IMG/VR virus record: IMGVR_UViG_3300048834_000213
Location: 1-38,944 of that record
Direction: 5' to 3' (one strand)
Source: a virus
DNA: 38,944 nucleotides
In this document: in pieces, positions 1 through 38,944 of the stretch
How the letters are laid out: each line of letters starts with the position of its first letter
How positions within the stretch are numbered: position 1 is the first letter of the stretch
The notes under the pieces: model-generated
Database searches by the model: none
Told to the model about the DNA's origin: nothing
The model's input: the letters and a program-made list of their open reading frames with translations, nothing else
Made by a program: the position numbers and the translations under genes

Positions 1-120
1 CTCGCCGACGATCATGTGCGCTCGCCGACGATCATGTGCGCTCGCCGACGATCATGTGCGCTCGCCGACGATCATGTGCGCTCGCCGACGATCATGTGCG
101 CTCGCCGACGATCATGTGCG
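1..120. repeat. Six 20-bp tandem repeats at the left edge
   Basis: The unit ctcgccgacgatcatgtgcg is repeated six times without a mismatch, then stops abruptly at base 121. Because 20 is not a multiple of three, a reading frame through the array rotates through all frames, so it is unlikely to encode a protein repeat. The array begins exactly at the first base, which suggests that the true array extends further and that the edge was set by the repeat (an assembly break) or by a real terminus. Confidence 0.95.
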
Positions 121-560
121 CCCCTGGCCGCGCCGGCTAATTCTGCAAACCCCTCAATTGCAAAGTCTGCAAATCAGTCGCTAATTAGCGGGCGGATTGC
201 TAACATGCGAGGTATTGAATACGGGAATTGTTCAACGATTCCAATGGGTTAGGGTCCTCCCAGACCAAAACGATCCGGGGGTAACGCGCGACCTCGATTG
301 ATTTCTAGCGACAAAATTTGCAAAGTCAGACAAAACTGACCGGAACCGAACCGAATCGGTTGACTATTTGCCGAGATCAACCGTAGAGTGACGATAACCA
401 GTGATTGCAGGGGGGCACCCACTCCCGAAGCCGTATCGTGGCGGCTTAGAAGCGACGGATGCCGGTAGGGTGCCGGGTCGGTTGACCTAATGCGAACCAA
501 ATCCGTCGAAACAGCGTTAGCCCACGAAACGGGCGCTAAATTAACCGGGAACGATACGCC
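121..560. other. Left non-coding region, possible packaging/regulatory region
   Basis: There is no convincing gene in these 440 bases. The region carries TTGCAAAGTC twice, at 158-167 and 318-327 (exactly 160 bp apart), with further TGCAAA copies at 144-149 and 168-173. It also has a perfect 12-bp palindrome CGCTAATTAGCG at 179-190 and a 13-bp palindrome at 349-361 (arms AACCGA/TCGGTT). In lambda-type phages the region before the small terminase gene holds cos and the binding sites of the small terminase. The repeated TTGCAAAGTC could be such sites, but no cleavage site can be recognised. Confidence 0.4.
360..389 (+). promoter_or_regulatory. Candidate late promoter
   Basis: TTGACT at 360-365 and TAGAGT at 384-389 are separated by 18 bp and point towards the late operon beginning at 561. 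The -35 hexamer overlaps the right arm of the palindrome at 349-361, so a protein bound there would compete with polymerase. The match is moderate and rests on sigma-70 consensus only. Confidence 0.3.
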
Positions 561-665
561 ATGCGTGACAAAATCACTGATATGCTCGAAACCGCGCTGA
601 TGGGGTTCCTTTTCGGTTTCGGCTTCACCGGGGCTGTGGTCATCTGGTCAATCATCCTGCCGTGA
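561..665 (+). CDS. Small single-span membrane protein
   Basis: An ATG-started 34-residue frame whose last four bases overlap the GTG start of the terminase small subunit (GTGA), the same coupling seen at most junctions here. The first 12 residues are polar and charged; residues 14-33 are strongly hydrophobic (FLFGFGFTG followed by a V/I-rich stretch with Trp) and form one membrane span. No family is recognised. With a second tiny membrane protein and a holin nearby, it may be an accessory lysis protein, but its position before the terminase gene leaves this open. It was accepted because of the coupling, the membrane-protein composition and a GGGA upstream. Confidence 0.6.
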   Translation: MRDKITDMLETALMGFLFGFGFTGAVVIWSIILP

Positions 666-1261
666 GGATCGAGGTCATCAACAACGAGGCGTTCCTCGAC
701 CTCGAAGCGGCGGCCGAACTCTGCGACGTAGTGCCGCACACCGTTCGCAATTGGCTGGACAAGGCAAATCCGCCGCCGGTTGATCGTCGTCACATGCGGT
801 TCCCTCTGCGCAAATTCGGTGACTGGATCCGGCGCGAGCAGATTTTCAAGACAGGTCGCGGTGGCGGTTTCCAGTGGATGCCTGACCCCGGCAAGCTGAT
901 GCAATTCATGCCGCCTGGCACCTACAGCGCCTCGCCGCCTGAAAAACTGACAAAGCTGGACGCCGAAACGCGGCTCAGGACGGCACAGGCCGAGAAGGTC
1001 GAGATCGAAATTGCCGAATTGCGTCGCGAACTCGTGCCGGCGCGGCAAGTCGAGATCGCGATGGCCGAGGCGTTCGCGATCGTCAAGACTCGCCTTTTGA
1101 GTGTTCCGTCAGCGGTTTCACCACTTGTCATGGTTGAAACCGACGTGCATGCTGTGCAGCGTATCCTCGAAGATGCGATCGAGGACGCCTTGACGGAGTT
1201 GTCCCGTCAGTGGCAAGATGCACCTGCGCCTGTGGAGCCTGACGATGAACCTGATCAATGA
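662..1261 (+). CDS. terS: Terminase small subunit, Nu1-like
   Basis: This 199-residue protein should recognise the phage packaging site and load the large terminase on concatemeric DNA. Residues about 10-60 form a winged-helix type domain (DLEAAAELCDVVPHTVRNW, then a wing ending FGDWIRREQ), as in lambda Nu1 and other phage Nu1-like proteins. Residues about 95-130 are an E/R/A-rich helix of the kind used for oligomerisation, and the acidic C-terminal tail would contact the large subunit. The start is GTG 662, overlapping the preceding stop. The odd point is that the large subunit gene is 1.3 kb away, with a lysis cassette between them. Confidence 0.85.
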   Translation: MRIEVINNEAFLDLEAAAELCDVVPHTVRNWLDKANPPPVDRRHMRFPLRKFGDWIRREQIFKTGRGGGFQWMPDPGKLMQFMPPGTYSASPPEKLTKLDAETRLRTAQAEKVEIEIAELRRELVPARQVEIAMAEAFAIVKTRLLSVPSAVSPLVMVETDVHAVQRILEDAIEDALTELSRQWQDAPAPVEPDDEPDQ

Positions 1262-1577
1262 GATTTTCAACGAGCGTGGGCTGCTGATGGCGATCTTTGG
1301 CGCGCTGGGTGGAATGGTCCGCAGCGCCGCGTTGAAAACGACCTGGCGCGAAGGTCTCCGGGTCGTGTTCATCGGGTCGACCACGGCGTTCGGCCTTGGC
1401 GTCCTCGCACCCTATGTCCTGCGTCCGTGGATTGGTGATGTGATCACCGAAGAAATGGCCGGTGCGCTCGGCACGCTCTGTGCCGCAGCGTTTGTCGTCG
1501 GTCTGATCTCCGTGACCCTGATTGAACGCTGGTTGGCGCCGACGTCCCAGGGAGGGAACGATGCAGATCAGGCGTGA
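1245..1577 (+). CDS. Putative holin (three membrane spans)
   Basis: A 110-residue protein with three likely membrane segments (about residues 12-29, 38-60 and 74-96), a short amphipathic N-terminus and a polar C-terminal tail. Size, topology and position directly before an amidase and Rz/Rz1 support a holin that opens the inner membrane at lysis. An ATG at 1218 is also in frame, but ATG 1245 is preferred because GGAG lies seven bases before it. The gene overlaps the terminase small subunit by 17 bases and the next small gene by 17 bases. No sequence family is named with certainty; the call rests on topology and context. Confidence 0.65.
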   Translation: MNLINEIFNERGLLMAIFGALGGMVRSAALKTTWREGLRVVFIGSTTAFGLGVLAPYVLRPWIGDVITEEMAGALGTLCAAAFVVGLISVTLIERWLAPTSQGGNDADQA

Positions 1578-1686
1578 CAAACGCGATCCGTGCAGTGACA
1601 TGAAGCACACGCTGTTCATCGGCGTGATCGCTTTCGTGGTCGTTTGCGTTCCACTCGCCGTTTTCGTCGATTGGATGGTGTCATGA
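1561..1686 (+). CDS. Small membrane protein in lysis cassette
   Basis: A 41-residue frame beginning with a basic, polar N-terminus (MQIRRDKRDPCSDMKH) followed by one hydrophobic span at about residues 17-36 (LFIGVIAFVVVCVPLAVFV). The ATG at 1561 follows GGGAGG closely, and the stop overlaps the amidase start (ATGA at 1683-1686). An N-in single-span protein between holin and endolysin could act as an antiholin or second holin. That role is inferred only from topology and position; no homologous family is recognised. Confidence 0.6.
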   Translation: MQIRRDKRDPCSDMKHTLFIGVIAFVVVCVPLAVFVDWMVS

Positions 1687-2138
1687 TTTATCAGGGCAGC
1701 GCGCGGCATCCGGTCATCGAAGCCTGTGTCCACACCTCGGCAACGACCGACTCGTGGTGGCGCGGGAAAACCGTCGAGCAGATGCGTGACGAAATTCGTC
1801 TGTGGCATGTCCGCGACCGCGGCTGGCGCGACATCGGGTATCACCGGATCATCGCCCCCGACGGCAAGATGGCCACAGGGCGATCGCTTTACGAGGTCGG
1901 TGCCGGCGTTGTGGGTCACAACCGCGGCGTCGTGCATATTTGCCTGATCCCGGTTCACACGATCGAGCGCATGGGCACGTTCGATGATTTCTACACCCGA
2001 GCCCAGCGCGTTGCGCTGCGTGACTATCTGCTGGAACTGGAAAAGCTGTCCAGTGTTCACCTGAAGGTCACGGGTCACAACGTCTACGCTGCGAAACTCT
2101 GTCCGGGTTTCATCGTCGAACAGGACGAATGGCTGTGA
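1683..2138 (+). CDS. Endolysin, N-acetylmuramoyl-L-alanine amidase (T7 lysozyme type)
   Basis: This 151-residue protein fits the Amidase_2/PGRP family, which cuts the bond between N-acetylmuramic acid and L-alanine in peptidoglycan. The zinc ligands can be placed as H17 (ACVHTSA), H132 and C140 (GHNVYAAKLCPGF), matching the His-His-Cys arrangement of T7 lysozyme. Y53 and H54 (DIGYHRII) and K128 fall where the family has catalytic Tyr/Lys residues. There is no signal peptide or SAR segment, so export depends on the holin. The ATG at 1683 overlaps the previous stop; an upstream in-frame start at 1644 lies inside the preceding gene and is less likely. Confidence 0.88.
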   Translation: MIYQGSARHPVIEACVHTSATTDSWWRGKTVEQMRDEIRLWHVRDRGWRDIGYHRIIAPDGKMATGRSLYEVGAGVVGHNRGVVHICLIPVHTIERMGTFDDFYTRAQRVALRDYLLELEKLSSVHLKVTGHNVYAAKLCPGFIVEQDEWL

Positions 2139-2419
2139 TGCTGACCCAGATTCGGCTCGCAGTGATCGCGGGCTCCCTTGCCGTTGCGTTCTGGGCGGGG
2201 TGGTCCGTGAATGGGTGGCGGCATGACGCCGCGCTTCTGGAAGCCGAGAAACAACAGAACCGGCTCAGAGTCGCGGCGGATCGCAGCGAACGCGCCAGGT
2301 TGGAAGCCGAGACACAAGCGGCCACGCTCGCGCAACAGTTGGAGGACATGGCAAATGCTGACCCGGATACTGCCGGTGGTTTGCCTGCCGCTCGTGTTGA
2401 GCGCCTGCTTCGGCGCTGA
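2129..2419 (+). CDS. Rz: Rz-like inner-membrane spanin
   Basis: A 96-residue protein with an N-terminal membrane anchor (about residues 8-28) followed by a periplasmic coiled coil rich in Ala, Glu, Arg and Gln (EAEKQQNRLRVAADRSERAR). This is the architecture of an i-spanin, which pairs with an outer-membrane lipoprotein and fuses the two membranes in the last step of lysis of Gram-negative cells. It begins inside the last codons of the amidase. ATG 2138 (TGATG overlap) is an alternative start nine bases downstream. The Rz1-type gene starts within its 3' part in another frame, as is classical. Confidence 0.8.
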   Translation: MAVMLTQIRLAVIAGSLAVAFWAGWSVNGWRHDAALLEAEKQQNRLRVAADRSERARLEAETQAATLAQQLEDMANADPDTAGGLPAARVERLLRR

Positions 2420-2597
2420 CACGCCGGCGCTGCGGGAACCGCCCGCGTCCCTGCTTGTCGAATGCCCTGACCCTGTGGCCATCCCGCACCGTGATTTGAC
2501 TGGCCGGGAAGTCGAGATTTTCTGGGGCCGAGACCGCGCCGCGTTGCGCACTTGCGCGGATCGTCATTCGGCGCTGGTCAAGGAGGTCTCCCCGTGA
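2355..2597 (+). CDS. Rz1: Rz1-like outer-membrane spanin lipoprotein
   Basis: An 80-residue protein that starts within the Rz-like gene in a different frame and continues past it. Residues 1-18 form a lipoprotein signal with the lipobox LSAC, so C18 should be acylated and carried to the outer membrane. The mature part has the Pro-rich start typical of Rz1 and two further Cys residues (C37, C68) that could form a disulfide. ATG 2355 gives a proper signal peptide; an earlier in-frame start at 2211 would destroy it. The stop overlaps the GTG start of the large terminase (GTGA). Confidence 0.85.
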   Translation: MLTRILPVVCLPLVLSACFGADTPALREPPASLLVECPDPVAIPHRDLTGREVEIFWGRDRAALRTCADRHSALVKEVSP

Positions 2598-4441
2598 TCA
2601 TGTCGGGTTTCGCCGACGCCCGGCAGATCATTGCTCGGGCGTCCGTCGCGCTGCGGCCACCACCGAAACTGACCGTTTCCGAGTGGGCTGACCGCTATCG
2701 GCGACTGTCCGCAGAATCGTCGGCGTCACCTGGTCGGTTCAAGACCGAGATCGTCGAATACATGCGCGAGCCGATGAACATGATCGGCCAGCCGGGTGTT
2801 CGTCGCGTGACGCTGATGACCTCGGCGCAGGTCGGCAAATCGACGGTCATCGAGAACGTCATCGGCTATTTTATGCACCTGGACCCGTGCCCGATTCTGC
2901 ATGTGAGCCCGACGCTCGAAAGCATGAAGATGTTCAGCAAGGAACGTCTCGCGCCGATGATCCGCGATACACCCGTGCTGTCTAAACTGGTGCCGCCGGC
3001 GCGCTCGCGCGATAGCGGTAACACGTTGTCGTCGAAGGTGTTCCCTGGTGGTCACATCGCAATGGTCGGCTCGAACGCACCGGCCGGTCTCGCCTCTCGC
3101 CCGATCCGTGTCGTCGTGGCCGACGAAGTGGATCGCTTTGAGGTGTCGGCGGGCACCGAGGGTGATCCTATGTCGCTGGCGATCAAGCGCACGACGACCT
3201 ATCGGAACCGGGTGATCCTGTTCGTCTCGACGCCTGGCAACAAAGGCGCGAGCCGGATCGAGGACGAATACAACCGCGGCGATCAGCGTAAATTTTGGGT
3301 GCCGTGCGGTGACTGCGGTGAACACCAAGTGCTTCAGTGGTCGAATGTCCACTGGACCGACGACAAGCCCGAGACCGCGCACTATTGCTGCGAGCATTGC
3401 GGATCGGTCTGGGACGACGCCAAGCGCGTTCGCGCGATCCGGCGCGGCGAATGGCGCACGACGCACCCGTTCAACGGCAACGTCAGCTATCACCTGTCGC
3501 AGCTTTACAGCCCGTTCGCTCCATTGGCGGATGGCGTCCGTGATTTCCTTGACGCGAAGGGGAAACCGGAACTGCTGAAAACCTGGGTCAACACGTTCCT
3601 CGGCGAGACATGGGAGGAACGTGGTCAGCGCCTTGAATGGTCCGATCTGCTGGACCGCCGCGATGAATACGCGCTGCGCGAGGGTATCCCCGAGGACATC
3701 ACGGTGATCACCTGCGCTGTCGACATGCAGGACGACCGGGCCGAGATTGAATGGGTCGGATGGGGTGACGATTATCGGTCGTGGTCTCTCGGGTATCGCA
3801 GGGTCTACGGCGATCCGTCGACGCCGCAGTTCTGGATCGACCTGAAAGCGCATATGAGCGAGACGTTCATCCACCCGTTGTTCGGCGAGATCGCACCGCG
3901 CAGCATGGTGGTGGACTCCGGCGGTCACTACACCACGGCGGTCTACAAATTCTGTGAGCCGATGCACCGCACTGTGGCCATCAAGGGTGTGGCCGGCGGC
4001 GGGAAACCGATGATCGGGCGACCCATGAAGAACACGATGGGGAACGCTCGGGTCATTCCGCTCGGCGTCGACACGATCAAAGAAATCGTCGTCGCGCGCC
4101 TGAAGGTCGACAACCCGGATTCTGCCGGATATTGCACGTTCCCGATGACGTCAGACTACGGCGACGACTATTTCCGGGGTCTGACCGCCGAAGAACGCAA
4201 AACGAAATACTACCAGGGTTTTCCGCGGCAGGAATGGGTCAAGATCAGGTCTCGAAACGAACCGTTTGACCTTCGGGTTTACAACACCGCGGCTCTGGAA
4301 ATGCTTGGGCTTGATCTGAATGGGCTTCGGCGCGAGGCGTTGCGTCAAGTTGCGGCCCGTGCTACTCAGGAAGCGAAGAAGCCCGCACCGAAGGCGCCGC
4401 CGCGGTCGAGCAATTGGGCAAACGGGTGGAAAGATGGCTGA
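2594..4441 (+). CDS. terL: Terminase large subunit, GpA family
   Basis: A 615-residue packaging motor: the ATPase pulls DNA into the procapsid and the nuclease cuts concatemers. It belongs to the lambda gpA-type terminases. A Walker A variant SAQVGKS lies near residue 80, and the Walker B element VVVADEVD near residue 180. A Cys4 zinc ribbon (CGDCG then CCEHCG) follows at about residues 240-270. The nuclease domain begins at CAVDMQDDRAEIEW and contains the later acidic motif MVVDSGGHY. GTG 2594 is chosen because AAGGAGG ends eight bases before it; ATG 2600 is the alternative. The gene overlaps Rz1 by four bases and the next gene by eight. Confidence 0.95.
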   Translation: MIMSGFADARQIIARASVALRPPPKLTVSEWADRYRRLSAESSASPGRFKTEIVEYMREPMNMIGQPGVRRVTLMTSAQVGKSTVIENVIGYFMHLDPCPILHVSPTLESMKMFSKERLAPMIRDTPVLSKLVPPARSRDSGNTLSSKVFPGGHIAMVGSNAPAGLASRPIRVVVADEVDRFEVSAGTEGDPMSLAIKRTTTYRNRVILFVSTPGNKGASRIEDEYNRGDQRKFWVPCGDCGEHQVLQWSNVHWTDDKPETAHYCCEHCGSVWDDAKRVRAIRRGEWRTTHPFNGNVSYHLSQLYSPFAPLADGVRDFLDAKGKPELLKTWVNTFLGETWEERGQRLEWSDLLDRRDEYALREGIPEDITVITCAVDMQDDRAEIEWVGWGDDYRSWSLGYRRVYGDPSTPQFWIDLKAHMSETFIHPLFGEIAPRSMVVDSGGHYTTAVYKFCEPMHRTVAIKGVAGGGKPMIGRPMKNTMGNARVIPLGVDTIKEIVVARLKVDNPDSAGYCTFPMTSDYGDDYFRGLTAEERKTKYYQGFPRQEWVKIRSRNEPFDLRVYNTAALEMLGLDLNGLRREALRQVAARATQEAKKPAPKAPPRSSNWANGWKDG

Positions 4442-4991
4442 GAATCCGTTCGATTTGACGACCGCGCCCGTCACCGAGCCTGTTTCGTTCATCGCCGGGT
4501 CGTGGGTCGGATGGCGCCGCGAACTGGACTATGACGGGACGCTGTTCCGGCTGGAATATCGGTTCAAGAACTCCGGTCATGACCACATCGCGGTCGGCGA
4601 TGCCGTCGGCGGCGAGTGGCATTTCGAGATTTCAAGCGAGGACAGTGGGGATTTCCCTGCCGGCGATTATCGGTGGGATCTCTACATCGTTCGCCTGAGT
4701 GACGACGAGGAATACGCGCTTTCGACCGGCATGTTGAAGGTGTTCGGCTCGGCGAGTGATCGTCGGACCCACGCCGAGATCATGGTCGCGAAGATCAATT
4801 CGCTGCTCGAAGGTCGGGCCGACGCCGACGTGATGAACTACTCGATCAAGAACCGCTCGATCACGAAGATGTCGCCCAAGGAACTGATCGAGTGGCGCGA
4901 CTATTACCTGGTGGAGATCGAGCGCACCGGCGGGTCCGTGTCGTCGGATCAGGCCACGAAACGCAACACCGTGCGCGTGAGGTTCATCTGA
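4434..4991 (+). CDS. gpW-like head-tail joining protein with N-terminal beta domain
   Basis: A 185-residue protein between terminase and portal, where lambda has W. The C-terminal 75 residues (from HAEIMVAKINSLLEG to IEWRDYYLVEIERTG) have the helix-hairpin-helix pattern of gpW, which closes the portal after packaging and provides a site for gpFII. The N-terminal 110 residues are different: a run of beta strands (FRLEYRFKNSG, WHFEISSED, YRWDLYIVRLSDD) like a small Ig-like or fibre-type sandwich. Lambda gpW has only about 68 residues, so this looks like a fusion. ATG 4434 overlaps the terminase stop; an open frame runs upstream but inside terL. Confidence 0.65.
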   Translation: MAENPFDLTTAPVTEPVSFIAGSWVGWRRELDYDGTLFRLEYRFKNSGHDHIAVGDAVGGEWHFEISSEDSGDFPAGDYRWDLYIVRLSDDEEYALSTGMLKVFGSASDRRTHAEIMVAKINSLLEGRADADVMNYSIKNRSITKMSPKELIEWRDYYLVEIERTGGSVSSDQATKRNTVRVRFI

Positions 4992-6508
4992 TGGGCGTCC
5001 TTGATCTATTCCGTCGTCGGAAACCCGAGCCCGAACCCGCACCGCGCGTGCGCAGCTTTGCCGCCGCGCAGAAACAAGCGCGGTATGGCGACCTGAAGGC
5101 GTCGCGCGGCAGCGCGGACACGGAACTGGTGAACGGTCTGGCCGAGGTCCGCGCCAAGGCGCGGTATCTGGGTCGGAACTCCCCGGCGATGCGCCGGTAT
5201 ATCCAGTTGATGCGGATGAACATCGTTGGCCCGCAGGGGTTCCGGTTCCAGTCGCGCGTGCGTCGCGCTGACGGGACGATGGACAAAGCGCTGAACGATC
5301 GCGTTGAGACGCAATGGGGCCTCTGGTGGGCACAGCCGCATGTCGACGGTCGCACGACCGGCCTTGATCTGTTGCGCACGATGATCTCGCAATACTGCCT
5401 TGATGGCGAAATCCTCTGGGAAATTGTCGTCAATCCGATCTACCGCGACCGTGTGGCCATCAACCCGCTTGAACCGGATCATCTCGACGAGACCCTGAAC
5501 ACCATCAACCCGGCGACGGGCCACCAGATCCGAATGAGCGTCGAGTTCGACACGTTCGGTCGGATCGTGGCCTATCACCTGCTGACGTCGCACCCTGGCG
5601 ATATGACCTGGTATCGCCCCGAGACGAAAACCCGCTATCGCCGCGTTCTCGCAGAGAACATCATCCATGTTCGCGACGTCGAGCGCGCCGGGCAGACTCG
5701 CGGCACGCCGCCGGCGGCCAGCATCATCAACCCGATCAAGATGCTCGACGGGTATCGCGAAGCGACCACTGTCGGGCGGCGCCTGCGCGCGGCGCTGATG
5801 GGGTTCTTCTACCGTGAGCAACCAGGTCCGTCCGGTATCGCCGAGTTGGCCGATACCAAGGACGACGCGGACAACATGCTCGAAATGACGATGGAGCCCG
5901 GCGTCCTGAAGGAACTGCCGTCCGGTCTGCGTTTCGACAAGTTCGACCCCGGCGGCGAACAGACCGACTATGCCGAGTTCGTGAAGCAGGAAAAAACCGA
6001 GGTCGCAACCGGCCTTGGTATCTCGGTCATGTCGCTGGGCATGGAAACGAGCGGCGTTTCGTATTCCAGCGGTCGAACGATTGTCGTAGAGGACCGCAGC
6101 TATTACCGCGAGATGCAGGCGTTTTTCATTCGCAACGCGATGGTTCCGCTGTTCCGGTTCTGGTTGCGGATGAACATGCTGTCAGCGACGTCGGATATTC
6201 CGCCATCCCGCGCTGACGCTGTTCTGGCGAAGCATGTGTTCCGTCCTCGGGGCTGGGATTGGGTCGATCCGGCGAAAGACGTTTCGGCGAACGCCGAAGC
6301 AATTGCCACGGGTCAGAAATCGCTGACCTCAATTCTGGCCGAGCGCGGTGTGGACATCAACGATCACCTGGACGAGATTCAGGCCGAGCGGCAGGCTATC
6401 GAAAACATGGGTTTGACCTTCGTCGTCGCTGGTGCTAAACCTGACGTGTCCGAAGAGGATGATCAGAATGACGACGACGGAACAAACCCGCGCAGCGCCG
6501 ATCAGTGA
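4991..6508 (+). CDS. Portal protein, lambda gpB family
   Basis: A 505-residue protein of the lambda-type portal family, forming the dodecameric ring at one capsid vertex through which DNA enters and leaves and to which terminase docks. Typical features are the N-terminal R/Y/A-rich stretch (AAAQKQARYGDLKASRGSAD), the core LVNGLAEVRAKARYLGRNSPAMRR, the IVGPQGFRFQSR segment and the later region with LDGYREATTVGRRLRAALMGFF. The start codon shares one base with the previous stop (TGATG). The last 40 bases overlap the protease-capsid gene. In lambda the N-terminus of gpB is trimmed; nothing here decides whether this happens. Confidence 0.93.
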   Translation: MGVLDLFRRRKPEPEPAPRVRSFAAAQKQARYGDLKASRGSADTELVNGLAEVRAKARYLGRNSPAMRRYIQLMRMNIVGPQGFRFQSRVRRADGTMDKALNDRVETQWGLWWAQPHVDGRTTGLDLLRTMISQYCLDGEILWEIVVNPIYRDRVAINPLEPDHLDETLNTINPATGHQIRMSVEFDTFGRIVAYHLLTSHPGDMTWYRPETKTRYRRVLAENIIHVRDVERAGQTRGTPPAASIINPIKMLDGYREATTVGRRLRAALMGFFYREQPGPSGIAELADTKDDADNMLEMTMEPGVLKELPSGLRFDKFDPGGEQTDYAEFVKQEKTEVATGLGISVMSLGMETSGVSYSSGRTIVVEDRSYYREMQAFFIRNAMVPLFRFWLRMNMLSATSDIPPSRADAVLAKHVFRPRGWDWVDPAKDVSANAEAIATGQKSLTSILAERGVDINDHLDEIQAERQAIENMGLTFVVAGAKPDVSEEDDQNDDDGTNPRSADQ

Positions 6509-8315
6509 ACGAGCCGTCGCGAATAGCGACGGAACGATCACCTTCTCGCTGTCGTCAGAATATCCGGTTGAGCGTTACGACGGCACCGAGGTTCTCGTCC
6601 ACGAGTCTGGTGCTGTCGATCTGTCGTTCCTTGCGAGCGGCAACGCGCCGCTTCTGGACGCTCACGAGCGGTGGTCCATGCGCAACCAGATCGGTGTGAT
6701 CACCGATGCCTGGATCGAGGACCGTCGCATCTATGTGACGGCCAAGTTTTCGAGCGCAGATGCCGCTCAATCAATCCGTCAGGACGTTCTCGACGATGTG
6801 GTTCGGAACGTCTCGATCGGTTACAACGTGATGCGTATCGAGCGCGACGAAACCTCGAACACGAACCGCGTTGTTCGGTGGCGCCCCTACGAGGCGTCAT
6901 TCGTGCCTGTCCCGGCCGACCCCACCGTGGGCATCGGTCGTTCGCTTCAACCCACAAAGGAGGGTTCGGTCATGACGACGAAACCGACCGACACGCCGGC
7001 GGCGCCGCCGCCCATGACCGATGAGCATCGCGCTGAAGTGATGACCACGGCGATCAACGACATCACCGCGCTGGGTTCGGCCCATAACGCCGGTGATCTG
7101 GCCCGCGCGTTCATCGCCGGCGCCATGCAACGCGGCGATATTCCGTCGCTCGCGACCTTCAAGGGCGTGGTTGCGGCCAAGCTGCCCGAGGGCGTGCCGC
7201 TCGTCACCAACGACGTCGGTCTGTCCCAGCGCGAAACCCAGCGGTTCTCGCTGCGCAAGTTCCTGCTGGCCACGTCGGCCGGTGCGACCCGCGCCGAACA
7301 GGACGCCGCTGGTTTCGAGATGAAGGCCGTCGAAGCTGCCGGTCAGGGCCGCAACGGTGCGTTCGTTCTGCCCGACGAAGTTACCCGCTCGTGGAACACC
7401 TTCGAGGTCGACGGTCTGTCGTCGATGGACCCCGTTGTGCGGGCCGTCATCGCCAGCCGCGTGACCGATCCGCGCATCCGCGCCGCGCTGGGTGCCTCGG
7501 GCAACGCCAACGTGCAGGACACGGCCCATCTGGCGTCGCAGTTCATCTACAACCTGCGGAACCGACTGGTGCTGGGCCGTCTGGGTCTGACCATGCTGAC
7601 CGGCCTCGAAGGCAATATCGAGATCCCCGGTGGCAACGCGAACATCGCCGCGGCCTGGCTGGGCTCCGAAGATGCGAACGCGGCGGAATCGAACCCGTCG
7701 TTCCGCAAGATCAGCATGGCGATCAAGGACGTGGCGGTTTACACCGACATGACCCGTCGCATGCTGATCCAGTCGACGATCGACGTCGAAGCCTACGTTC
7801 GCATGCAGATCATGGAAGCCATGGCGCAGGCGATCGACACGGCGGGCTTCTACGGCACGGGTTCCTCGGGTCAACCGACCGGCCTGACCGGAACCTCGGG
7901 CATCGGTTCGGTGGAGTTTGCCGCCGAGTTCCCGGTGCGCGACGAGGTGATCGATATGTTCACCGCGATCGCCACGGCGAACCAGACCGCCATGCCCGTT
8001 TTCGTCGGTAACGCCGAAATGCAGGGCGCGCTGATGAAAGAGGCGATCGACGCCGGCTCGGGCCGTTTCCTGATGGAACGTGTCGGTCAGATCGCCACCG
8101 GCCACACCTATGAGATGACGAACCAGATCACGTCTGGCGATCTGATCGCGGGTGTGTTCTCGGACATGATCATGGGCACCTGGGGCTCGCTGGAACTGGA
8201 TCGGTCGACCGAAGCCAAGTTTCTGTCGGGCGGCCTGCGTTTGCGCGCGATCCAGTCGGTTGACTTCGGCGTTCGCCGCACCGGCTCGTTTGTTCTGGGC
8301 AACGACGGCGTGTAA
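6468..8315 (+). CDS. Prohead protease-major capsid protein fusion
   Basis: A 615-residue protein joining a U35/S78-type prohead protease (about residues 1-160) to an HK97-fold major capsid protein (about 230-615). The protease part shows the catalytic His in LLDAHERW (H66), Ser in VRNVSIGY (S116) and the conserved YEASFVPVPADP (142-152). The capsid part has the hallmark FYGTGSSGQPTGLTGT and the usual C-terminal strand region. A linker rich in Thr/Pro/Ala (about 165-185) separates them. ATG 6468 is selected by GAAGAGG nine bases upstream, within the portal gene. Self-cleavage would release capsid subunits, and an internal start (see next entry) could add free capsid protein. Confidence 0.92.
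   Translation: MTTTEQTRAAPISERAVANSDGTITFSLSSEYPVERYDGTEVLVHESGAVDLSFLASGNAPLLDAHERWSMRNQIGVITDAWIEDRRIYVTAKFSSADAAQSIRQDVLDDVVRNVSIGYNVMRIERDETSNTNRVVRWRPYEASFVPVPADPTVGIGRSLQPTKEGSVMTTKPTDTPAAPPPMTDEHRAEVMTTAINDITALGSAHNAGDLARAFIAGAMQRGDIPSLATFKGVVAAKLPEGVPLVTNDVGLSQRETQRFSLRKFLLATSAGATRAEQDAAGFEMKAVEAAGQGRNGAFVLPDEVTRSWNTFEVDGLSSMDPVVRAVIASRVTDPRIRAALGASGNANVQDTAHLASQFIYNLRNRLVLGRLGLTMLTGLEGNIEIPGGNANIAAAWLGSEDANAAESNPSFRKISMAIKDVAVYTDMTRRMLIQSTIDVEAYVRMQIMEAMAQAIDTAGFYGTGSSGQPTGLTGTSGIGSVEFAAEFPVRDEVIDMFTAIATANQTAMPVFVGNAEMQGALMKEAIDAGSGRFLMERVGQIATGHTYEMTNQITSGDLIAGVFSDMIMGTWGSLELDRSTEAKFLSGGLRLRAIQSVDFGVRRTGSFVLGNDGV
6972..8315 (+). CDS. Possible stand-alone capsid protein from an internal start
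   Basis: Within the fusion gene, exactly between the protease and capsid domains, there is a strong ribosome-binding site AAAGGAGGG at 6956-6964 followed after seven bases by an in-frame ATG at 6972. Initiation here would give a 447-residue protein beginning MTTKPTDTP, with the capsid domain and a scaffold-like N-terminal region but no protease. The second product would let the phage make capsid protein in excess over protease, as nested genes do in lambda (C/Nu3). This is a sequence-based inference; the site is stronger than the one for the full-length start. Confidence 0.5.
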   Translation: MTTKPTDTPAAPPPMTDEHRAEVMTTAINDITALGSAHNAGDLARAFIAGAMQRGDIPSLATFKGVVAAKLPEGVPLVTNDVGLSQRETQRFSLRKFLLATSAGATRAEQDAAGFEMKAVEAAGQGRNGAFVLPDEVTRSWNTFEVDGLSSMDPVVRAVIASRVTDPRIRAALGASGNANVQDTAHLASQFIYNLRNRLVLGRLGLTMLTGLEGNIEIPGGNANIAAAWLGSEDANAAESNPSFRKISMAIKDVAVYTDMTRRMLIQSTIDVEAYVRMQIMEAMAQAIDTAGFYGTGSSGQPTGLTGTSGIGSVEFAAEFPVRDEVIDMFTAIATANQTAMPVFVGNAEMQGALMKEAIDAGSGRFLMERVGQIATGHTYEMTNQITSGDLIAGVFSDMIMGTWGSLELDRSTEAKFLSGGLRLRAIQSVDFGVRRTGSFVLGNDGV

Positions 8316-8322
8316 CGCTACA

Positions 8323-8350
8323 ATGAGGGGCCGCTGCGGTGGCCCCTCAT
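8323..8350 (+). terminator. Strong hairpin after the capsid gene
   Basis: ATGAGGGGCC (8323-8332) and GGCCCCTCAT (8341-8350) form a perfect 10-bp stem with an 8-base loop, eight bases after the capsid stop codon. No T-run follows, so full rho-independent termination is unlikely. A hairpin here probably stabilises the 3' end of capsid mRNA or partly reduces read-through to the minor head genes. Confidence 0.55.
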
Positions 8351-8371
8351 ACCCGAATCAGGAACAACTCC

Positions 8372-8635
8372 ATGATCACGAACGACAAGAAACTGCCGAA
8401 CCTGAAGGTGCTGCGCCCGCTGCGCGTCAAGGGCGAGCATTATCGCCCCGGCGACGTTGTGGCGAAATCGGCGTTTGCCGTCGCGGGCGACGATCGCACC
8501 GGCGACTGGATGGACCTCTGCGCGATGGAACCGCCCTCGCTGGTGCAGACCGACGAACCCGTTTCGCGCGGTGAGAAGCCGAAGAAGGCGAAACGCTCCG
8601 TCGCCCCGGCCGCGCCCGTCGCGCCCGCTGTGTGA
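8372..8635 (+). CDS. Small protein in the gpFI position
   Basis: An 87-residue protein between the capsid and FII-like genes, where lambda has FI. Residues 8-35 (NLKVLRPLRVKGEHYRPGDVV) resemble a short beta-rich motif that is common in small phage proteins at this place. The C-terminus is a flexible basic and Pro/Ala-rich tail (EKPKKAKRSVAPAAPVAPAV). ATG 8372 is preceded by AGGA; a GTG at 8339 is in frame but lies inside the hairpin. It may be a minor head or DNA-packaging accessory protein, but the function is unknown and the call is positional. Confidence 0.75.
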   Translation: MITNDKKLPNLKVLRPLRVKGEHYRPGDVVAKSAFAVAGDDRTGDWMDLCAMEPPSLVQTDEPVSRGEKPKKAKRSVAPAAPVAPAV

Positions 8636-8638
8636 CAC

Positions 8639-8950
8639 ATGCCCGGGTCGTTCATCCGCAACGATCTCGCAGCCCTGCTCAATCCCAACGATTTCGGGGT
8701 TGAGCAGGGTTCCGCCGTTTACGACGGCGAGCCGATCATGGGTATTTTCGACAACGGTGACGTCGAGGTTCAAGCTGGCGAAGGCCCTGTGGCCATTGTT
8801 CGCGAGTGCGCGTTCACCGGACGATCCGCCGATTTTCCGAACATCGCCGAGGGCGATATTCTGACGATCGACGACGTGGCGTATACAATCCGTGAGTGGA
8901 TGGACGACGGCGAGGGTGAAATCCAGATCAGGTTGGAGCCTCCGTCGTGA
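8639..8950 (+). CDS. Head-tail joining protein, gpFII-like
   Basis: A 103-residue, beta-rich, acidic protein, close in size to lambda gpFII (117 residues), which caps the filled head and gives the tail its docking surface. Visible elements include a helical N-terminus (FIRNDLAALLNPNDFG), strand pairs around GEPIMGIFDNGDVEV, and the late motif FPNIAEGDILTIDDVAYTIREW, which is typical of this family. The start follows the previous stop by three bases with no good ribosome-binding site, consistent with coupled translation. Its stop overlaps the next GTG start. Confidence 0.75.
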   Translation: MPGSFIRNDLAALLNPNDFGVEQGSAVYDGEPIMGIFDNGDVEVQAGEGPVAIVRECAFTGRSADFPNIAEGDILTIDDVAYTIREWMDDGEGEIQIRLEPPS

Positions 8951-9411
8951 GTCATATCCGCACGCAGATCAGGGCAGCGTTCAAGACGGCAATCGAAGCG
9001 CACGAGGACTCCGACGGTTACGCGGTGTTCGCCGGTCGGAAACACAAGTGGAACGCCAAGACCGACGTCGCGCTGATCGACATGATGATCTCCAACGATC
9101 AATCACAGCCTGGTTCGACCATGGGCTCGTCGCGCCACATGCGGCATCACATCGCGTCGGTCTATATCCGGGTGCAGCGCAATGCGGCGTCCGACGAACT
9201 CGACGACGCGCTCGATGCTGACGAATTGTTCGTCGTCGACGCGGTGATGGGTTACGACTGGACCGCGCTGCTGGAAGAAGAACCCGAATTGACCCAGGTC
9301 AATTTCGCGGACTCGAACGATTCGGCTGGTCTGCCGGTCGGAACCATTGTCATCCGGTTCGACGTGCGGTATCGTATCGACCGACGCGACCCGGAAACGG
9401 CGCAACACTGA
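8947..9411 (+). CDS. Tail terminator, gpU-like
   Basis: A 154-residue protein starting at GTG 8947, overlapping the FII-like stop by four bases. Position between the head-tail joiner and tail tube genes, size and the beginning SHIRTQIRAAFKTAI fit the gpU-like tail terminator, which stops tube growth at the right length and binds the head. The long loop with MGSSRHMRHHIASVYIRVQR and the final strand GTIVIRFDVRYRID are as expected for a U-like ring subunit. Lambda has Z between FII and U; that gene is absent here (a candidate is at 38041). Confidence 0.65.
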   Translation: MSHIRTQIRAAFKTAIEAHEDSDGYAVFAGRKHKWNAKTDVALIDMMISNDQSQPGSTMGSSRHMRHHIASVYIRVQRNAASDELDDALDADELFVVDAVMGYDWTALLEEEPELTQVNFADSNDSAGLPVGTIVIRFDVRYRIDRRDPETAQH

Positions 9412-9426
9412 ACTCAGGAGGCGAAC

Positions 9427-9816
9427 ATGACGACCTATTCGGGTCATCTGGGTGCGATCGAAGCCGATGGCGATGTGATCGGCGAACTGCGCAGTTTCGA
9501 TCTGACGCACGAGGTGCGCAAGCACGATACGTCCGTCATGGGTCAGGGCTACACGAAGAACAACGCGGGGCAGGAAACGCTGTCCGGGTCGATCGTCGTG
9601 TTCCATGACCACAGCGACCTCGGGCAACAGGAACTCGTCGTCGGCACCACCTTCGCCGGTGTGTTCTATCCGACCGGCGACACGGCTGGCCATACCCAGA
9701 TCAGCGCGACGATGCGCGTTCTGAGCGTGGCGCGCAAGGCGTCGAACGACGGGGATGTGGAGAACACCTATTCCGTCGAATCGACCTCGGCTGTCACCAT
9801 TGCGGCGGTGTCGTGA
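9427..9816 (+). CDS. Major tail tube protein
   Basis: A 129-residue protein with its own ribosome-binding site (GGAGG seven bases before ATG 9427), consistent with high expression. The composition is almost all beta strand (SGHLGAIEADGDVIGELRSFDL, LSGSIVVFHDHSDLGQQ, ISATMRVLSVARKAS), as in tail tube subunits related to gpV. It lacks the C-terminal Ig-like domain of lambda gpV. It lies directly before the G/GT chaperone pair and tape measure gene, which fixes its role. Confidence 0.82.
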   Translation: MTTYSGHLGAIEADGDVIGELRSFDLTHEVRKHDTSVMGQGYTKNNAGQETLSGSIVVFHDHSDLGQQELVVGTTFAGVFYPTGDTAGHTQISATMRVLSVARKASNDGDVENTYSVESTSAVTIAAVS

Positions 9817-10187
9817 TGGGTCTCGACATCAATGCGCTGCTGAAGGCCGAACTCGGTGCGAAACCGAAATTCGAGGCGACGATCACGCTCGGCGGTGTGG
9901 AAATCACGGCCTATTCCGGCCCGATCACGCCCTCCGACATGATCGCGGTCGAACGCGAATATCCCGGTTTCGAGCAGAACCCGACGCAGGGTGGTCTAGT
10001 GGAACTGCTGATCCACAAGGCCGTCGACGAGAACGGGAAACGCATCTTCGCCAAGGGTCGCGACAAGCCGCTGCTGCTGTTGCTGCCCTCCACGAAGATC
10101 ACCGAGATCGTCCAGGCGCTTTTCGGTGATGCGTTCCGGCCGGCCGAGATTAACGAGGAATCGCTGAAGGCCGCCGAGGGAAACTGA
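9816..10187 (+). CDS. Tail assembly chaperone G-like (0-frame product)
   Basis: A 123-residue protein, probable counterpart of lambda gpG, which coats the tape measure protein during tail assembly and is not part of the virion. It has an N-terminal beta region (KFEATITLGGVEITAYSG) and a helical C-terminal half (KITEIVQALFGDAFRPAEI). The ATG shares one base with the tail tube stop (TGATG); GTG 9813 is possible. The last two sense codons, GGA AAC, are part of a slippery heptamer, so a fraction of ribosomes should shift and make the longer product. Confidence 0.8.
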   Translation: MGLDINALLKAELGAKPKFEATITLGGVEITAYSGPITPSDMIAVEREYPGFEQNPTQGGLVELLIHKAVDENGKRIFAKGRDKPLLLLLPSTKITEIVQALFGDAFRPAEINEESLKAAEGN

Positions 10188-10339
10188 CCGCGAACCCGTC
10201 GTTGATGATCTGCTTCGGGCTCGCGGAACGGCTGGGTGTGGACGTCAGCGACGTTCTCGACTGGCCCTATGAGAAGATCATCGCGTGGATGGCCTATTTC
10301 CGTCACGCTGATCGGCTGAGAAGCGAGAAGCAGAAATGA
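9816..10339 (+). CDS. Tail assembly chaperone GT-like, made by -1 frameshift
   Basis: Slipping back one base at GGGAAAC (10178-10184) changes the codon after GGG AAA to CTG (10184-10186) instead of the stop at 10185-10187. The shifted frame stays open for 51 more codons to a TGA at 10337-10339, giving 174 residues. The extension (LTANPSLMICFGLAERLGVD, then WPYEKIIAWMAYFRHADRL) resembles the T part of phage GT proteins, which binds tail tube subunits. Its stop overlaps the tape measure start (ATGA). The frame would otherwise be an orphan without its own start, which supports programmed frameshifting. Confidence 0.8.
10178..10184 (+). promoter_or_regulatory. -1 ribosomal frameshift site GGGAAAC
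   Basis: The heptamer lies in the correct phase (G GGA AAC in the 0 frame) and ends one base before the G stop codon. It differs from the lambda site GGGAAAG only in the last base. Confidence 0.8.
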
Positions 10340-12633
10340 CAGAGCGCGCCGTCACCTTCACCGCCCGCATGGTCAACCGCACGACCCCGCAGGTGCAGGA
10401 GGTGGTCGGCGGGCTTGATCGCATGCGCCGCGCGACGCAGGGTGTCGTGCAGTCGAATGTCGTCGCACTCCGCACAAACCAGTCGTGGATGCGTGGCATG
10501 TCGGAAAACCGGCGGATCGTTCAGCAACTCGGGTTCCAGCTTACCGACTTCACGACACAGGTCGCGGGTGGCCAGTCTGCGCTGCTGGCGTTCATCCAGC
10601 AAGGCGGCCAGGTGTTGCAGTTCTTCGGCGCGACGGGTGCCGTGCTGGCCACGCTGCTGACTGTGTTCGGCACGATGGGGCTCGTGTTTCTGCGATCCGG
10701 CCAGTCACTCGCGACACTGACGCCGATCTTGGGTGTGCTGCACGACGAGTTCGTGACCCTGACCGCAGCGGTTCGAGCCTTCGGGTCGTTCATGGTCGAC
10801 GTCGCCAACGTCGTCTTGAACAATCTCGACTCTCTGCTGGTCAGCGCGACTCTGGTCGGGACTTATTTCGCGGCCGGGTGGGTTGGCAGCATGATCTCGG
10901 CGCAGATTGCAACGCTCGCGCTGGCGACGGCCACTGTGCGCGCAACAGCGATGCAGAACCTCGCCGCCGCGGTGACGATTTCCTATGTCGGGATCATCCA
11001 GACCGCGACAACGAGCCTTGCTGTTTACCGCGGCATGGTGCTTGCGGCCGCAGCGTCCACCGTCGCGTTTGCCGCGGCAGGTTTCGCCGCAGTCGGCCGG
11101 TTCATCGCGTCGCTGTTCACGCTGCGGGGGGCGATGACGGCGGTCTATGTCCTGATGGGTGGTCCGCTGATCGAGGCGCTGGCCCGGTTCGTCGCGATCG
11201 TGACGGTCACGGCGGTCAGCGCCGTCCTGTCACTCTACGTCGCGTTCGTGCGGCTGTCGGGCGTGGCCATCATGGGGCTCGTCTCGGCGCTGGGTATCGG
11301 CACCGGCGCGACGATGCGTTTCGGCGCGGCGCTGACTCTGGTCAATATCCAGGCTGCGGCTGTGACCGCAACTGCGGCAATTCTTCGCGGCGTCATGGTT
11401 GTTTGGGCTGCGGTGACGTCGGCGGCGGTGATCGGGCAGATGGCGCTCAGTGCCGCGCTGTCAATCGGCAATGTGGCCGTTCTCGCACTTGCGGGTGCGT
11501 TCCGTTTGCTCACGTTCGCCATCCTCGCAACCGGCATCGGCGCGCTTGTGATCGGTCTCGGCGCTCTGATCACCGGCCTGTATCGCGCCAGGGAAGCCCT
11601 TGGGTCGTGGTCGGGGGTGTGGATTGCGGTCAAGGACGTTGCGGTGGAAGCGTTCGGTCGAATCGGAACGCTTGTCACAGAGTGGATCCCGGCTCAGTTC
11701 CGCGTCGGGATGAACTCCGCGAAAGCGTGGTTCGTCGGCGCTGTCGCCGACATGCTGAGTGCGTTCACGTCGCTGACGTCCTCGATCGCCGAAGGGTTCA
11801 ACTCTCTGTTCGGGACCGAACTGCAAGGTCTCGGGACCGGGCTGGAAAGCACGTTGCGCGGCTGGGTTGATACCTATTCGCGTCAGGCCGAGAACGCCCG
11901 CAACAGCGCCGGAAACTGGATGGAAGCGATCACCGCGCCCATGGACGCGCTGAACACGCTTCGTGACGCCATGTCCGACGACACGTCGTTTGATGTTCGC
12001 GACTGGTTCGGCGGTGGTGCGGGGGCCGAGGAAGCGACGGGCGGTGCGCAGACCACGGCGAACCGGATTGCTGACATCTACAAACAGACCGCGCGCTCGA
12101 TCTCCGACTCGTTCAAGTCGGCGTTCAAGGGGCTGATCGACGGCTCGAAATCGGCAAGCGACGTCGTGAAGGAAATGCTCGGCTCGATCCTCGACCGCAT
12201 CTACGACATCATGATGACCCCGGTGTTCGACAACATCGCGCGGATGGTCACAGGGGGCATTTTCCGCCTGACCGGCACGCCTATGCCGGCGACGATCCCG
12301 AGTTTCGCCGGGGGCGGTCAGACCCGCGCCGGGGTGCGCGCTGGCGGCGTTGACGGCAAGGGCGGGACGCTGATGATCGGCCACCCGAACGAGACCATCG
12401 TCGATGAGACGGTGCGCAGCGGCGCGCGTGGTGGCTACAGTGCCGGCGGCGCGATGCGGGTGCAGAACATCGTGAACAACTATGGCTCCGAGCCGGTCAC
12501 GCAGGAAACTCAGACTGGCCCCGACGGCGAGATGCTGTTGATCACCACGATCGGTAAAGCGATCGCCCAAGGCAAACTGGACGGCGCGCTGTCGAGCCGT
12601 TTGCAAACCAAAACGAGGACGATCGCACGATGA
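10336..12633 (+). CDS. Tail tape measure protein
   Basis: A 765-residue protein that sets tail length and is ejected with DNA. It follows the chaperone pair with an ATGA overlap. The N-terminus is polar (VTFTARMVNRTTPQVQEVVG); residues about 85-430 contain many long hydrophobic stretches typical of tape measure proteins that insert into the host membrane. The C-terminal part has the lambda H-type segment (ARSISDSFKSAFKGLIDG to DRIYDIMMTPVFDNIARMV) and the Gly-rich region ending in a short helical tail. By the lambda relation of length to tape measure size, the tail would be somewhat shorter than lambda's (853-residue gpH). Confidence 0.93.
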   Translation: MTERAVTFTARMVNRTTPQVQEVVGGLDRMRRATQGVVQSNVVALRTNQSWMRGMSENRRIVQQLGFQLTDFTTQVAGGQSALLAFIQQGGQVLQFFGATGAVLATLLTVFGTMGLVFLRSGQSLATLTPILGVLHDEFVTLTAAVRAFGSFMVDVANVVLNNLDSLLVSATLVGTYFAAGWVGSMISAQIATLALATATVRATAMQNLAAAVTISYVGIIQTATTSLAVYRGMVLAAAASTVAFAAAGFAAVGRFIASLFTLRGAMTAVYVLMGGPLIEALARFVAIVTVTAVSAVLSLYVAFVRLSGVAIMGLVSALGIGTGATMRFGAALTLVNIQAAAVTATAAILRGVMVVWAAVTSAAVIGQMALSAALSIGNVAVLALAGAFRLLTFAILATGIGALVIGLGALITGLYRAREALGSWSGVWIAVKDVAVEAFGRIGTLVTEWIPAQFRVGMNSAKAWFVGAVADMLSAFTSLTSSIAEGFNSLFGTELQGLGTGLESTLRGWVDTYSRQAENARNSAGNWMEAITAPMDALNTLRDAMSDDTSFDVRDWFGGGAGAEEATGGAQTTANRIADIYKQTARSISDSFKSAFKGLIDGSKSASDVVKEMLGSILDRIYDIMMTPVFDNIARMVTGGIFRLTGTPMPATIPSFAGGGQTRAGVRAGGVDGKGGTLMIGHPNETIVDETVRSGARGGYSAGGAMRVQNIVNNYGSEPVTQETQTGPDGEMLLITTIGKAIAQGKLDGALSSRLQTKTRTIAR

Positions 12634-13244
12634 CGCTGCGCGCATGGCCCCTGCCGCTGAATTATCGCCCGCTGATTGAGAACGCTCGCGGCGGCCCTGT
12701 GGCCATGACGCGCCGGTTTCAGCCCGAGGTCGGTATCGACACGATTGAGCGCCGGGCCGTCACCGCCCGGGCCGAGTCATGGGGCTCACTGTCGTTCGTG
12801 ATCGAGGGGGAGGTCGACAACGCGACTTTCGACGAATGGTTCCACGACACGATCGGTCAGCCGTTCATCTTTCGGCATCCGCGCACCGGCGTTATCGGTG
12901 AGTGGAAAATCACGAGCGATGTTGACTATCGGAACCTGCGCGACCATGATTACGTCGTGACGATGGACATGATCATGCTGCCCGGGACGCCCTGGTATGC
13001 ACCCTATGTTCCCGGTGGTCAGGTGCGAATCCCCTATTTCGTGGCGGATTACGGGTCCAGCGTGTTCGGGGTCGATGGTGCGCGAGGTGTCGTCGGTGAT
13101 CTCGCTGACGTCGCCGGCACGTTCGACGTCTGGACCGTCCGCACCAACGGCTCGAACTCGTTCGGGACCGTGACCTATACCGCCGGCACCGTGCCCTCCA
13201 CCGCCCCGGTCGGGGTTTCCAAGCTGATCGGGCTGAAGCGATGA
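12630..13244 (+). CDS. Minor tail protein (distal tail position)
   Basis: A 204-residue protein directly after the tape measure gene, where lambda has M. It begins LRAWPLPLNYRPLIENARGG; the middle has the pattern FEVEGEVD-like (SLSFVIEGEVDNATFDEWF) followed by FRHPRTGVIGEWKITSDVD, found in minor tail proteins that occur before DUF1833 genes in related phages. The last 60 residues are strand-rich and Gly/Thr-rich. It probably forms part of the tail tip ring next to the tube. ATG 12630 overlaps the previous stop; the next gene overlaps its stop in turn. Confidence 0.65.
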   Translation: MTLRAWPLPLNYRPLIENARGGPVAMTRRFQPEVGIDTIERRAVTARAESWGSLSFVIEGEVDNATFDEWFHDTIGQPFIFRHPRTGVIGEWKITSDVDYRNLRDHDYVVTMDMIMLPGTPWYAPYVPGGQVRIPYFVADYGSSVFGVDGARGVVGDLADVAGTFDVWTVRTNGSNSFGTVTYTAGTVPSTAPVGVSKLIGLKR

Positions 13245-13753
13245 CGAGCCGTCCCATCTCCGAGATGATGGAAATCACGTCGCGGCATTCCGTCCACGTT
13301 CCGCTCGTGTTCCTTCGCATTACGCACCCTCGTCTGCCCGAGCCGATCCGGGTGGTCCGTGACGCTCCGCGGCTGAATTACGTCTGGGGTGAGGAAACCT
13401 GGGTCGGGATACCATTCGGGTTCGTTCTGATGGCCGACAACGACACGATCCCCGAGGTCCGTTTGACTTTGCCGAACGTCACCGCGAAATACCTGACCGC
13501 ATTCGAGAACGTGATTGACCCGGCGCGCGTCGAAGCCTGGTTGATCTCGTCGGCGAACTTCGATCTGAGCGTGAACCCGCGCACCGAGATCGGGACGGCA
13601 CATGTCGAGTGGTCGCACCCGGCGCTCGATCTGATCGACCTGCGATTCAACGCGACGTCGCTGACCGGGCGTGTGGTCATGCCCGACCTCGATACTGAGC
13701 CGGTTCCATCAATCCGCGTCACCGCCGATCGGTTTCCGGGGATTTCGCCGTGA
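13241..13753 (+). CDS. Tail tip protein, DUF1833-like
   Basis: A 170-residue protein that fits the DUF1833 family, found in siphophage tail-tip operons in the place of lambda L. The diagnostic pattern is visible: an N-terminal strand with HPRLPEPIRVVRDA, the central WVGIPFGFVLMADNDTIPEVRLTLPNV and the C-terminal RFPGIS motif. Unlike lambda gpL there is no Cys motif for an iron-sulfur cluster. It likely connects the distal tail ring to the K/I/J tip. The start and stop overlap the neighbours by four and one bases. Confidence 0.75.
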   Translation: MTSRPISEMMEITSRHSVHVPLVFLRITHPRLPEPIRVVRDAPRLNYVWGEETWVGIPFGFVLMADNDTIPEVRLTLPNVTAKYLTAFENVIDPARVEAWLISSANFDLSVNPRTEIGTAHVEWSHPALDLIDLRFNATSLTGRVVMPDLDTEPVPSIRVTADRFPGISP

Positions 13754-14130
13754 TGCGTCACTGGTCGGCCGCCTATGTCGGTCGTCGGTATGATCGTCAG
13801 ACATTCAACTGCTGGACCCTGATCCGCGACATTTATCGGGATCATGCCGGTATCGACCTGACCGACGTCCAGACTTTCGACAACGCGACGACGGCGCGCG
13901 AAATGCTGCGTCACGCAAAACTGTGGATCGACGTCGAGACGCCGGTGGAGTTCGACGTCGTGCTAATGCGCCATCGCGACCACGCAATCCCAACCCATGT
14001 CGGGATTGCCACAGGTCGCGGTTCGGTGCTACATACTGAGCCTGTGACCGATACTGTCTGCGTCGGTTTGCGCGACTTCAGCATCCGAGGTCGCATCCTG
14101 GGGTTTCGGAGGCATCCGTGTCGGTCGTAG
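13753..14130 (+). CDS. NlpC/P60-type tail peptidase, gpK-like
   Basis: A 125-residue NlpC/P60 cysteine peptidase domain, which in tail tips cleaves peptidoglycan stems during DNA entry. The probable catalytic residues are C20 (TFNCWTL), H82 (PTHVGIATG) and H94 (LHTEP). The N-terminal part matches the YVGRRYDRQTFNCWTLIRDIY pattern of phage K-like proteins, but the extra N-terminal JAB/MPN-type domain of lambda gpK is absent, so only the C-terminal half of gpK is represented. ATG 13753 (TGATG) is used; GTG 13750 is an alternative. Confidence 0.82.
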   Translation: MRHWSAAYVGRRYDRQTFNCWTLIRDIYRDHAGIDLTDVQTFDNATTAREMLRHAKLWIDVETPVEFDVVLMRHRDHAIPTHVGIATGRGSVLHTEPVTDTVCVGLRDFSIRGRILGFRRHPCRS

Positions 14131-16763
14131 CGATCTGGTCCGAACAGTTCAGCGTCGCGCCGCCCGCCGTTGCGGAGTTTCCCGCTGGTCTCACGATCCG
14201 CGAGATGCGGGATCGCTTCGACCATGCGCTGCCGTCTGGGTTCGACACGCTGGGTGAAATCAGCGTCGACGGTCAGATCGTTCCTCGCGCCATGTGGCCC
14301 CACGTCCGCTTGCGTGGCGACGACCGGGTGGTTCGGTTCAGCGTCCCGGTGCGTGGCGGTGACGAAGGCGGCGGCAAGCAGATCCTCGCGACGCTGGGCG
14401 CCATTGCGCTGACCATTGCCACAGGGGGCATCGCCGGTGGTGCGCTGGCGAAAACGACGCTGGGTGGATACCTCGGGATCAGCCTGAAAGCGGGTTCGAT
14501 CGGCGCCTATGTCGCTGCCGGTGTGGTCTCAATCGTCGGCTCGAATATCCTTTCGCGTCTCACGGCCGCACCGACCCGTGGTAACGAAGGCGACGGCGCG
14601 GAATCGACGCGCAACGCCAGCGCCACTGGCAACGTCCTGCAATTCGGTGGTGGGCTTCCTCGGGTCTACGGTGAGCGCCGGGTGTTCCCGCCTTTCATCG
14701 CGCAACCCCTTGTGACATTCGACGGCGCCGACGAGATCGTGGAAGCGGTCGTGGCGCTTGCCGGGCCGCACCGCCTTCAGGATATTCGCATCGGGTCGTC
14801 CGACGCCTCGGACATGACCGGGGTGGAGATCGAGACGCGCGAGGGATGGGCCGGTGACGCCGATCTGCGGCTCGTTCAGCGGTTCGGGCGCACCGTCACG
14901 CCGAACGTGGAACTCCGGGGTCACGTCGTTCAGCGTGAATCCCAGCAATTACTGGACTCGACTCTCGACGTATCGCTGACGGTCCCGCAACCGCAGCGAT
15001 ACACTGTGGATCGGGTCAACGGGTTGAGCGCCGATGAATACCAGGTTCAGATCGGTTTCCCGCAGGGTCTCGGTCGTCCGTTCGACACGAGTGATCCGGT
15101 TCGCGTTCCGCTTCGTATCCGCATCCGCGAAAGCGGCGGCGAGTGGCGAAATCTGCCAGAGGTGCATTTCCGATCAGCCGAGTTGCGCCTGTTGCGCGCG
15201 ACGATCCGGCTTGTCTGGGAGAACGAAGGTATTCGCGCACCCGAGGTCAGCCCGCGCACCGGCTGGGTTGAAGCCCGCATTGTGAGCCCAGGTCAAACCG
15301 TTGTTCCTGAGACGACGGGCTGGGTTGCTGATGCCTATTTTGATGCGGGGTCGGGCGATGATTATCTGACGGCCGGAAACGTCGGTTCAACGGCTGTGCA
15401 GCACGTCTATGCCGACGATACCACGCTGACGGTGAACCTCGATCCAGTCGAATTTCCGCCTGGTCGGTATGAGGTCGAAATCCTGCGCGGGTGCGGGTTG
15501 CGTGATGCGGTCTGGTCCACAGCGACATATACGGTCAGCGGAAACGTCCGCGATCTGTTCGGCTATTCAGGCACCGTCCCGACTGTCGCTCACACGCGCG
15601 AGGGCTTGTCCGACACTGTGGCCATCACGCGTTGCATCGCGATCTGGAACCGTCAGCCGATCGCGAAGGGTGGCATGGCGATCATCGCGGTTCGGGCGCG
15701 CAACGTCGCACTGGAGTCGATCAGCGTGCTTGCGGGCGGATATGTCCGCGACGACGATGAATGGGTCGTGACCTCGAACCCCGCGCTGCACCTGCGCGAC
15801 GTCTATGAGACCACGCTGCGGATGCGGCGTTATGACGAAACCCTGATCGACGATGACGATATTCAGGGTTTCCGGGAACACTGCGACGACATGGGTTACG
15901 AGGTCAACGCCGTGCTTTCCGGCTCGTCGTTTGCTGAGGCAACGCGCATCATCGCCGGGTGCGGTTATGGCCAGGTGCGTCGCAGCGAGCGCATGGGGGT
16001 TGTCTGGGATCGGGACACGTCCGAGGACGCGCCGGTGCAGATGGTCACACCCAGGAACAGCGCAGACAACGAGGTGCGGCGTTCCTATCGCGCGCTTCCT
16101 GACGGGCTCCGGGTCCGGTTCGACGACGAAGAACAGGAATACGCCGAGCGGTCAATCATCGTGCTGCGCGACGGTATCGACCGCGATGCCGGGCGATACG
16201 AGGAAGTGCGGTTCGAGGGCGTGACGACCGAAGCTGCGGCCCGCGCCCGGGCAGAATATGAGATGGCCGTCTACGAACAGCGGGCCAGCGTGTTTTCCTG
16301 GAAGATGCCCGTGGAGGCGCTGTTGCTGCGCCGCGGTTCGCTCGTCGCTTACACCAGTGATCAGATTTCCGACCGGCACGGGTTCGCGCTGGTGACGGCC
16401 GGCGGCGATGAGACAATCACGCTCGATACGGTCGTGCCCCTGATCAACGAGCCCCGTCCGCGCGCCGTCGTCGTGCCGTTCCGCACCGTTGGTCGCATCC
16501 GTGATCTCGGGCTCACGAGCGGCTGTGAAATCCGCCGACCCGACGGCACTGTGGACATCGTGGCGCTGGATTGCGAGACGGGAGAAAGCGACGTGCTCGT
16601 GTTCGCGGATGCACTTGTCGATCCCGTGGTGGAAGGGACGTTGATCGCGGTCGGGCCGCATGATACGGTCACGAGGCGCTTGCTGGTCCAAGACATCTCG
16701 TGGCAGGGCGACGAGGTGGCGACGATCGAGGCGGTCCCAGAGGCACCGGAGATTTGGCAATGA
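14118..16763 (+). CDS. Fused gpI/gpJ-type tail tip and host-specificity protein
   Basis: An 881-residue protein. Residues 1-85 look like a ubiquitin-fold tail assembly domain, and about 85-155 are a Gly/Ala-rich hydrophobic segment (ILATLGAIALTIATGG, then AGVVSIVGSNILSRL), together resembling lambda gpI. From about residue 175 (GNVLQFGGGLPRVYGERRVFPPFIAQP) the protein follows gpJ-like central tail hub proteins, through the strand-rich domains ending at IEAVPEAPEIW. It should form the tail tip hub that opens on receptor contact. GTG 14118 overlaps the peptidase gene by 13 bases. It is shorter than lambda gpJ (1132 residues); receptor binding may lie in the two following fibre genes. Confidence 0.87.
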   Translation: MSVVAIWSEQFSVAPPAVAEFPAGLTIREMRDRFDHALPSGFDTLGEISVDGQIVPRAMWPHVRLRGDDRVVRFSVPVRGGDEGGGKQILATLGAIALTIATGGIAGGALAKTTLGGYLGISLKAGSIGAYVAAGVVSIVGSNILSRLTAAPTRGNEGDGAESTRNASATGNVLQFGGGLPRVYGERRVFPPFIAQPLVTFDGADEIVEAVVALAGPHRLQDIRIGSSDASDMTGVEIETREGWAGDADLRLVQRFGRTVTPNVELRGHVVQRESQQLLDSTLDVSLTVPQPQRYTVDRVNGLSADEYQVQIGFPQGLGRPFDTSDPVRVPLRIRIRESGGEWRNLPEVHFRSAELRLLRATIRLVWENEGIRAPEVSPRTGWVEARIVSPGQTVVPETTGWVADAYFDAGSGDDYLTAGNVGSTAVQHVYADDTTLTVNLDPVEFPPGRYEVEILRGCGLRDAVWSTATYTVSGNVRDLFGYSGTVPTVAHTREGLSDTVAITRCIAIWNRQPIAKGGMAIIAVRARNVALESISVLAGGYVRDDDEWVVTSNPALHLRDVYETTLRMRRYDETLIDDDDIQGFREHCDDMGYEVNAVLSGSSFAEATRIIAGCGYGQVRRSERMGVVWDRDTSEDAPVQMVTPRNSADNEVRRSYRALPDGLRVRFDDEEQEYAERSIIVLRDGIDRDAGRYEEVRFEGVTTEAAARARAEYEMAVYEQRASVFSWKMPVEALLLRRGSLVAYTSDQISDRHGFALVTAGGDETITLDTVVPLINEPRPRAVVVPFRTVGRIRDLGLTSGCEIRRPDGTVDIVALDCETGESDVLVFADALVDPVVEGTLIAVGPHDTVTRRLLVQDISWQGDEVATIEAVPEAPEIWQ

Positions 16764-17755
16764 CGATCCGTGACGAAATCGGCGATCCGGCGAACGGGGA
16801 TCAACTGATCGACGCGCTCGACGATCGGTTCGATGTGATCTGGAACGGCGTCATGCTCCACATGACGAGTGTCGGTGGCACGGCCGACGCGGTGACGGCC
16901 ACGGTGACGCCAGCGGTCGGTGTCGACGGTTATCTGAACGGGATGGCGTTCTCGATCGTCTGGGACGACGCAAACACGGTCTCCAATTTCACGCTGAACG
17001 GTCTGCCCGTCGTCGGCCCGGCCGGCGAAGCGTTGCCGATCGGAGCCGTCGAGTCGGGGCTCGCGTCGGTCCTTCTCGTCGTTGACGACGAGTTTCGGAT
17101 CATGTCGAACATCGTGGCCGATGTCGAAAATGCAGCTTACTACTGGCAAGTCACGTCGTCGCAGAGCATCACCTGGCCGACAAACTTGCCCGGCAACCGG
17201 CGCGTGCGTGTTCAGGCGTGGGCCGGTGGCGGTGGCGGTCACTCGTCGGGCGGCGCCGGTGGTGGCGGTGGATACGCCGAGTCCGAGTTCCGTCTGTCGA
17301 CCCTCGGGGCAAGCACGACTTGCACGATTGGCGCAGGCGGCAGCGTTGCGGCGGCCGGCGGCAACACCACGTTCGGTTCGCTGTTGACGGCCTACGGTGG
17401 CGGTGCGGGAACGTCCACCAATGGCGGGGCCGGTGGTGGCACGAACGCGGTCGGCACAAACGGTCTGGCCGGTGGCGGTTATCTCGGTGGAGGTGACGGC
17501 GGGTATACCATTGAATCGCTCGAACAGGCGCCGAAAAACGCAACCTCAATCTGGGGTGGTGCCGGTGGCGCAATTGGCACTATGACTGGCGGGAACGCTG
17601 TATTTGGTGGCGCGGGTGGTTCGGCTGGATCAGGCGGCACGTCGAAATTCGGCGGTGCCGGGGGCGGGAACGGGGTTGCCGGGACTGCGCCGGCCGGGGC
17701 GGGCGGGCGCAATGCTGCCGGGGCTCGCGGTGAAATTCGCATCTGGATTGGATGA
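16760..17755 (+). CDS. Tail fibre protein with glycine-rich adhesin domain
   Basis: A 331-residue protein with two parts. Residues 1-130 are an ordinary beta-rich attachment domain (RDEIGDPANGDQLIDALDDR, FTLNGLPVVGPAGEALPIGA). Residues about 155-325 are very rich in Gly, in runs such as AGGGGGHSSGGAGGGGGYAE, broken by short variable loops. Such motifs form polyglycine-II helix bundles in gp38-type adhesins, where the loops between them contact the receptor. The final segment AAGARGEIRIWIG is the usual end of these Gly-rich domains. It is therefore a likely host-range determinant. The start is ATG 16760, overlapping the gpJ stop. Confidence 0.75.
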   Translation: MTIRDEIGDPANGDQLIDALDDRFDVIWNGVMLHMTSVGGTADAVTATVTPAVGVDGYLNGMAFSIVWDDANTVSNFTLNGLPVVGPAGEALPIGAVESGLASVLLVVDDEFRIMSNIVADVENAAYYWQVTSSQSITWPTNLPGNRRVRVQAWAGGGGGHSSGGAGGGGGYAESEFRLSTLGASTTCTIGAGGSVAAAGGNTTFGSLLTAYGGGAGTSTNGGAGGGTNAVGTNGLAGGGYLGGGDGGYTIESLEQAPKNATSIWGGAGGAIGTMTGGNAVFGGAGGSAGSGGTSKFGGAGGGNGVAGTAPAGAGGRNAAGARGEIRIWIG

Positions 17756-20700
17756 TCAACATGACGGTTCTGCACACGATCACCGGCGAACTGCGCCACA
17801 TCACCGGCGAACTTTTGCCGAATACGACCTTCACGATCGCCCCTGTGGTCATCGTGTCGGGCGACGGCGATGACGTCGGGATCATGGGTGATATTGTCGA
17901 GATCACGTCGGACGCCTCGGCTCAGGTCGAGTTTGATCTCTACGAGGGCGATTACGTCGTCGAATACATGACCACACGGGGCAAAGTCACTCGCGCCGCT
18001 CGGGTCGACACTGAAGGGCCGTGGACGATGGGTCGGTTTTTGACGCCGACCGGAACCTATTCGCCGTCTCTGGTGCAACAGGCCGCCGCCAGCGCCGCGC
18101 AGGCCGAAACTGCCGCTGACCGGGCTGAGGCGGCGGCGGACGTTTTCCCCGTCACGCCTGATCAATTCGGGGCGCAGTCGGGCATCCTTCTGGACCCCGT
18201 GACGCGCACGATCTATGACGCGATCATTGCGTCTAGCGCGAGTGTGCAGGCTGAATATCTGTGGCTGCTTGAGAAAACCGTGCGCGAATTTCAGCGGGCG
18301 GGGTTAATTATCGGGACGGACGTTACCTATTCCATCTCGGGGGGCGTGGTGACTTGGGCCGATAGCGGCGCGCTGACCGCGCGGCTGCAAAAAGCATATG
18401 ACTACATCGAACTCGGCTATCTGATCCAAGTTGAAGGGTCGCACGGGCGCGGGGCGACGGTGACTTCCACGCAGCTCAACGCGGCCAATGCGATCAACCC
18501 AGCAACCAACGCGGCGGCAATGCAAGACTGGCTTGATGCAGTCGCGGCGTCCGGTCAGGTTGGCGTCTTGGGCGCGGCTGACTATCCCATTGGGGCCACG
18601 CTTGTAATCCCCAGCTATGCGCGGATCAGTGGCGTCCGGGGGCGGTCGCGCATTCGCATGGCGTCAACGGTTGGCTATCGCCATATCACGGCCATGACCG
18701 GCAAGACGGACGTGCACGTTACCGGCGTGACGATTGAAAACGGGATCATCTTTGACGGCAACTATCTGGCGCGCGTTTCTGCCGGAGCTGGCACGATCAG
18801 CGATGCTCTCATCAATGACGATCTGTGGGGCACGACGCTTTCAATTGCCAACACGTCGCATTCCAGCATCGACGCAGAGGCATGGGATGCCTACAAGCAC
18901 TGCTTTGACGTGTCTGGCAACTATCACGGGCGCAGCGGGACGCCTTACACGCAGCCCTACGTCATGCAACGCAGCTTCGCCATCAAGGTTCCGAAGATCA
19001 TCACCCGGGGGTCTGGCGACGACCTGACGACGACGCATTCCAGCACGGATTTGCATTTCGGCGTGGTGCGCAGCTTCTTTGCGCGCGGCGATCTGGTGTC
19101 TAACGGCAACGGGTTCGAGGTTGATGATGGGTCAATCTTTGTGCGCGCCGATGATGTGCTGGCGATGTTCTGCTACACCGCTTGCGAGATCAAAGGTCAT
19201 GCCGACGCACAAGCGGCGCATGACGTGCATGTGTCGCTTCTGGAGTCGGTCAATGCAACAAACGGCGTAGTGATCCGGCACATTGACCACGGCGCCCCGG
19301 CGGTCATTTCCCCGCCAACGGCAGCAGAGCCGCAAAGCACCATGGCAGCAAACGTCACCATCGGTCGGCTTATCGTACGTGACCCGGTGGCATGGCTGAC
19401 GAGCGGGGCTGAGGTTCGCGCGGCGGCAAGGGTATACGCCTATGACAATGTGACGTTCGGGCCGATTACGGTTGAGCAGGGAGACGCCGCAAGCGACTAT
19501 TTCGGGGTCAACACCGACGACAGCGACGGCGTTGTGCAGATGTTCAACAGCGCCGGTCGCGTGACGTTCTCGACCGTTGCGATTGATGGTTTTTCTGACA
19601 GCGCGACCGGATTTAGGGTCACGTCCAGCACCATCGGGCCGGTCTCCGCGCAGGCAGTAATCACTCGCAGCGGTCCGATGCGCGCCGTTTCGCACACCAA
19701 CGATGATCTGGCCTGCGACGTTACTATTGGGATTGTGGACGCGCACAGAAGCACGGCGACGGCAGGAAGCTATGCGGTTCGCGGGGTTGCGGGGAAAACC
19801 CGCGTTGGCACGATCCGGCACAAAAACATGGACCGCGTGTTGATGCGCGCGATGCCCTTTGTGATTGAGCAGCCTTTCACAAGCACGGGCGGAACGCCAA
19901 CGACGCCGCTCGAAGCCTTGACTATCGTCTCCAATGAGGCCCAAACCACGGGCGTGAACCTTGGGGCTGGCGACGGGGCGCGGGCGACATTCCGGCACCG
20001 ATACGCTGGCGACGGGGATTTTGGCGAGGAAGTCGGGTCGCTCGGATTTGAGCGCGCGGTTGATACGGATACCACCCGCACAGTAATTGGGCGCATTCGG
20101 GCGTCAAGCGACGGCACCACGGCGAACATGCGGGACGTTCTGTCTTTCGATGGGGCGACTGGCTATGTGTCGGCTCCCTACGCTTTTGAAGTTGGCGACG
20201 CGACGTTCGGATATTCCGCCATGCGCAGGGTCCGGTCTGCCGGGCGGGAGGAGCTTGTCCTTGTTGCAAACCGGGGGTCAAGTTTCAGCACCGGCTCACT
20301 TGGCGCTGCGGTCAAGATGTATGGCAACGCCGACGCCGAACACCCGGGCGCGATGACGCTCAATACCGGGACGAACGACAACGTCACCGCGCGCTATTAC
20401 CTCACCCAAAGCGGCACCCATGTTCTGGGATCAGGCGTTTGGGATTATGGGGACGCGCTGAATATCGGCACGTGGCAAGGTTCGTCAAATTACCCTGATG
20501 ATACAGTCGAGACTGCGTTTGCGCACTTGCAGGTCAAGGACAATTGGACCATCGGGTCAGGCAGGCTCGGGGTTTTTGTCGATCAGCGCGCGCAAAGCCA
20601 AGCCAATGCTTCGACTGTTCCGCAGATAGGGATAGGTGTCGGCTGGCGAGAATTGCCCGCCCAGGATATCGGCTCTGGTGAGGGTGTTGGGTATGGGTTT

Positions 20701-21405
20701 TATGCGCGACTGGTGGGGGACACGGCCCATACCCTTCTGGCAAGCATCGTCTCGGAAAAGGTAAGCGCTACGGATCTTGACCGCACGTCCGATCTCGTAA
20801 CCCGCTTGTCTGAGGATGGTTCCGCGTCCCCGCGAGAGGTTCAAAGGATCAGCGCAGCAACCGGAATCGCCAACTTCCCGCTCGGTGCCACGATCAATGG
20901 CAGCGAGGTAATCTCGACCGCTAGCTTTGCCGACCCGCGCAAGACGCCGGGGGTTCCAGTTGTCATCGCTCGTGGCACGGCGGCGGCTGTTACAGGGGTT
21001 ACGACCGAAGAAACAGTGGCGACGTTTGTCCTGCCGGCAGGCTTTATGGGGCCGTTTGGTAGGGCAGACATTCGGCTTTTGACATCCCAAACCAACAATG
21101 CGAACAACAAGGGCGTTAGGGTTACGTTTGGCGGCACAACTGTGATGTTCAGCAATGCTGGCTTTACAGGGTCTCTTTCAACCGACAGAAATGTGACAGT
21201 ATTCAACGTAAACTCCGAGGCGGTTCAGGCATTTTTGCCTGCTGAGGCGGTATTCAGCCCGTCAGAAACCGCAGCTTCTGGGGCATCGTCTGCCGCCGTC
21301 AACACCGCCGCCGATGTGACCTGCACCATCACCGTTCAACTCGCCAACGCCGCCGATAGCCTGCAAGTGGTTCGGTGGGAGTTGGTGGTCACGCATGTTA
21401 GCTAA
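17752..21405 (+). CDS. Large tailspike/tail fibre, probable beta-helix
   Basis: A 1217-residue protein, the longest in the window. Residues 1-105 are a small beta domain for virion attachment, followed by an Ala-rich coiled coil (AAASAAQAETAADRAEAAAD). From about residue 265 the pattern of short strands and turns (YPIGATLVIPSYARISGVRG, VTIENGIIFDGNY) is that of a right-handed beta helix of the pectate-lyase type. After residue about 700 come further strand-rich domains and a C-terminal beta domain. It should bind or degrade a surface glycan; no catalytic residues can be assigned. From about 18200 on, codon use differs from upstream genes (more GGG, GCG and AT-richer codons), indicating a swapped receptor-binding module. 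Confidence 0.75.
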   Translation: MINMTVLHTITGELRHITGELLPNTTFTIAPVVIVSGDGDDVGIMGDIVEITSDASAQVEFDLYEGDYVVEYMTTRGKVTRAARVDTEGPWTMGRFLTPTGTYSPSLVQQAAASAAQAETAADRAEAAADVFPVTPDQFGAQSGILLDPVTRTIYDAIIASSASVQAEYLWLLEKTVREFQRAGLIIGTDVTYSISGGVVTWADSGALTARLQKAYDYIELGYLIQVEGSHGRGATVTSTQLNAANAINPATNAAAMQDWLDAVAASGQVGVLGAADYPIGATLVIPSYARISGVRGRSRIRMASTVGYRHITAMTGKTDVHVTGVTIENGIIFDGNYLARVSAGAGTISDALINDDLWGTTLSIANTSHSSIDAEAWDAYKHCFDVSGNYHGRSGTPYTQPYVMQRSFAIKVPKIITRGSGDDLTTTHSSTDLHFGVVRSFFARGDLVSNGNGFEVDDGSIFVRADDVLAMFCYTACEIKGHADAQAAHDVHVSLLESVNATNGVVIRHIDHGAPAVISPPTAAEPQSTMAANVTIGRLIVRDPVAWLTSGAEVRAAARVYAYDNVTFGPITVEQGDAASDYFGVNTDDSDGVVQMFNSAGRVTFSTVAIDGFSDSATGFRVTSSTIGPVSAQAVITRSGPMRAVSHTNDDLACDVTIGIVDAHRSTATAGSYAVRGVAGKTRVGTIRHKNMDRVLMRAMPFVIEQPFTSTGGTPTTPLEALTIVSNEAQTTGVNLGAGDGARATFRHRYAGDGDFGEEVGSLGFERAVDTDTTRTVIGRIRASSDGTTANMRDVLSFDGATGYVSAPYAFEVGDATFGYSAMRRVRSAGREELVLVANRGSSFSTGSLGAAVKMYGNADAEHPGAMTLNTGTNDNVTARYYLTQSGTHVLGSGVWDYGDALNIGTWQGSSNYPDDTVETAFAHLQVKDNWTIGSGRLGVFVDQRAQSQANASTVPQIGIGVGWRELPAQDIGSGEGVGYGFYARLVGDTAHTLLASIVSEKVSATDLDRTSDLVTRLSEDGSASPREVQRISAATGIANFPLGATINGSEVISTASFADPRKTPGVPVVIARGTAAAVTGVTTEETVATFVLPAGFMGPFGRADIRLLTSQTNNANNKGVRVTFGGTTVMFSNAGFTGSLSTDRNVTVFNVNSEAVQAFLPAEAVFSPSETAASGASSAAVNTAADVTCTITVQLANAADSLQVVRWELVVTHVS

Positions 21406-22049
21406 ACCAAAGGAGACGACATGACCCAGCGTTCCATGTCCCGGAGATCGCCGGTGTTGTGGAACGTCATGTCGGGCTCGAAGGCGAAACGCTCCGACGC
21501 ATGGGTGTCGCTCACAGCGGCATCCGCGCGACCTGTGATCATCACGACGCGACCGCCGAGATCACGGATCGCTTGCGCCTCGTTGGCGTAACGCACGTCG
21601 TCGATGATGATCACAGGGGTGGCGTTGATCTCGATCCGCTGTTTCGCGAACCGCACCCACACGTCGGGGTCCAGTTCGTTCCGCACACCGTTCCCGATCG
21701 CCTGCATCATCTGGGTCGGCGTGAGACCGCCCAGCCGCGGATCGGGAACGCGCTTCAGATCGCCCTCGATCGCTCGTTGCGCTTCGTCTGACGTAAACCC
21801 CTGATGGATCAGGAGCCCGCGCATTGCGGCTTTCAACGGGGCGGCGAATTTCACCTTATCCGATACACCGAATTGCAGCCGAATCAGTCGAGCCATTGTC
21901 GACTTGCCGGACCCCGCCCGACCGGCAATGCCGATGATCCGTTTGGTTGACGGTTTCAAGAAGCACGGGCTGGGGTCTGCGGCGTCCCAGCGCAGAAGGC
22001 ACTTGGCGCAGAACATCTCGTCCTGCTGGCGGATCGCTTCGCATTTCAT
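21402..22049 (-). CDS. Deoxynucleoside monophosphate kinase with N-terminal Cys motif
   Basis: A 215-residue P-loop kinase resembling phage dNMP kinases, which phosphorylate dNMPs to supply DNA synthesis. Walker A is GRAGSGKS at residues 43-50. The segment VKFAAPLKAAMRGLL and the long VPDPRLGGLTPTQMMQAIGN with RNELDPDVW are typical of the family, as is VIIIDDVRYANEAQAI (DDVR). Residues 1-35 form a separate Cys-containing segment (C3, C14, C17, C29; MFCAKCLLRWD) like a small phage zinc-ribbon protein fused in front. ATG 22049 follows GGAGG. The stop overlaps the fibre stop on the other strand. Confidence 0.85.
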   Translation of the reverse strand: MKCEAIRQQDEMFCAKCLLRWDAADPSPCFLKPSTKRIIGIAGRAGSGKSTMARLIRLQFGVSDKVKFAAPLKAAMRGLLIHQGFTSDEAQRAIEGDLKRVPDPRLGGLTPTQMMQAIGNGVRNELDPDVWVRFAKQRIEINATPVIIIDDVRYANEAQAIRDLGGRVVMITGRADAAVSDTHASERFAFEPDMTFHNTGDLRDMERWVMSSPLV

Positions 22050-22051
22050 GG

Positions 22052-22297
22052 TCAAACCTCCGGGGGCAAGGGGAACGGGTAAGGAGCGGGAGCGGGCGCA
22101 GGGGGCACAGGGATCGCTGTCGGTGCGATGATGGCCCATAACGCCTCGATCGCTGCCTCTGGCGTCGTGCCGCGCACCGAGGTCACGTTGATGCCCCGGC
22201 CAATGACGCACTCGGCGATGAACTCGCCGCCGCGATACCTCACGCCAAAGAGCGAAACCTGGTCATGCCTGACGATCTTTTCAAGAGTCGAGCGCAT
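22052..22297 (-). CDS. Small protein with Pro-rich tail, paralogue of its neighbour
   Basis: An 81-residue protein of unknown function. Residues 1-60 are a small alpha/beta domain (VSLFGVRYRGGEFIAECVIG, TPEAAIEALWAII) and the last 20 are Pro/Ala-rich (PVPPAPAPAPYPFPLPPEV). The next gene upstream encodes a protein of the same layout with the tail VPPAPAPAPFPMPPGL, so the two appear to be tandem duplicates. The ATG at 22297 has GGGG eight bases upstream; GTG 22303 overlaps the previous stop and is an alternative. Confidence 0.65.
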   Translation of the reverse strand: MRSTLEKIVRHDQVSLFGVRYRGGEFIAECVIGRGINVTSVRGTTPEAAIEALWAIIAPTAIPVPPAPAPAPYPFPLPPEV

Positions 22298-22299
22298 GA

Positions 22300-22536
22300 T
22301 CACAACCCCGGCGGCATGGGGAACGGCGCTGGTGCCGGGGCAGGCGGAACAGTCGTCAGCATCTTGCCAAGGGCGTTGCGCAGGGCTTCGGTCGGTCGCT
22401 CACCATAGGCTTCGCTGACCTTGCGGTGCTTGGGGCCATAGAGCGTGACAAGGTAAGGCCGTCCGTTCTCGTTCTTGATCAGACTGACGTTCGTGACGAC
22501 CCCTCGGATCATCAATTCTTCAAGGTGCGGCGTCAT
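22300..22536 (-). CDS. Small protein with Pro-rich tail, paralogue of its neighbour
   Basis: A 78-residue protein of unknown function, with a strand-rich core (VVTNVSLIKNENGRPYLVTL) and a helix with the pattern ERPTEALRNALGKML, which matches TTPEAAIEALWAII in the downstream protein. Both end in a VPPAPAPAP tail. ATG 22536 is preceded by AAAGGGA; the frame is open for 53 codons upstream, but that stretch overlaps the neighbouring zinc-finger gene antagonistically and lacks a ribosome-binding site. A binding role in the replication operon is possible; nothing more can be said. Confidence 0.65.
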   Translation of the reverse strand: MTPHLEELMIRGVVTNVSLIKNENGRPYLVTLYGPKHRKVSEAYGERPTEALRNALGKMLTTVPPAPAPAPFPMPPGL

Positions 22537-22727
22537 TTCTGTTTCCCTTTCGTGTGGTCCCGCCCGACGTGCCAGAGCCCGCAGAACGGGCATCGGTATG
22601 ACGAGATGTTCTTGACGTTCTTGTTGTGTTTCATCCGACGCACCACGTCGGCAGCGAGCGCGGCACTCTGATAGGCTTGCTTTCCGTCGCAGCATGCCGC
22701 CTTCGTCCAGCCCGTTCCACCTTTCAT
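22533..22727 (-). CDS. Small zinc-finger protein
   Basis: A 64-residue basic protein with one CxxC motif and a His near it (YRCPFCGLWHVGR, residues about 45-57), preceded by a helical part with Ala and Arg (SAALAADVVRRMKH). Such single-finger proteins are common in phage replication operons and are of unknown function; nucleic acid binding is plausible from the charge. ATG 22727 overlaps the polymerase stop (ATGA), and its own stop overlaps the next ATG, so the gene is embedded in the coupled leftward operon. Confidence 0.7.
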   Translation of the reverse strand: MKGGTGWTKAACCDGKQAYQSAALAADVVRRMKHNKNVKNISSYRCPFCGLWHVGRDHTKGKQK

Positions 22728-24613
22728 CTGATCACCAGTTTCTTTGCTTCCTCGATGTAGAACAACCAGTTCACGGTGTCCCATTGGAACGTCACCATGT
22801 CGTTCGTCGGCGTCACGGTCCACCCGGCCTGGACGCTGAACCGACGATCCTCGGTCTGACCTTTCAGCCCCGGCAGCGTCTTGACGAGCGGTCGGCCATC
22901 GGTCGAGACGTAATAGCGCGTCGTGTTCTGGATCCGCTCGTCTCCCCAGAGCAACCCGCCGTTCCGCGGCACCTTGATCGACAACTGAAAATCGTAGGGG
23001 TCACGATGCGCCATGATGAAATCGGCCACCGGAACACCATGGACCATCTGCGCCTCGGCGGCCTTGCGCACGACGAGCATCGAGTGATCCTGGTGCCACT
23101 GGCGTTCTCGGGTGCTGTGGTCATCAAACCACGTCTGATAGGCATAGGCGCCGATGCGCTTCAGCCCGCCCTTCGTCTTGACCGCGATGTAGCTGTTCAC
23201 GTCGCGGATGAACATCTTGGAATACTGCGCGGATTCGAGATCGAGCCCAGTGTGCTGTTCCCAGAGTTTGCAGACCTGCTTCATCCAGTCGACGTCAGCG
23301 CGACGGATTTTCACGGTGAGACCGTCGGTGTTGATCTGGATCAGCCGGATACCGTCGTTCGTCATCAACCACTCGGCGAGCATGCACAGGAGCAACTGCC
23401 CGTTCACGGTGATCGACATGGTGTATTGCGGGTCGTAGAACGGCCCGTATTTGTTGTTTGAGTCCCCATAGACCCCGTTTAGGGCCAGCTTCAACATGGC
23501 GTTCTCGGGGGTGCCTTTCTTATATTCCTGCCGCATCTTGAACACGTTCTGGTAGACGTCACAGAACGTCTCGCTCAGGTGCGCCGGGAAAAATCGGTTC
23601 GTGATCGCCAGGTTCGGGTAGTAGGACGCCACGTCCCAATCCCAGATTTCCCATTCGTCGTCGGCCTCGATGACCACAGAGTCCAGCGATCCGTGAATGC
23701 CGCCGGTGCCAAAGTCAAACCGGAACCCGTTCACGACGGCGTGCAGCCCCTTGAACACACCTTTCGTCTCGACGGTTTCGGACAGGGTGTCGTCGATCAT
23801 CTGCCGGGTGAGAACCTGGTCCTGAAGCCAACGCAGCACGCGCTGGAATTCCGGGTGTTGGAACGACACGCGGGGGCTGATCACGTCGCGCAGGGCGATC
23901 TGCTGGCGCATGGTCTGCCGCGGCTGACGTCGGCCGCCGACGCGCTCGTAGCAGGGCGTCCCGCTGCGTTCCAGTTCGCGCTCAAAGAATTTCTTGCCGA
24001 TCTTCGTGTCGTTGAAGTTCAGCACGTCGCCCATGTCGGGATAACGCGCTGCGAGTTCGTCACGGAACCGGATTTGCTCGCGACTCGCATGAAAGAACCG
24101 CAGCGTCTCCGAGACGTCGTGTGCCATGTAGGAAACGATCTCGGATTTCTGCGCCGCGGTCGTGGGTTTGTCGGGCGGATAGGGCAAATCGACAACGCGC
24201 GACGACCGCATGTTCAGTTCCAGTTTCTTCAGGCTGGTCGTGCGGGCCTTGTTGTCAAAATGGTGGATCAGGTAAAGATCACCCTGCGTCACCATTCGAT
24301 CGCTGGGCCAGATGGTGTTCGCGAACCGATCCTGGCCGAAGATGATCTGCGTTCCCAGATTGTGCGCCGTCACCGAATCGAAACGGCCCATCTTGATCAG
24401 CGGTTGGCACACCGGCCAGTCGAACCCGACGTTGTTGAACCCGAACATGCGATCGCCGCGATGCGCGAGTTCCATGCAGAAATCGGCGAACCTCCCCGAG
24501 TCGTCGATACGATCCGAGACCTCGAAGATGTAACGATGCTGCGTCTCCGCATGCACGACGCAAGCGCAGAACAGGTCATAATAGGTTTCGATGTCGTAAA
24601 CCCAGTCGGTCAT
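22724..24613 (-). CDS. Compact family B DNA polymerase with 3'-5' exonuclease
   Basis: A 629-residue replicative polymerase. The exonuclease motifs are Exo I VYDIETYYD (D7, E9), Exo II GFNNVGFD (N60, D65) and Exo III YMAHD (Y162, D166). The polymerase motifs are A DVASYYPN (D327), B KLALNGVYG (K375, N379, Y382) and C INTDGL (D430). Motif C is unusual: family B enzymes normally have DTDS, whereas here the first Asp is Asn (N428) and Ser is Gly; the metal-binding second Asp is kept. No terminal-protein region is evident and a primase-helicase is encoded, so priming is probably by primase. The length is near that of the small phage B polymerases. Confidence 0.88.
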   Translation of the reverse strand: MTDWVYDIETYYDLFCACVVHAETQHRYIFEVSDRIDDSGRFADFCMELAHRGDRMFGFNNVGFDWPVCQPLIKMGRFDSVTAHNLGTQIIFGQDRFANTIWPSDRMVTQGDLYLIHHFDNKARTTSLKKLELNMRSSRVVDLPYPPDKPTTAAQKSEIVSYMAHDVSETLRFFHASREQIRFRDELAARYPDMGDVLNFNDTKIGKKFFERELERSGTPCYERVGGRRQPRQTMRQQIALRDVISPRVSFQHPEFQRVLRWLQDQVLTRQMIDDTLSETVETKGVFKGLHAVVNGFRFDFGTGGIHGSLDSVVIEADDEWEIWDWDVASYYPNLAITNRFFPAHLSETFCDVYQNVFKMRQEYKKGTPENAMLKLALNGVYGDSNNKYGPFYDPQYTMSITVNGQLLLCMLAEWLMTNDGIRLIQINTDGLTVKIRRADVDWMKQVCKLWEQHTGLDLESAQYSKMFIRDVNSYIAVKTKGGLKRIGAYAYQTWFDDHSTRERQWHQDHSMLVVRKAAEAQMVHGVPVADFIMAHRDPYDFQLSIKVPRNGGLLWGDERIQNTTRYYVSTDGRPLVKTLPGLKGQTEDRRFSVQAGWTVTPTNDMVTFQWDTVNWLFYIEEAKKLVIR

Positions 24614-24614
24614 C

Positions 24615-25013
24615 TCAGTATTTCTTCCCGCCTGATTCGACCCGCGCCGCCAACTTGTGATCGGCGCGCTTCTGGTTGTAGCGGTTCTTTTCGATCACCG
24701 CGCCCGGCACGTCCAGCCCCATCGCGGCGGCTGTGTCAAGGATGCGGATGATGCAATCCGCAAACTCGACCTCGCGCCCGTCGCGGTGGGGCAGCTTGTC
24801 GTCCATAAGGCCCTTGCGGTCGGCTTCCAGCGCCTCGCTGAGTTCGCTGTGCATGAGTGCCACGACCTCACCGAAGTTGCGCTGCACAGGCTGTCCCGTG
24901 GCCGGATCGGTATACCAGCCCGCGTCCGTGGCCGTCTTGTGCGCGAGATACTGCGCCATGCGAAGGCCAGTATAGGCGTCGTGCTCGTCTTGCGTCATGT
25001 CAAACGGGTTCAT
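24615..25013 (-). CDS. MazG-like nucleoside triphosphate pyrophosphohydrolase
   Basis: A 132-residue protein with the all-alpha NTP pyrophosphatase fold. The metal-binding motif is seen as E57-x-x-E60 (HSELSEALEADR) and E83-x-x-D86 (EVEFADCIIRILD). Such enzymes hydrolyse dNTPs or alarmone-like nucleotides to monophosphates. In phages they may adjust nucleotide pools or blunt the host starvation response. The gene stands between SSB and the polymerase in the leftward operon, two bases before the polymerase ATG. The start at 25013 has only a weak ribosome-binding site. Confidence 0.85.
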   Translation of the reverse strand: MNPFDMTQDEHDAYTGLRMAQYLAHKTATDAGWYTDPATGQPVQRNFGEVVALMHSELSEALEADRKGLMDDKLPHRDGREVEFADCIIRILDTAAAMGLDVPGAVIEKNRYNQKRADHKLAARVESGGKKY

Positions 25014-25039
25014 CTCAGATCATCCTCATGGTCAGTGGT

Positions 25040-25064
25040 GGCCCGCCACGATGCGCAGCGGGCC
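25040..25064 (-). other. Intergenic hairpin between SSB and MazG-like genes
   Basis: GGCCCGC (25040-25046) and GCGGGCC (25058-25064) form a perfect 7-bp stem with an 11-base loop in the 66-base gap. No T-run follows in the leftward direction. It may attenuate or stabilise the operon mRNA after the highly needed SSB. Confidence 0.4.
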
Positions 25065-25079
25065 GTTGATAGTCACAAA

Positions 25080-25940
25080 TCAGCGAGGCGGCAGCGGGGG
25101 CAGCGTGGGCGGCCCGGCGAGCACCTGCGGATAGCTACCACCGGATGCAGTCACCGGCGGGGCACCGAACTGCGGGGCCACCGCGGCAGGAGCCATCGGG
25201 GCGAGGGCCGGCGCAGCGGGCACCGTGCCCATATAACCGCCCTGCGGCGGCTGCTGGAAACCCGGCTGGAAACCCTGGGGGGCACCACCGAACGCACCGA
25301 CCGCACCGCTCGTGGTGCCCAGCGGGCGGGCACCGGGCGGCAGGGCGGTCGGAGCGGCAGCGCCACCGAAGGCCGTCGCCGCGTCGGGACCGCCGCGGAT
25401 TTCATCACCCTCGGCGACGAGGCGAACGAACGAGCCATTCAGGTAAATCCCGGCACGATCGCCAGCCTGGAACGGACCTTGCTTGTCGCCGTTCGTGGTG
25501 ATGTTGCCGGCCACCTGGACATAGAACCCACGCTTCACCAGTTCAGCGTTGATGTTCTGGTTCGTGGGGTCGACGGCCTGCGGCGCCCAGGACGACGAGA
25601 AATACATCACGAAGCACCCGCGGGTGTTTTCGTTGTATTGGCCCTTCTGGTTCGGGCGGTCCCCGTCGGCGATCTTCATGCTGAAGCCGTCGAACGTGCT
25701 GAACCACGACTGAAGGCGCTGCGTCGCGTTCTGATCGCGGGCGGCCTGTGTGGCAATCCAGGGGTAGAACTGTTCGGCAAGGAGCGGCCAGATGTCGGCC
25801 TTCGGGAAAGCGACGCCGAACTCGAACCGCTGCTTGTCAGCGTCGATCATTCGACCGTCGCTGTCCTTCGTGCGCTTTTCGGTGATCGAGCCGTTCACGA
25901 AGCGGCCGATGGGGGTGAAGAAGTCAAGACGATCCGTCAT
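25080..25940 (-). CDS. Single-stranded DNA-binding protein, DUF2815-like
   Basis: A 286-residue protein resembling the phage SSB family DUF2815 (Enc34 type), which coats single-stranded DNA at the replication fork. Residues 1-175 are an OB-fold-like domain (VAFPKADIWPLLAEQFYPW, NTRGCFVMYFSSSWAPQAV, GDRAGIYLNGSFVRLV). Residues about 180-286 are a disordered Gly/Pro/Ala/Gln-rich tail, ending PTLPPLPPR instead of the acidic tip common in SSBs. The leader before its ATG is almost identical to that before the Acb2-like gene and includes that gene's stop codon. The polymerase and helicase in the same region support a replication role. Confidence 0.75.
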   Translation of the reverse strand: MTDRLDFFTPIGRFVNGSITEKRTKDSDGRMIDADKQRFEFGVAFPKADIWPLLAEQFYPWIATQAARDQNATQRLQSWFSTFDGFSMKIADGDRPNQKGQYNENTRGCFVMYFSSSWAPQAVDPTNQNINAELVKRGFYVQVAGNITTNGDKQGPFQAGDRAGIYLNGSFVRLVAEGDEIRGGPDAATAFGGAAAPTALPPGARPLGTTSGAVGAFGGAPQGFQPGFQQPPQGGYMGTVPAAPALAPMAPAAVAPQFGAPPVTASGGSYPQVLAGPPTLPPLPPR

Positions 25941-25968
25941 GGTGGTAGTTCTCCGTTGCGGTTGGTTA
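25935..25968 (-). repeat. Repeated translational leader, copy 1
   Basis: This 34-base segment runs from the TAA stop of the Acb2-like gene across a spacer with CGGAGA to the ATG of the SSB gene. It matches 26218-26251 at 32 of 34 positions. A more diverged third version lies before the ATG at 28603. Confidence 0.85.
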
Positions 25969-26223
25969 CTTGGTGATGTGACGGACGGCGCGCATCACGG
26001 CGTCCTCGGTGTGCGTCAGCGCCAGCGCCAGGTCACGCGACCCCATGCGTTCACCGTTCGGATCGGTTTCACCGATCTCGTGGAGTTTGGCGATGAACGC
26101 GGCGCCCATGTCCTTGATCGCCTGCATTTGCGCCTTCTCGGCATCGCTCAGGACGCGATACTGGTGACGCACAGCATTGTTGACGGTGCGGACATCGGAC
26201 GTGCTTTCGACGGTGTTCGTCAT
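25966..26223 (-). CDS. acb2: Acb2-like anti-CBASS cyclic-nucleotide sponge
   Basis: An 85-residue protein that fits the Acb2/Tad1 helical hairpin family. Acb2 forms hexamers that sequester the cyclic di- and trinucleotides made by CBASS (and some gcADPR-type Thoeris signals), so that the host defence effector is not activated. The family pattern is visible: QYRVLSDAEKAQMQAIKDMG, then DPNGERMGSRDLALALTHTEDAVMRAVRHIT. Y22 and K37 lie 15 residues apart, as do the ligand-binding Y11 and K26 described for the PaMx33 protein. The N-terminus is about 11 residues longer. Its place next to SSB in an early operon fits a protein needed before defence signalling starts. Confidence 0.8.
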   Translation of the reverse strand: MTNTVESTSDVRTVNNAVRHQYRVLSDAEKAQMQAIKDMGAAFIAKLHEIGETDPNGERMGSRDLALALTHTEDAVMRAVRHITK

Positions 26224-26251
26224 GGTGATAGTTCTCCGTTGTGGTTGGTTA
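26218..26251 (-). repeat. Repeated translational leader, copy 2
   Basis: The same 34-base leader as at 25935-25968, here spanning the TAA stop of the 88-residue unknown gene, the CGGAGA ribosome-binding site and the ATG of the Acb2-like gene. Confidence 0.85.
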
Positions 26252-26515
26252 AAGATCGTTCAGAATCGAAACGTAGCGTTCGATCGCATCGAGACGTTCA
26301 CCGAGGTGGTCGAGTTCCGCGTTGATCATGGCAATCGAGCCCTGCGGCAATTGCGTGGCGACGGACGATTCGCGCTCAATGACGGCCATCGGGCCGTGCA
26401 GCCGAGTGAACAGTTCCTCGATCACGGTGATCGTCTTGCCAGCGCGATCGCTGAAAAAAACGATGCGACCATTGATGTCGTCCAGGTGGCCGGGTTTGCT
26501 GTGCGTGGGGTTCAT
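26249..26515 (-). CDS. Unknown protein with helical C-terminus
   Basis: An 88-residue protein not assigned to a family. The N-terminal third is polar, the middle has TITVIEELFTRLHGPMAVIE, and the last 30 residues (AELDHLGERLDAIERYVSIL) have a heptad-like pattern suitable for a coiled coil, so it may form oligomers. ATG 26515 has GGAG eight bases upstream; GTG 26524 overlaps the gapR stop (GTGA) and remains possible. The gene stands between gapR and the Acb2-like gene. A small anti-defence or replication accessory role is possible by location only. Confidence 0.6.
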   Translation of the reverse strand: MNPTHSKPGHLDDINGRIVFFSDRAGKTITVIEELFTRLHGPMAVIERESSVATQLPQGSIAMINAELDHLGERLDAIERYVSILNDL

Positions 26516-26520
26516 GGTAT

Positions 26521-26805
26521 TCACTCCATTCCGAGGGCGGATTTGTAGAGGTCGAGAACCGCTTCTTCTTCAGCGATCTCGTCGGATTTGCGCTTGCGAA
26601 GCGCGATGACCCGTTTCAGGATCTTCGTGTCGTAGCCGCGGCCCTTCGCCTCGGCCATGACCTCTTTCTTCTGGTCGGCGATGTCTTTCGCCTCAACGTC
26701 CAGATGCTCGTAACGCTCGACGAACTGCCGCAGTTCTTCAGCGGTCACGTCATAGGCGCTGCTGTTGTCGCCGATACCGGGCGGGGCGGGCGGGACGTCG
26801 ATCAT
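26521..26805 (-). CDS. gapR: GapR-like nucleoid protein (DUF2312)
   Basis: A 94-residue protein matching the DUF2312/GapR family along its whole core (VTAEELRQFVERYEHLDVEA, KKEVMAEAKGRGYDTKILKR, VIALRKRKSDEIAEEEAVLD). In Caulobacter GapR encircles overtwisted DNA ahead of forks and transcription and stimulates type II topoisomerases. Here the short N-terminal PPAPPGIGDNSS is variable. A phage copy may help relieve positive supercoiling during fast phage replication or interfere with the host protein by mixed oligomers. ATG 26805 (TGATG with the nuclease stop) has GGAG seven bases upstream. The family points to an alphaproteobacterial host. Confidence 0.92.
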   Translation of the reverse strand: MIDVPPAPPGIGDNSSAYDVTAEELRQFVERYEHLDVEAKDIADQKKEVMAEAKGRGYDTKILKRVIALRKRKSDEIAEEEAVLDLYKSALGME

Positions 26806-27890
26806 CACATCTCTCCGAATTTCGCCGCGACGTAACCGGGCGGTATGGGTTTCAGGCTCGCTTTGGTGCGGGGAACGCGCGTCAGCATCTTCACGATTTC
26901 AGGGTCCGCACCCTGGCGTTCGGCTTCGGCGGGTGTGATCATCTTCTTCGCTTTGACGTCCACGCCCGTCATCATCTCAATCGTCAGCGGATCGTCAAGC
27001 ACCCACTGGCGCTGACCGTATCCCTGTTCGATCATCCAGCCGGGGATCGCCTCGCCCTTCTGGACTCGCGCTTCGGCTTCGGCACGCACCGCATCGCGAC
27101 GACCTTTGAACATCGCCTCGGCAGCGTCAATGAACGTCAGTTCCGCCGCGAGTTCCTTCGCCGTCATGGGGCGCATCTCGGCGTGGTGCATCGTGTGAAC
27201 CACCTCGCGCACCTGATTCGCGTTCGCCGCGCACTGAGCGGCCGCCTCGCAATACCGGCAATGCGCACCAGCGCGAGCACTTGCGTTCGGGTTCTGCGTC
27301 CGGTATCCCGCCGCCTCGATCTCGCGCACCCGGGCCATCAATTCCTCGGGGTAGAGCGTCCAGATGCGATGGATTCCGAACGGATGGTAGACGCGCGGCT
27401 GGTAGATACCGAGCCGCACCGTGCGGATCGTCACGCCGCGCGCATAGAGCAACCGCAACAACGCGCCGGCATAGATCATCACCTGGGGGTTCTCCCAGAC
27501 CTCCACGACGAGCATGCCGTATTTCAGGTCGTCAACCCGCAATTCGTCGTTTGCCAGCACGCCGAAAGCGTCAGGTGTCCCGGCGATGATCTCGTTCAAC
27601 GCGACCTTGCGCTCAACGTCGACCTTGCCGCCGTAGCTGCGCAGGAGCGCGACATAACCGGCGATATGGTTCGTCATTTCGCGGGTGACGACCCAACCAT
27701 TCGGGTGCGTGGCACCGAGGAAATCGGTGGTCTCTCGCCCTGTGGTCATCGCCTGTTCGGCGAGCCATGCCGCGCAGGTTCCCTCGCGCGCTGCGTCCGA
27801 TTCGGGCGCCGGCGGAACACGGGCGGCCATCGTCGGATAGGCGTCGCAATGGGTCCAGATATGGGCGCTGGAAGGACGGGGGAGGGTCAT
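26805..27890 (-). CDS. PD-(D/E)XK nuclease, DUF2800/Cas4-RecB type
   Basis: A 361-residue protein like DUF2800 phage nucleases. The nuclease motif is GTPDAFG (D107) followed by LRVDDLKYG (D121, K123). Four Cys residues, C15 and C211-x2-C214-x5-C220 (HCRYCEAAAQC), have the spacing of the iron-sulfur site of AddB/Cas4 enzymes, in which one N-terminal and three C-terminal Cys clasp the domain. The C-terminal 120 residues are a helical region. It probably processes DNA ends in phage recombination or replication. The start is ATG 27890; the stop shares a base with gapR. Confidence 0.83.
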   Translation of the reverse strand: MTLPRPSSAHIWTHCDAYPTMAARVPPAPESDAAREGTCAAWLAEQAMTTGRETTDFLGATHPNGWVVTREMTNHIAGYVALLRSYGGKVDVERKVALNEIIAGTPDAFGVLANDELRVDDLKYGMLVVEVWENPQVMIYAGALLRLLYARGVTIRTVRLGIYQPRVYHPFGIHRIWTLYPEELMARVREIEAAGYRTQNPNASARAGAHCRYCEAAAQCAANANQVREVVHTMHHAEMRPMTAKELAAELTFIDAAEAMFKGRRDAVRAEAEARVQKGEAIPGWMIEQGYGQRQWVLDDPLTIEMMTGVDVKAKKMITPAEAERQGADPEIVKMLTRVPRTKASLKPIPPGYVAAKFGEM

Positions 27891-27918
27891 TGAGCATCGA
27901 ACTCCAATCAGGAAAATC

Positions 27919-27948
27919 GCGCCCCGGCGCGGGGGAACACCGGGGCGC
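27919..27948 (-). terminator. Attenuator-like hairpin
   Basis: GCGCCCCGG (27919-27927) and CCGGGGCGC (27940-27948) form a perfect 9-bp stem with a 12-base loop in the 65-base gap. In the leftward direction it is followed by GATTTTCC, a short T-run. It could cut the transcript partly between the first gene and the nuclease. Confidence 0.45.
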
Positions 27949-27955
27949 AGGTGGG

Positions 27956-28603
27956 TCAGCCCGCGTCGCGAGCGCCCAGCGCGATCAGCCGGTCATACAT
28001 GCGACGACGCAGCGTCTCGTCGTTGTTCAGCAACAGCCCGACTTCGCCCGGGTTCCGGGTGTTGCAGAACTCGTCGTAAAGCGCGCCGGTGTCGACGAGC
28101 CGGTTCTGCGCCGCGTTGGTGATCACGCGATACAGGGCCGTAAGTTCGACGGGCTCGGGCATCGAGGGCGGCAGAGCGGGCGCAGCGGGGGCGGCAACGG
28201 CAGGCGGCAGGACCGGCGCAGCGGCGGGCGGCGTCACGGCAACCGGGCCGGGCGGGGGCAGGAGATCGGCTGGCGGCGTCACGGCACCACCGCGGGCCTT
28301 GAACGCGGCGCGGGCGGCATTGGCTTCATCGCTCTTGCCGCGCTTGGCCCGCCAGGTGCCGTCCTTCGTGAACGAGGGCGGATCGGCATGAACCGAGGCG
28401 TCATAGGGCATGCCGTCGCCGTCCAGGTCGGAGGCGCTGCGAACGGTGTCGGTGGTCGCGGCTTCAGCGGGCTCGGCGGCCGGCGTCGGCACAGAGTCGG
28501 TGGCGGTCACGGTCACGGCCGGCGAGGAACGGGTCTGACCGTCCAGATGGGCGCGCATTTGCTTCTCGTCGTCGAACTCGTAGATCAGGCTGATTTTCGT
28601 CAT
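27956..28603 (-). CDS. Unknown early protein with Pro/Ala-rich linker
   Basis: A 215-residue protein, first in the leftward operon. Three parts can be seen: an N-terminal strand with MTKISLIYEFDDEKQMRAHL, a short conserved phage motif (DLDGDGMPYDASVHA followed by KDGTWRAKRG), and, after a 45-residue Pro/Ala linker, a helical C-terminal domain (ALYRVITNAAQNRLVDTGAL). The middle motif, usually read as DxDGxPWDxRIH...GTWRxRRG, occurs in many phage proteins of unknown function. ATG 28603 has GGAG nine bases upstream within a leader related to the two repeats at 25935 and 26218. Confidence 0.75.
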   Translation of the reverse strand: MTKISLIYEFDDEKQMRAHLDGQTRSSPAVTVTATDSVPTPAAEPAEAATTDTVRSASDLDGDGMPYDASVHADPPSFTKDGTWRAKRGKSDEANAARAAFKARGGAVTPPADLLPPPGPVAVTPPAAAPVLPPAVAAPAAPALPPSMPEPVELTALYRVITNAAQNRLVDTGALYDEFCNTRNPGEVGLLLNNDETLRRRMYDRLIALGARDAG

Positions 28604-28624
28604 GGTCGGTGTCTCCGATGGTGG

Positions 28625-28654
28625 TTGACAACAACTGCTAATATCGGCTAACAA
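28625..28654 (+). promoter_or_regulatory. Candidate rightward early promoter
   Basis: TTGACA (28625-28630), 18 bp, then TAACAA (28649-28654), reading towards the helicase gene at 28677, with AAGGGGG as its ribosome-binding site. The -35 hexamer is perfect and the -10 is moderate. Confidence 0.5.
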
Positions 28655-28657
28655 CTG
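28630..28657. promoter_or_regulatory. Direct repeats between divergent promoters (candidate operator)
   Basis: AACAACTG occurs at 28630-28637 and again at 28650-28657, exactly 20 bp (about two helical turns) apart, overlapping both candidate promoters. A regulator bound to this pair would control both early operons. No protein can be assigned; the TetR-type and SANT-like proteins encoded downstream are candidates. Confidence 0.4.
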
Positions 28658-28666
28658 AGTCGTCAA
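28638..28666 (-). promoter_or_regulatory. Candidate leftward early promoter
   Basis: On the minus strand TTGACG (28666-28661), 17 bp, then TATTAG (28643-28638), pointing at the ATG at 28603. It overlaps the rightward promoter, so the two should compete for polymerase or be controlled together. Confidence 0.5.
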
Positions 28667-28676
28667 GGGGGAACCG

Positions 28677-30296
28677 ATGCAGCTTCGCGATTATCAGATC
28701 AAGCTGAAGAACGATGCGTTCGACGGATGGCGGGATGGCCACAGGAACGTCATGCTCGTTTCCCCGACGAGATCCGGTAAAACCGTCACCATGGCGTCGA
28801 TCGCCAACGACCTCGCGCCGCAGCCTGGTGTGGTCATAGCGCACCGTGTGGAAATTGTCGGTCAGATCAGCACGACGTTCGCGCGGTTCGGTATTCGTCA
28901 TAACGTGATCGGCCCGTCATCGACCGTTAAATACTGCATTCAGAAGCATATTCGTGATGTTGGGCGGTCTCATGTTGATCGTCGCGCGGTCGTCACTGTC
29001 GCAGCGGTCGATACTCTTGTGGCGCGGTCGAGCAAACTCGGTCAGTGGCCGGCAGATCAGCGGTGGTGGATGATCGACGAGGCGCATCACGTCCTGGCCG
29101 ACAACAAGTGGGGAAAAGCGGTCAATCTGTTCGGCAATGGTTGGGGTCTGGGCGTGACGGCCACACCACTGCGCGCTGATCGCAGATCGCTCCATGTCGA
29201 TCAGGGCGGTGTGTTCTCACACATGGTCATCGGCCCCTCGATGCGTGAACTGATCAACCGAGGGTCAATCTGCGAATATCGGATATTTGCCCCGAAAAAC
29301 AGCATCGACGTTTCGGCGGTGCCGGTGGGCTCGACGGGTGATTACTCGCAACCGAAGCTGCGTGAGGCGGCCCACAAATCCATGATTGTCGGTGACATCG
29401 TGGAGTCCTATCTGAAAATCGCACCGGGCAAGCGCGGAATCACGTTCACCGTCGACGTCGAACAGGCGATCGAGGTGGCAGAGGCGTTCAACCGCGCTGG
29501 GGTGCCGGCCATGGCAGTTCACGCCCAAACTGACGCAACGATTCGCGACGATGCGGTGCGCAAACTTGCCACAGGCAAGCTGCTGCAACTCGTCAACGTC
29601 GACCTGTTCGGCGAAGGTTTTGACGTGCCGGTGGTCGAAGTCGTCTCGATGGGTCGTCCGACGATGAGTTACGGGCTGTTCGTGCAGCAATTCGCTCGTG
29701 CGCTGACCCCGTTCGAGGGCAAGACGCATGGGATCATCATCGACCATGTGTCGAACGTGAAGCGCCACGGTCTACCCGACGCGCCACGCACCTGGACGTT
29801 GCGCGCCGAGGAACGCGGCAAGCGGTTGCCGAAAGACCCCGACGAGATTGCGGTGAAACGCTGCGTCGAGTGCTTCAACGATTACCGGGCGGTCTCGAAG
29901 ATGTGCCCGTTCTGTGGTCATGTCCACGAACCCGCAGGTCGCGACCGACCGGAACAGGTCGACGGCGATCTGGTCGAACTTGACCCGCAGGTTCTCGCGC
30001 AGATGCGTGACGACGCCGCAAGAGCCGCGCACGTCATTGATACAAGGAAACTGACGGGCCTGAGTCGGATCAAAGCGGAAAATCACAACATCACCGCTTC
30101 GGCACAGGTCGATCTGCGTGACGCGATCGCGCGATGGGCTTGGGTGTGGCACAGTCGCGGCGCTGCCGATTCGGAGATTTACCGTCGGTTCTTCCACCTG
30201 TTCGGAACCGACGTGATGACGGCGCAAACCCTCGGCGCCACCGATGCGAGGGAACTCACGGAGAGGGTGCGAAATGCAACGGTATGTTCGGACTGA
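28677..30296 (+). CDS. DEAH-box superfamily II helicase with zinc finger
   Basis: A 539-residue helicase. Motif I is SPTRSGKT (residues 29-36), motif II DEAH (134-137), motif III TAT (161-163), motif V LFGEGFDVP (310-318) and motif VI QQFARAL (337-343), which lacks the last usual Arg. This set is like the phage relatives of UvsW/RecG-type and type III restriction helicases that remodel DNA forks. A Cys4 finger (C396, C399, C410, C413 with H415) follows the helicase core, then a C-terminal helical domain (AENHNITASAQVDLRDAIAR). It is first in the rightward early operon, right after the divergent promoters. Confidence 0.88.
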   Translation: MQLRDYQIKLKNDAFDGWRDGHRNVMLVSPTRSGKTVTMASIANDLAPQPGVVIAHRVEIVGQISTTFARFGIRHNVIGPSSTVKYCIQKHIRDVGRSHVDRRAVVTVAAVDTLVARSSKLGQWPADQRWWMIDEAHHVLADNKWGKAVNLFGNGWGLGVTATPLRADRRSLHVDQGGVFSHMVIGPSMRELINRGSICEYRIFAPKNSIDVSAVPVGSTGDYSQPKLREAAHKSMIVGDIVESYLKIAPGKRGITFTVDVEQAIEVAEAFNRAGVPAMAVHAQTDATIRDDAVRKLATGKLLQLVNVDLFGEGFDVPVVEVVSMGRPTMSYGLFVQQFARALTPFEGKTHGIIIDHVSNVKRHGLPDAPRTWTLRAEERGKRLPKDPDEIAVKRCVECFNDYRAVSKMCPFCGHVHEPAGRDRPEQVDGDLVELDPQVLAQMRDDAARAAHVIDTRKLTGLSRIKAENHNITASAQVDLRDAIARWAWVWHSRGAADSEIYRRFFHLFGTDVMTAQTLGATDARELTERVRNATVCSD

Positions 30297-30930
30297 CGAG
30301 ACGAAGGTTTACATGGGCGTTGCGTTGCGTCGCATGGTCGGGGGTGGATGGATTGCAGATGATGTCGAGATACCAAAAGGATCAACCGCTGAGATTAGCG
30401 ACGACGTTCTGATCCTCGGCGGCACGATCCGGGGCGGCATGATCCTCGGCGGCACGATCTGGGGCGGCACGATCGAGGGCGGCACGATCCGGGGCGGCAC
30501 GATCTGGGGCGGCACGATCGAGGGCGGCACGATCCGGGGCGGCACGATCCGGGGCGGCATGATCCTCGGCGGCACGATCCGGGGCGGCACGATCGAGGGC
30601 GGCACGATCGAGGGCGGCACGATCGAGGGCGGCACGATCCGGGGCGGCGCGATCCGGGGCGGCGCGATCCGGGGCGGCACGATCGAGGGCGGCACGATCC
30701 GGGGCGGAGTGTTTACAAAATCTCCGTCGTGTGCGCAGCGCAGCGACGGTTATATGTTCGTGGCGAAAATCATCGAGAGCGGTGAACTTCGCATCTGGGC
30801 TGGATGTCGGAACTTTTCGTGGGATGAAGCTGTTGCGCACTGGTCCACTCCCGGACACCCGCACAGTGCCGAATCGCTGCGGATCATCAACTTCCTGAAG
30901 GAACAAGAGAATGCCACTCATCACGTCTGA
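30274..30930 (+). CDS. Pentapeptide-repeat protein (20 repeats)
   Basis: A 218-residue protein with three parts: an N-terminal strand region (residues 1-46), 20 consecutive five-residue repeats (47-146) of the form I-x-G-G-T/M/A, and a C-terminal globular part ([20 protein letters not shown], ending in a helix). With I at the central position and G two before it, the repeats can form the right-handed square beta helix of pentapeptide-repeat proteins, about five coils. The variable position is R, E, W or L. Some family members (MfpA, Qnr) mimic DNA and act on gyrase; such a role here is speculative. ATG 30274 overlaps the helicase end and has GAGAGG upstream. Confidence 0.8.
30412..30711 (+). 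repeat. 15-bp minisatellite inside the pentapeptide gene
   Basis: Twenty units of 15 bp, nearly identical (atccggggcggcacg and variants with gag, tgg or ctc). The first eight bases of the coding unit hardly vary, so copy number is likely to change by slippage or recombination without loss of frame. Confidence 0.93.
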
Positions 30931-31429
30931 CCGGATCCGCGCCGGTGCGAACATCATCCGCTGGAACGGGTGGATGAACACACCGATCTCGATCATCCGG
31001 CACAGCGTCGCGATGCACGATTGCATTCTGCGGCTCGAACCGGCCGCCAGGGTGTCAGCGCGGATGGCGCTCATCCATGATCTGCATGAAACCGAAATCG
31101 TCGGTGACGTGCCGACGCCCGACAAGCGCAAGTATATGAACACGCTGTATCATATCGACGTCGCGGAGTTCGACAAGAACGTGGCGCGCGAAGCGGGCGT
31201 TCCGACGATGATCTACGGTGCGGCCTGGTGGGCAAACCCGACCCTGAAAGTGGCGGATCGCACTGCGGTCATCGTCGAAAACAGCCGCTATGTCATGCCG
31301 GTCTCGGTTGATCCCGAATTGCCGGTCTACGACCCCGATTCGATCTGGCATCGGACGATGTTCGAGTGCTACGAATCGCTGCTGGGAACGAACGACCACG
31401 ACGAATGGTGGAGGTGCTACGGTGCGTGA
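30911..31429 (+). CDS. HD-domain phosphohydrolase (YfbR-like)
   Basis: A 172-residue HD-domain protein like the phage relatives of YfbR 5'-deoxynucleotidase. H31 (IIRHSVAMH), the HD pair H56-D57 (ALIHDLHETEIVGDVPTP) and the following acidic residues would bind the metal ion. The Val-Gly-Asp-Val-Pro-Thr-Pro segment is typical of the phage branch. It probably hydrolyses deoxynucleoside monophosphates and adjusts the pools that the dNMP kinase and MazG-like enzyme also touch. The final Asp of the family cannot be placed with certainty. ATG 30911 has AAGGAAC upstream and overlaps the pentapeptide gene by 20 bases. Confidence 0.8.
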   Translation: MPLITSDRIRAGANIIRWNGWMNTPISIIRHSVAMHDCILRLEPAARVSARMALIHDLHETEIVGDVPTPDKRKYMNTLYHIDVAEFDKNVAREAGVPTMIYGAAWWANPTLKVADRTAVIVENSRYVMPVSVDPELPVYDPDSIWHRTMFECYESLLGTNDHDEWWRCYGA

Positions 31430-31796
31430 GGCCGCGGTCCAGCAACGCATCCGGCTGCGGGCCGCCGAGATGGGCACACCCCTGTTGCGCAACAACAGCG
31501 GGGCGGTGACGACTGACGACGGGCGCCATATCCGCTTCGGGCTCGGGAACGATTCGCCCGAGATCAACAAGCGGTTCAAGTCGTCGGACCTGATCGGCAT
31601 CTGGCCTGTGGTCATCATGCCGGAACATGTCGGACTGACGCTTGGGTTGTTCTTCGCGGTCGAATGCAAGGCACCGGGCTGGGTATACCGCGAGACCGAC
31701 GAACACGCTGCGGCCCAGGCGCGTTTCGGCCAATGGGTGACGAACCACGGCGGGATTTTCCGTTTCGCCTCTGACATCAAGGACGTCTGGAAATGA
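31422..31796 (+). CDS. VRR-NUC domain endonuclease
   Basis: A 124-residue stand-alone VRR-NUC nuclease, a branch of the PD-(D/E)XK superfamily found in phages and in FAN1, where it acts on branched or flapped DNA. The motif elements are E3 (REAAVQQR), RNNSGAV, the glycine-rich GLGND, D56 (SSDLIGIWP), E81-x-K83 (VECKAPGW) and Q in RFGQWVTNHGGI. GTG 31422 is the start: GGAGG lies seven bases upstream inside the HD gene. A GTG with no upstream coding sense is more credible than the open frame back to 31290. It overlaps the TetR-like gene by four bases. Confidence 0.85.
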   Translation: MREAAVQQRIRLRAAEMGTPLLRNNSGAVTTDDGRHIRFGLGNDSPEINKRFKSSDLIGIWPVVIMPEHVGLTLGLFFAVECKAPGWVYRETDEHAAAQARFGQWVTNHGGIFRFASDIKDVWK

Positions 31797-32038
31797 CCAC
31801 TGTGCGACTCGACGAAGCGAAACGTCGCGAGATCATGCTGACCGCCGCACGACGCATCGTTGCGGAGCGGGGGTTCTGGGCGGTGACGCACGGCACCGTC
31901 GCGAAACGCTGCGTCGTGCCGACGAGCCTGGCGCTGGTGCGGCGCTATTTCAGCACGAAGGACGAACTGTGGCGGGCGACGATCGGGAGCGATCCGGTGA
32001 TGCTCGTTGCGGCGCGTGAGGCGGGGTGGGTGGAATGA
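31793..32038 (+). CDS. Stand-alone TetR-type DNA-binding domain
   Basis: An 81-residue protein that matches only the N-terminal helix-turn-helix of TetR-family repressors (MLTAARRIVAERGFWAVTHG, then AKRCVVPTSLALVRRYFSTK and DELWRAT). Normal TetR proteins have 190-220 residues with a C-terminal ligand and dimerisation domain, which is missing here; the frame ends cleanly with a stop overlapping the next ATG. The protein may bind DNA as a monomer or with a partner, or occupy host TetR operators. It is one of two candidate regulators in this operon. Confidence 0.8.
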   Translation: MTTVRLDEAKRREIMLTAARRIVAERGFWAVTHGTVAKRCVVPTSLALVRRYFSTKDELWRATIGSDPVMLVAAREAGWVE

Positions 32039-32391
32039 AATTGCTCGTGTGCGGTGGTCGAGACTACAACGACGAACAGCACGTTCGGGCTTGGATTGGA
32101 TGGGCAAAAAACGCGATGTTCGTCAGCGAAGTCATTCACGGTGGTGCCCGCGGCGCCGACAATCTTGCTGGGAAAGTTGCGGAATCACTGGGTATCCCGA
32201 CGCGCGTTTTTCGCGCCGATTGGGACACGCATGGTCGTGCGGCAGGAATGATCCGCAACAGGAAAATGCTGGAAGAAGGCAAGCCGCATTTCGTCATGGC
32301 GTTCCCCGGTGGTGTCGGAACCGAGGGGATGATCAAGATTGCTCGCGACGGTGGAGTGACGGTTATCGTCGTCGCTGGGTGGACTAAATGA
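32035..32391 (+). CDS. SLOG-family protein (DUF2493)
   Basis: A 118-residue protein fitting the YspA/DUF2493 branch of the SLOG superfamily, a Rossmann-like fold that binds nucleotides or nucleotide-derived ligands. Diagnostic motifs are LLVCGGRDYND at the N-terminus, VIHGGARGADNLAG in the middle, FRADWDTHGRAAGMIRNRKM and the Gly-rich FPGGVGTEGM. SLOG proteins are linked to defence signalling and nucleotide metabolism; phage copies are of unknown function. ATG 32035 overlaps the preceding stop, and its own stop overlaps the methyltransferase start. Confidence 0.85.
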   Translation: MKLLVCGGRDYNDEQHVRAWIGWAKNAMFVSEVIHGGARGADNLAGKVAESLGIPTRVFRADWDTHGRAAGMIRNRKMLEEGKPHFVMAFPGGVGTEGMIKIARDGGVTVIVVAGWTK

Positions 32392-33065
32392 TCCTCAACG
32401 CCGACGCCCGCGCCGTGCTGCGGACCTTGCCGCCCGATTCTGTCGACCTGATCGTGACCGACCCGCCGTATCGGGTGATCTCGGGCGGGAACACCGAATC
32501 AGGCAATCAACCCTACGGTCGACCGACCGGGATGCTTGCGAAGAACGACGGCAAGATTTTCCGCCACAACGACACGCCGATCACCGATTACGCTGCGGAC
32601 CTGTTCCGGGTGTTGCGCTCGCCGGGGCACGCTTATGTGTTCACGAACCTGTTGAACCTCTGGGATTTTCAGCGGGCGCTGACCGGGGTGGGGTTCCAGG
32701 TTCACAACCTGCTGGTGTGGCGAAAGCAGAACACGGTGCCGAACCGCTGGTTCATGAAGAACTGCGAGTTCGTGCTGTTTCTGCGCAAGGGACCGGCTCG
32801 GGCGATTTACACGCCCAGCGCCCAGATGGTCCATGATTTCCACAACCCGGTGGGTTCCAAGACGCACGAGACGGAGAAACCCGTGGACCTGATGCGGTTC
32901 TATATCGAGGCATCGTCGTTGCCCGGGCAGGTCGTCCTCGATCCGTTCATGGGCACTGGCGCGGTGGGTGTCGCTGCGGCTGCGGCCGGGCGCGAGTTTC
33001 TGGGGATCGAGGTCGATCCGAAATATTACCTGACCGCATGTGTCAGGCTGGGGGTGGCACCGTGA
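32388..33065 (+). CDS. DNA (N6-adenine or N4-cytosine) methyltransferase
   Basis: A 225-residue amino-methyltransferase of the beta-type order: the catalytic motif IV DPPY (residues 25-28) comes first, and the AdoMet-binding motif LDPFMGTGAVGV comes near residue 190. The HETEKPVDLM segment corresponds to the usual HPTEKP. It should methylate adenine N6 or cytosine N4 in a short DNA sequence; the target cannot be deduced. No matching restriction enzyme is present, so it is probably an orphan enzyme protecting phage DNA from host restriction or influencing gene timing. ATG 32388 overlaps the SLOG stop. Confidence 0.9.
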   Translation: MILNADARAVLRTLPPDSVDLIVTDPPYRVISGGNTESGNQPYGRPTGMLAKNDGKIFRHNDTPITDYAADLFRVLRSPGHAYVFTNLLNLWDFQRALTGVGFQVHNLLVWRKQNTVPNRWFMKNCEFVLFLRKGPARAIYTPSAQMVHDFHNPVGSKTHETEKPVDLMRFYIEASSLPGQVVLDPFMGTGAVGVAAAAAGREFLGIEVDPKYYLTACVRLGVAP

Positions 33066-34192
33066 CGATGACCTACGGATCAGTTTGCAGCGGGATCGAG
33101 GCGGCGTCGGTCGCTTGGGAACCGCTCGGGTTCAAGCCCCTGTGGTTTTCCGAGATCGAGGCGTTCCCCTCGGCGGTGCTGGCGCATCACTGGCCCGAGG
33201 TGCCTAACCTCGGCGACATGACGCTGCTGCCCGATGCGGTTCGGGCCGGTCGTGCCCCTGCCCCGGATATTCTCGTCGGCGGCACGCCTTGCCAGGCATT
33301 CTCGATCGCCGGCATGCGGCAGTCGCTCGACGACGACCGTGGACAATTGACCCTTTCGTTTGTGAGGCTTGCCGATGCGATTGACCACGCTCGTTCATCT
33401 GCTGGGCAAGAGCCCTGCGTCGTCGTCTGGGAAAACGTCCCCGGCGTCCTGTCCACAGCCGACAATGCGTTCGGTTGCTTCCTTGGAGCACTTGCCGGTT
33501 CGGGACGGCCTCTCGTCGGTGGGGAAAAGCCTGCTGCTGGAAAATCGAACGCACAATGGCGATGGCAGAAACCGAAAAGATGGCGTTGCCGGGGCCGCCG
33601 GAAGCACAGGAAGGGATACCATGTCCCTCTCTGGTCGAACGCTGGTATTGTGCTTGGACCCTCGCGAGCAATCGCGTGGCGGATCCTTGACGCCCAATAT
33701 TTCGGAGTGGCCCAACGCCGCCGTCGTGTGTTTGTTGTCGCAAGTGCTCGAAACGGGTTCGATCCCGCAGCGGTTCTATTTGAGTTCGACGGCCTGCGCC
33801 GGGATACTGCGCCGCGCCGAGAAGCGGGGCAAGGCGCTACCGCCGATGCTGGACGCGGCGCTGCGGGCGGTTGTTTCTGGGACGGTGGCCAGCTGAGCCA
33901 GACGCTTGATGCTGTTCTGCACAAGGGCCAGACCATGCCAGAGAAGAACCGTTTCCCGGCAGTTCTACAGCCTGCCGCTGTCGCCCATGTCGACGTCATG
34001 CCGACGATGGTTTCCGCCCTCGCCGTGCGCCGTCTGACCCCGCGCGAGTGCGAGCGGCTGCAAGGGTTTCCCGACGATCACACGCTGGTGCCGGTGCGCA
34101 ACAAGCCCGCCGCAGACGGGCCGCGATACAAGGCTATCGGTAACAGCATGGCCGTGCCGGTGATGCGCTGGATCGGGGAGAGACTGACGTGA
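33062..34192 (+). CDS. C5-cytosine DNA methyltransferase
   Basis: A 376-residue m5C methyltransferase. Motif I is SVCSGIEAASVAW, motif IV GTPCQAFS with the catalytic C77, motif VI WENVPG (E124), motif VIII QRRRRVFVVA and motif X GNSMAVPVM. Between motifs VI and VIII lies an unusually basic stretch (about residues 150-195; KPKRWRCRGRRKHRKGY), longer than in related phage enzymes. The target domain is between motifs VIII and IX. GTG 33062 overlaps the previous stop (GTGA); ATG 33068 is an alternative. With the adjacent amino-methyltransferase it gives the phage two kinds of DNA methylation. Confidence 0.92.
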   Translation: MTMTYGSVCSGIEAASVAWEPLGFKPLWFSEIEAFPSAVLAHHWPEVPNLGDMTLLPDAVRAGRAPAPDILVGGTPCQAFSIAGMRQSLDDDRGQLTLSFVRLADAIDHARSSAGQEPCVVVWENVPGVLSTADNAFGCFLGALAGSGRPLVGGEKPAAGKSNAQWRWQKPKRWRCRGRRKHRKGYHVPLWSNAGIVLGPSRAIAWRILDAQYFGVAQRRRRVFVVASARNGFDPAAVLFEFDGLRRDTAPRREAGQGATADAGRGAAGGCFWDGGQLSQTLDAVLHKGQTMPEKNRFPAVLQPAAVAHVDVMPTMVSALAVRRLTPRECERLQGFPDDHTLVPVRNKPAADGPRYKAIGNSMAVPVMRWIGERLT

Positions 34193-34467
34193 CGAAACGA
34201 GCATGGACCGACGCTGAAGATCGCCAACTGCGGGTGCTGCGCAGCGCGAGGGTTTGCACGAAAACAATCGCGTTGGTTCTCGGCAGATCGAAATCCTCCG
34301 TGACGATGCGGATCGCTCGTTTCCCCTGTCCGGTGTCGAACAATTTCTTTGACGCTTTGCCGCCCGAGGTCGTTGATTGGCTGTGTCGTATCACACCCGA
34401 GAACGCGAACCTTGCCGACACGGTGCGATCAATCATCCAGGACGCCTATGCCGATGAAACTCAATAA
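34189..34467 (+). CDS. SANT/Myb-like helix-turn-helix protein
   Basis: A 92-residue protein with an N-terminal helix-turn-helix (RAWTDAEDRQLRVLRSARVC, TKTIALVLGRSKSSVTMRI), the pattern of SANT/Myb-like and GcrA-like phage DNA-binding domains. The C-terminal half (PPEVVDWLCRITPENANLAD) is helical and unassigned. It could regulate early or late transcription. The gene starts at GTG 34189 overlapping the methyltransferase stop, and overlaps the primase start by 20 bases. Confidence 0.75.
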   Translation: MTKRAWTDAEDRQLRVLRSARVCTKTIALVLGRSKSSVTMRIARFPCPVSNNFFDALPPEVVDWLCRITPENANLADTVRSIIQDAYADETQ

Positions 34468-36643
34468 CCGCTTCCTGAACTGGTTCCTGTCGGCAGACGG
34501 GCGCAAATTACCGTGCCGGGTCGACGGAACGGTATGCGACGCCCACGATCCGGCGAATCACGTCGATTACCACACGGCGGCGGCCACCGGGCGCGGGGTT
34601 GCCTATGCACTGTCGGACGAGGACGGCTGGTTTTTCCTCGACCTGGACAAGTGCCGCGGTGCGGACGGCGCGTGGTCTGCCGAGGCTGTGGCCATCTGGC
34701 AGTCGTTCACCGGCGCATGGGGCGAGGTGTCGCAATCGGGAACCGGCCTTCACATCATGGGTCGCTGTGATCCGCGGCGTCTCGCCGATCGGAAACACAA
34801 GTGGAACGGATGGCTGGAATTTTACACCGGGGGGAGGTTCATCGCCTTCGGTCAGGGGTGGTCTCCGATCGGCGGCACTGACACGGGTCGCGACTGGACG
34901 GACCAATTGCTGCGGGTCGTGCCACAGAAAACCGAACTCGGTGAACTGCCTGTCGGCGTAGATCCGACCTGGACCGGACCCGAGGATGACGAGGTGCTGA
35001 TCCGGCTCGCGCTGGCGTCCCGTGGCGCCTCTGGGGCGTTCGGCGGCGTCACCTTCGCCGACCTGTGGACCGCTGCTGCCGGGCCCCTCTCCGCGCGCTG
35101 GCCGGCCTATGACGGCAATGGCGGGTTCGACCGCTCGTCGGCCGACGCTGCATTGATGTCGCACCTCGCGTTCTGGACGGGCAAGGACGCCCCGCGGATG
35201 GACCGTCTGTTCCGTCGTTCGGCGCTGATGCGCGACAAATACCGGGACCGGGCGGATTATCGGTCGGATACCGTCTCGGGGGCGATCCGCCTTTGCCGCA
35301 AGGTCTACGACGTTCCGCGGCCGCCGGCCCCGACGACTCCTGAAACGGGCGGGTCCGAGGTGTTCCTGACGGTTCCCGAGATGATCGAGCATTTCAAGGG
35401 CTGCGTCTATGTCCGTGACATGCACCGGGTTCTGGTGCCCGACGGCGCGCTGCTGAAGCCCGAGCAATTCAACGCGACCTATGGCGGCCACCTGTTCACC
35501 ATGATGCCCGACGGAACGAAACCGACACGCAAGGCGTTCGAGGCTTTCACCGAATGCGCCGTTCATCGGTTCCCGTTCGTGAACGCTGCGTCGTTCCACC
35601 CGGAGGCGCCGTTCGGGACGATCCTGGAAGATGGTGTGAACATCTACGTCCCGGCCGAGGTCAAGACGGTGCCCGGTGACGTTTCGCGGTTCCTGAGCGT
35701 TATCGAGCGGATCCTGCCGGTTCCCGACGACCGGGCGATTGCACTGGCGTGGGCGTGCTGGGTCGTGCAGAACCCCGGACGGAAAGCCCTCTGGGCGCCG
35801 GTGCTTCAGGGCGCCGAGGGCAACGGTAAATCCATGCTCGGCGAGTGTATCGCCTATGCGATCGGGCAGCGGTATGTCCACAGGCCGCGGGCCAAGGAAC
35901 TCGGCTCGACGTTCAACGCCTGGCAGGCGAACAAACTGCTGATCCTCGTCGAAGAAATCTATATCTCCGACCGTCGCGAATTGCTCGACGACCTGAAGCC
36001 GAACATCACGCAATACACGCTGCCGATCCGGGACATGCAGACCACCGAAGTCAACAAGAACGTCCCGACGAACTGGTATTTCACGACGAACCACCGGGAC
36101 GCCGTGATCAAGCAGAAAACCGACCGGCGACTGGCGGTGTTCTTCACGGCGCAGCAAACCCGTGAGGACGTCGAGCGGGATTTTCCGGGTCGGTTTTTCC
36201 CGGAATACTGGACTTGGTTGCGCGAGGGTGGCGGGTTCGAGGCGGTGGCGCATTGGCTGAAAACCACCGCACCGGATCCTCGGTTCTCGCCGGATACCTG
36301 TTTCATGGCGCCGCGCACGTCCAGCACCGAGGCGGCGATCATTGCCACACGGGGGCCGATTGAAGCCGAGATCGTGGAAGCCGTCGAGTCAGGCATGCAG
36401 GGGTTCCGTGGCGGCTGGTTGTCGTCCTGGGCTCTGGACAACCTGCTGCGTCAGCGCGGCGGTCGCGGCGTGTCCAGGTCAAAGCTGGCCGAGATCGTCG
36501 AGTCCATGGGTTACGAGAACGGTGGCCGCTCGGGCCGGGGGATCATGCGCGAGGAAATGAAACGCCCCGTGCTTTGGAGGCAACGGGGCGTGACGGGCGG
36601 TGTCGATGAATATCTGGCGGCTCAGGGACCGGGGTATGGGTGA
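34448..36643 (+). CDS. Primase-polymerase/superfamily 3 helicase fusion
   Basis: A 731-residue replication initiator. Residues 1-150 are a prim-pol type domain with the metal-binding FFLDLD (D65, D67) and SGTGLHIMG (H102). The C-terminal half is a D5/DUF5906-like SF3 helicase: Walker A GAEGNGKS (455-462), Walker B LLILVEEI (497-504) and the sensor motif WYFTTNH (543-549). The last 150 residues are a helical/winged domain. Such proteins melt the origin and prime synthesis, making the palindromic array at 37686-37993 a natural target. ATG 34448 has AGGA five bases upstream; ATG 34454 is possible. It is the last gene of the rightward operon. Confidence 0.88.
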   Translation: MPMKLNNRFLNWFLSADGRKLPCRVDGTVCDAHDPANHVDYHTAAATGRGVAYALSDEDGWFFLDLDKCRGADGAWSAEAVAIWQSFTGAWGEVSQSGTGLHIMGRCDPRRLADRKHKWNGWLEFYTGGRFIAFGQGWSPIGGTDTGRDWTDQLLRVVPQKTELGELPVGVDPTWTGPEDDEVLIRLALASRGASGAFGGVTFADLWTAAAGPLSARWPAYDGNGGFDRSSADAALMSHLAFWTGKDAPRMDRLFRRSALMRDKYRDRADYRSDTVSGAIRLCRKVYDVPRPPAPTTPETGGSEVFLTVPEMIEHFKGCVYVRDMHRVLVPDGALLKPEQFNATYGGHLFTMMPDGTKPTRKAFEAFTECAVHRFPFVNAASFHPEAPFGTILEDGVNIYVPAEVKTVPGDVSRFLSVIERILPVPDDRAIALAWACWVVQNPGRKALWAPVLQGAEGNGKSMLGECIAYAIGQRYVHRPRAKELGSTFNAWQANKLLILVEEIYISDRRELLDDLKPNITQYTLPIRDMQTTEVNKNVPTNWYFTTNHRDAVIKQKTDRRLAVFFTAQQTREDVERDFPGRFFPEYWTWLREGGGFEAVAHWLKTTAPDPRFSPDTCFMAPRTSSTEAAIIATRGPIEAEIVEAVESGMQGFRGGWLSSWALDNLLRQRGGRGVSRSKLAEIVESMGYENGGRSGRGIMREEMKRPVLWRQRGVTGGVDEYLAAQGPGYG

Positions 36644-36647
36644 GGGG

Positions 36648-37052
36648 TCATGCGGGGTGATCACGTTTTGCCGCCGCCGTCATCCACGGGACGCCGGTTC
36701 GGGCTTCATGCTCTGCTTGCATCACCCAATACGACAGGACGTCTTGAAAGCCGCTTCCCCCGGAACTGATGCCGAGCATTCGCAGCGCGAAAACAGTTCC
36801 GGTTCTGTGATCGAGAGCCGCGTCAGGAAACCGCCTGGCGAGCGCAAACGCCACAACATAAGACCGGGCGGCGACACCCTCTTTCTTGTCCAAATACGCG
36901 CGGATGCTGCCGCGCATGTCGTCAGCCTCATCCTGAGCCTCGGCTATCTGGCGCTCGGTTGATGGAGCAACTGTCGCGCCGTCCTCAATAAATCGCAACT
37001 GCTCCCGCACCCATGTGACCACTTTGGCCAATTCGTTTTGTCGAGTGTCCAT
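36648..37052 (-). CDS. Unknown small protein
   Basis: A 134-residue protein, not recognised. It is mostly helical and charged (TRQNELAKVVTWVREQLRFI, TERQIAEAQDEADDMRGSIR), with a C-terminal part that contains GTGVFA-like turns (TGTVFALRMLGISSGGSGF). It is last in the four-gene leftward operon that begins at 37617, facing the primase gene with four bases between the stops. ATG 37052 is preceded by GGGGAGGGGGAG. The steady overlaps with its upstream partners indicate it is a true gene. Confidence 0.65.
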   Translation of the reverse strand: MDTRQNELAKVVTWVREQLRFIEDGATVAPSTERQIAEAQDEADDMRGSIRAYLDKKEGVAARSYVVAFALARRFPDAALDHRTGTVFALRMLGISSGGSGFQDVLSYWVMQAEHEARTGVPWMTAAAKRDHPA

Positions 37053-37252
37053 CACTCCCCCTCCCCACAATACCCCGGCAGCGGATAGCCCGCCGCCAGA
37101 TCACGGTTCAGCCGCTTGCGATCAAGCCGCCTGGAAAGCAGTTTGTTCGCCGCGCTCTTGATCCATCCGGCCAGCGGGCGGCGAGACCACAGTTCATAGA
37201 TGTGACCGCGCTTTTCGGCCCGGTCGCGCGTCTTGCGGTTCTGCGGGTTCAT
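37052..37252 (-). CDS. Small strongly basic protein
   Basis: A 66-residue protein rich in Arg and Lys (NPQNRKTRDRAEKRGHIYEL, then NKLLSRRLDRKRLNRDLAAG), ending PLPGYCGEGE. The charge suggests nucleic acid binding, but no known fold is visible. ATG 37252 lies in an ATGA overlap with the preceding 58-residue gene and has GGTGGAAG upstream. The frame is open for 64 codons upstream but that stretch is antisense-like filler within the neighbour. It lies 430 bases from the origin-like palindrome. Confidence 0.65.
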   Translation of the reverse strand: MNPQNRKTRDRAEKRGHIYELWSRRPLAGWIKSAANKLLSRRLDRKRLNRDLAAGYPLPGYCGEGE

Positions 37253-37425
37253 TCTTCCACCTCGTCGGTGCCGCCGGTCAGGGCGAGCAGAGGGTGGTCG
37301 TCGGGCACCTCGATCGTGGCCGAGGTGCCCGTCACACGCGCGGTCAGACCGTGCTGCAAGGCGATGCGAGTCGCTGCGGCGACGGTGTGGCTGAGGCTCG
37401 GGCTGTCGGTGATCGTGATCTTCAT
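37249..37425 (-). CDS. Small acidic protein
   Basis: A 58-residue protein (MKITITDSPSLSHTVAAATR, ending TGGTDEVEE) with a likely strand-helix-strand layout and acidic C-terminus. It is too short to be assigned. It is supported by GAGGA five bases before ATG 37425, by the ATGA overlap with the next gene and by lying in a run of coupled genes. An acidic protein beside a strongly basic one raises the possibility of a complex, which is speculation. Confidence 0.6.
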   Translation of the reverse strand: MKITITDSPSLSHTVAAATRIALQHGLTARVTGTSATIEVPDDHPLLALTGGTDEVEE

Positions 37426-37431
37426 GGTTCC

Positions 37432-37617
37432 TCACATTGCCCAAACATGGAGCGTTGACGGGTCAATCTTGCGCGTGATGACGGTGCGCTTCAGTTTTTT
37501 CGCGGCGCGGTGAATATCGACACGCAGTTGTTCGATATTATCGTCGCGATAAACGGTGGGCGGGGCGGCGTTAATTGCCGCTATTTCTTCCAGTAATTTA
37601 GCGGTATTTTGCTTCAT
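37432..37617 (-). CDS. Small protein, first of the origin-proximal leftward operon
   Basis: A 61-residue protein with an N-terminal amphipathic helix (KQNTAKLLEEIAAINAAPPT) and a basic second half (VDIHRAAKKLKRTVITRKID). The start ATG 37617 has AGGAG ten bases upstream and a good promoter 30 bases further. The frame is open beyond the ATG into the repeat array, but those codons would lie upstream of the promoter. No family is recognised; by position it could be a regulator of, or binder at, the repeat array. Confidence 0.6.
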   Translation of the reverse strand: MKQNTAKLLEEIAAINAAPPTVYRDDNIEQLRVDIHRAAKKLKRTVITRKIDPSTLHVWAM

Positions 37618-37647
37618 GGTCACAGGGCTCCTGATTCGCTGTAGAAA

Positions 37648-37677
37648 AATATAACCATAGCACCGGGGGGATGTCAA
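37648..37677 (-). promoter_or_regulatory. Promoter of the small leftward operon
   Basis: On the minus strand TTGACA (37677-37672), 18 bp, TATATT (37653-37648): a perfect -35 and a five-of-six -10, ending 31 bases before ATG 37617. It lies just outside the palindromic array, so array-bound protein may affect it. Confidence 0.65.
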
Positions 37678-37685
37678 GTGAGAAG

Positions 37686-37993
37686 AAAATCCAATGAAAT
37701 CAAGGACGTCACAGACGTCACAACCAAAAAAAGTCTGTGACGTCAAATTTCCCTTTAGAATCAAGGACGTCACAGCCGTCACATCTTTTCTACTTTTCTA
37801 TAGAAAAAAAGAGGGGTGTATGTGACGTGTATAATTACTATAATTAACGCACACGCACACATGTGCACGCATATGTAAAAGATCCGTGCAAAGCTGTGAC
37901 GTCTGTGACGTCCTTGATTCTAAAGGGAAAAGTGACGTCACAGGCTGTGACGTCGAGGTCGAGTCTGTGACGTCGTTGATTCTATTGGATTTT
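37686..37993. repeat. Giant palindromic iteron array, candidate replication origin
   Basis: This non-coding block is a 308-bp imperfect palindrome centred near 37839. The outer arms 37686-37716 and 37963-37993 match at 28 of 31 positions; the inner arms 37748-37783 and 37895-37930 match at 35 of 36. The nonamer TGTGACGTC or its complement occurs exactly at 37705, 37714, 37736, 37766, 37895, 37904, 37934, 37946 and 37966, and with one mismatch at 37775 and 37821. The centre (37784-37894) is AT-rich, with a perfect 14-bp palindrome TTTTCTATAGAAAA at 37794-37807. Iterons plus AT-rich DNA next to a primase-helicase gene suggest an origin; a partition or master regulatory site is the alternative. 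Confidence 0.8.
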
Positions 37994-38040
37994 TTTCCGG
38001 GGGTTGACCGGGGGGTGTTCGGACGGCTACTGTGGCCATC

Positions 38041-38703
38041 ATGATCATCGACCTCGAACACAATCTGGACGACGCGCGGCGGGACACGCTCGGTTTTTTC
38101 CGGGACCAGATCCCGTTCGCAATGACGCGCGCCATCAACGACACGATGATGGATGTTCAGCGGCATCTGCGGGGGACCACGCTGCCGGCGGCCTGGACGA
38201 ACCGCAACAAGGCGCTGCCTCGCGCCATGACCTCGATCATCCCGGATGCGCAGGGGCGGCCGGGGTTGATGAACTCGCGCACGAGGAAATTCGAGGTGGT
38301 GATCGGGCCGGCGCGCAATAACCGGGGGTATCTGGCCGGGGAGGGGTTTGCCGATCGCAACGTCAGCGGGGCGACGAAAACACCCAAGGGCTCGGCTGTG
38401 GCCATCCCGAAGATCGACAAGGGACTCCGACGCAACGCCACCGGCTCGATCCCGAACCGTCTCAGGCCACGCAACAACCCGAAGCTGTTCAAGAAAGACG
38501 GCGCGTTGTTCGAGCGTCAGAAGGTCGGCGGAAAGAAAACCATCGTCAAGCGATACACCCTGACGCCCCAGGCGAAAGGCACACGACATCTGCGGCGGTT
38601 CTATCCCGATGCGAACATGGTGGTCAGCCGGGTTTTTTCCGGGCACTTCGACACGCGGTTCGATCAGGCGATCCGCACCTCACGGTTTTTTCTGGGCAGG
38701 TGA
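38041..38703 (+). CDS. Putative gpZ-like tail completion protein
   Basis: A 220-residue basic protein, alone between the palindromic array and the right edge. The beginning QIPFAMTRAINDTMMDVQRH followed by WTNRNKALPRAM, the middle GYLAGEGFADRNVSGATKTP with VAIPKIDKGLRR, and the basic C-terminal RHLRRFYPDANMVV resemble phage minor tail proteins of the Z type (tail completion, joining to the head). Lambda has Z between FII and U; here no gene lies there, which makes displacement plausible. The GTG at 38032 is in frame, but ATG 38041 is favoured; the ribosome-binding site is weak. A terminator overlaps its stop. Similarity was judged by eye. Confidence 0.5.
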   Translation: MIIDLEHNLDDARRDTLGFFRDQIPFAMTRAINDTMMDVQRHLRGTTLPAAWTNRNKALPRAMTSIIPDAQGRPGLMNSRTRKFEVVIGPARNNRGYLAGEGFADRNVSGATKTPKGSAVAIPKIDKGLRRNATGSIPNRLRPRNNPKLFKKDGALFERQKVGGKKTIVKRYTLTPQAKGTRHLRRFYPDANMVVSRVFSGHFDTRFDQAIRTSRFFLGR

Positions 38704-38722
38704 GTCGACCTGTCGGTTTTTT
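38695..38722 (+). terminator. Rho-independent terminator after the gpZ-like gene
   Basis: GGCAGGT (38695-38701) pairs with ACCTGTC (38708-38714) in a 7-bp stem (one G-U pair) with a 6-base loop, followed by GG and six T (38717-38722). The stem contains the last codons of the gene; a second T6 tract follows at 38728-38733. Confidence 0.6.
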
Positions 38723-38776
38723 CCGGGTTTTTTCCGGGGCGCCGATTTTCAGGGGTCCAAGGTCGAAATCCTCGGC

Positions 38777-38828
38777 GTTAGCGCTAACATTCAACGAACC
38801 GCATGTTAGCGCTAACGGTAGCGCTAAC
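38777..38828. promoter_or_regulatory. Three LacI-type operator palindromes
   Basis: GTTAGCGCTAAC, a perfect 12-bp palindrome, occurs at 38777-38788 and 38805-38816; GGTAGCGCTAAC (one change) follows directly at 38817-38828. The second and third lie within a longer segment beginning ATGTTAGC and ending GCTAACAT. Palindromes with a central CG in this form are the usual operators of LacI-family regulators in proteobacteria. No LacI-family gene is in the window. The rest of the 241 bases after 38703 holds no gene. Confidence 0.6.
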
Positions 38829-38841
38829 ATTGACCCTGGCG

Positions 38842-38944
38842 CCTCGAGCGCCTGCACCTGCCGCTGGCCGTCCTCGAGCGCCTGCACCTGCCGCTGGCCG
38901 TCCTCGAGCGCCTGCACCTGCCGCTGGCCGTCCTCGAGCGCCTG
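38842..38944. repeat. 30-bp tandem repeat at the right edge
   Basis: Three full 30-bp units begin at 38842, 38872 and 38902, and a partial 13-base unit runs to the last base. The unit begins cctcgagcgcctgcacctgc. As 30 is a multiple of three, one minus-strand frame reads a constant decapeptide ALEDGQRQVQ, which would suit a coiled coil, but no start or stop context supports a gene within the window. Confidence 0.93.

Follow-up and report, generated by a model that had tools for sequence, protein, structure and literature searches.

The window analyzed here, a 38,944-nt stretch comprising the linear IMG/VR virus record IMGVR_UViG_3300048834_000213, encodes the terminase, portal, head, and tail proteins of a tailed phage. 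Near its right end lies a mirror-ordered cluster of 9-bp repeats, and the question raised by this locus is what the cluster does and which protein reads it. The data obtained make it very probable that the mirrored array is the replication origin of the phage, putatively bound by the winged helix of a PrimPol-helicase so that two hexamers would be loaded head to head. This reading draws on the sites and their order, on the initiator's family assignment and fold prediction, on a statistical link between arrays and the initiator family, and on a known functional origin region in which the sites are ordered alike.

A mirrored iteron array within an interrupted palindrome

Nine exact copies of GACGTCACA and one copy with a single mismatch were found within 37705-37974; to the left of the center they read F F R F F and to the right R R F R R, as stated in the original prediction, which was made from the sequence alone. 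Outside the array, a single further exact copy occurred in the 38.9-kb window, at 23555. The features of the proposed origin are as follows.

37682-37997, unstranded: imperfect interrupted palindrome, the whole proposed origin; 71% opposite-strand self-match over the full 316 bp
37705-37713, + strand: iteron 1 (F), GACGTCACA, exact
37714-37722, + strand: iteron 2 (F), GACGTCACA, exact, 9 bp after iteron 1
37736-37744, - strand: iteron 3 (R), exact
37766-37774, + strand: iteron 4 (F), exact
37775-37783, + strand: iteron 5 (F), GCCGTCACA, one mismatch
37784-37894, unstranded: central AT-rich core, candidate melting site; AT of the inner gap 0.62
37821-37829, - strand: one-mismatch near copy TGTGACGTG inside the core
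37895-37903, - strand: iteron 6 (R), exact
37904-37912, - strand: iteron 7 (R), exact
37934-37942, + strand: iteron 8 (F), exact, overlapping AGTGACGTC (- strand) at 37931
37946-37954, - strand: iteron 9 (R), exact
37966-37974, - strand: iteron 10 (R), exact

The palindrome had been described as 308 bp long; it is present, but it is imperfect and has the slightly larger extent listed. Its inner arms (37732-37788 and 37890-37946) are 57 nt long and 91% complementary, and its outer arms (37682-37716 and 37963-37997) are 35 nt long and 89% complementary. The near copy in the core was also located, although it lies ∼15 bp off the array center rather than at it. Within 37617-38031, inverted 7-mer pairs numbered 159, compared with 5.6 ± 3.1 in dinucleotide shuffles, and direct 7-mer pairs numbered 125, compared with 6.5 ± 3.2. 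The array was the top inverted-pair center of the window, with 84 pairs versus 16 for the runner-up.

Mirror symmetry within 1 bp was confirmed for four of the five site pairs. Four mirrored pairs were also reached in 5/500 trials in which ten sites were given random placement and orientation, and in 37/500 trials in which the places were kept and the orientation was randomized. With such rates the symmetry by itself is moderately surprising at most, and the weight of the argument therefore falls on the relatives. Between the palindrome arms, the iterons were 83% identical and the non-iteron sequence 69% identical; since arm identity extends beyond the iterons, the palindrome by itself cannot distinguish binding of the sites from formation of a hairpin.

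No match to the array was found at the DNA level among 50,697 phage records; what recurs in other phages is the architecture. The exact 18-mer GACGTCACAGACGTCACA had three matches in IMG/VR, in coding or unrelated sequence, none of them an array. The GC-skew change around the array proposed as a check of the original prediction did not appear, with no switch at the array and with skew across the window following gene direction.

Genomic setting of the array

The array had been placed between a primase-helicase gene and the packaging end, in an AT-richer block. The composition was borne out (45% GC in the array block versus ∼60 to 65% in the genome), but the array actually has a series of small leftward open reading frames (ORFs; 37617 to 36648) on its left and a minor-tail-like gene, reading rightward, on its right. 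The distance from the primase stop codon (36643) is 1.06 kb, with the leftward ORFs between.

37432-37617, - strand: 61-amino-acid leftward ORF adjoining the array, without a family match
37648-37677, - strand: promoter-like TTGACA-18-TATATT just outside the array, facing the leftward ORF; 11/12 matches, a consensus match alone
38032-38703, + strand: minor-tail-like gene on the right flank; phrog_1924, 1e-5

No relatives of the tail protein encoded at 38032-38703 were detected by pattern or by tblastn. Replication and other genes of the window include those for a DNA polymerase, an exonuclease, a DEAD-type helicase, a VRR-type nuclease, methylases, helix-turn-helix (HTH) proteins, and the primase-helicase. 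The small terminase subunit gene (TerS) is found at 662, past the tandem repeats of both contig ends. These repeats are perfect, with 20 bp × 6.1 at 1-121 and 30 bp × 3.4 at 38842-38944, and repeats also occur at or near the equivalent place in the contigs of the relatives L003 (8220-8356, 27 bp × 5) and L015 (11726-11835, 12 bp). A hypervariable minisatellite between TerS and the minor tail gene is therefore the probable breakpoint of the record.

Several other repeats were noted in the window. A GGGTTTTTTCCGG-like motif has five same-strand copies at 37988-38737, against 0.24 expected in the whole window, and stretches resembling it lie near the tail gene in L032, L018, and L004. The palindrome-like GTTAGCGCTAAC occurs three times at 38776-38831, just ahead of the contig end. 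The ORF at 30244-30930 contains a 15-bp tandem repeat of 19 copies (30418-30707) that encodes pentapeptides.

The proposed initiator is an NrS-1-type PrimPol-helicase

The primase-helicase gene and the part of it proposed to read the iterons are the following.

34448-36643, + strand: PrimPol-SF3 helicase of the NrS-1 polymerase type, proposed initiator; PF22763 6.7e-23, PF19263 3.4e-12
36356-36583, + strand: C-terminal winged helix (residues 637-712), proposed iteron reader; AlphaFold2 pLDDT ∼88, 87.5 alone

The product was assigned to phrog_1829 (1.4e-101) and to the Pfam families NrS1-1_pol-like_HBD (PF22763) and DUF5906 (PF19263), and its family profile matched the N-terminal structures of the NrS-1 primase in the PDB at ∼1e-38. 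An AlphaFold2 model of the whole protein (pLDDT 87.7) gave Z scores of 24.5 to the NrS-1 C-terminal region (CTR), 17.9 to the SaPI5 primase-helicase, and ∼12 to E1, in structural comparisons that also drew on Foldseek. The winged helix was confidently predicted both in the full model and in the isolated domain. With AEP PrimPol and HBD domains and an SF3/DUF5906 helicase domain, the protein is an NrS-1-type PrimPol-helicase by its domains, with predicted activities. The HBD family was also matched in the archaeal control genome Haloferax volcanii.

Mirrored arrays accompany the initiator family

Loci encoding related initiators were scanned for inverted-pair centers ≤400 bp downstream of the initiator stop codon that reached a P value of ≤0.05 against windows of the same locus. 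Such centers were present in 19 of the 41 discovery loci (Fisher, 2e-23) and in 10 of 17 loci of an independent sample drawn via PF22763 in two phyla (Fisher, 3e-15), compared with 3/52 in an upstream control window; as the scan seeks inverted pairs, it is biased toward mirrored arrays. The misses partly reflected arrays located farther off (the window itself, L013, L017, JD001, and LAPP1) and partly arrays that were seen by eye but fell below the threshold (L101, L109, and L111).

Iterons of the relatives were ∼9 bp apart and mirrored, with a different sequence in almost every element. Site orders were compared using iteron cores picked by eye. The pattern was clearer in the remote relatives L019, L029, and L030, where two to four 9-bp iterons, of a different sequence in each, stand on either side of a ∼70- to 80-bp gap directly behind the stop codon. 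The same pattern was observed in GTDB loci from Parvibaculum, Rubrivivax, Azonexus, Luteimonas, Phycisphaerales, Planctomycetota, and others, and in L116, from the independent sample, all six site pairs mirrored each other perfectly (F F F R F F followed by R R F R R R). Among cultured phages, a similar region was found in phi105, in Klebsiella phage JD001 and its relatives, and in Vibrio phage 24.

In the closest relatives of the window phage, the equivalent place holds unrelated sequence, yet repeats again. L003 carries TAGCAAG units directly 3' of the primase gene and has CAATGAAATCAAGG in common with the arm boundary of the window. L032, a Rhodobacteraceae locus, has mirrored CACGTCAC sites in a similar gap between leftward and rightward genes, and ACGTCAC is common to these sites and the window iteron. 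The repeats of L013 are partly direct and weakly mirrored, and the array signal of L018 was weak and not significant. The expectation that close relatives would share the array gave a mixed outcome: it was upheld in L003 and L032, in part in L013, weakly in L018, and not in L004 or L014; L015 and L016 were left out of this comparison, as their contigs end before the junction. Approximately 1.6 kb to the right of its array-like block, L013 also contains dense inverted repeats of TGCGCGCAACAATCGTGC (9170-9461).

No array was found near the primase gene in L004, L014, Susan, Milano, L033, L034, L056, L100, or L114, and no 8-mer clusters were found near the primase gene in Susan, 7-7-1, LAPP1, SppYZU01, or JD001. 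The end of the leftward operon of Susan likewise gave nothing convincing. In JD001 and LAPP1, the array was found upstream of TerS instead. JD001 (L026) contains two near-identical iteron/AT-rich regions (9401-9931 and 22925-23334), and Jedunaviruses have two copies of the region per genome, each preceding a structural operon, an arrangement that would suit a promoter role as well; the copies may be two origins or shared control regions. The JD001 core pattern was not found in IMG/VR.

The C-terminal part of the initiator as the putative iteron reader

Two comparisons bear on which part of the protein reads the iterons. JD001 and LAPP1 have iterons in common, and their PrimPol domains are 48% identical while the remainder is 95 to 100% identical (C termini, 95%). 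L028 and L030 have unrelated iterons, and their SF3 domains are 90% identical while the C termini are 49% identical. This correlation, seen in few pairs, points to the C-terminal part as the putative reader; SaPI Rep and SCCmec Cch2 likewise use their C-terminal domains to bind ori repeats (PMC7581432). It also seems somewhat likely that the winged helix and the iteron sequence change together quickly, which would yield a great many origins that are orthogonal to one another.

Proposed mechanism and alternative explanations

In the proposed mechanism, the winged helix at the C terminus of the PrimPol-SF3 helicase would bind the 9-bp iterons, and the head-to-head inner pairs (37766-37783 and 37895-37912) would set two hexamers facing the core at 37784-37894. 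The two hexamers would then melt the AT-rich core and unwind in both directions, giving bidirectional forks, and the strands thus exposed would be primed by the PrimPol domain for the PolA-type polymerase that the phage encodes. The outer sites (F F R to the left, F R R to the right) probably serve to increase occupancy or to control firing. The original prediction of an origin loading two helicase complexes is partly supported and is best regarded as the reading favored by the relatives and by the site order of the E. coli satellite EcCICFT073, as deduced from comparative data. Counting against it are the 1.06-kb displacement from the gene, the absence of a skew switch, the relatives without an array, and the two copies in Jedunaviruses.

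In a different explanation, the array is a cluster of operators for divergent transcription of the leftward small genes and the rightward tail or late genes, bound by a phage regulator such as the TetR-like protein (31793-32038) or the D5-like HTH protein (34189-34467). The array does sit between divergent genes, a leftward-facing promoter-like site lies just beyond its left end, and both copies in Jedunaviruses stand before structural genes. Many relatives, however, have the array directly 3' of the primase gene with no divergent gap (in L019 the next gene runs in the same direction), and the ∼9-bp phasing and mirror order match the EcCICFT073 origin region, so that operators appear unlikely as the whole explanation. 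The displacement, the array-less relatives, and the location of the Jedunavirus copies ahead of structural operons are compatible with an additional transcriptional role, and the array may possibly serve as both origin and operator.

A structural palindrome was also considered, in which an extruded hairpin or cruciform would itself be recognized, as has been suggested for pRN1 and BIP-1, with inverted duplication having produced the iterons as a by-product. The inner arm is indeed duplicated as one unit, with its spacers, as the identity of the non-iteron arm sequence indicates, and Bordetella phage BIP-1 has one inverted pair without iterons downstream of its rep gene. A simple stem nevertheless does not explain the direct ∼9-bp copies and the inverted R and F sites within the arms, nor the recurrence of the pattern in many lineages with unrelated sequences, and this explanation is considered very unlikely. 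A cos/pac site recognized by the terminase was weighed as well, given the position of the array toward the terminase genes; in JD001, PEAT2, and Vibrio phage 24, the array does lie immediately upstream of TerS. It tracks the primase gene in the GTDB loci and in the satellite EcCICFT073, however, and TerS of the window lies beyond the terminal repeats, making a packaging site highly improbable. The multiple inverted sites, together with a ParB-like gene near the primase gene in phage 7-7-1, could suggest a parS-like partition site or another maintenance site, but no ParA or ParB family was detected in the subset of window ORFs scanned and the array tracks the primase, leaving this explanation a negligible probability.

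Comparison with known replication systems

The data indicate that mirrored arrays accompany PrimPols of the NrS-1 type both in phages of full size and in elements, prophage-like loci among them, from several other phyla of bacteria. Relative to the open-licence literature, two things are new: the occurrence of the mirrored-iteron form in tailed phages of full size, and how widely it is spread alongside such PrimPols. They provide candidate origins for the cultured phages phi105, JD001 and its relatives, and Vibrio phage 24, as well as a hypothesis on the way in which polymerases of the NrS-1 type locate the point where they start. The NrS-1 phage polymerase has the same domain set and Pfam HBD family as the window initiator, and two 8-nt priming sites have been suggested for it (PMC7102993).

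The direct-repeat iteron origins of the lambda or plasmid type have sites in one orientation, whereas the window array is mixed. In phage P4, the winged helix of the alpha primase-helicase binds origin repeats (ori/crr) (PMC4234260), but the primase is of the TOPRIM type, unlike the window initiator. SV40 T antigen and papillomavirus E1 are SF3 helicases like the window initiator and recognize their own cognate origins (PMC7581432), but they bind via N-terminal domains, and their DNA sites have no homology to those of the window.

The original prediction knew of no described phage origin of this form; this does not hold, as two precedents exist. In pRN1 and BIP-1, an inverted repeat is found downstream of a gene whose product combines AEP primase, SF3 helicase, and winged-helix domains, and the stem-loop was proposed as the origin and shown to be so for pRN1 (PMC4234260). 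The window has a large palindrome, but whereas BIP-1 has one stem-loop without iterons, the window has ten phased 9-bp sites displaced from the gene.

The closer precedent is the origin of phage-inducible chromosomal islands (PICIs). In EcCICFT073, a pri-rep-ori segment drives plasmid replication (PMC6092414). The origin region (L124, 18981-19285) contained the strongest center of the scan in that element (21 versus 10 for the next), and its TCTACC sites run F F R F F F on the left and R R F R R on the right, which equals the window order plus one extra site. PICI initiators are SF3-type primase-helicases, with a fold similar to that of the window protein in the case of SaPI5, as the Z score indicates, and the mirror order suggests head-to-head loading of two hexamers, as is thought for SaPI Rep. 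The differences are that the window represents a tailed phage of full size, which carries terminase, portal, capsid, tail, and DNA polymerase genes of its own, whereas PICIs are satellites without complete structural genes; that its initiator is of the NrS-1 type and its iteron sequence is unrelated; and that PICI-type origins lie immediately 3' of the initiator gene, as in many of the relatives but not in the window. Since the window does not represent a PICI, and since the array does not directly follow the gene, we call the array a variant that would work like a PICI origin, rather than a member of that class.
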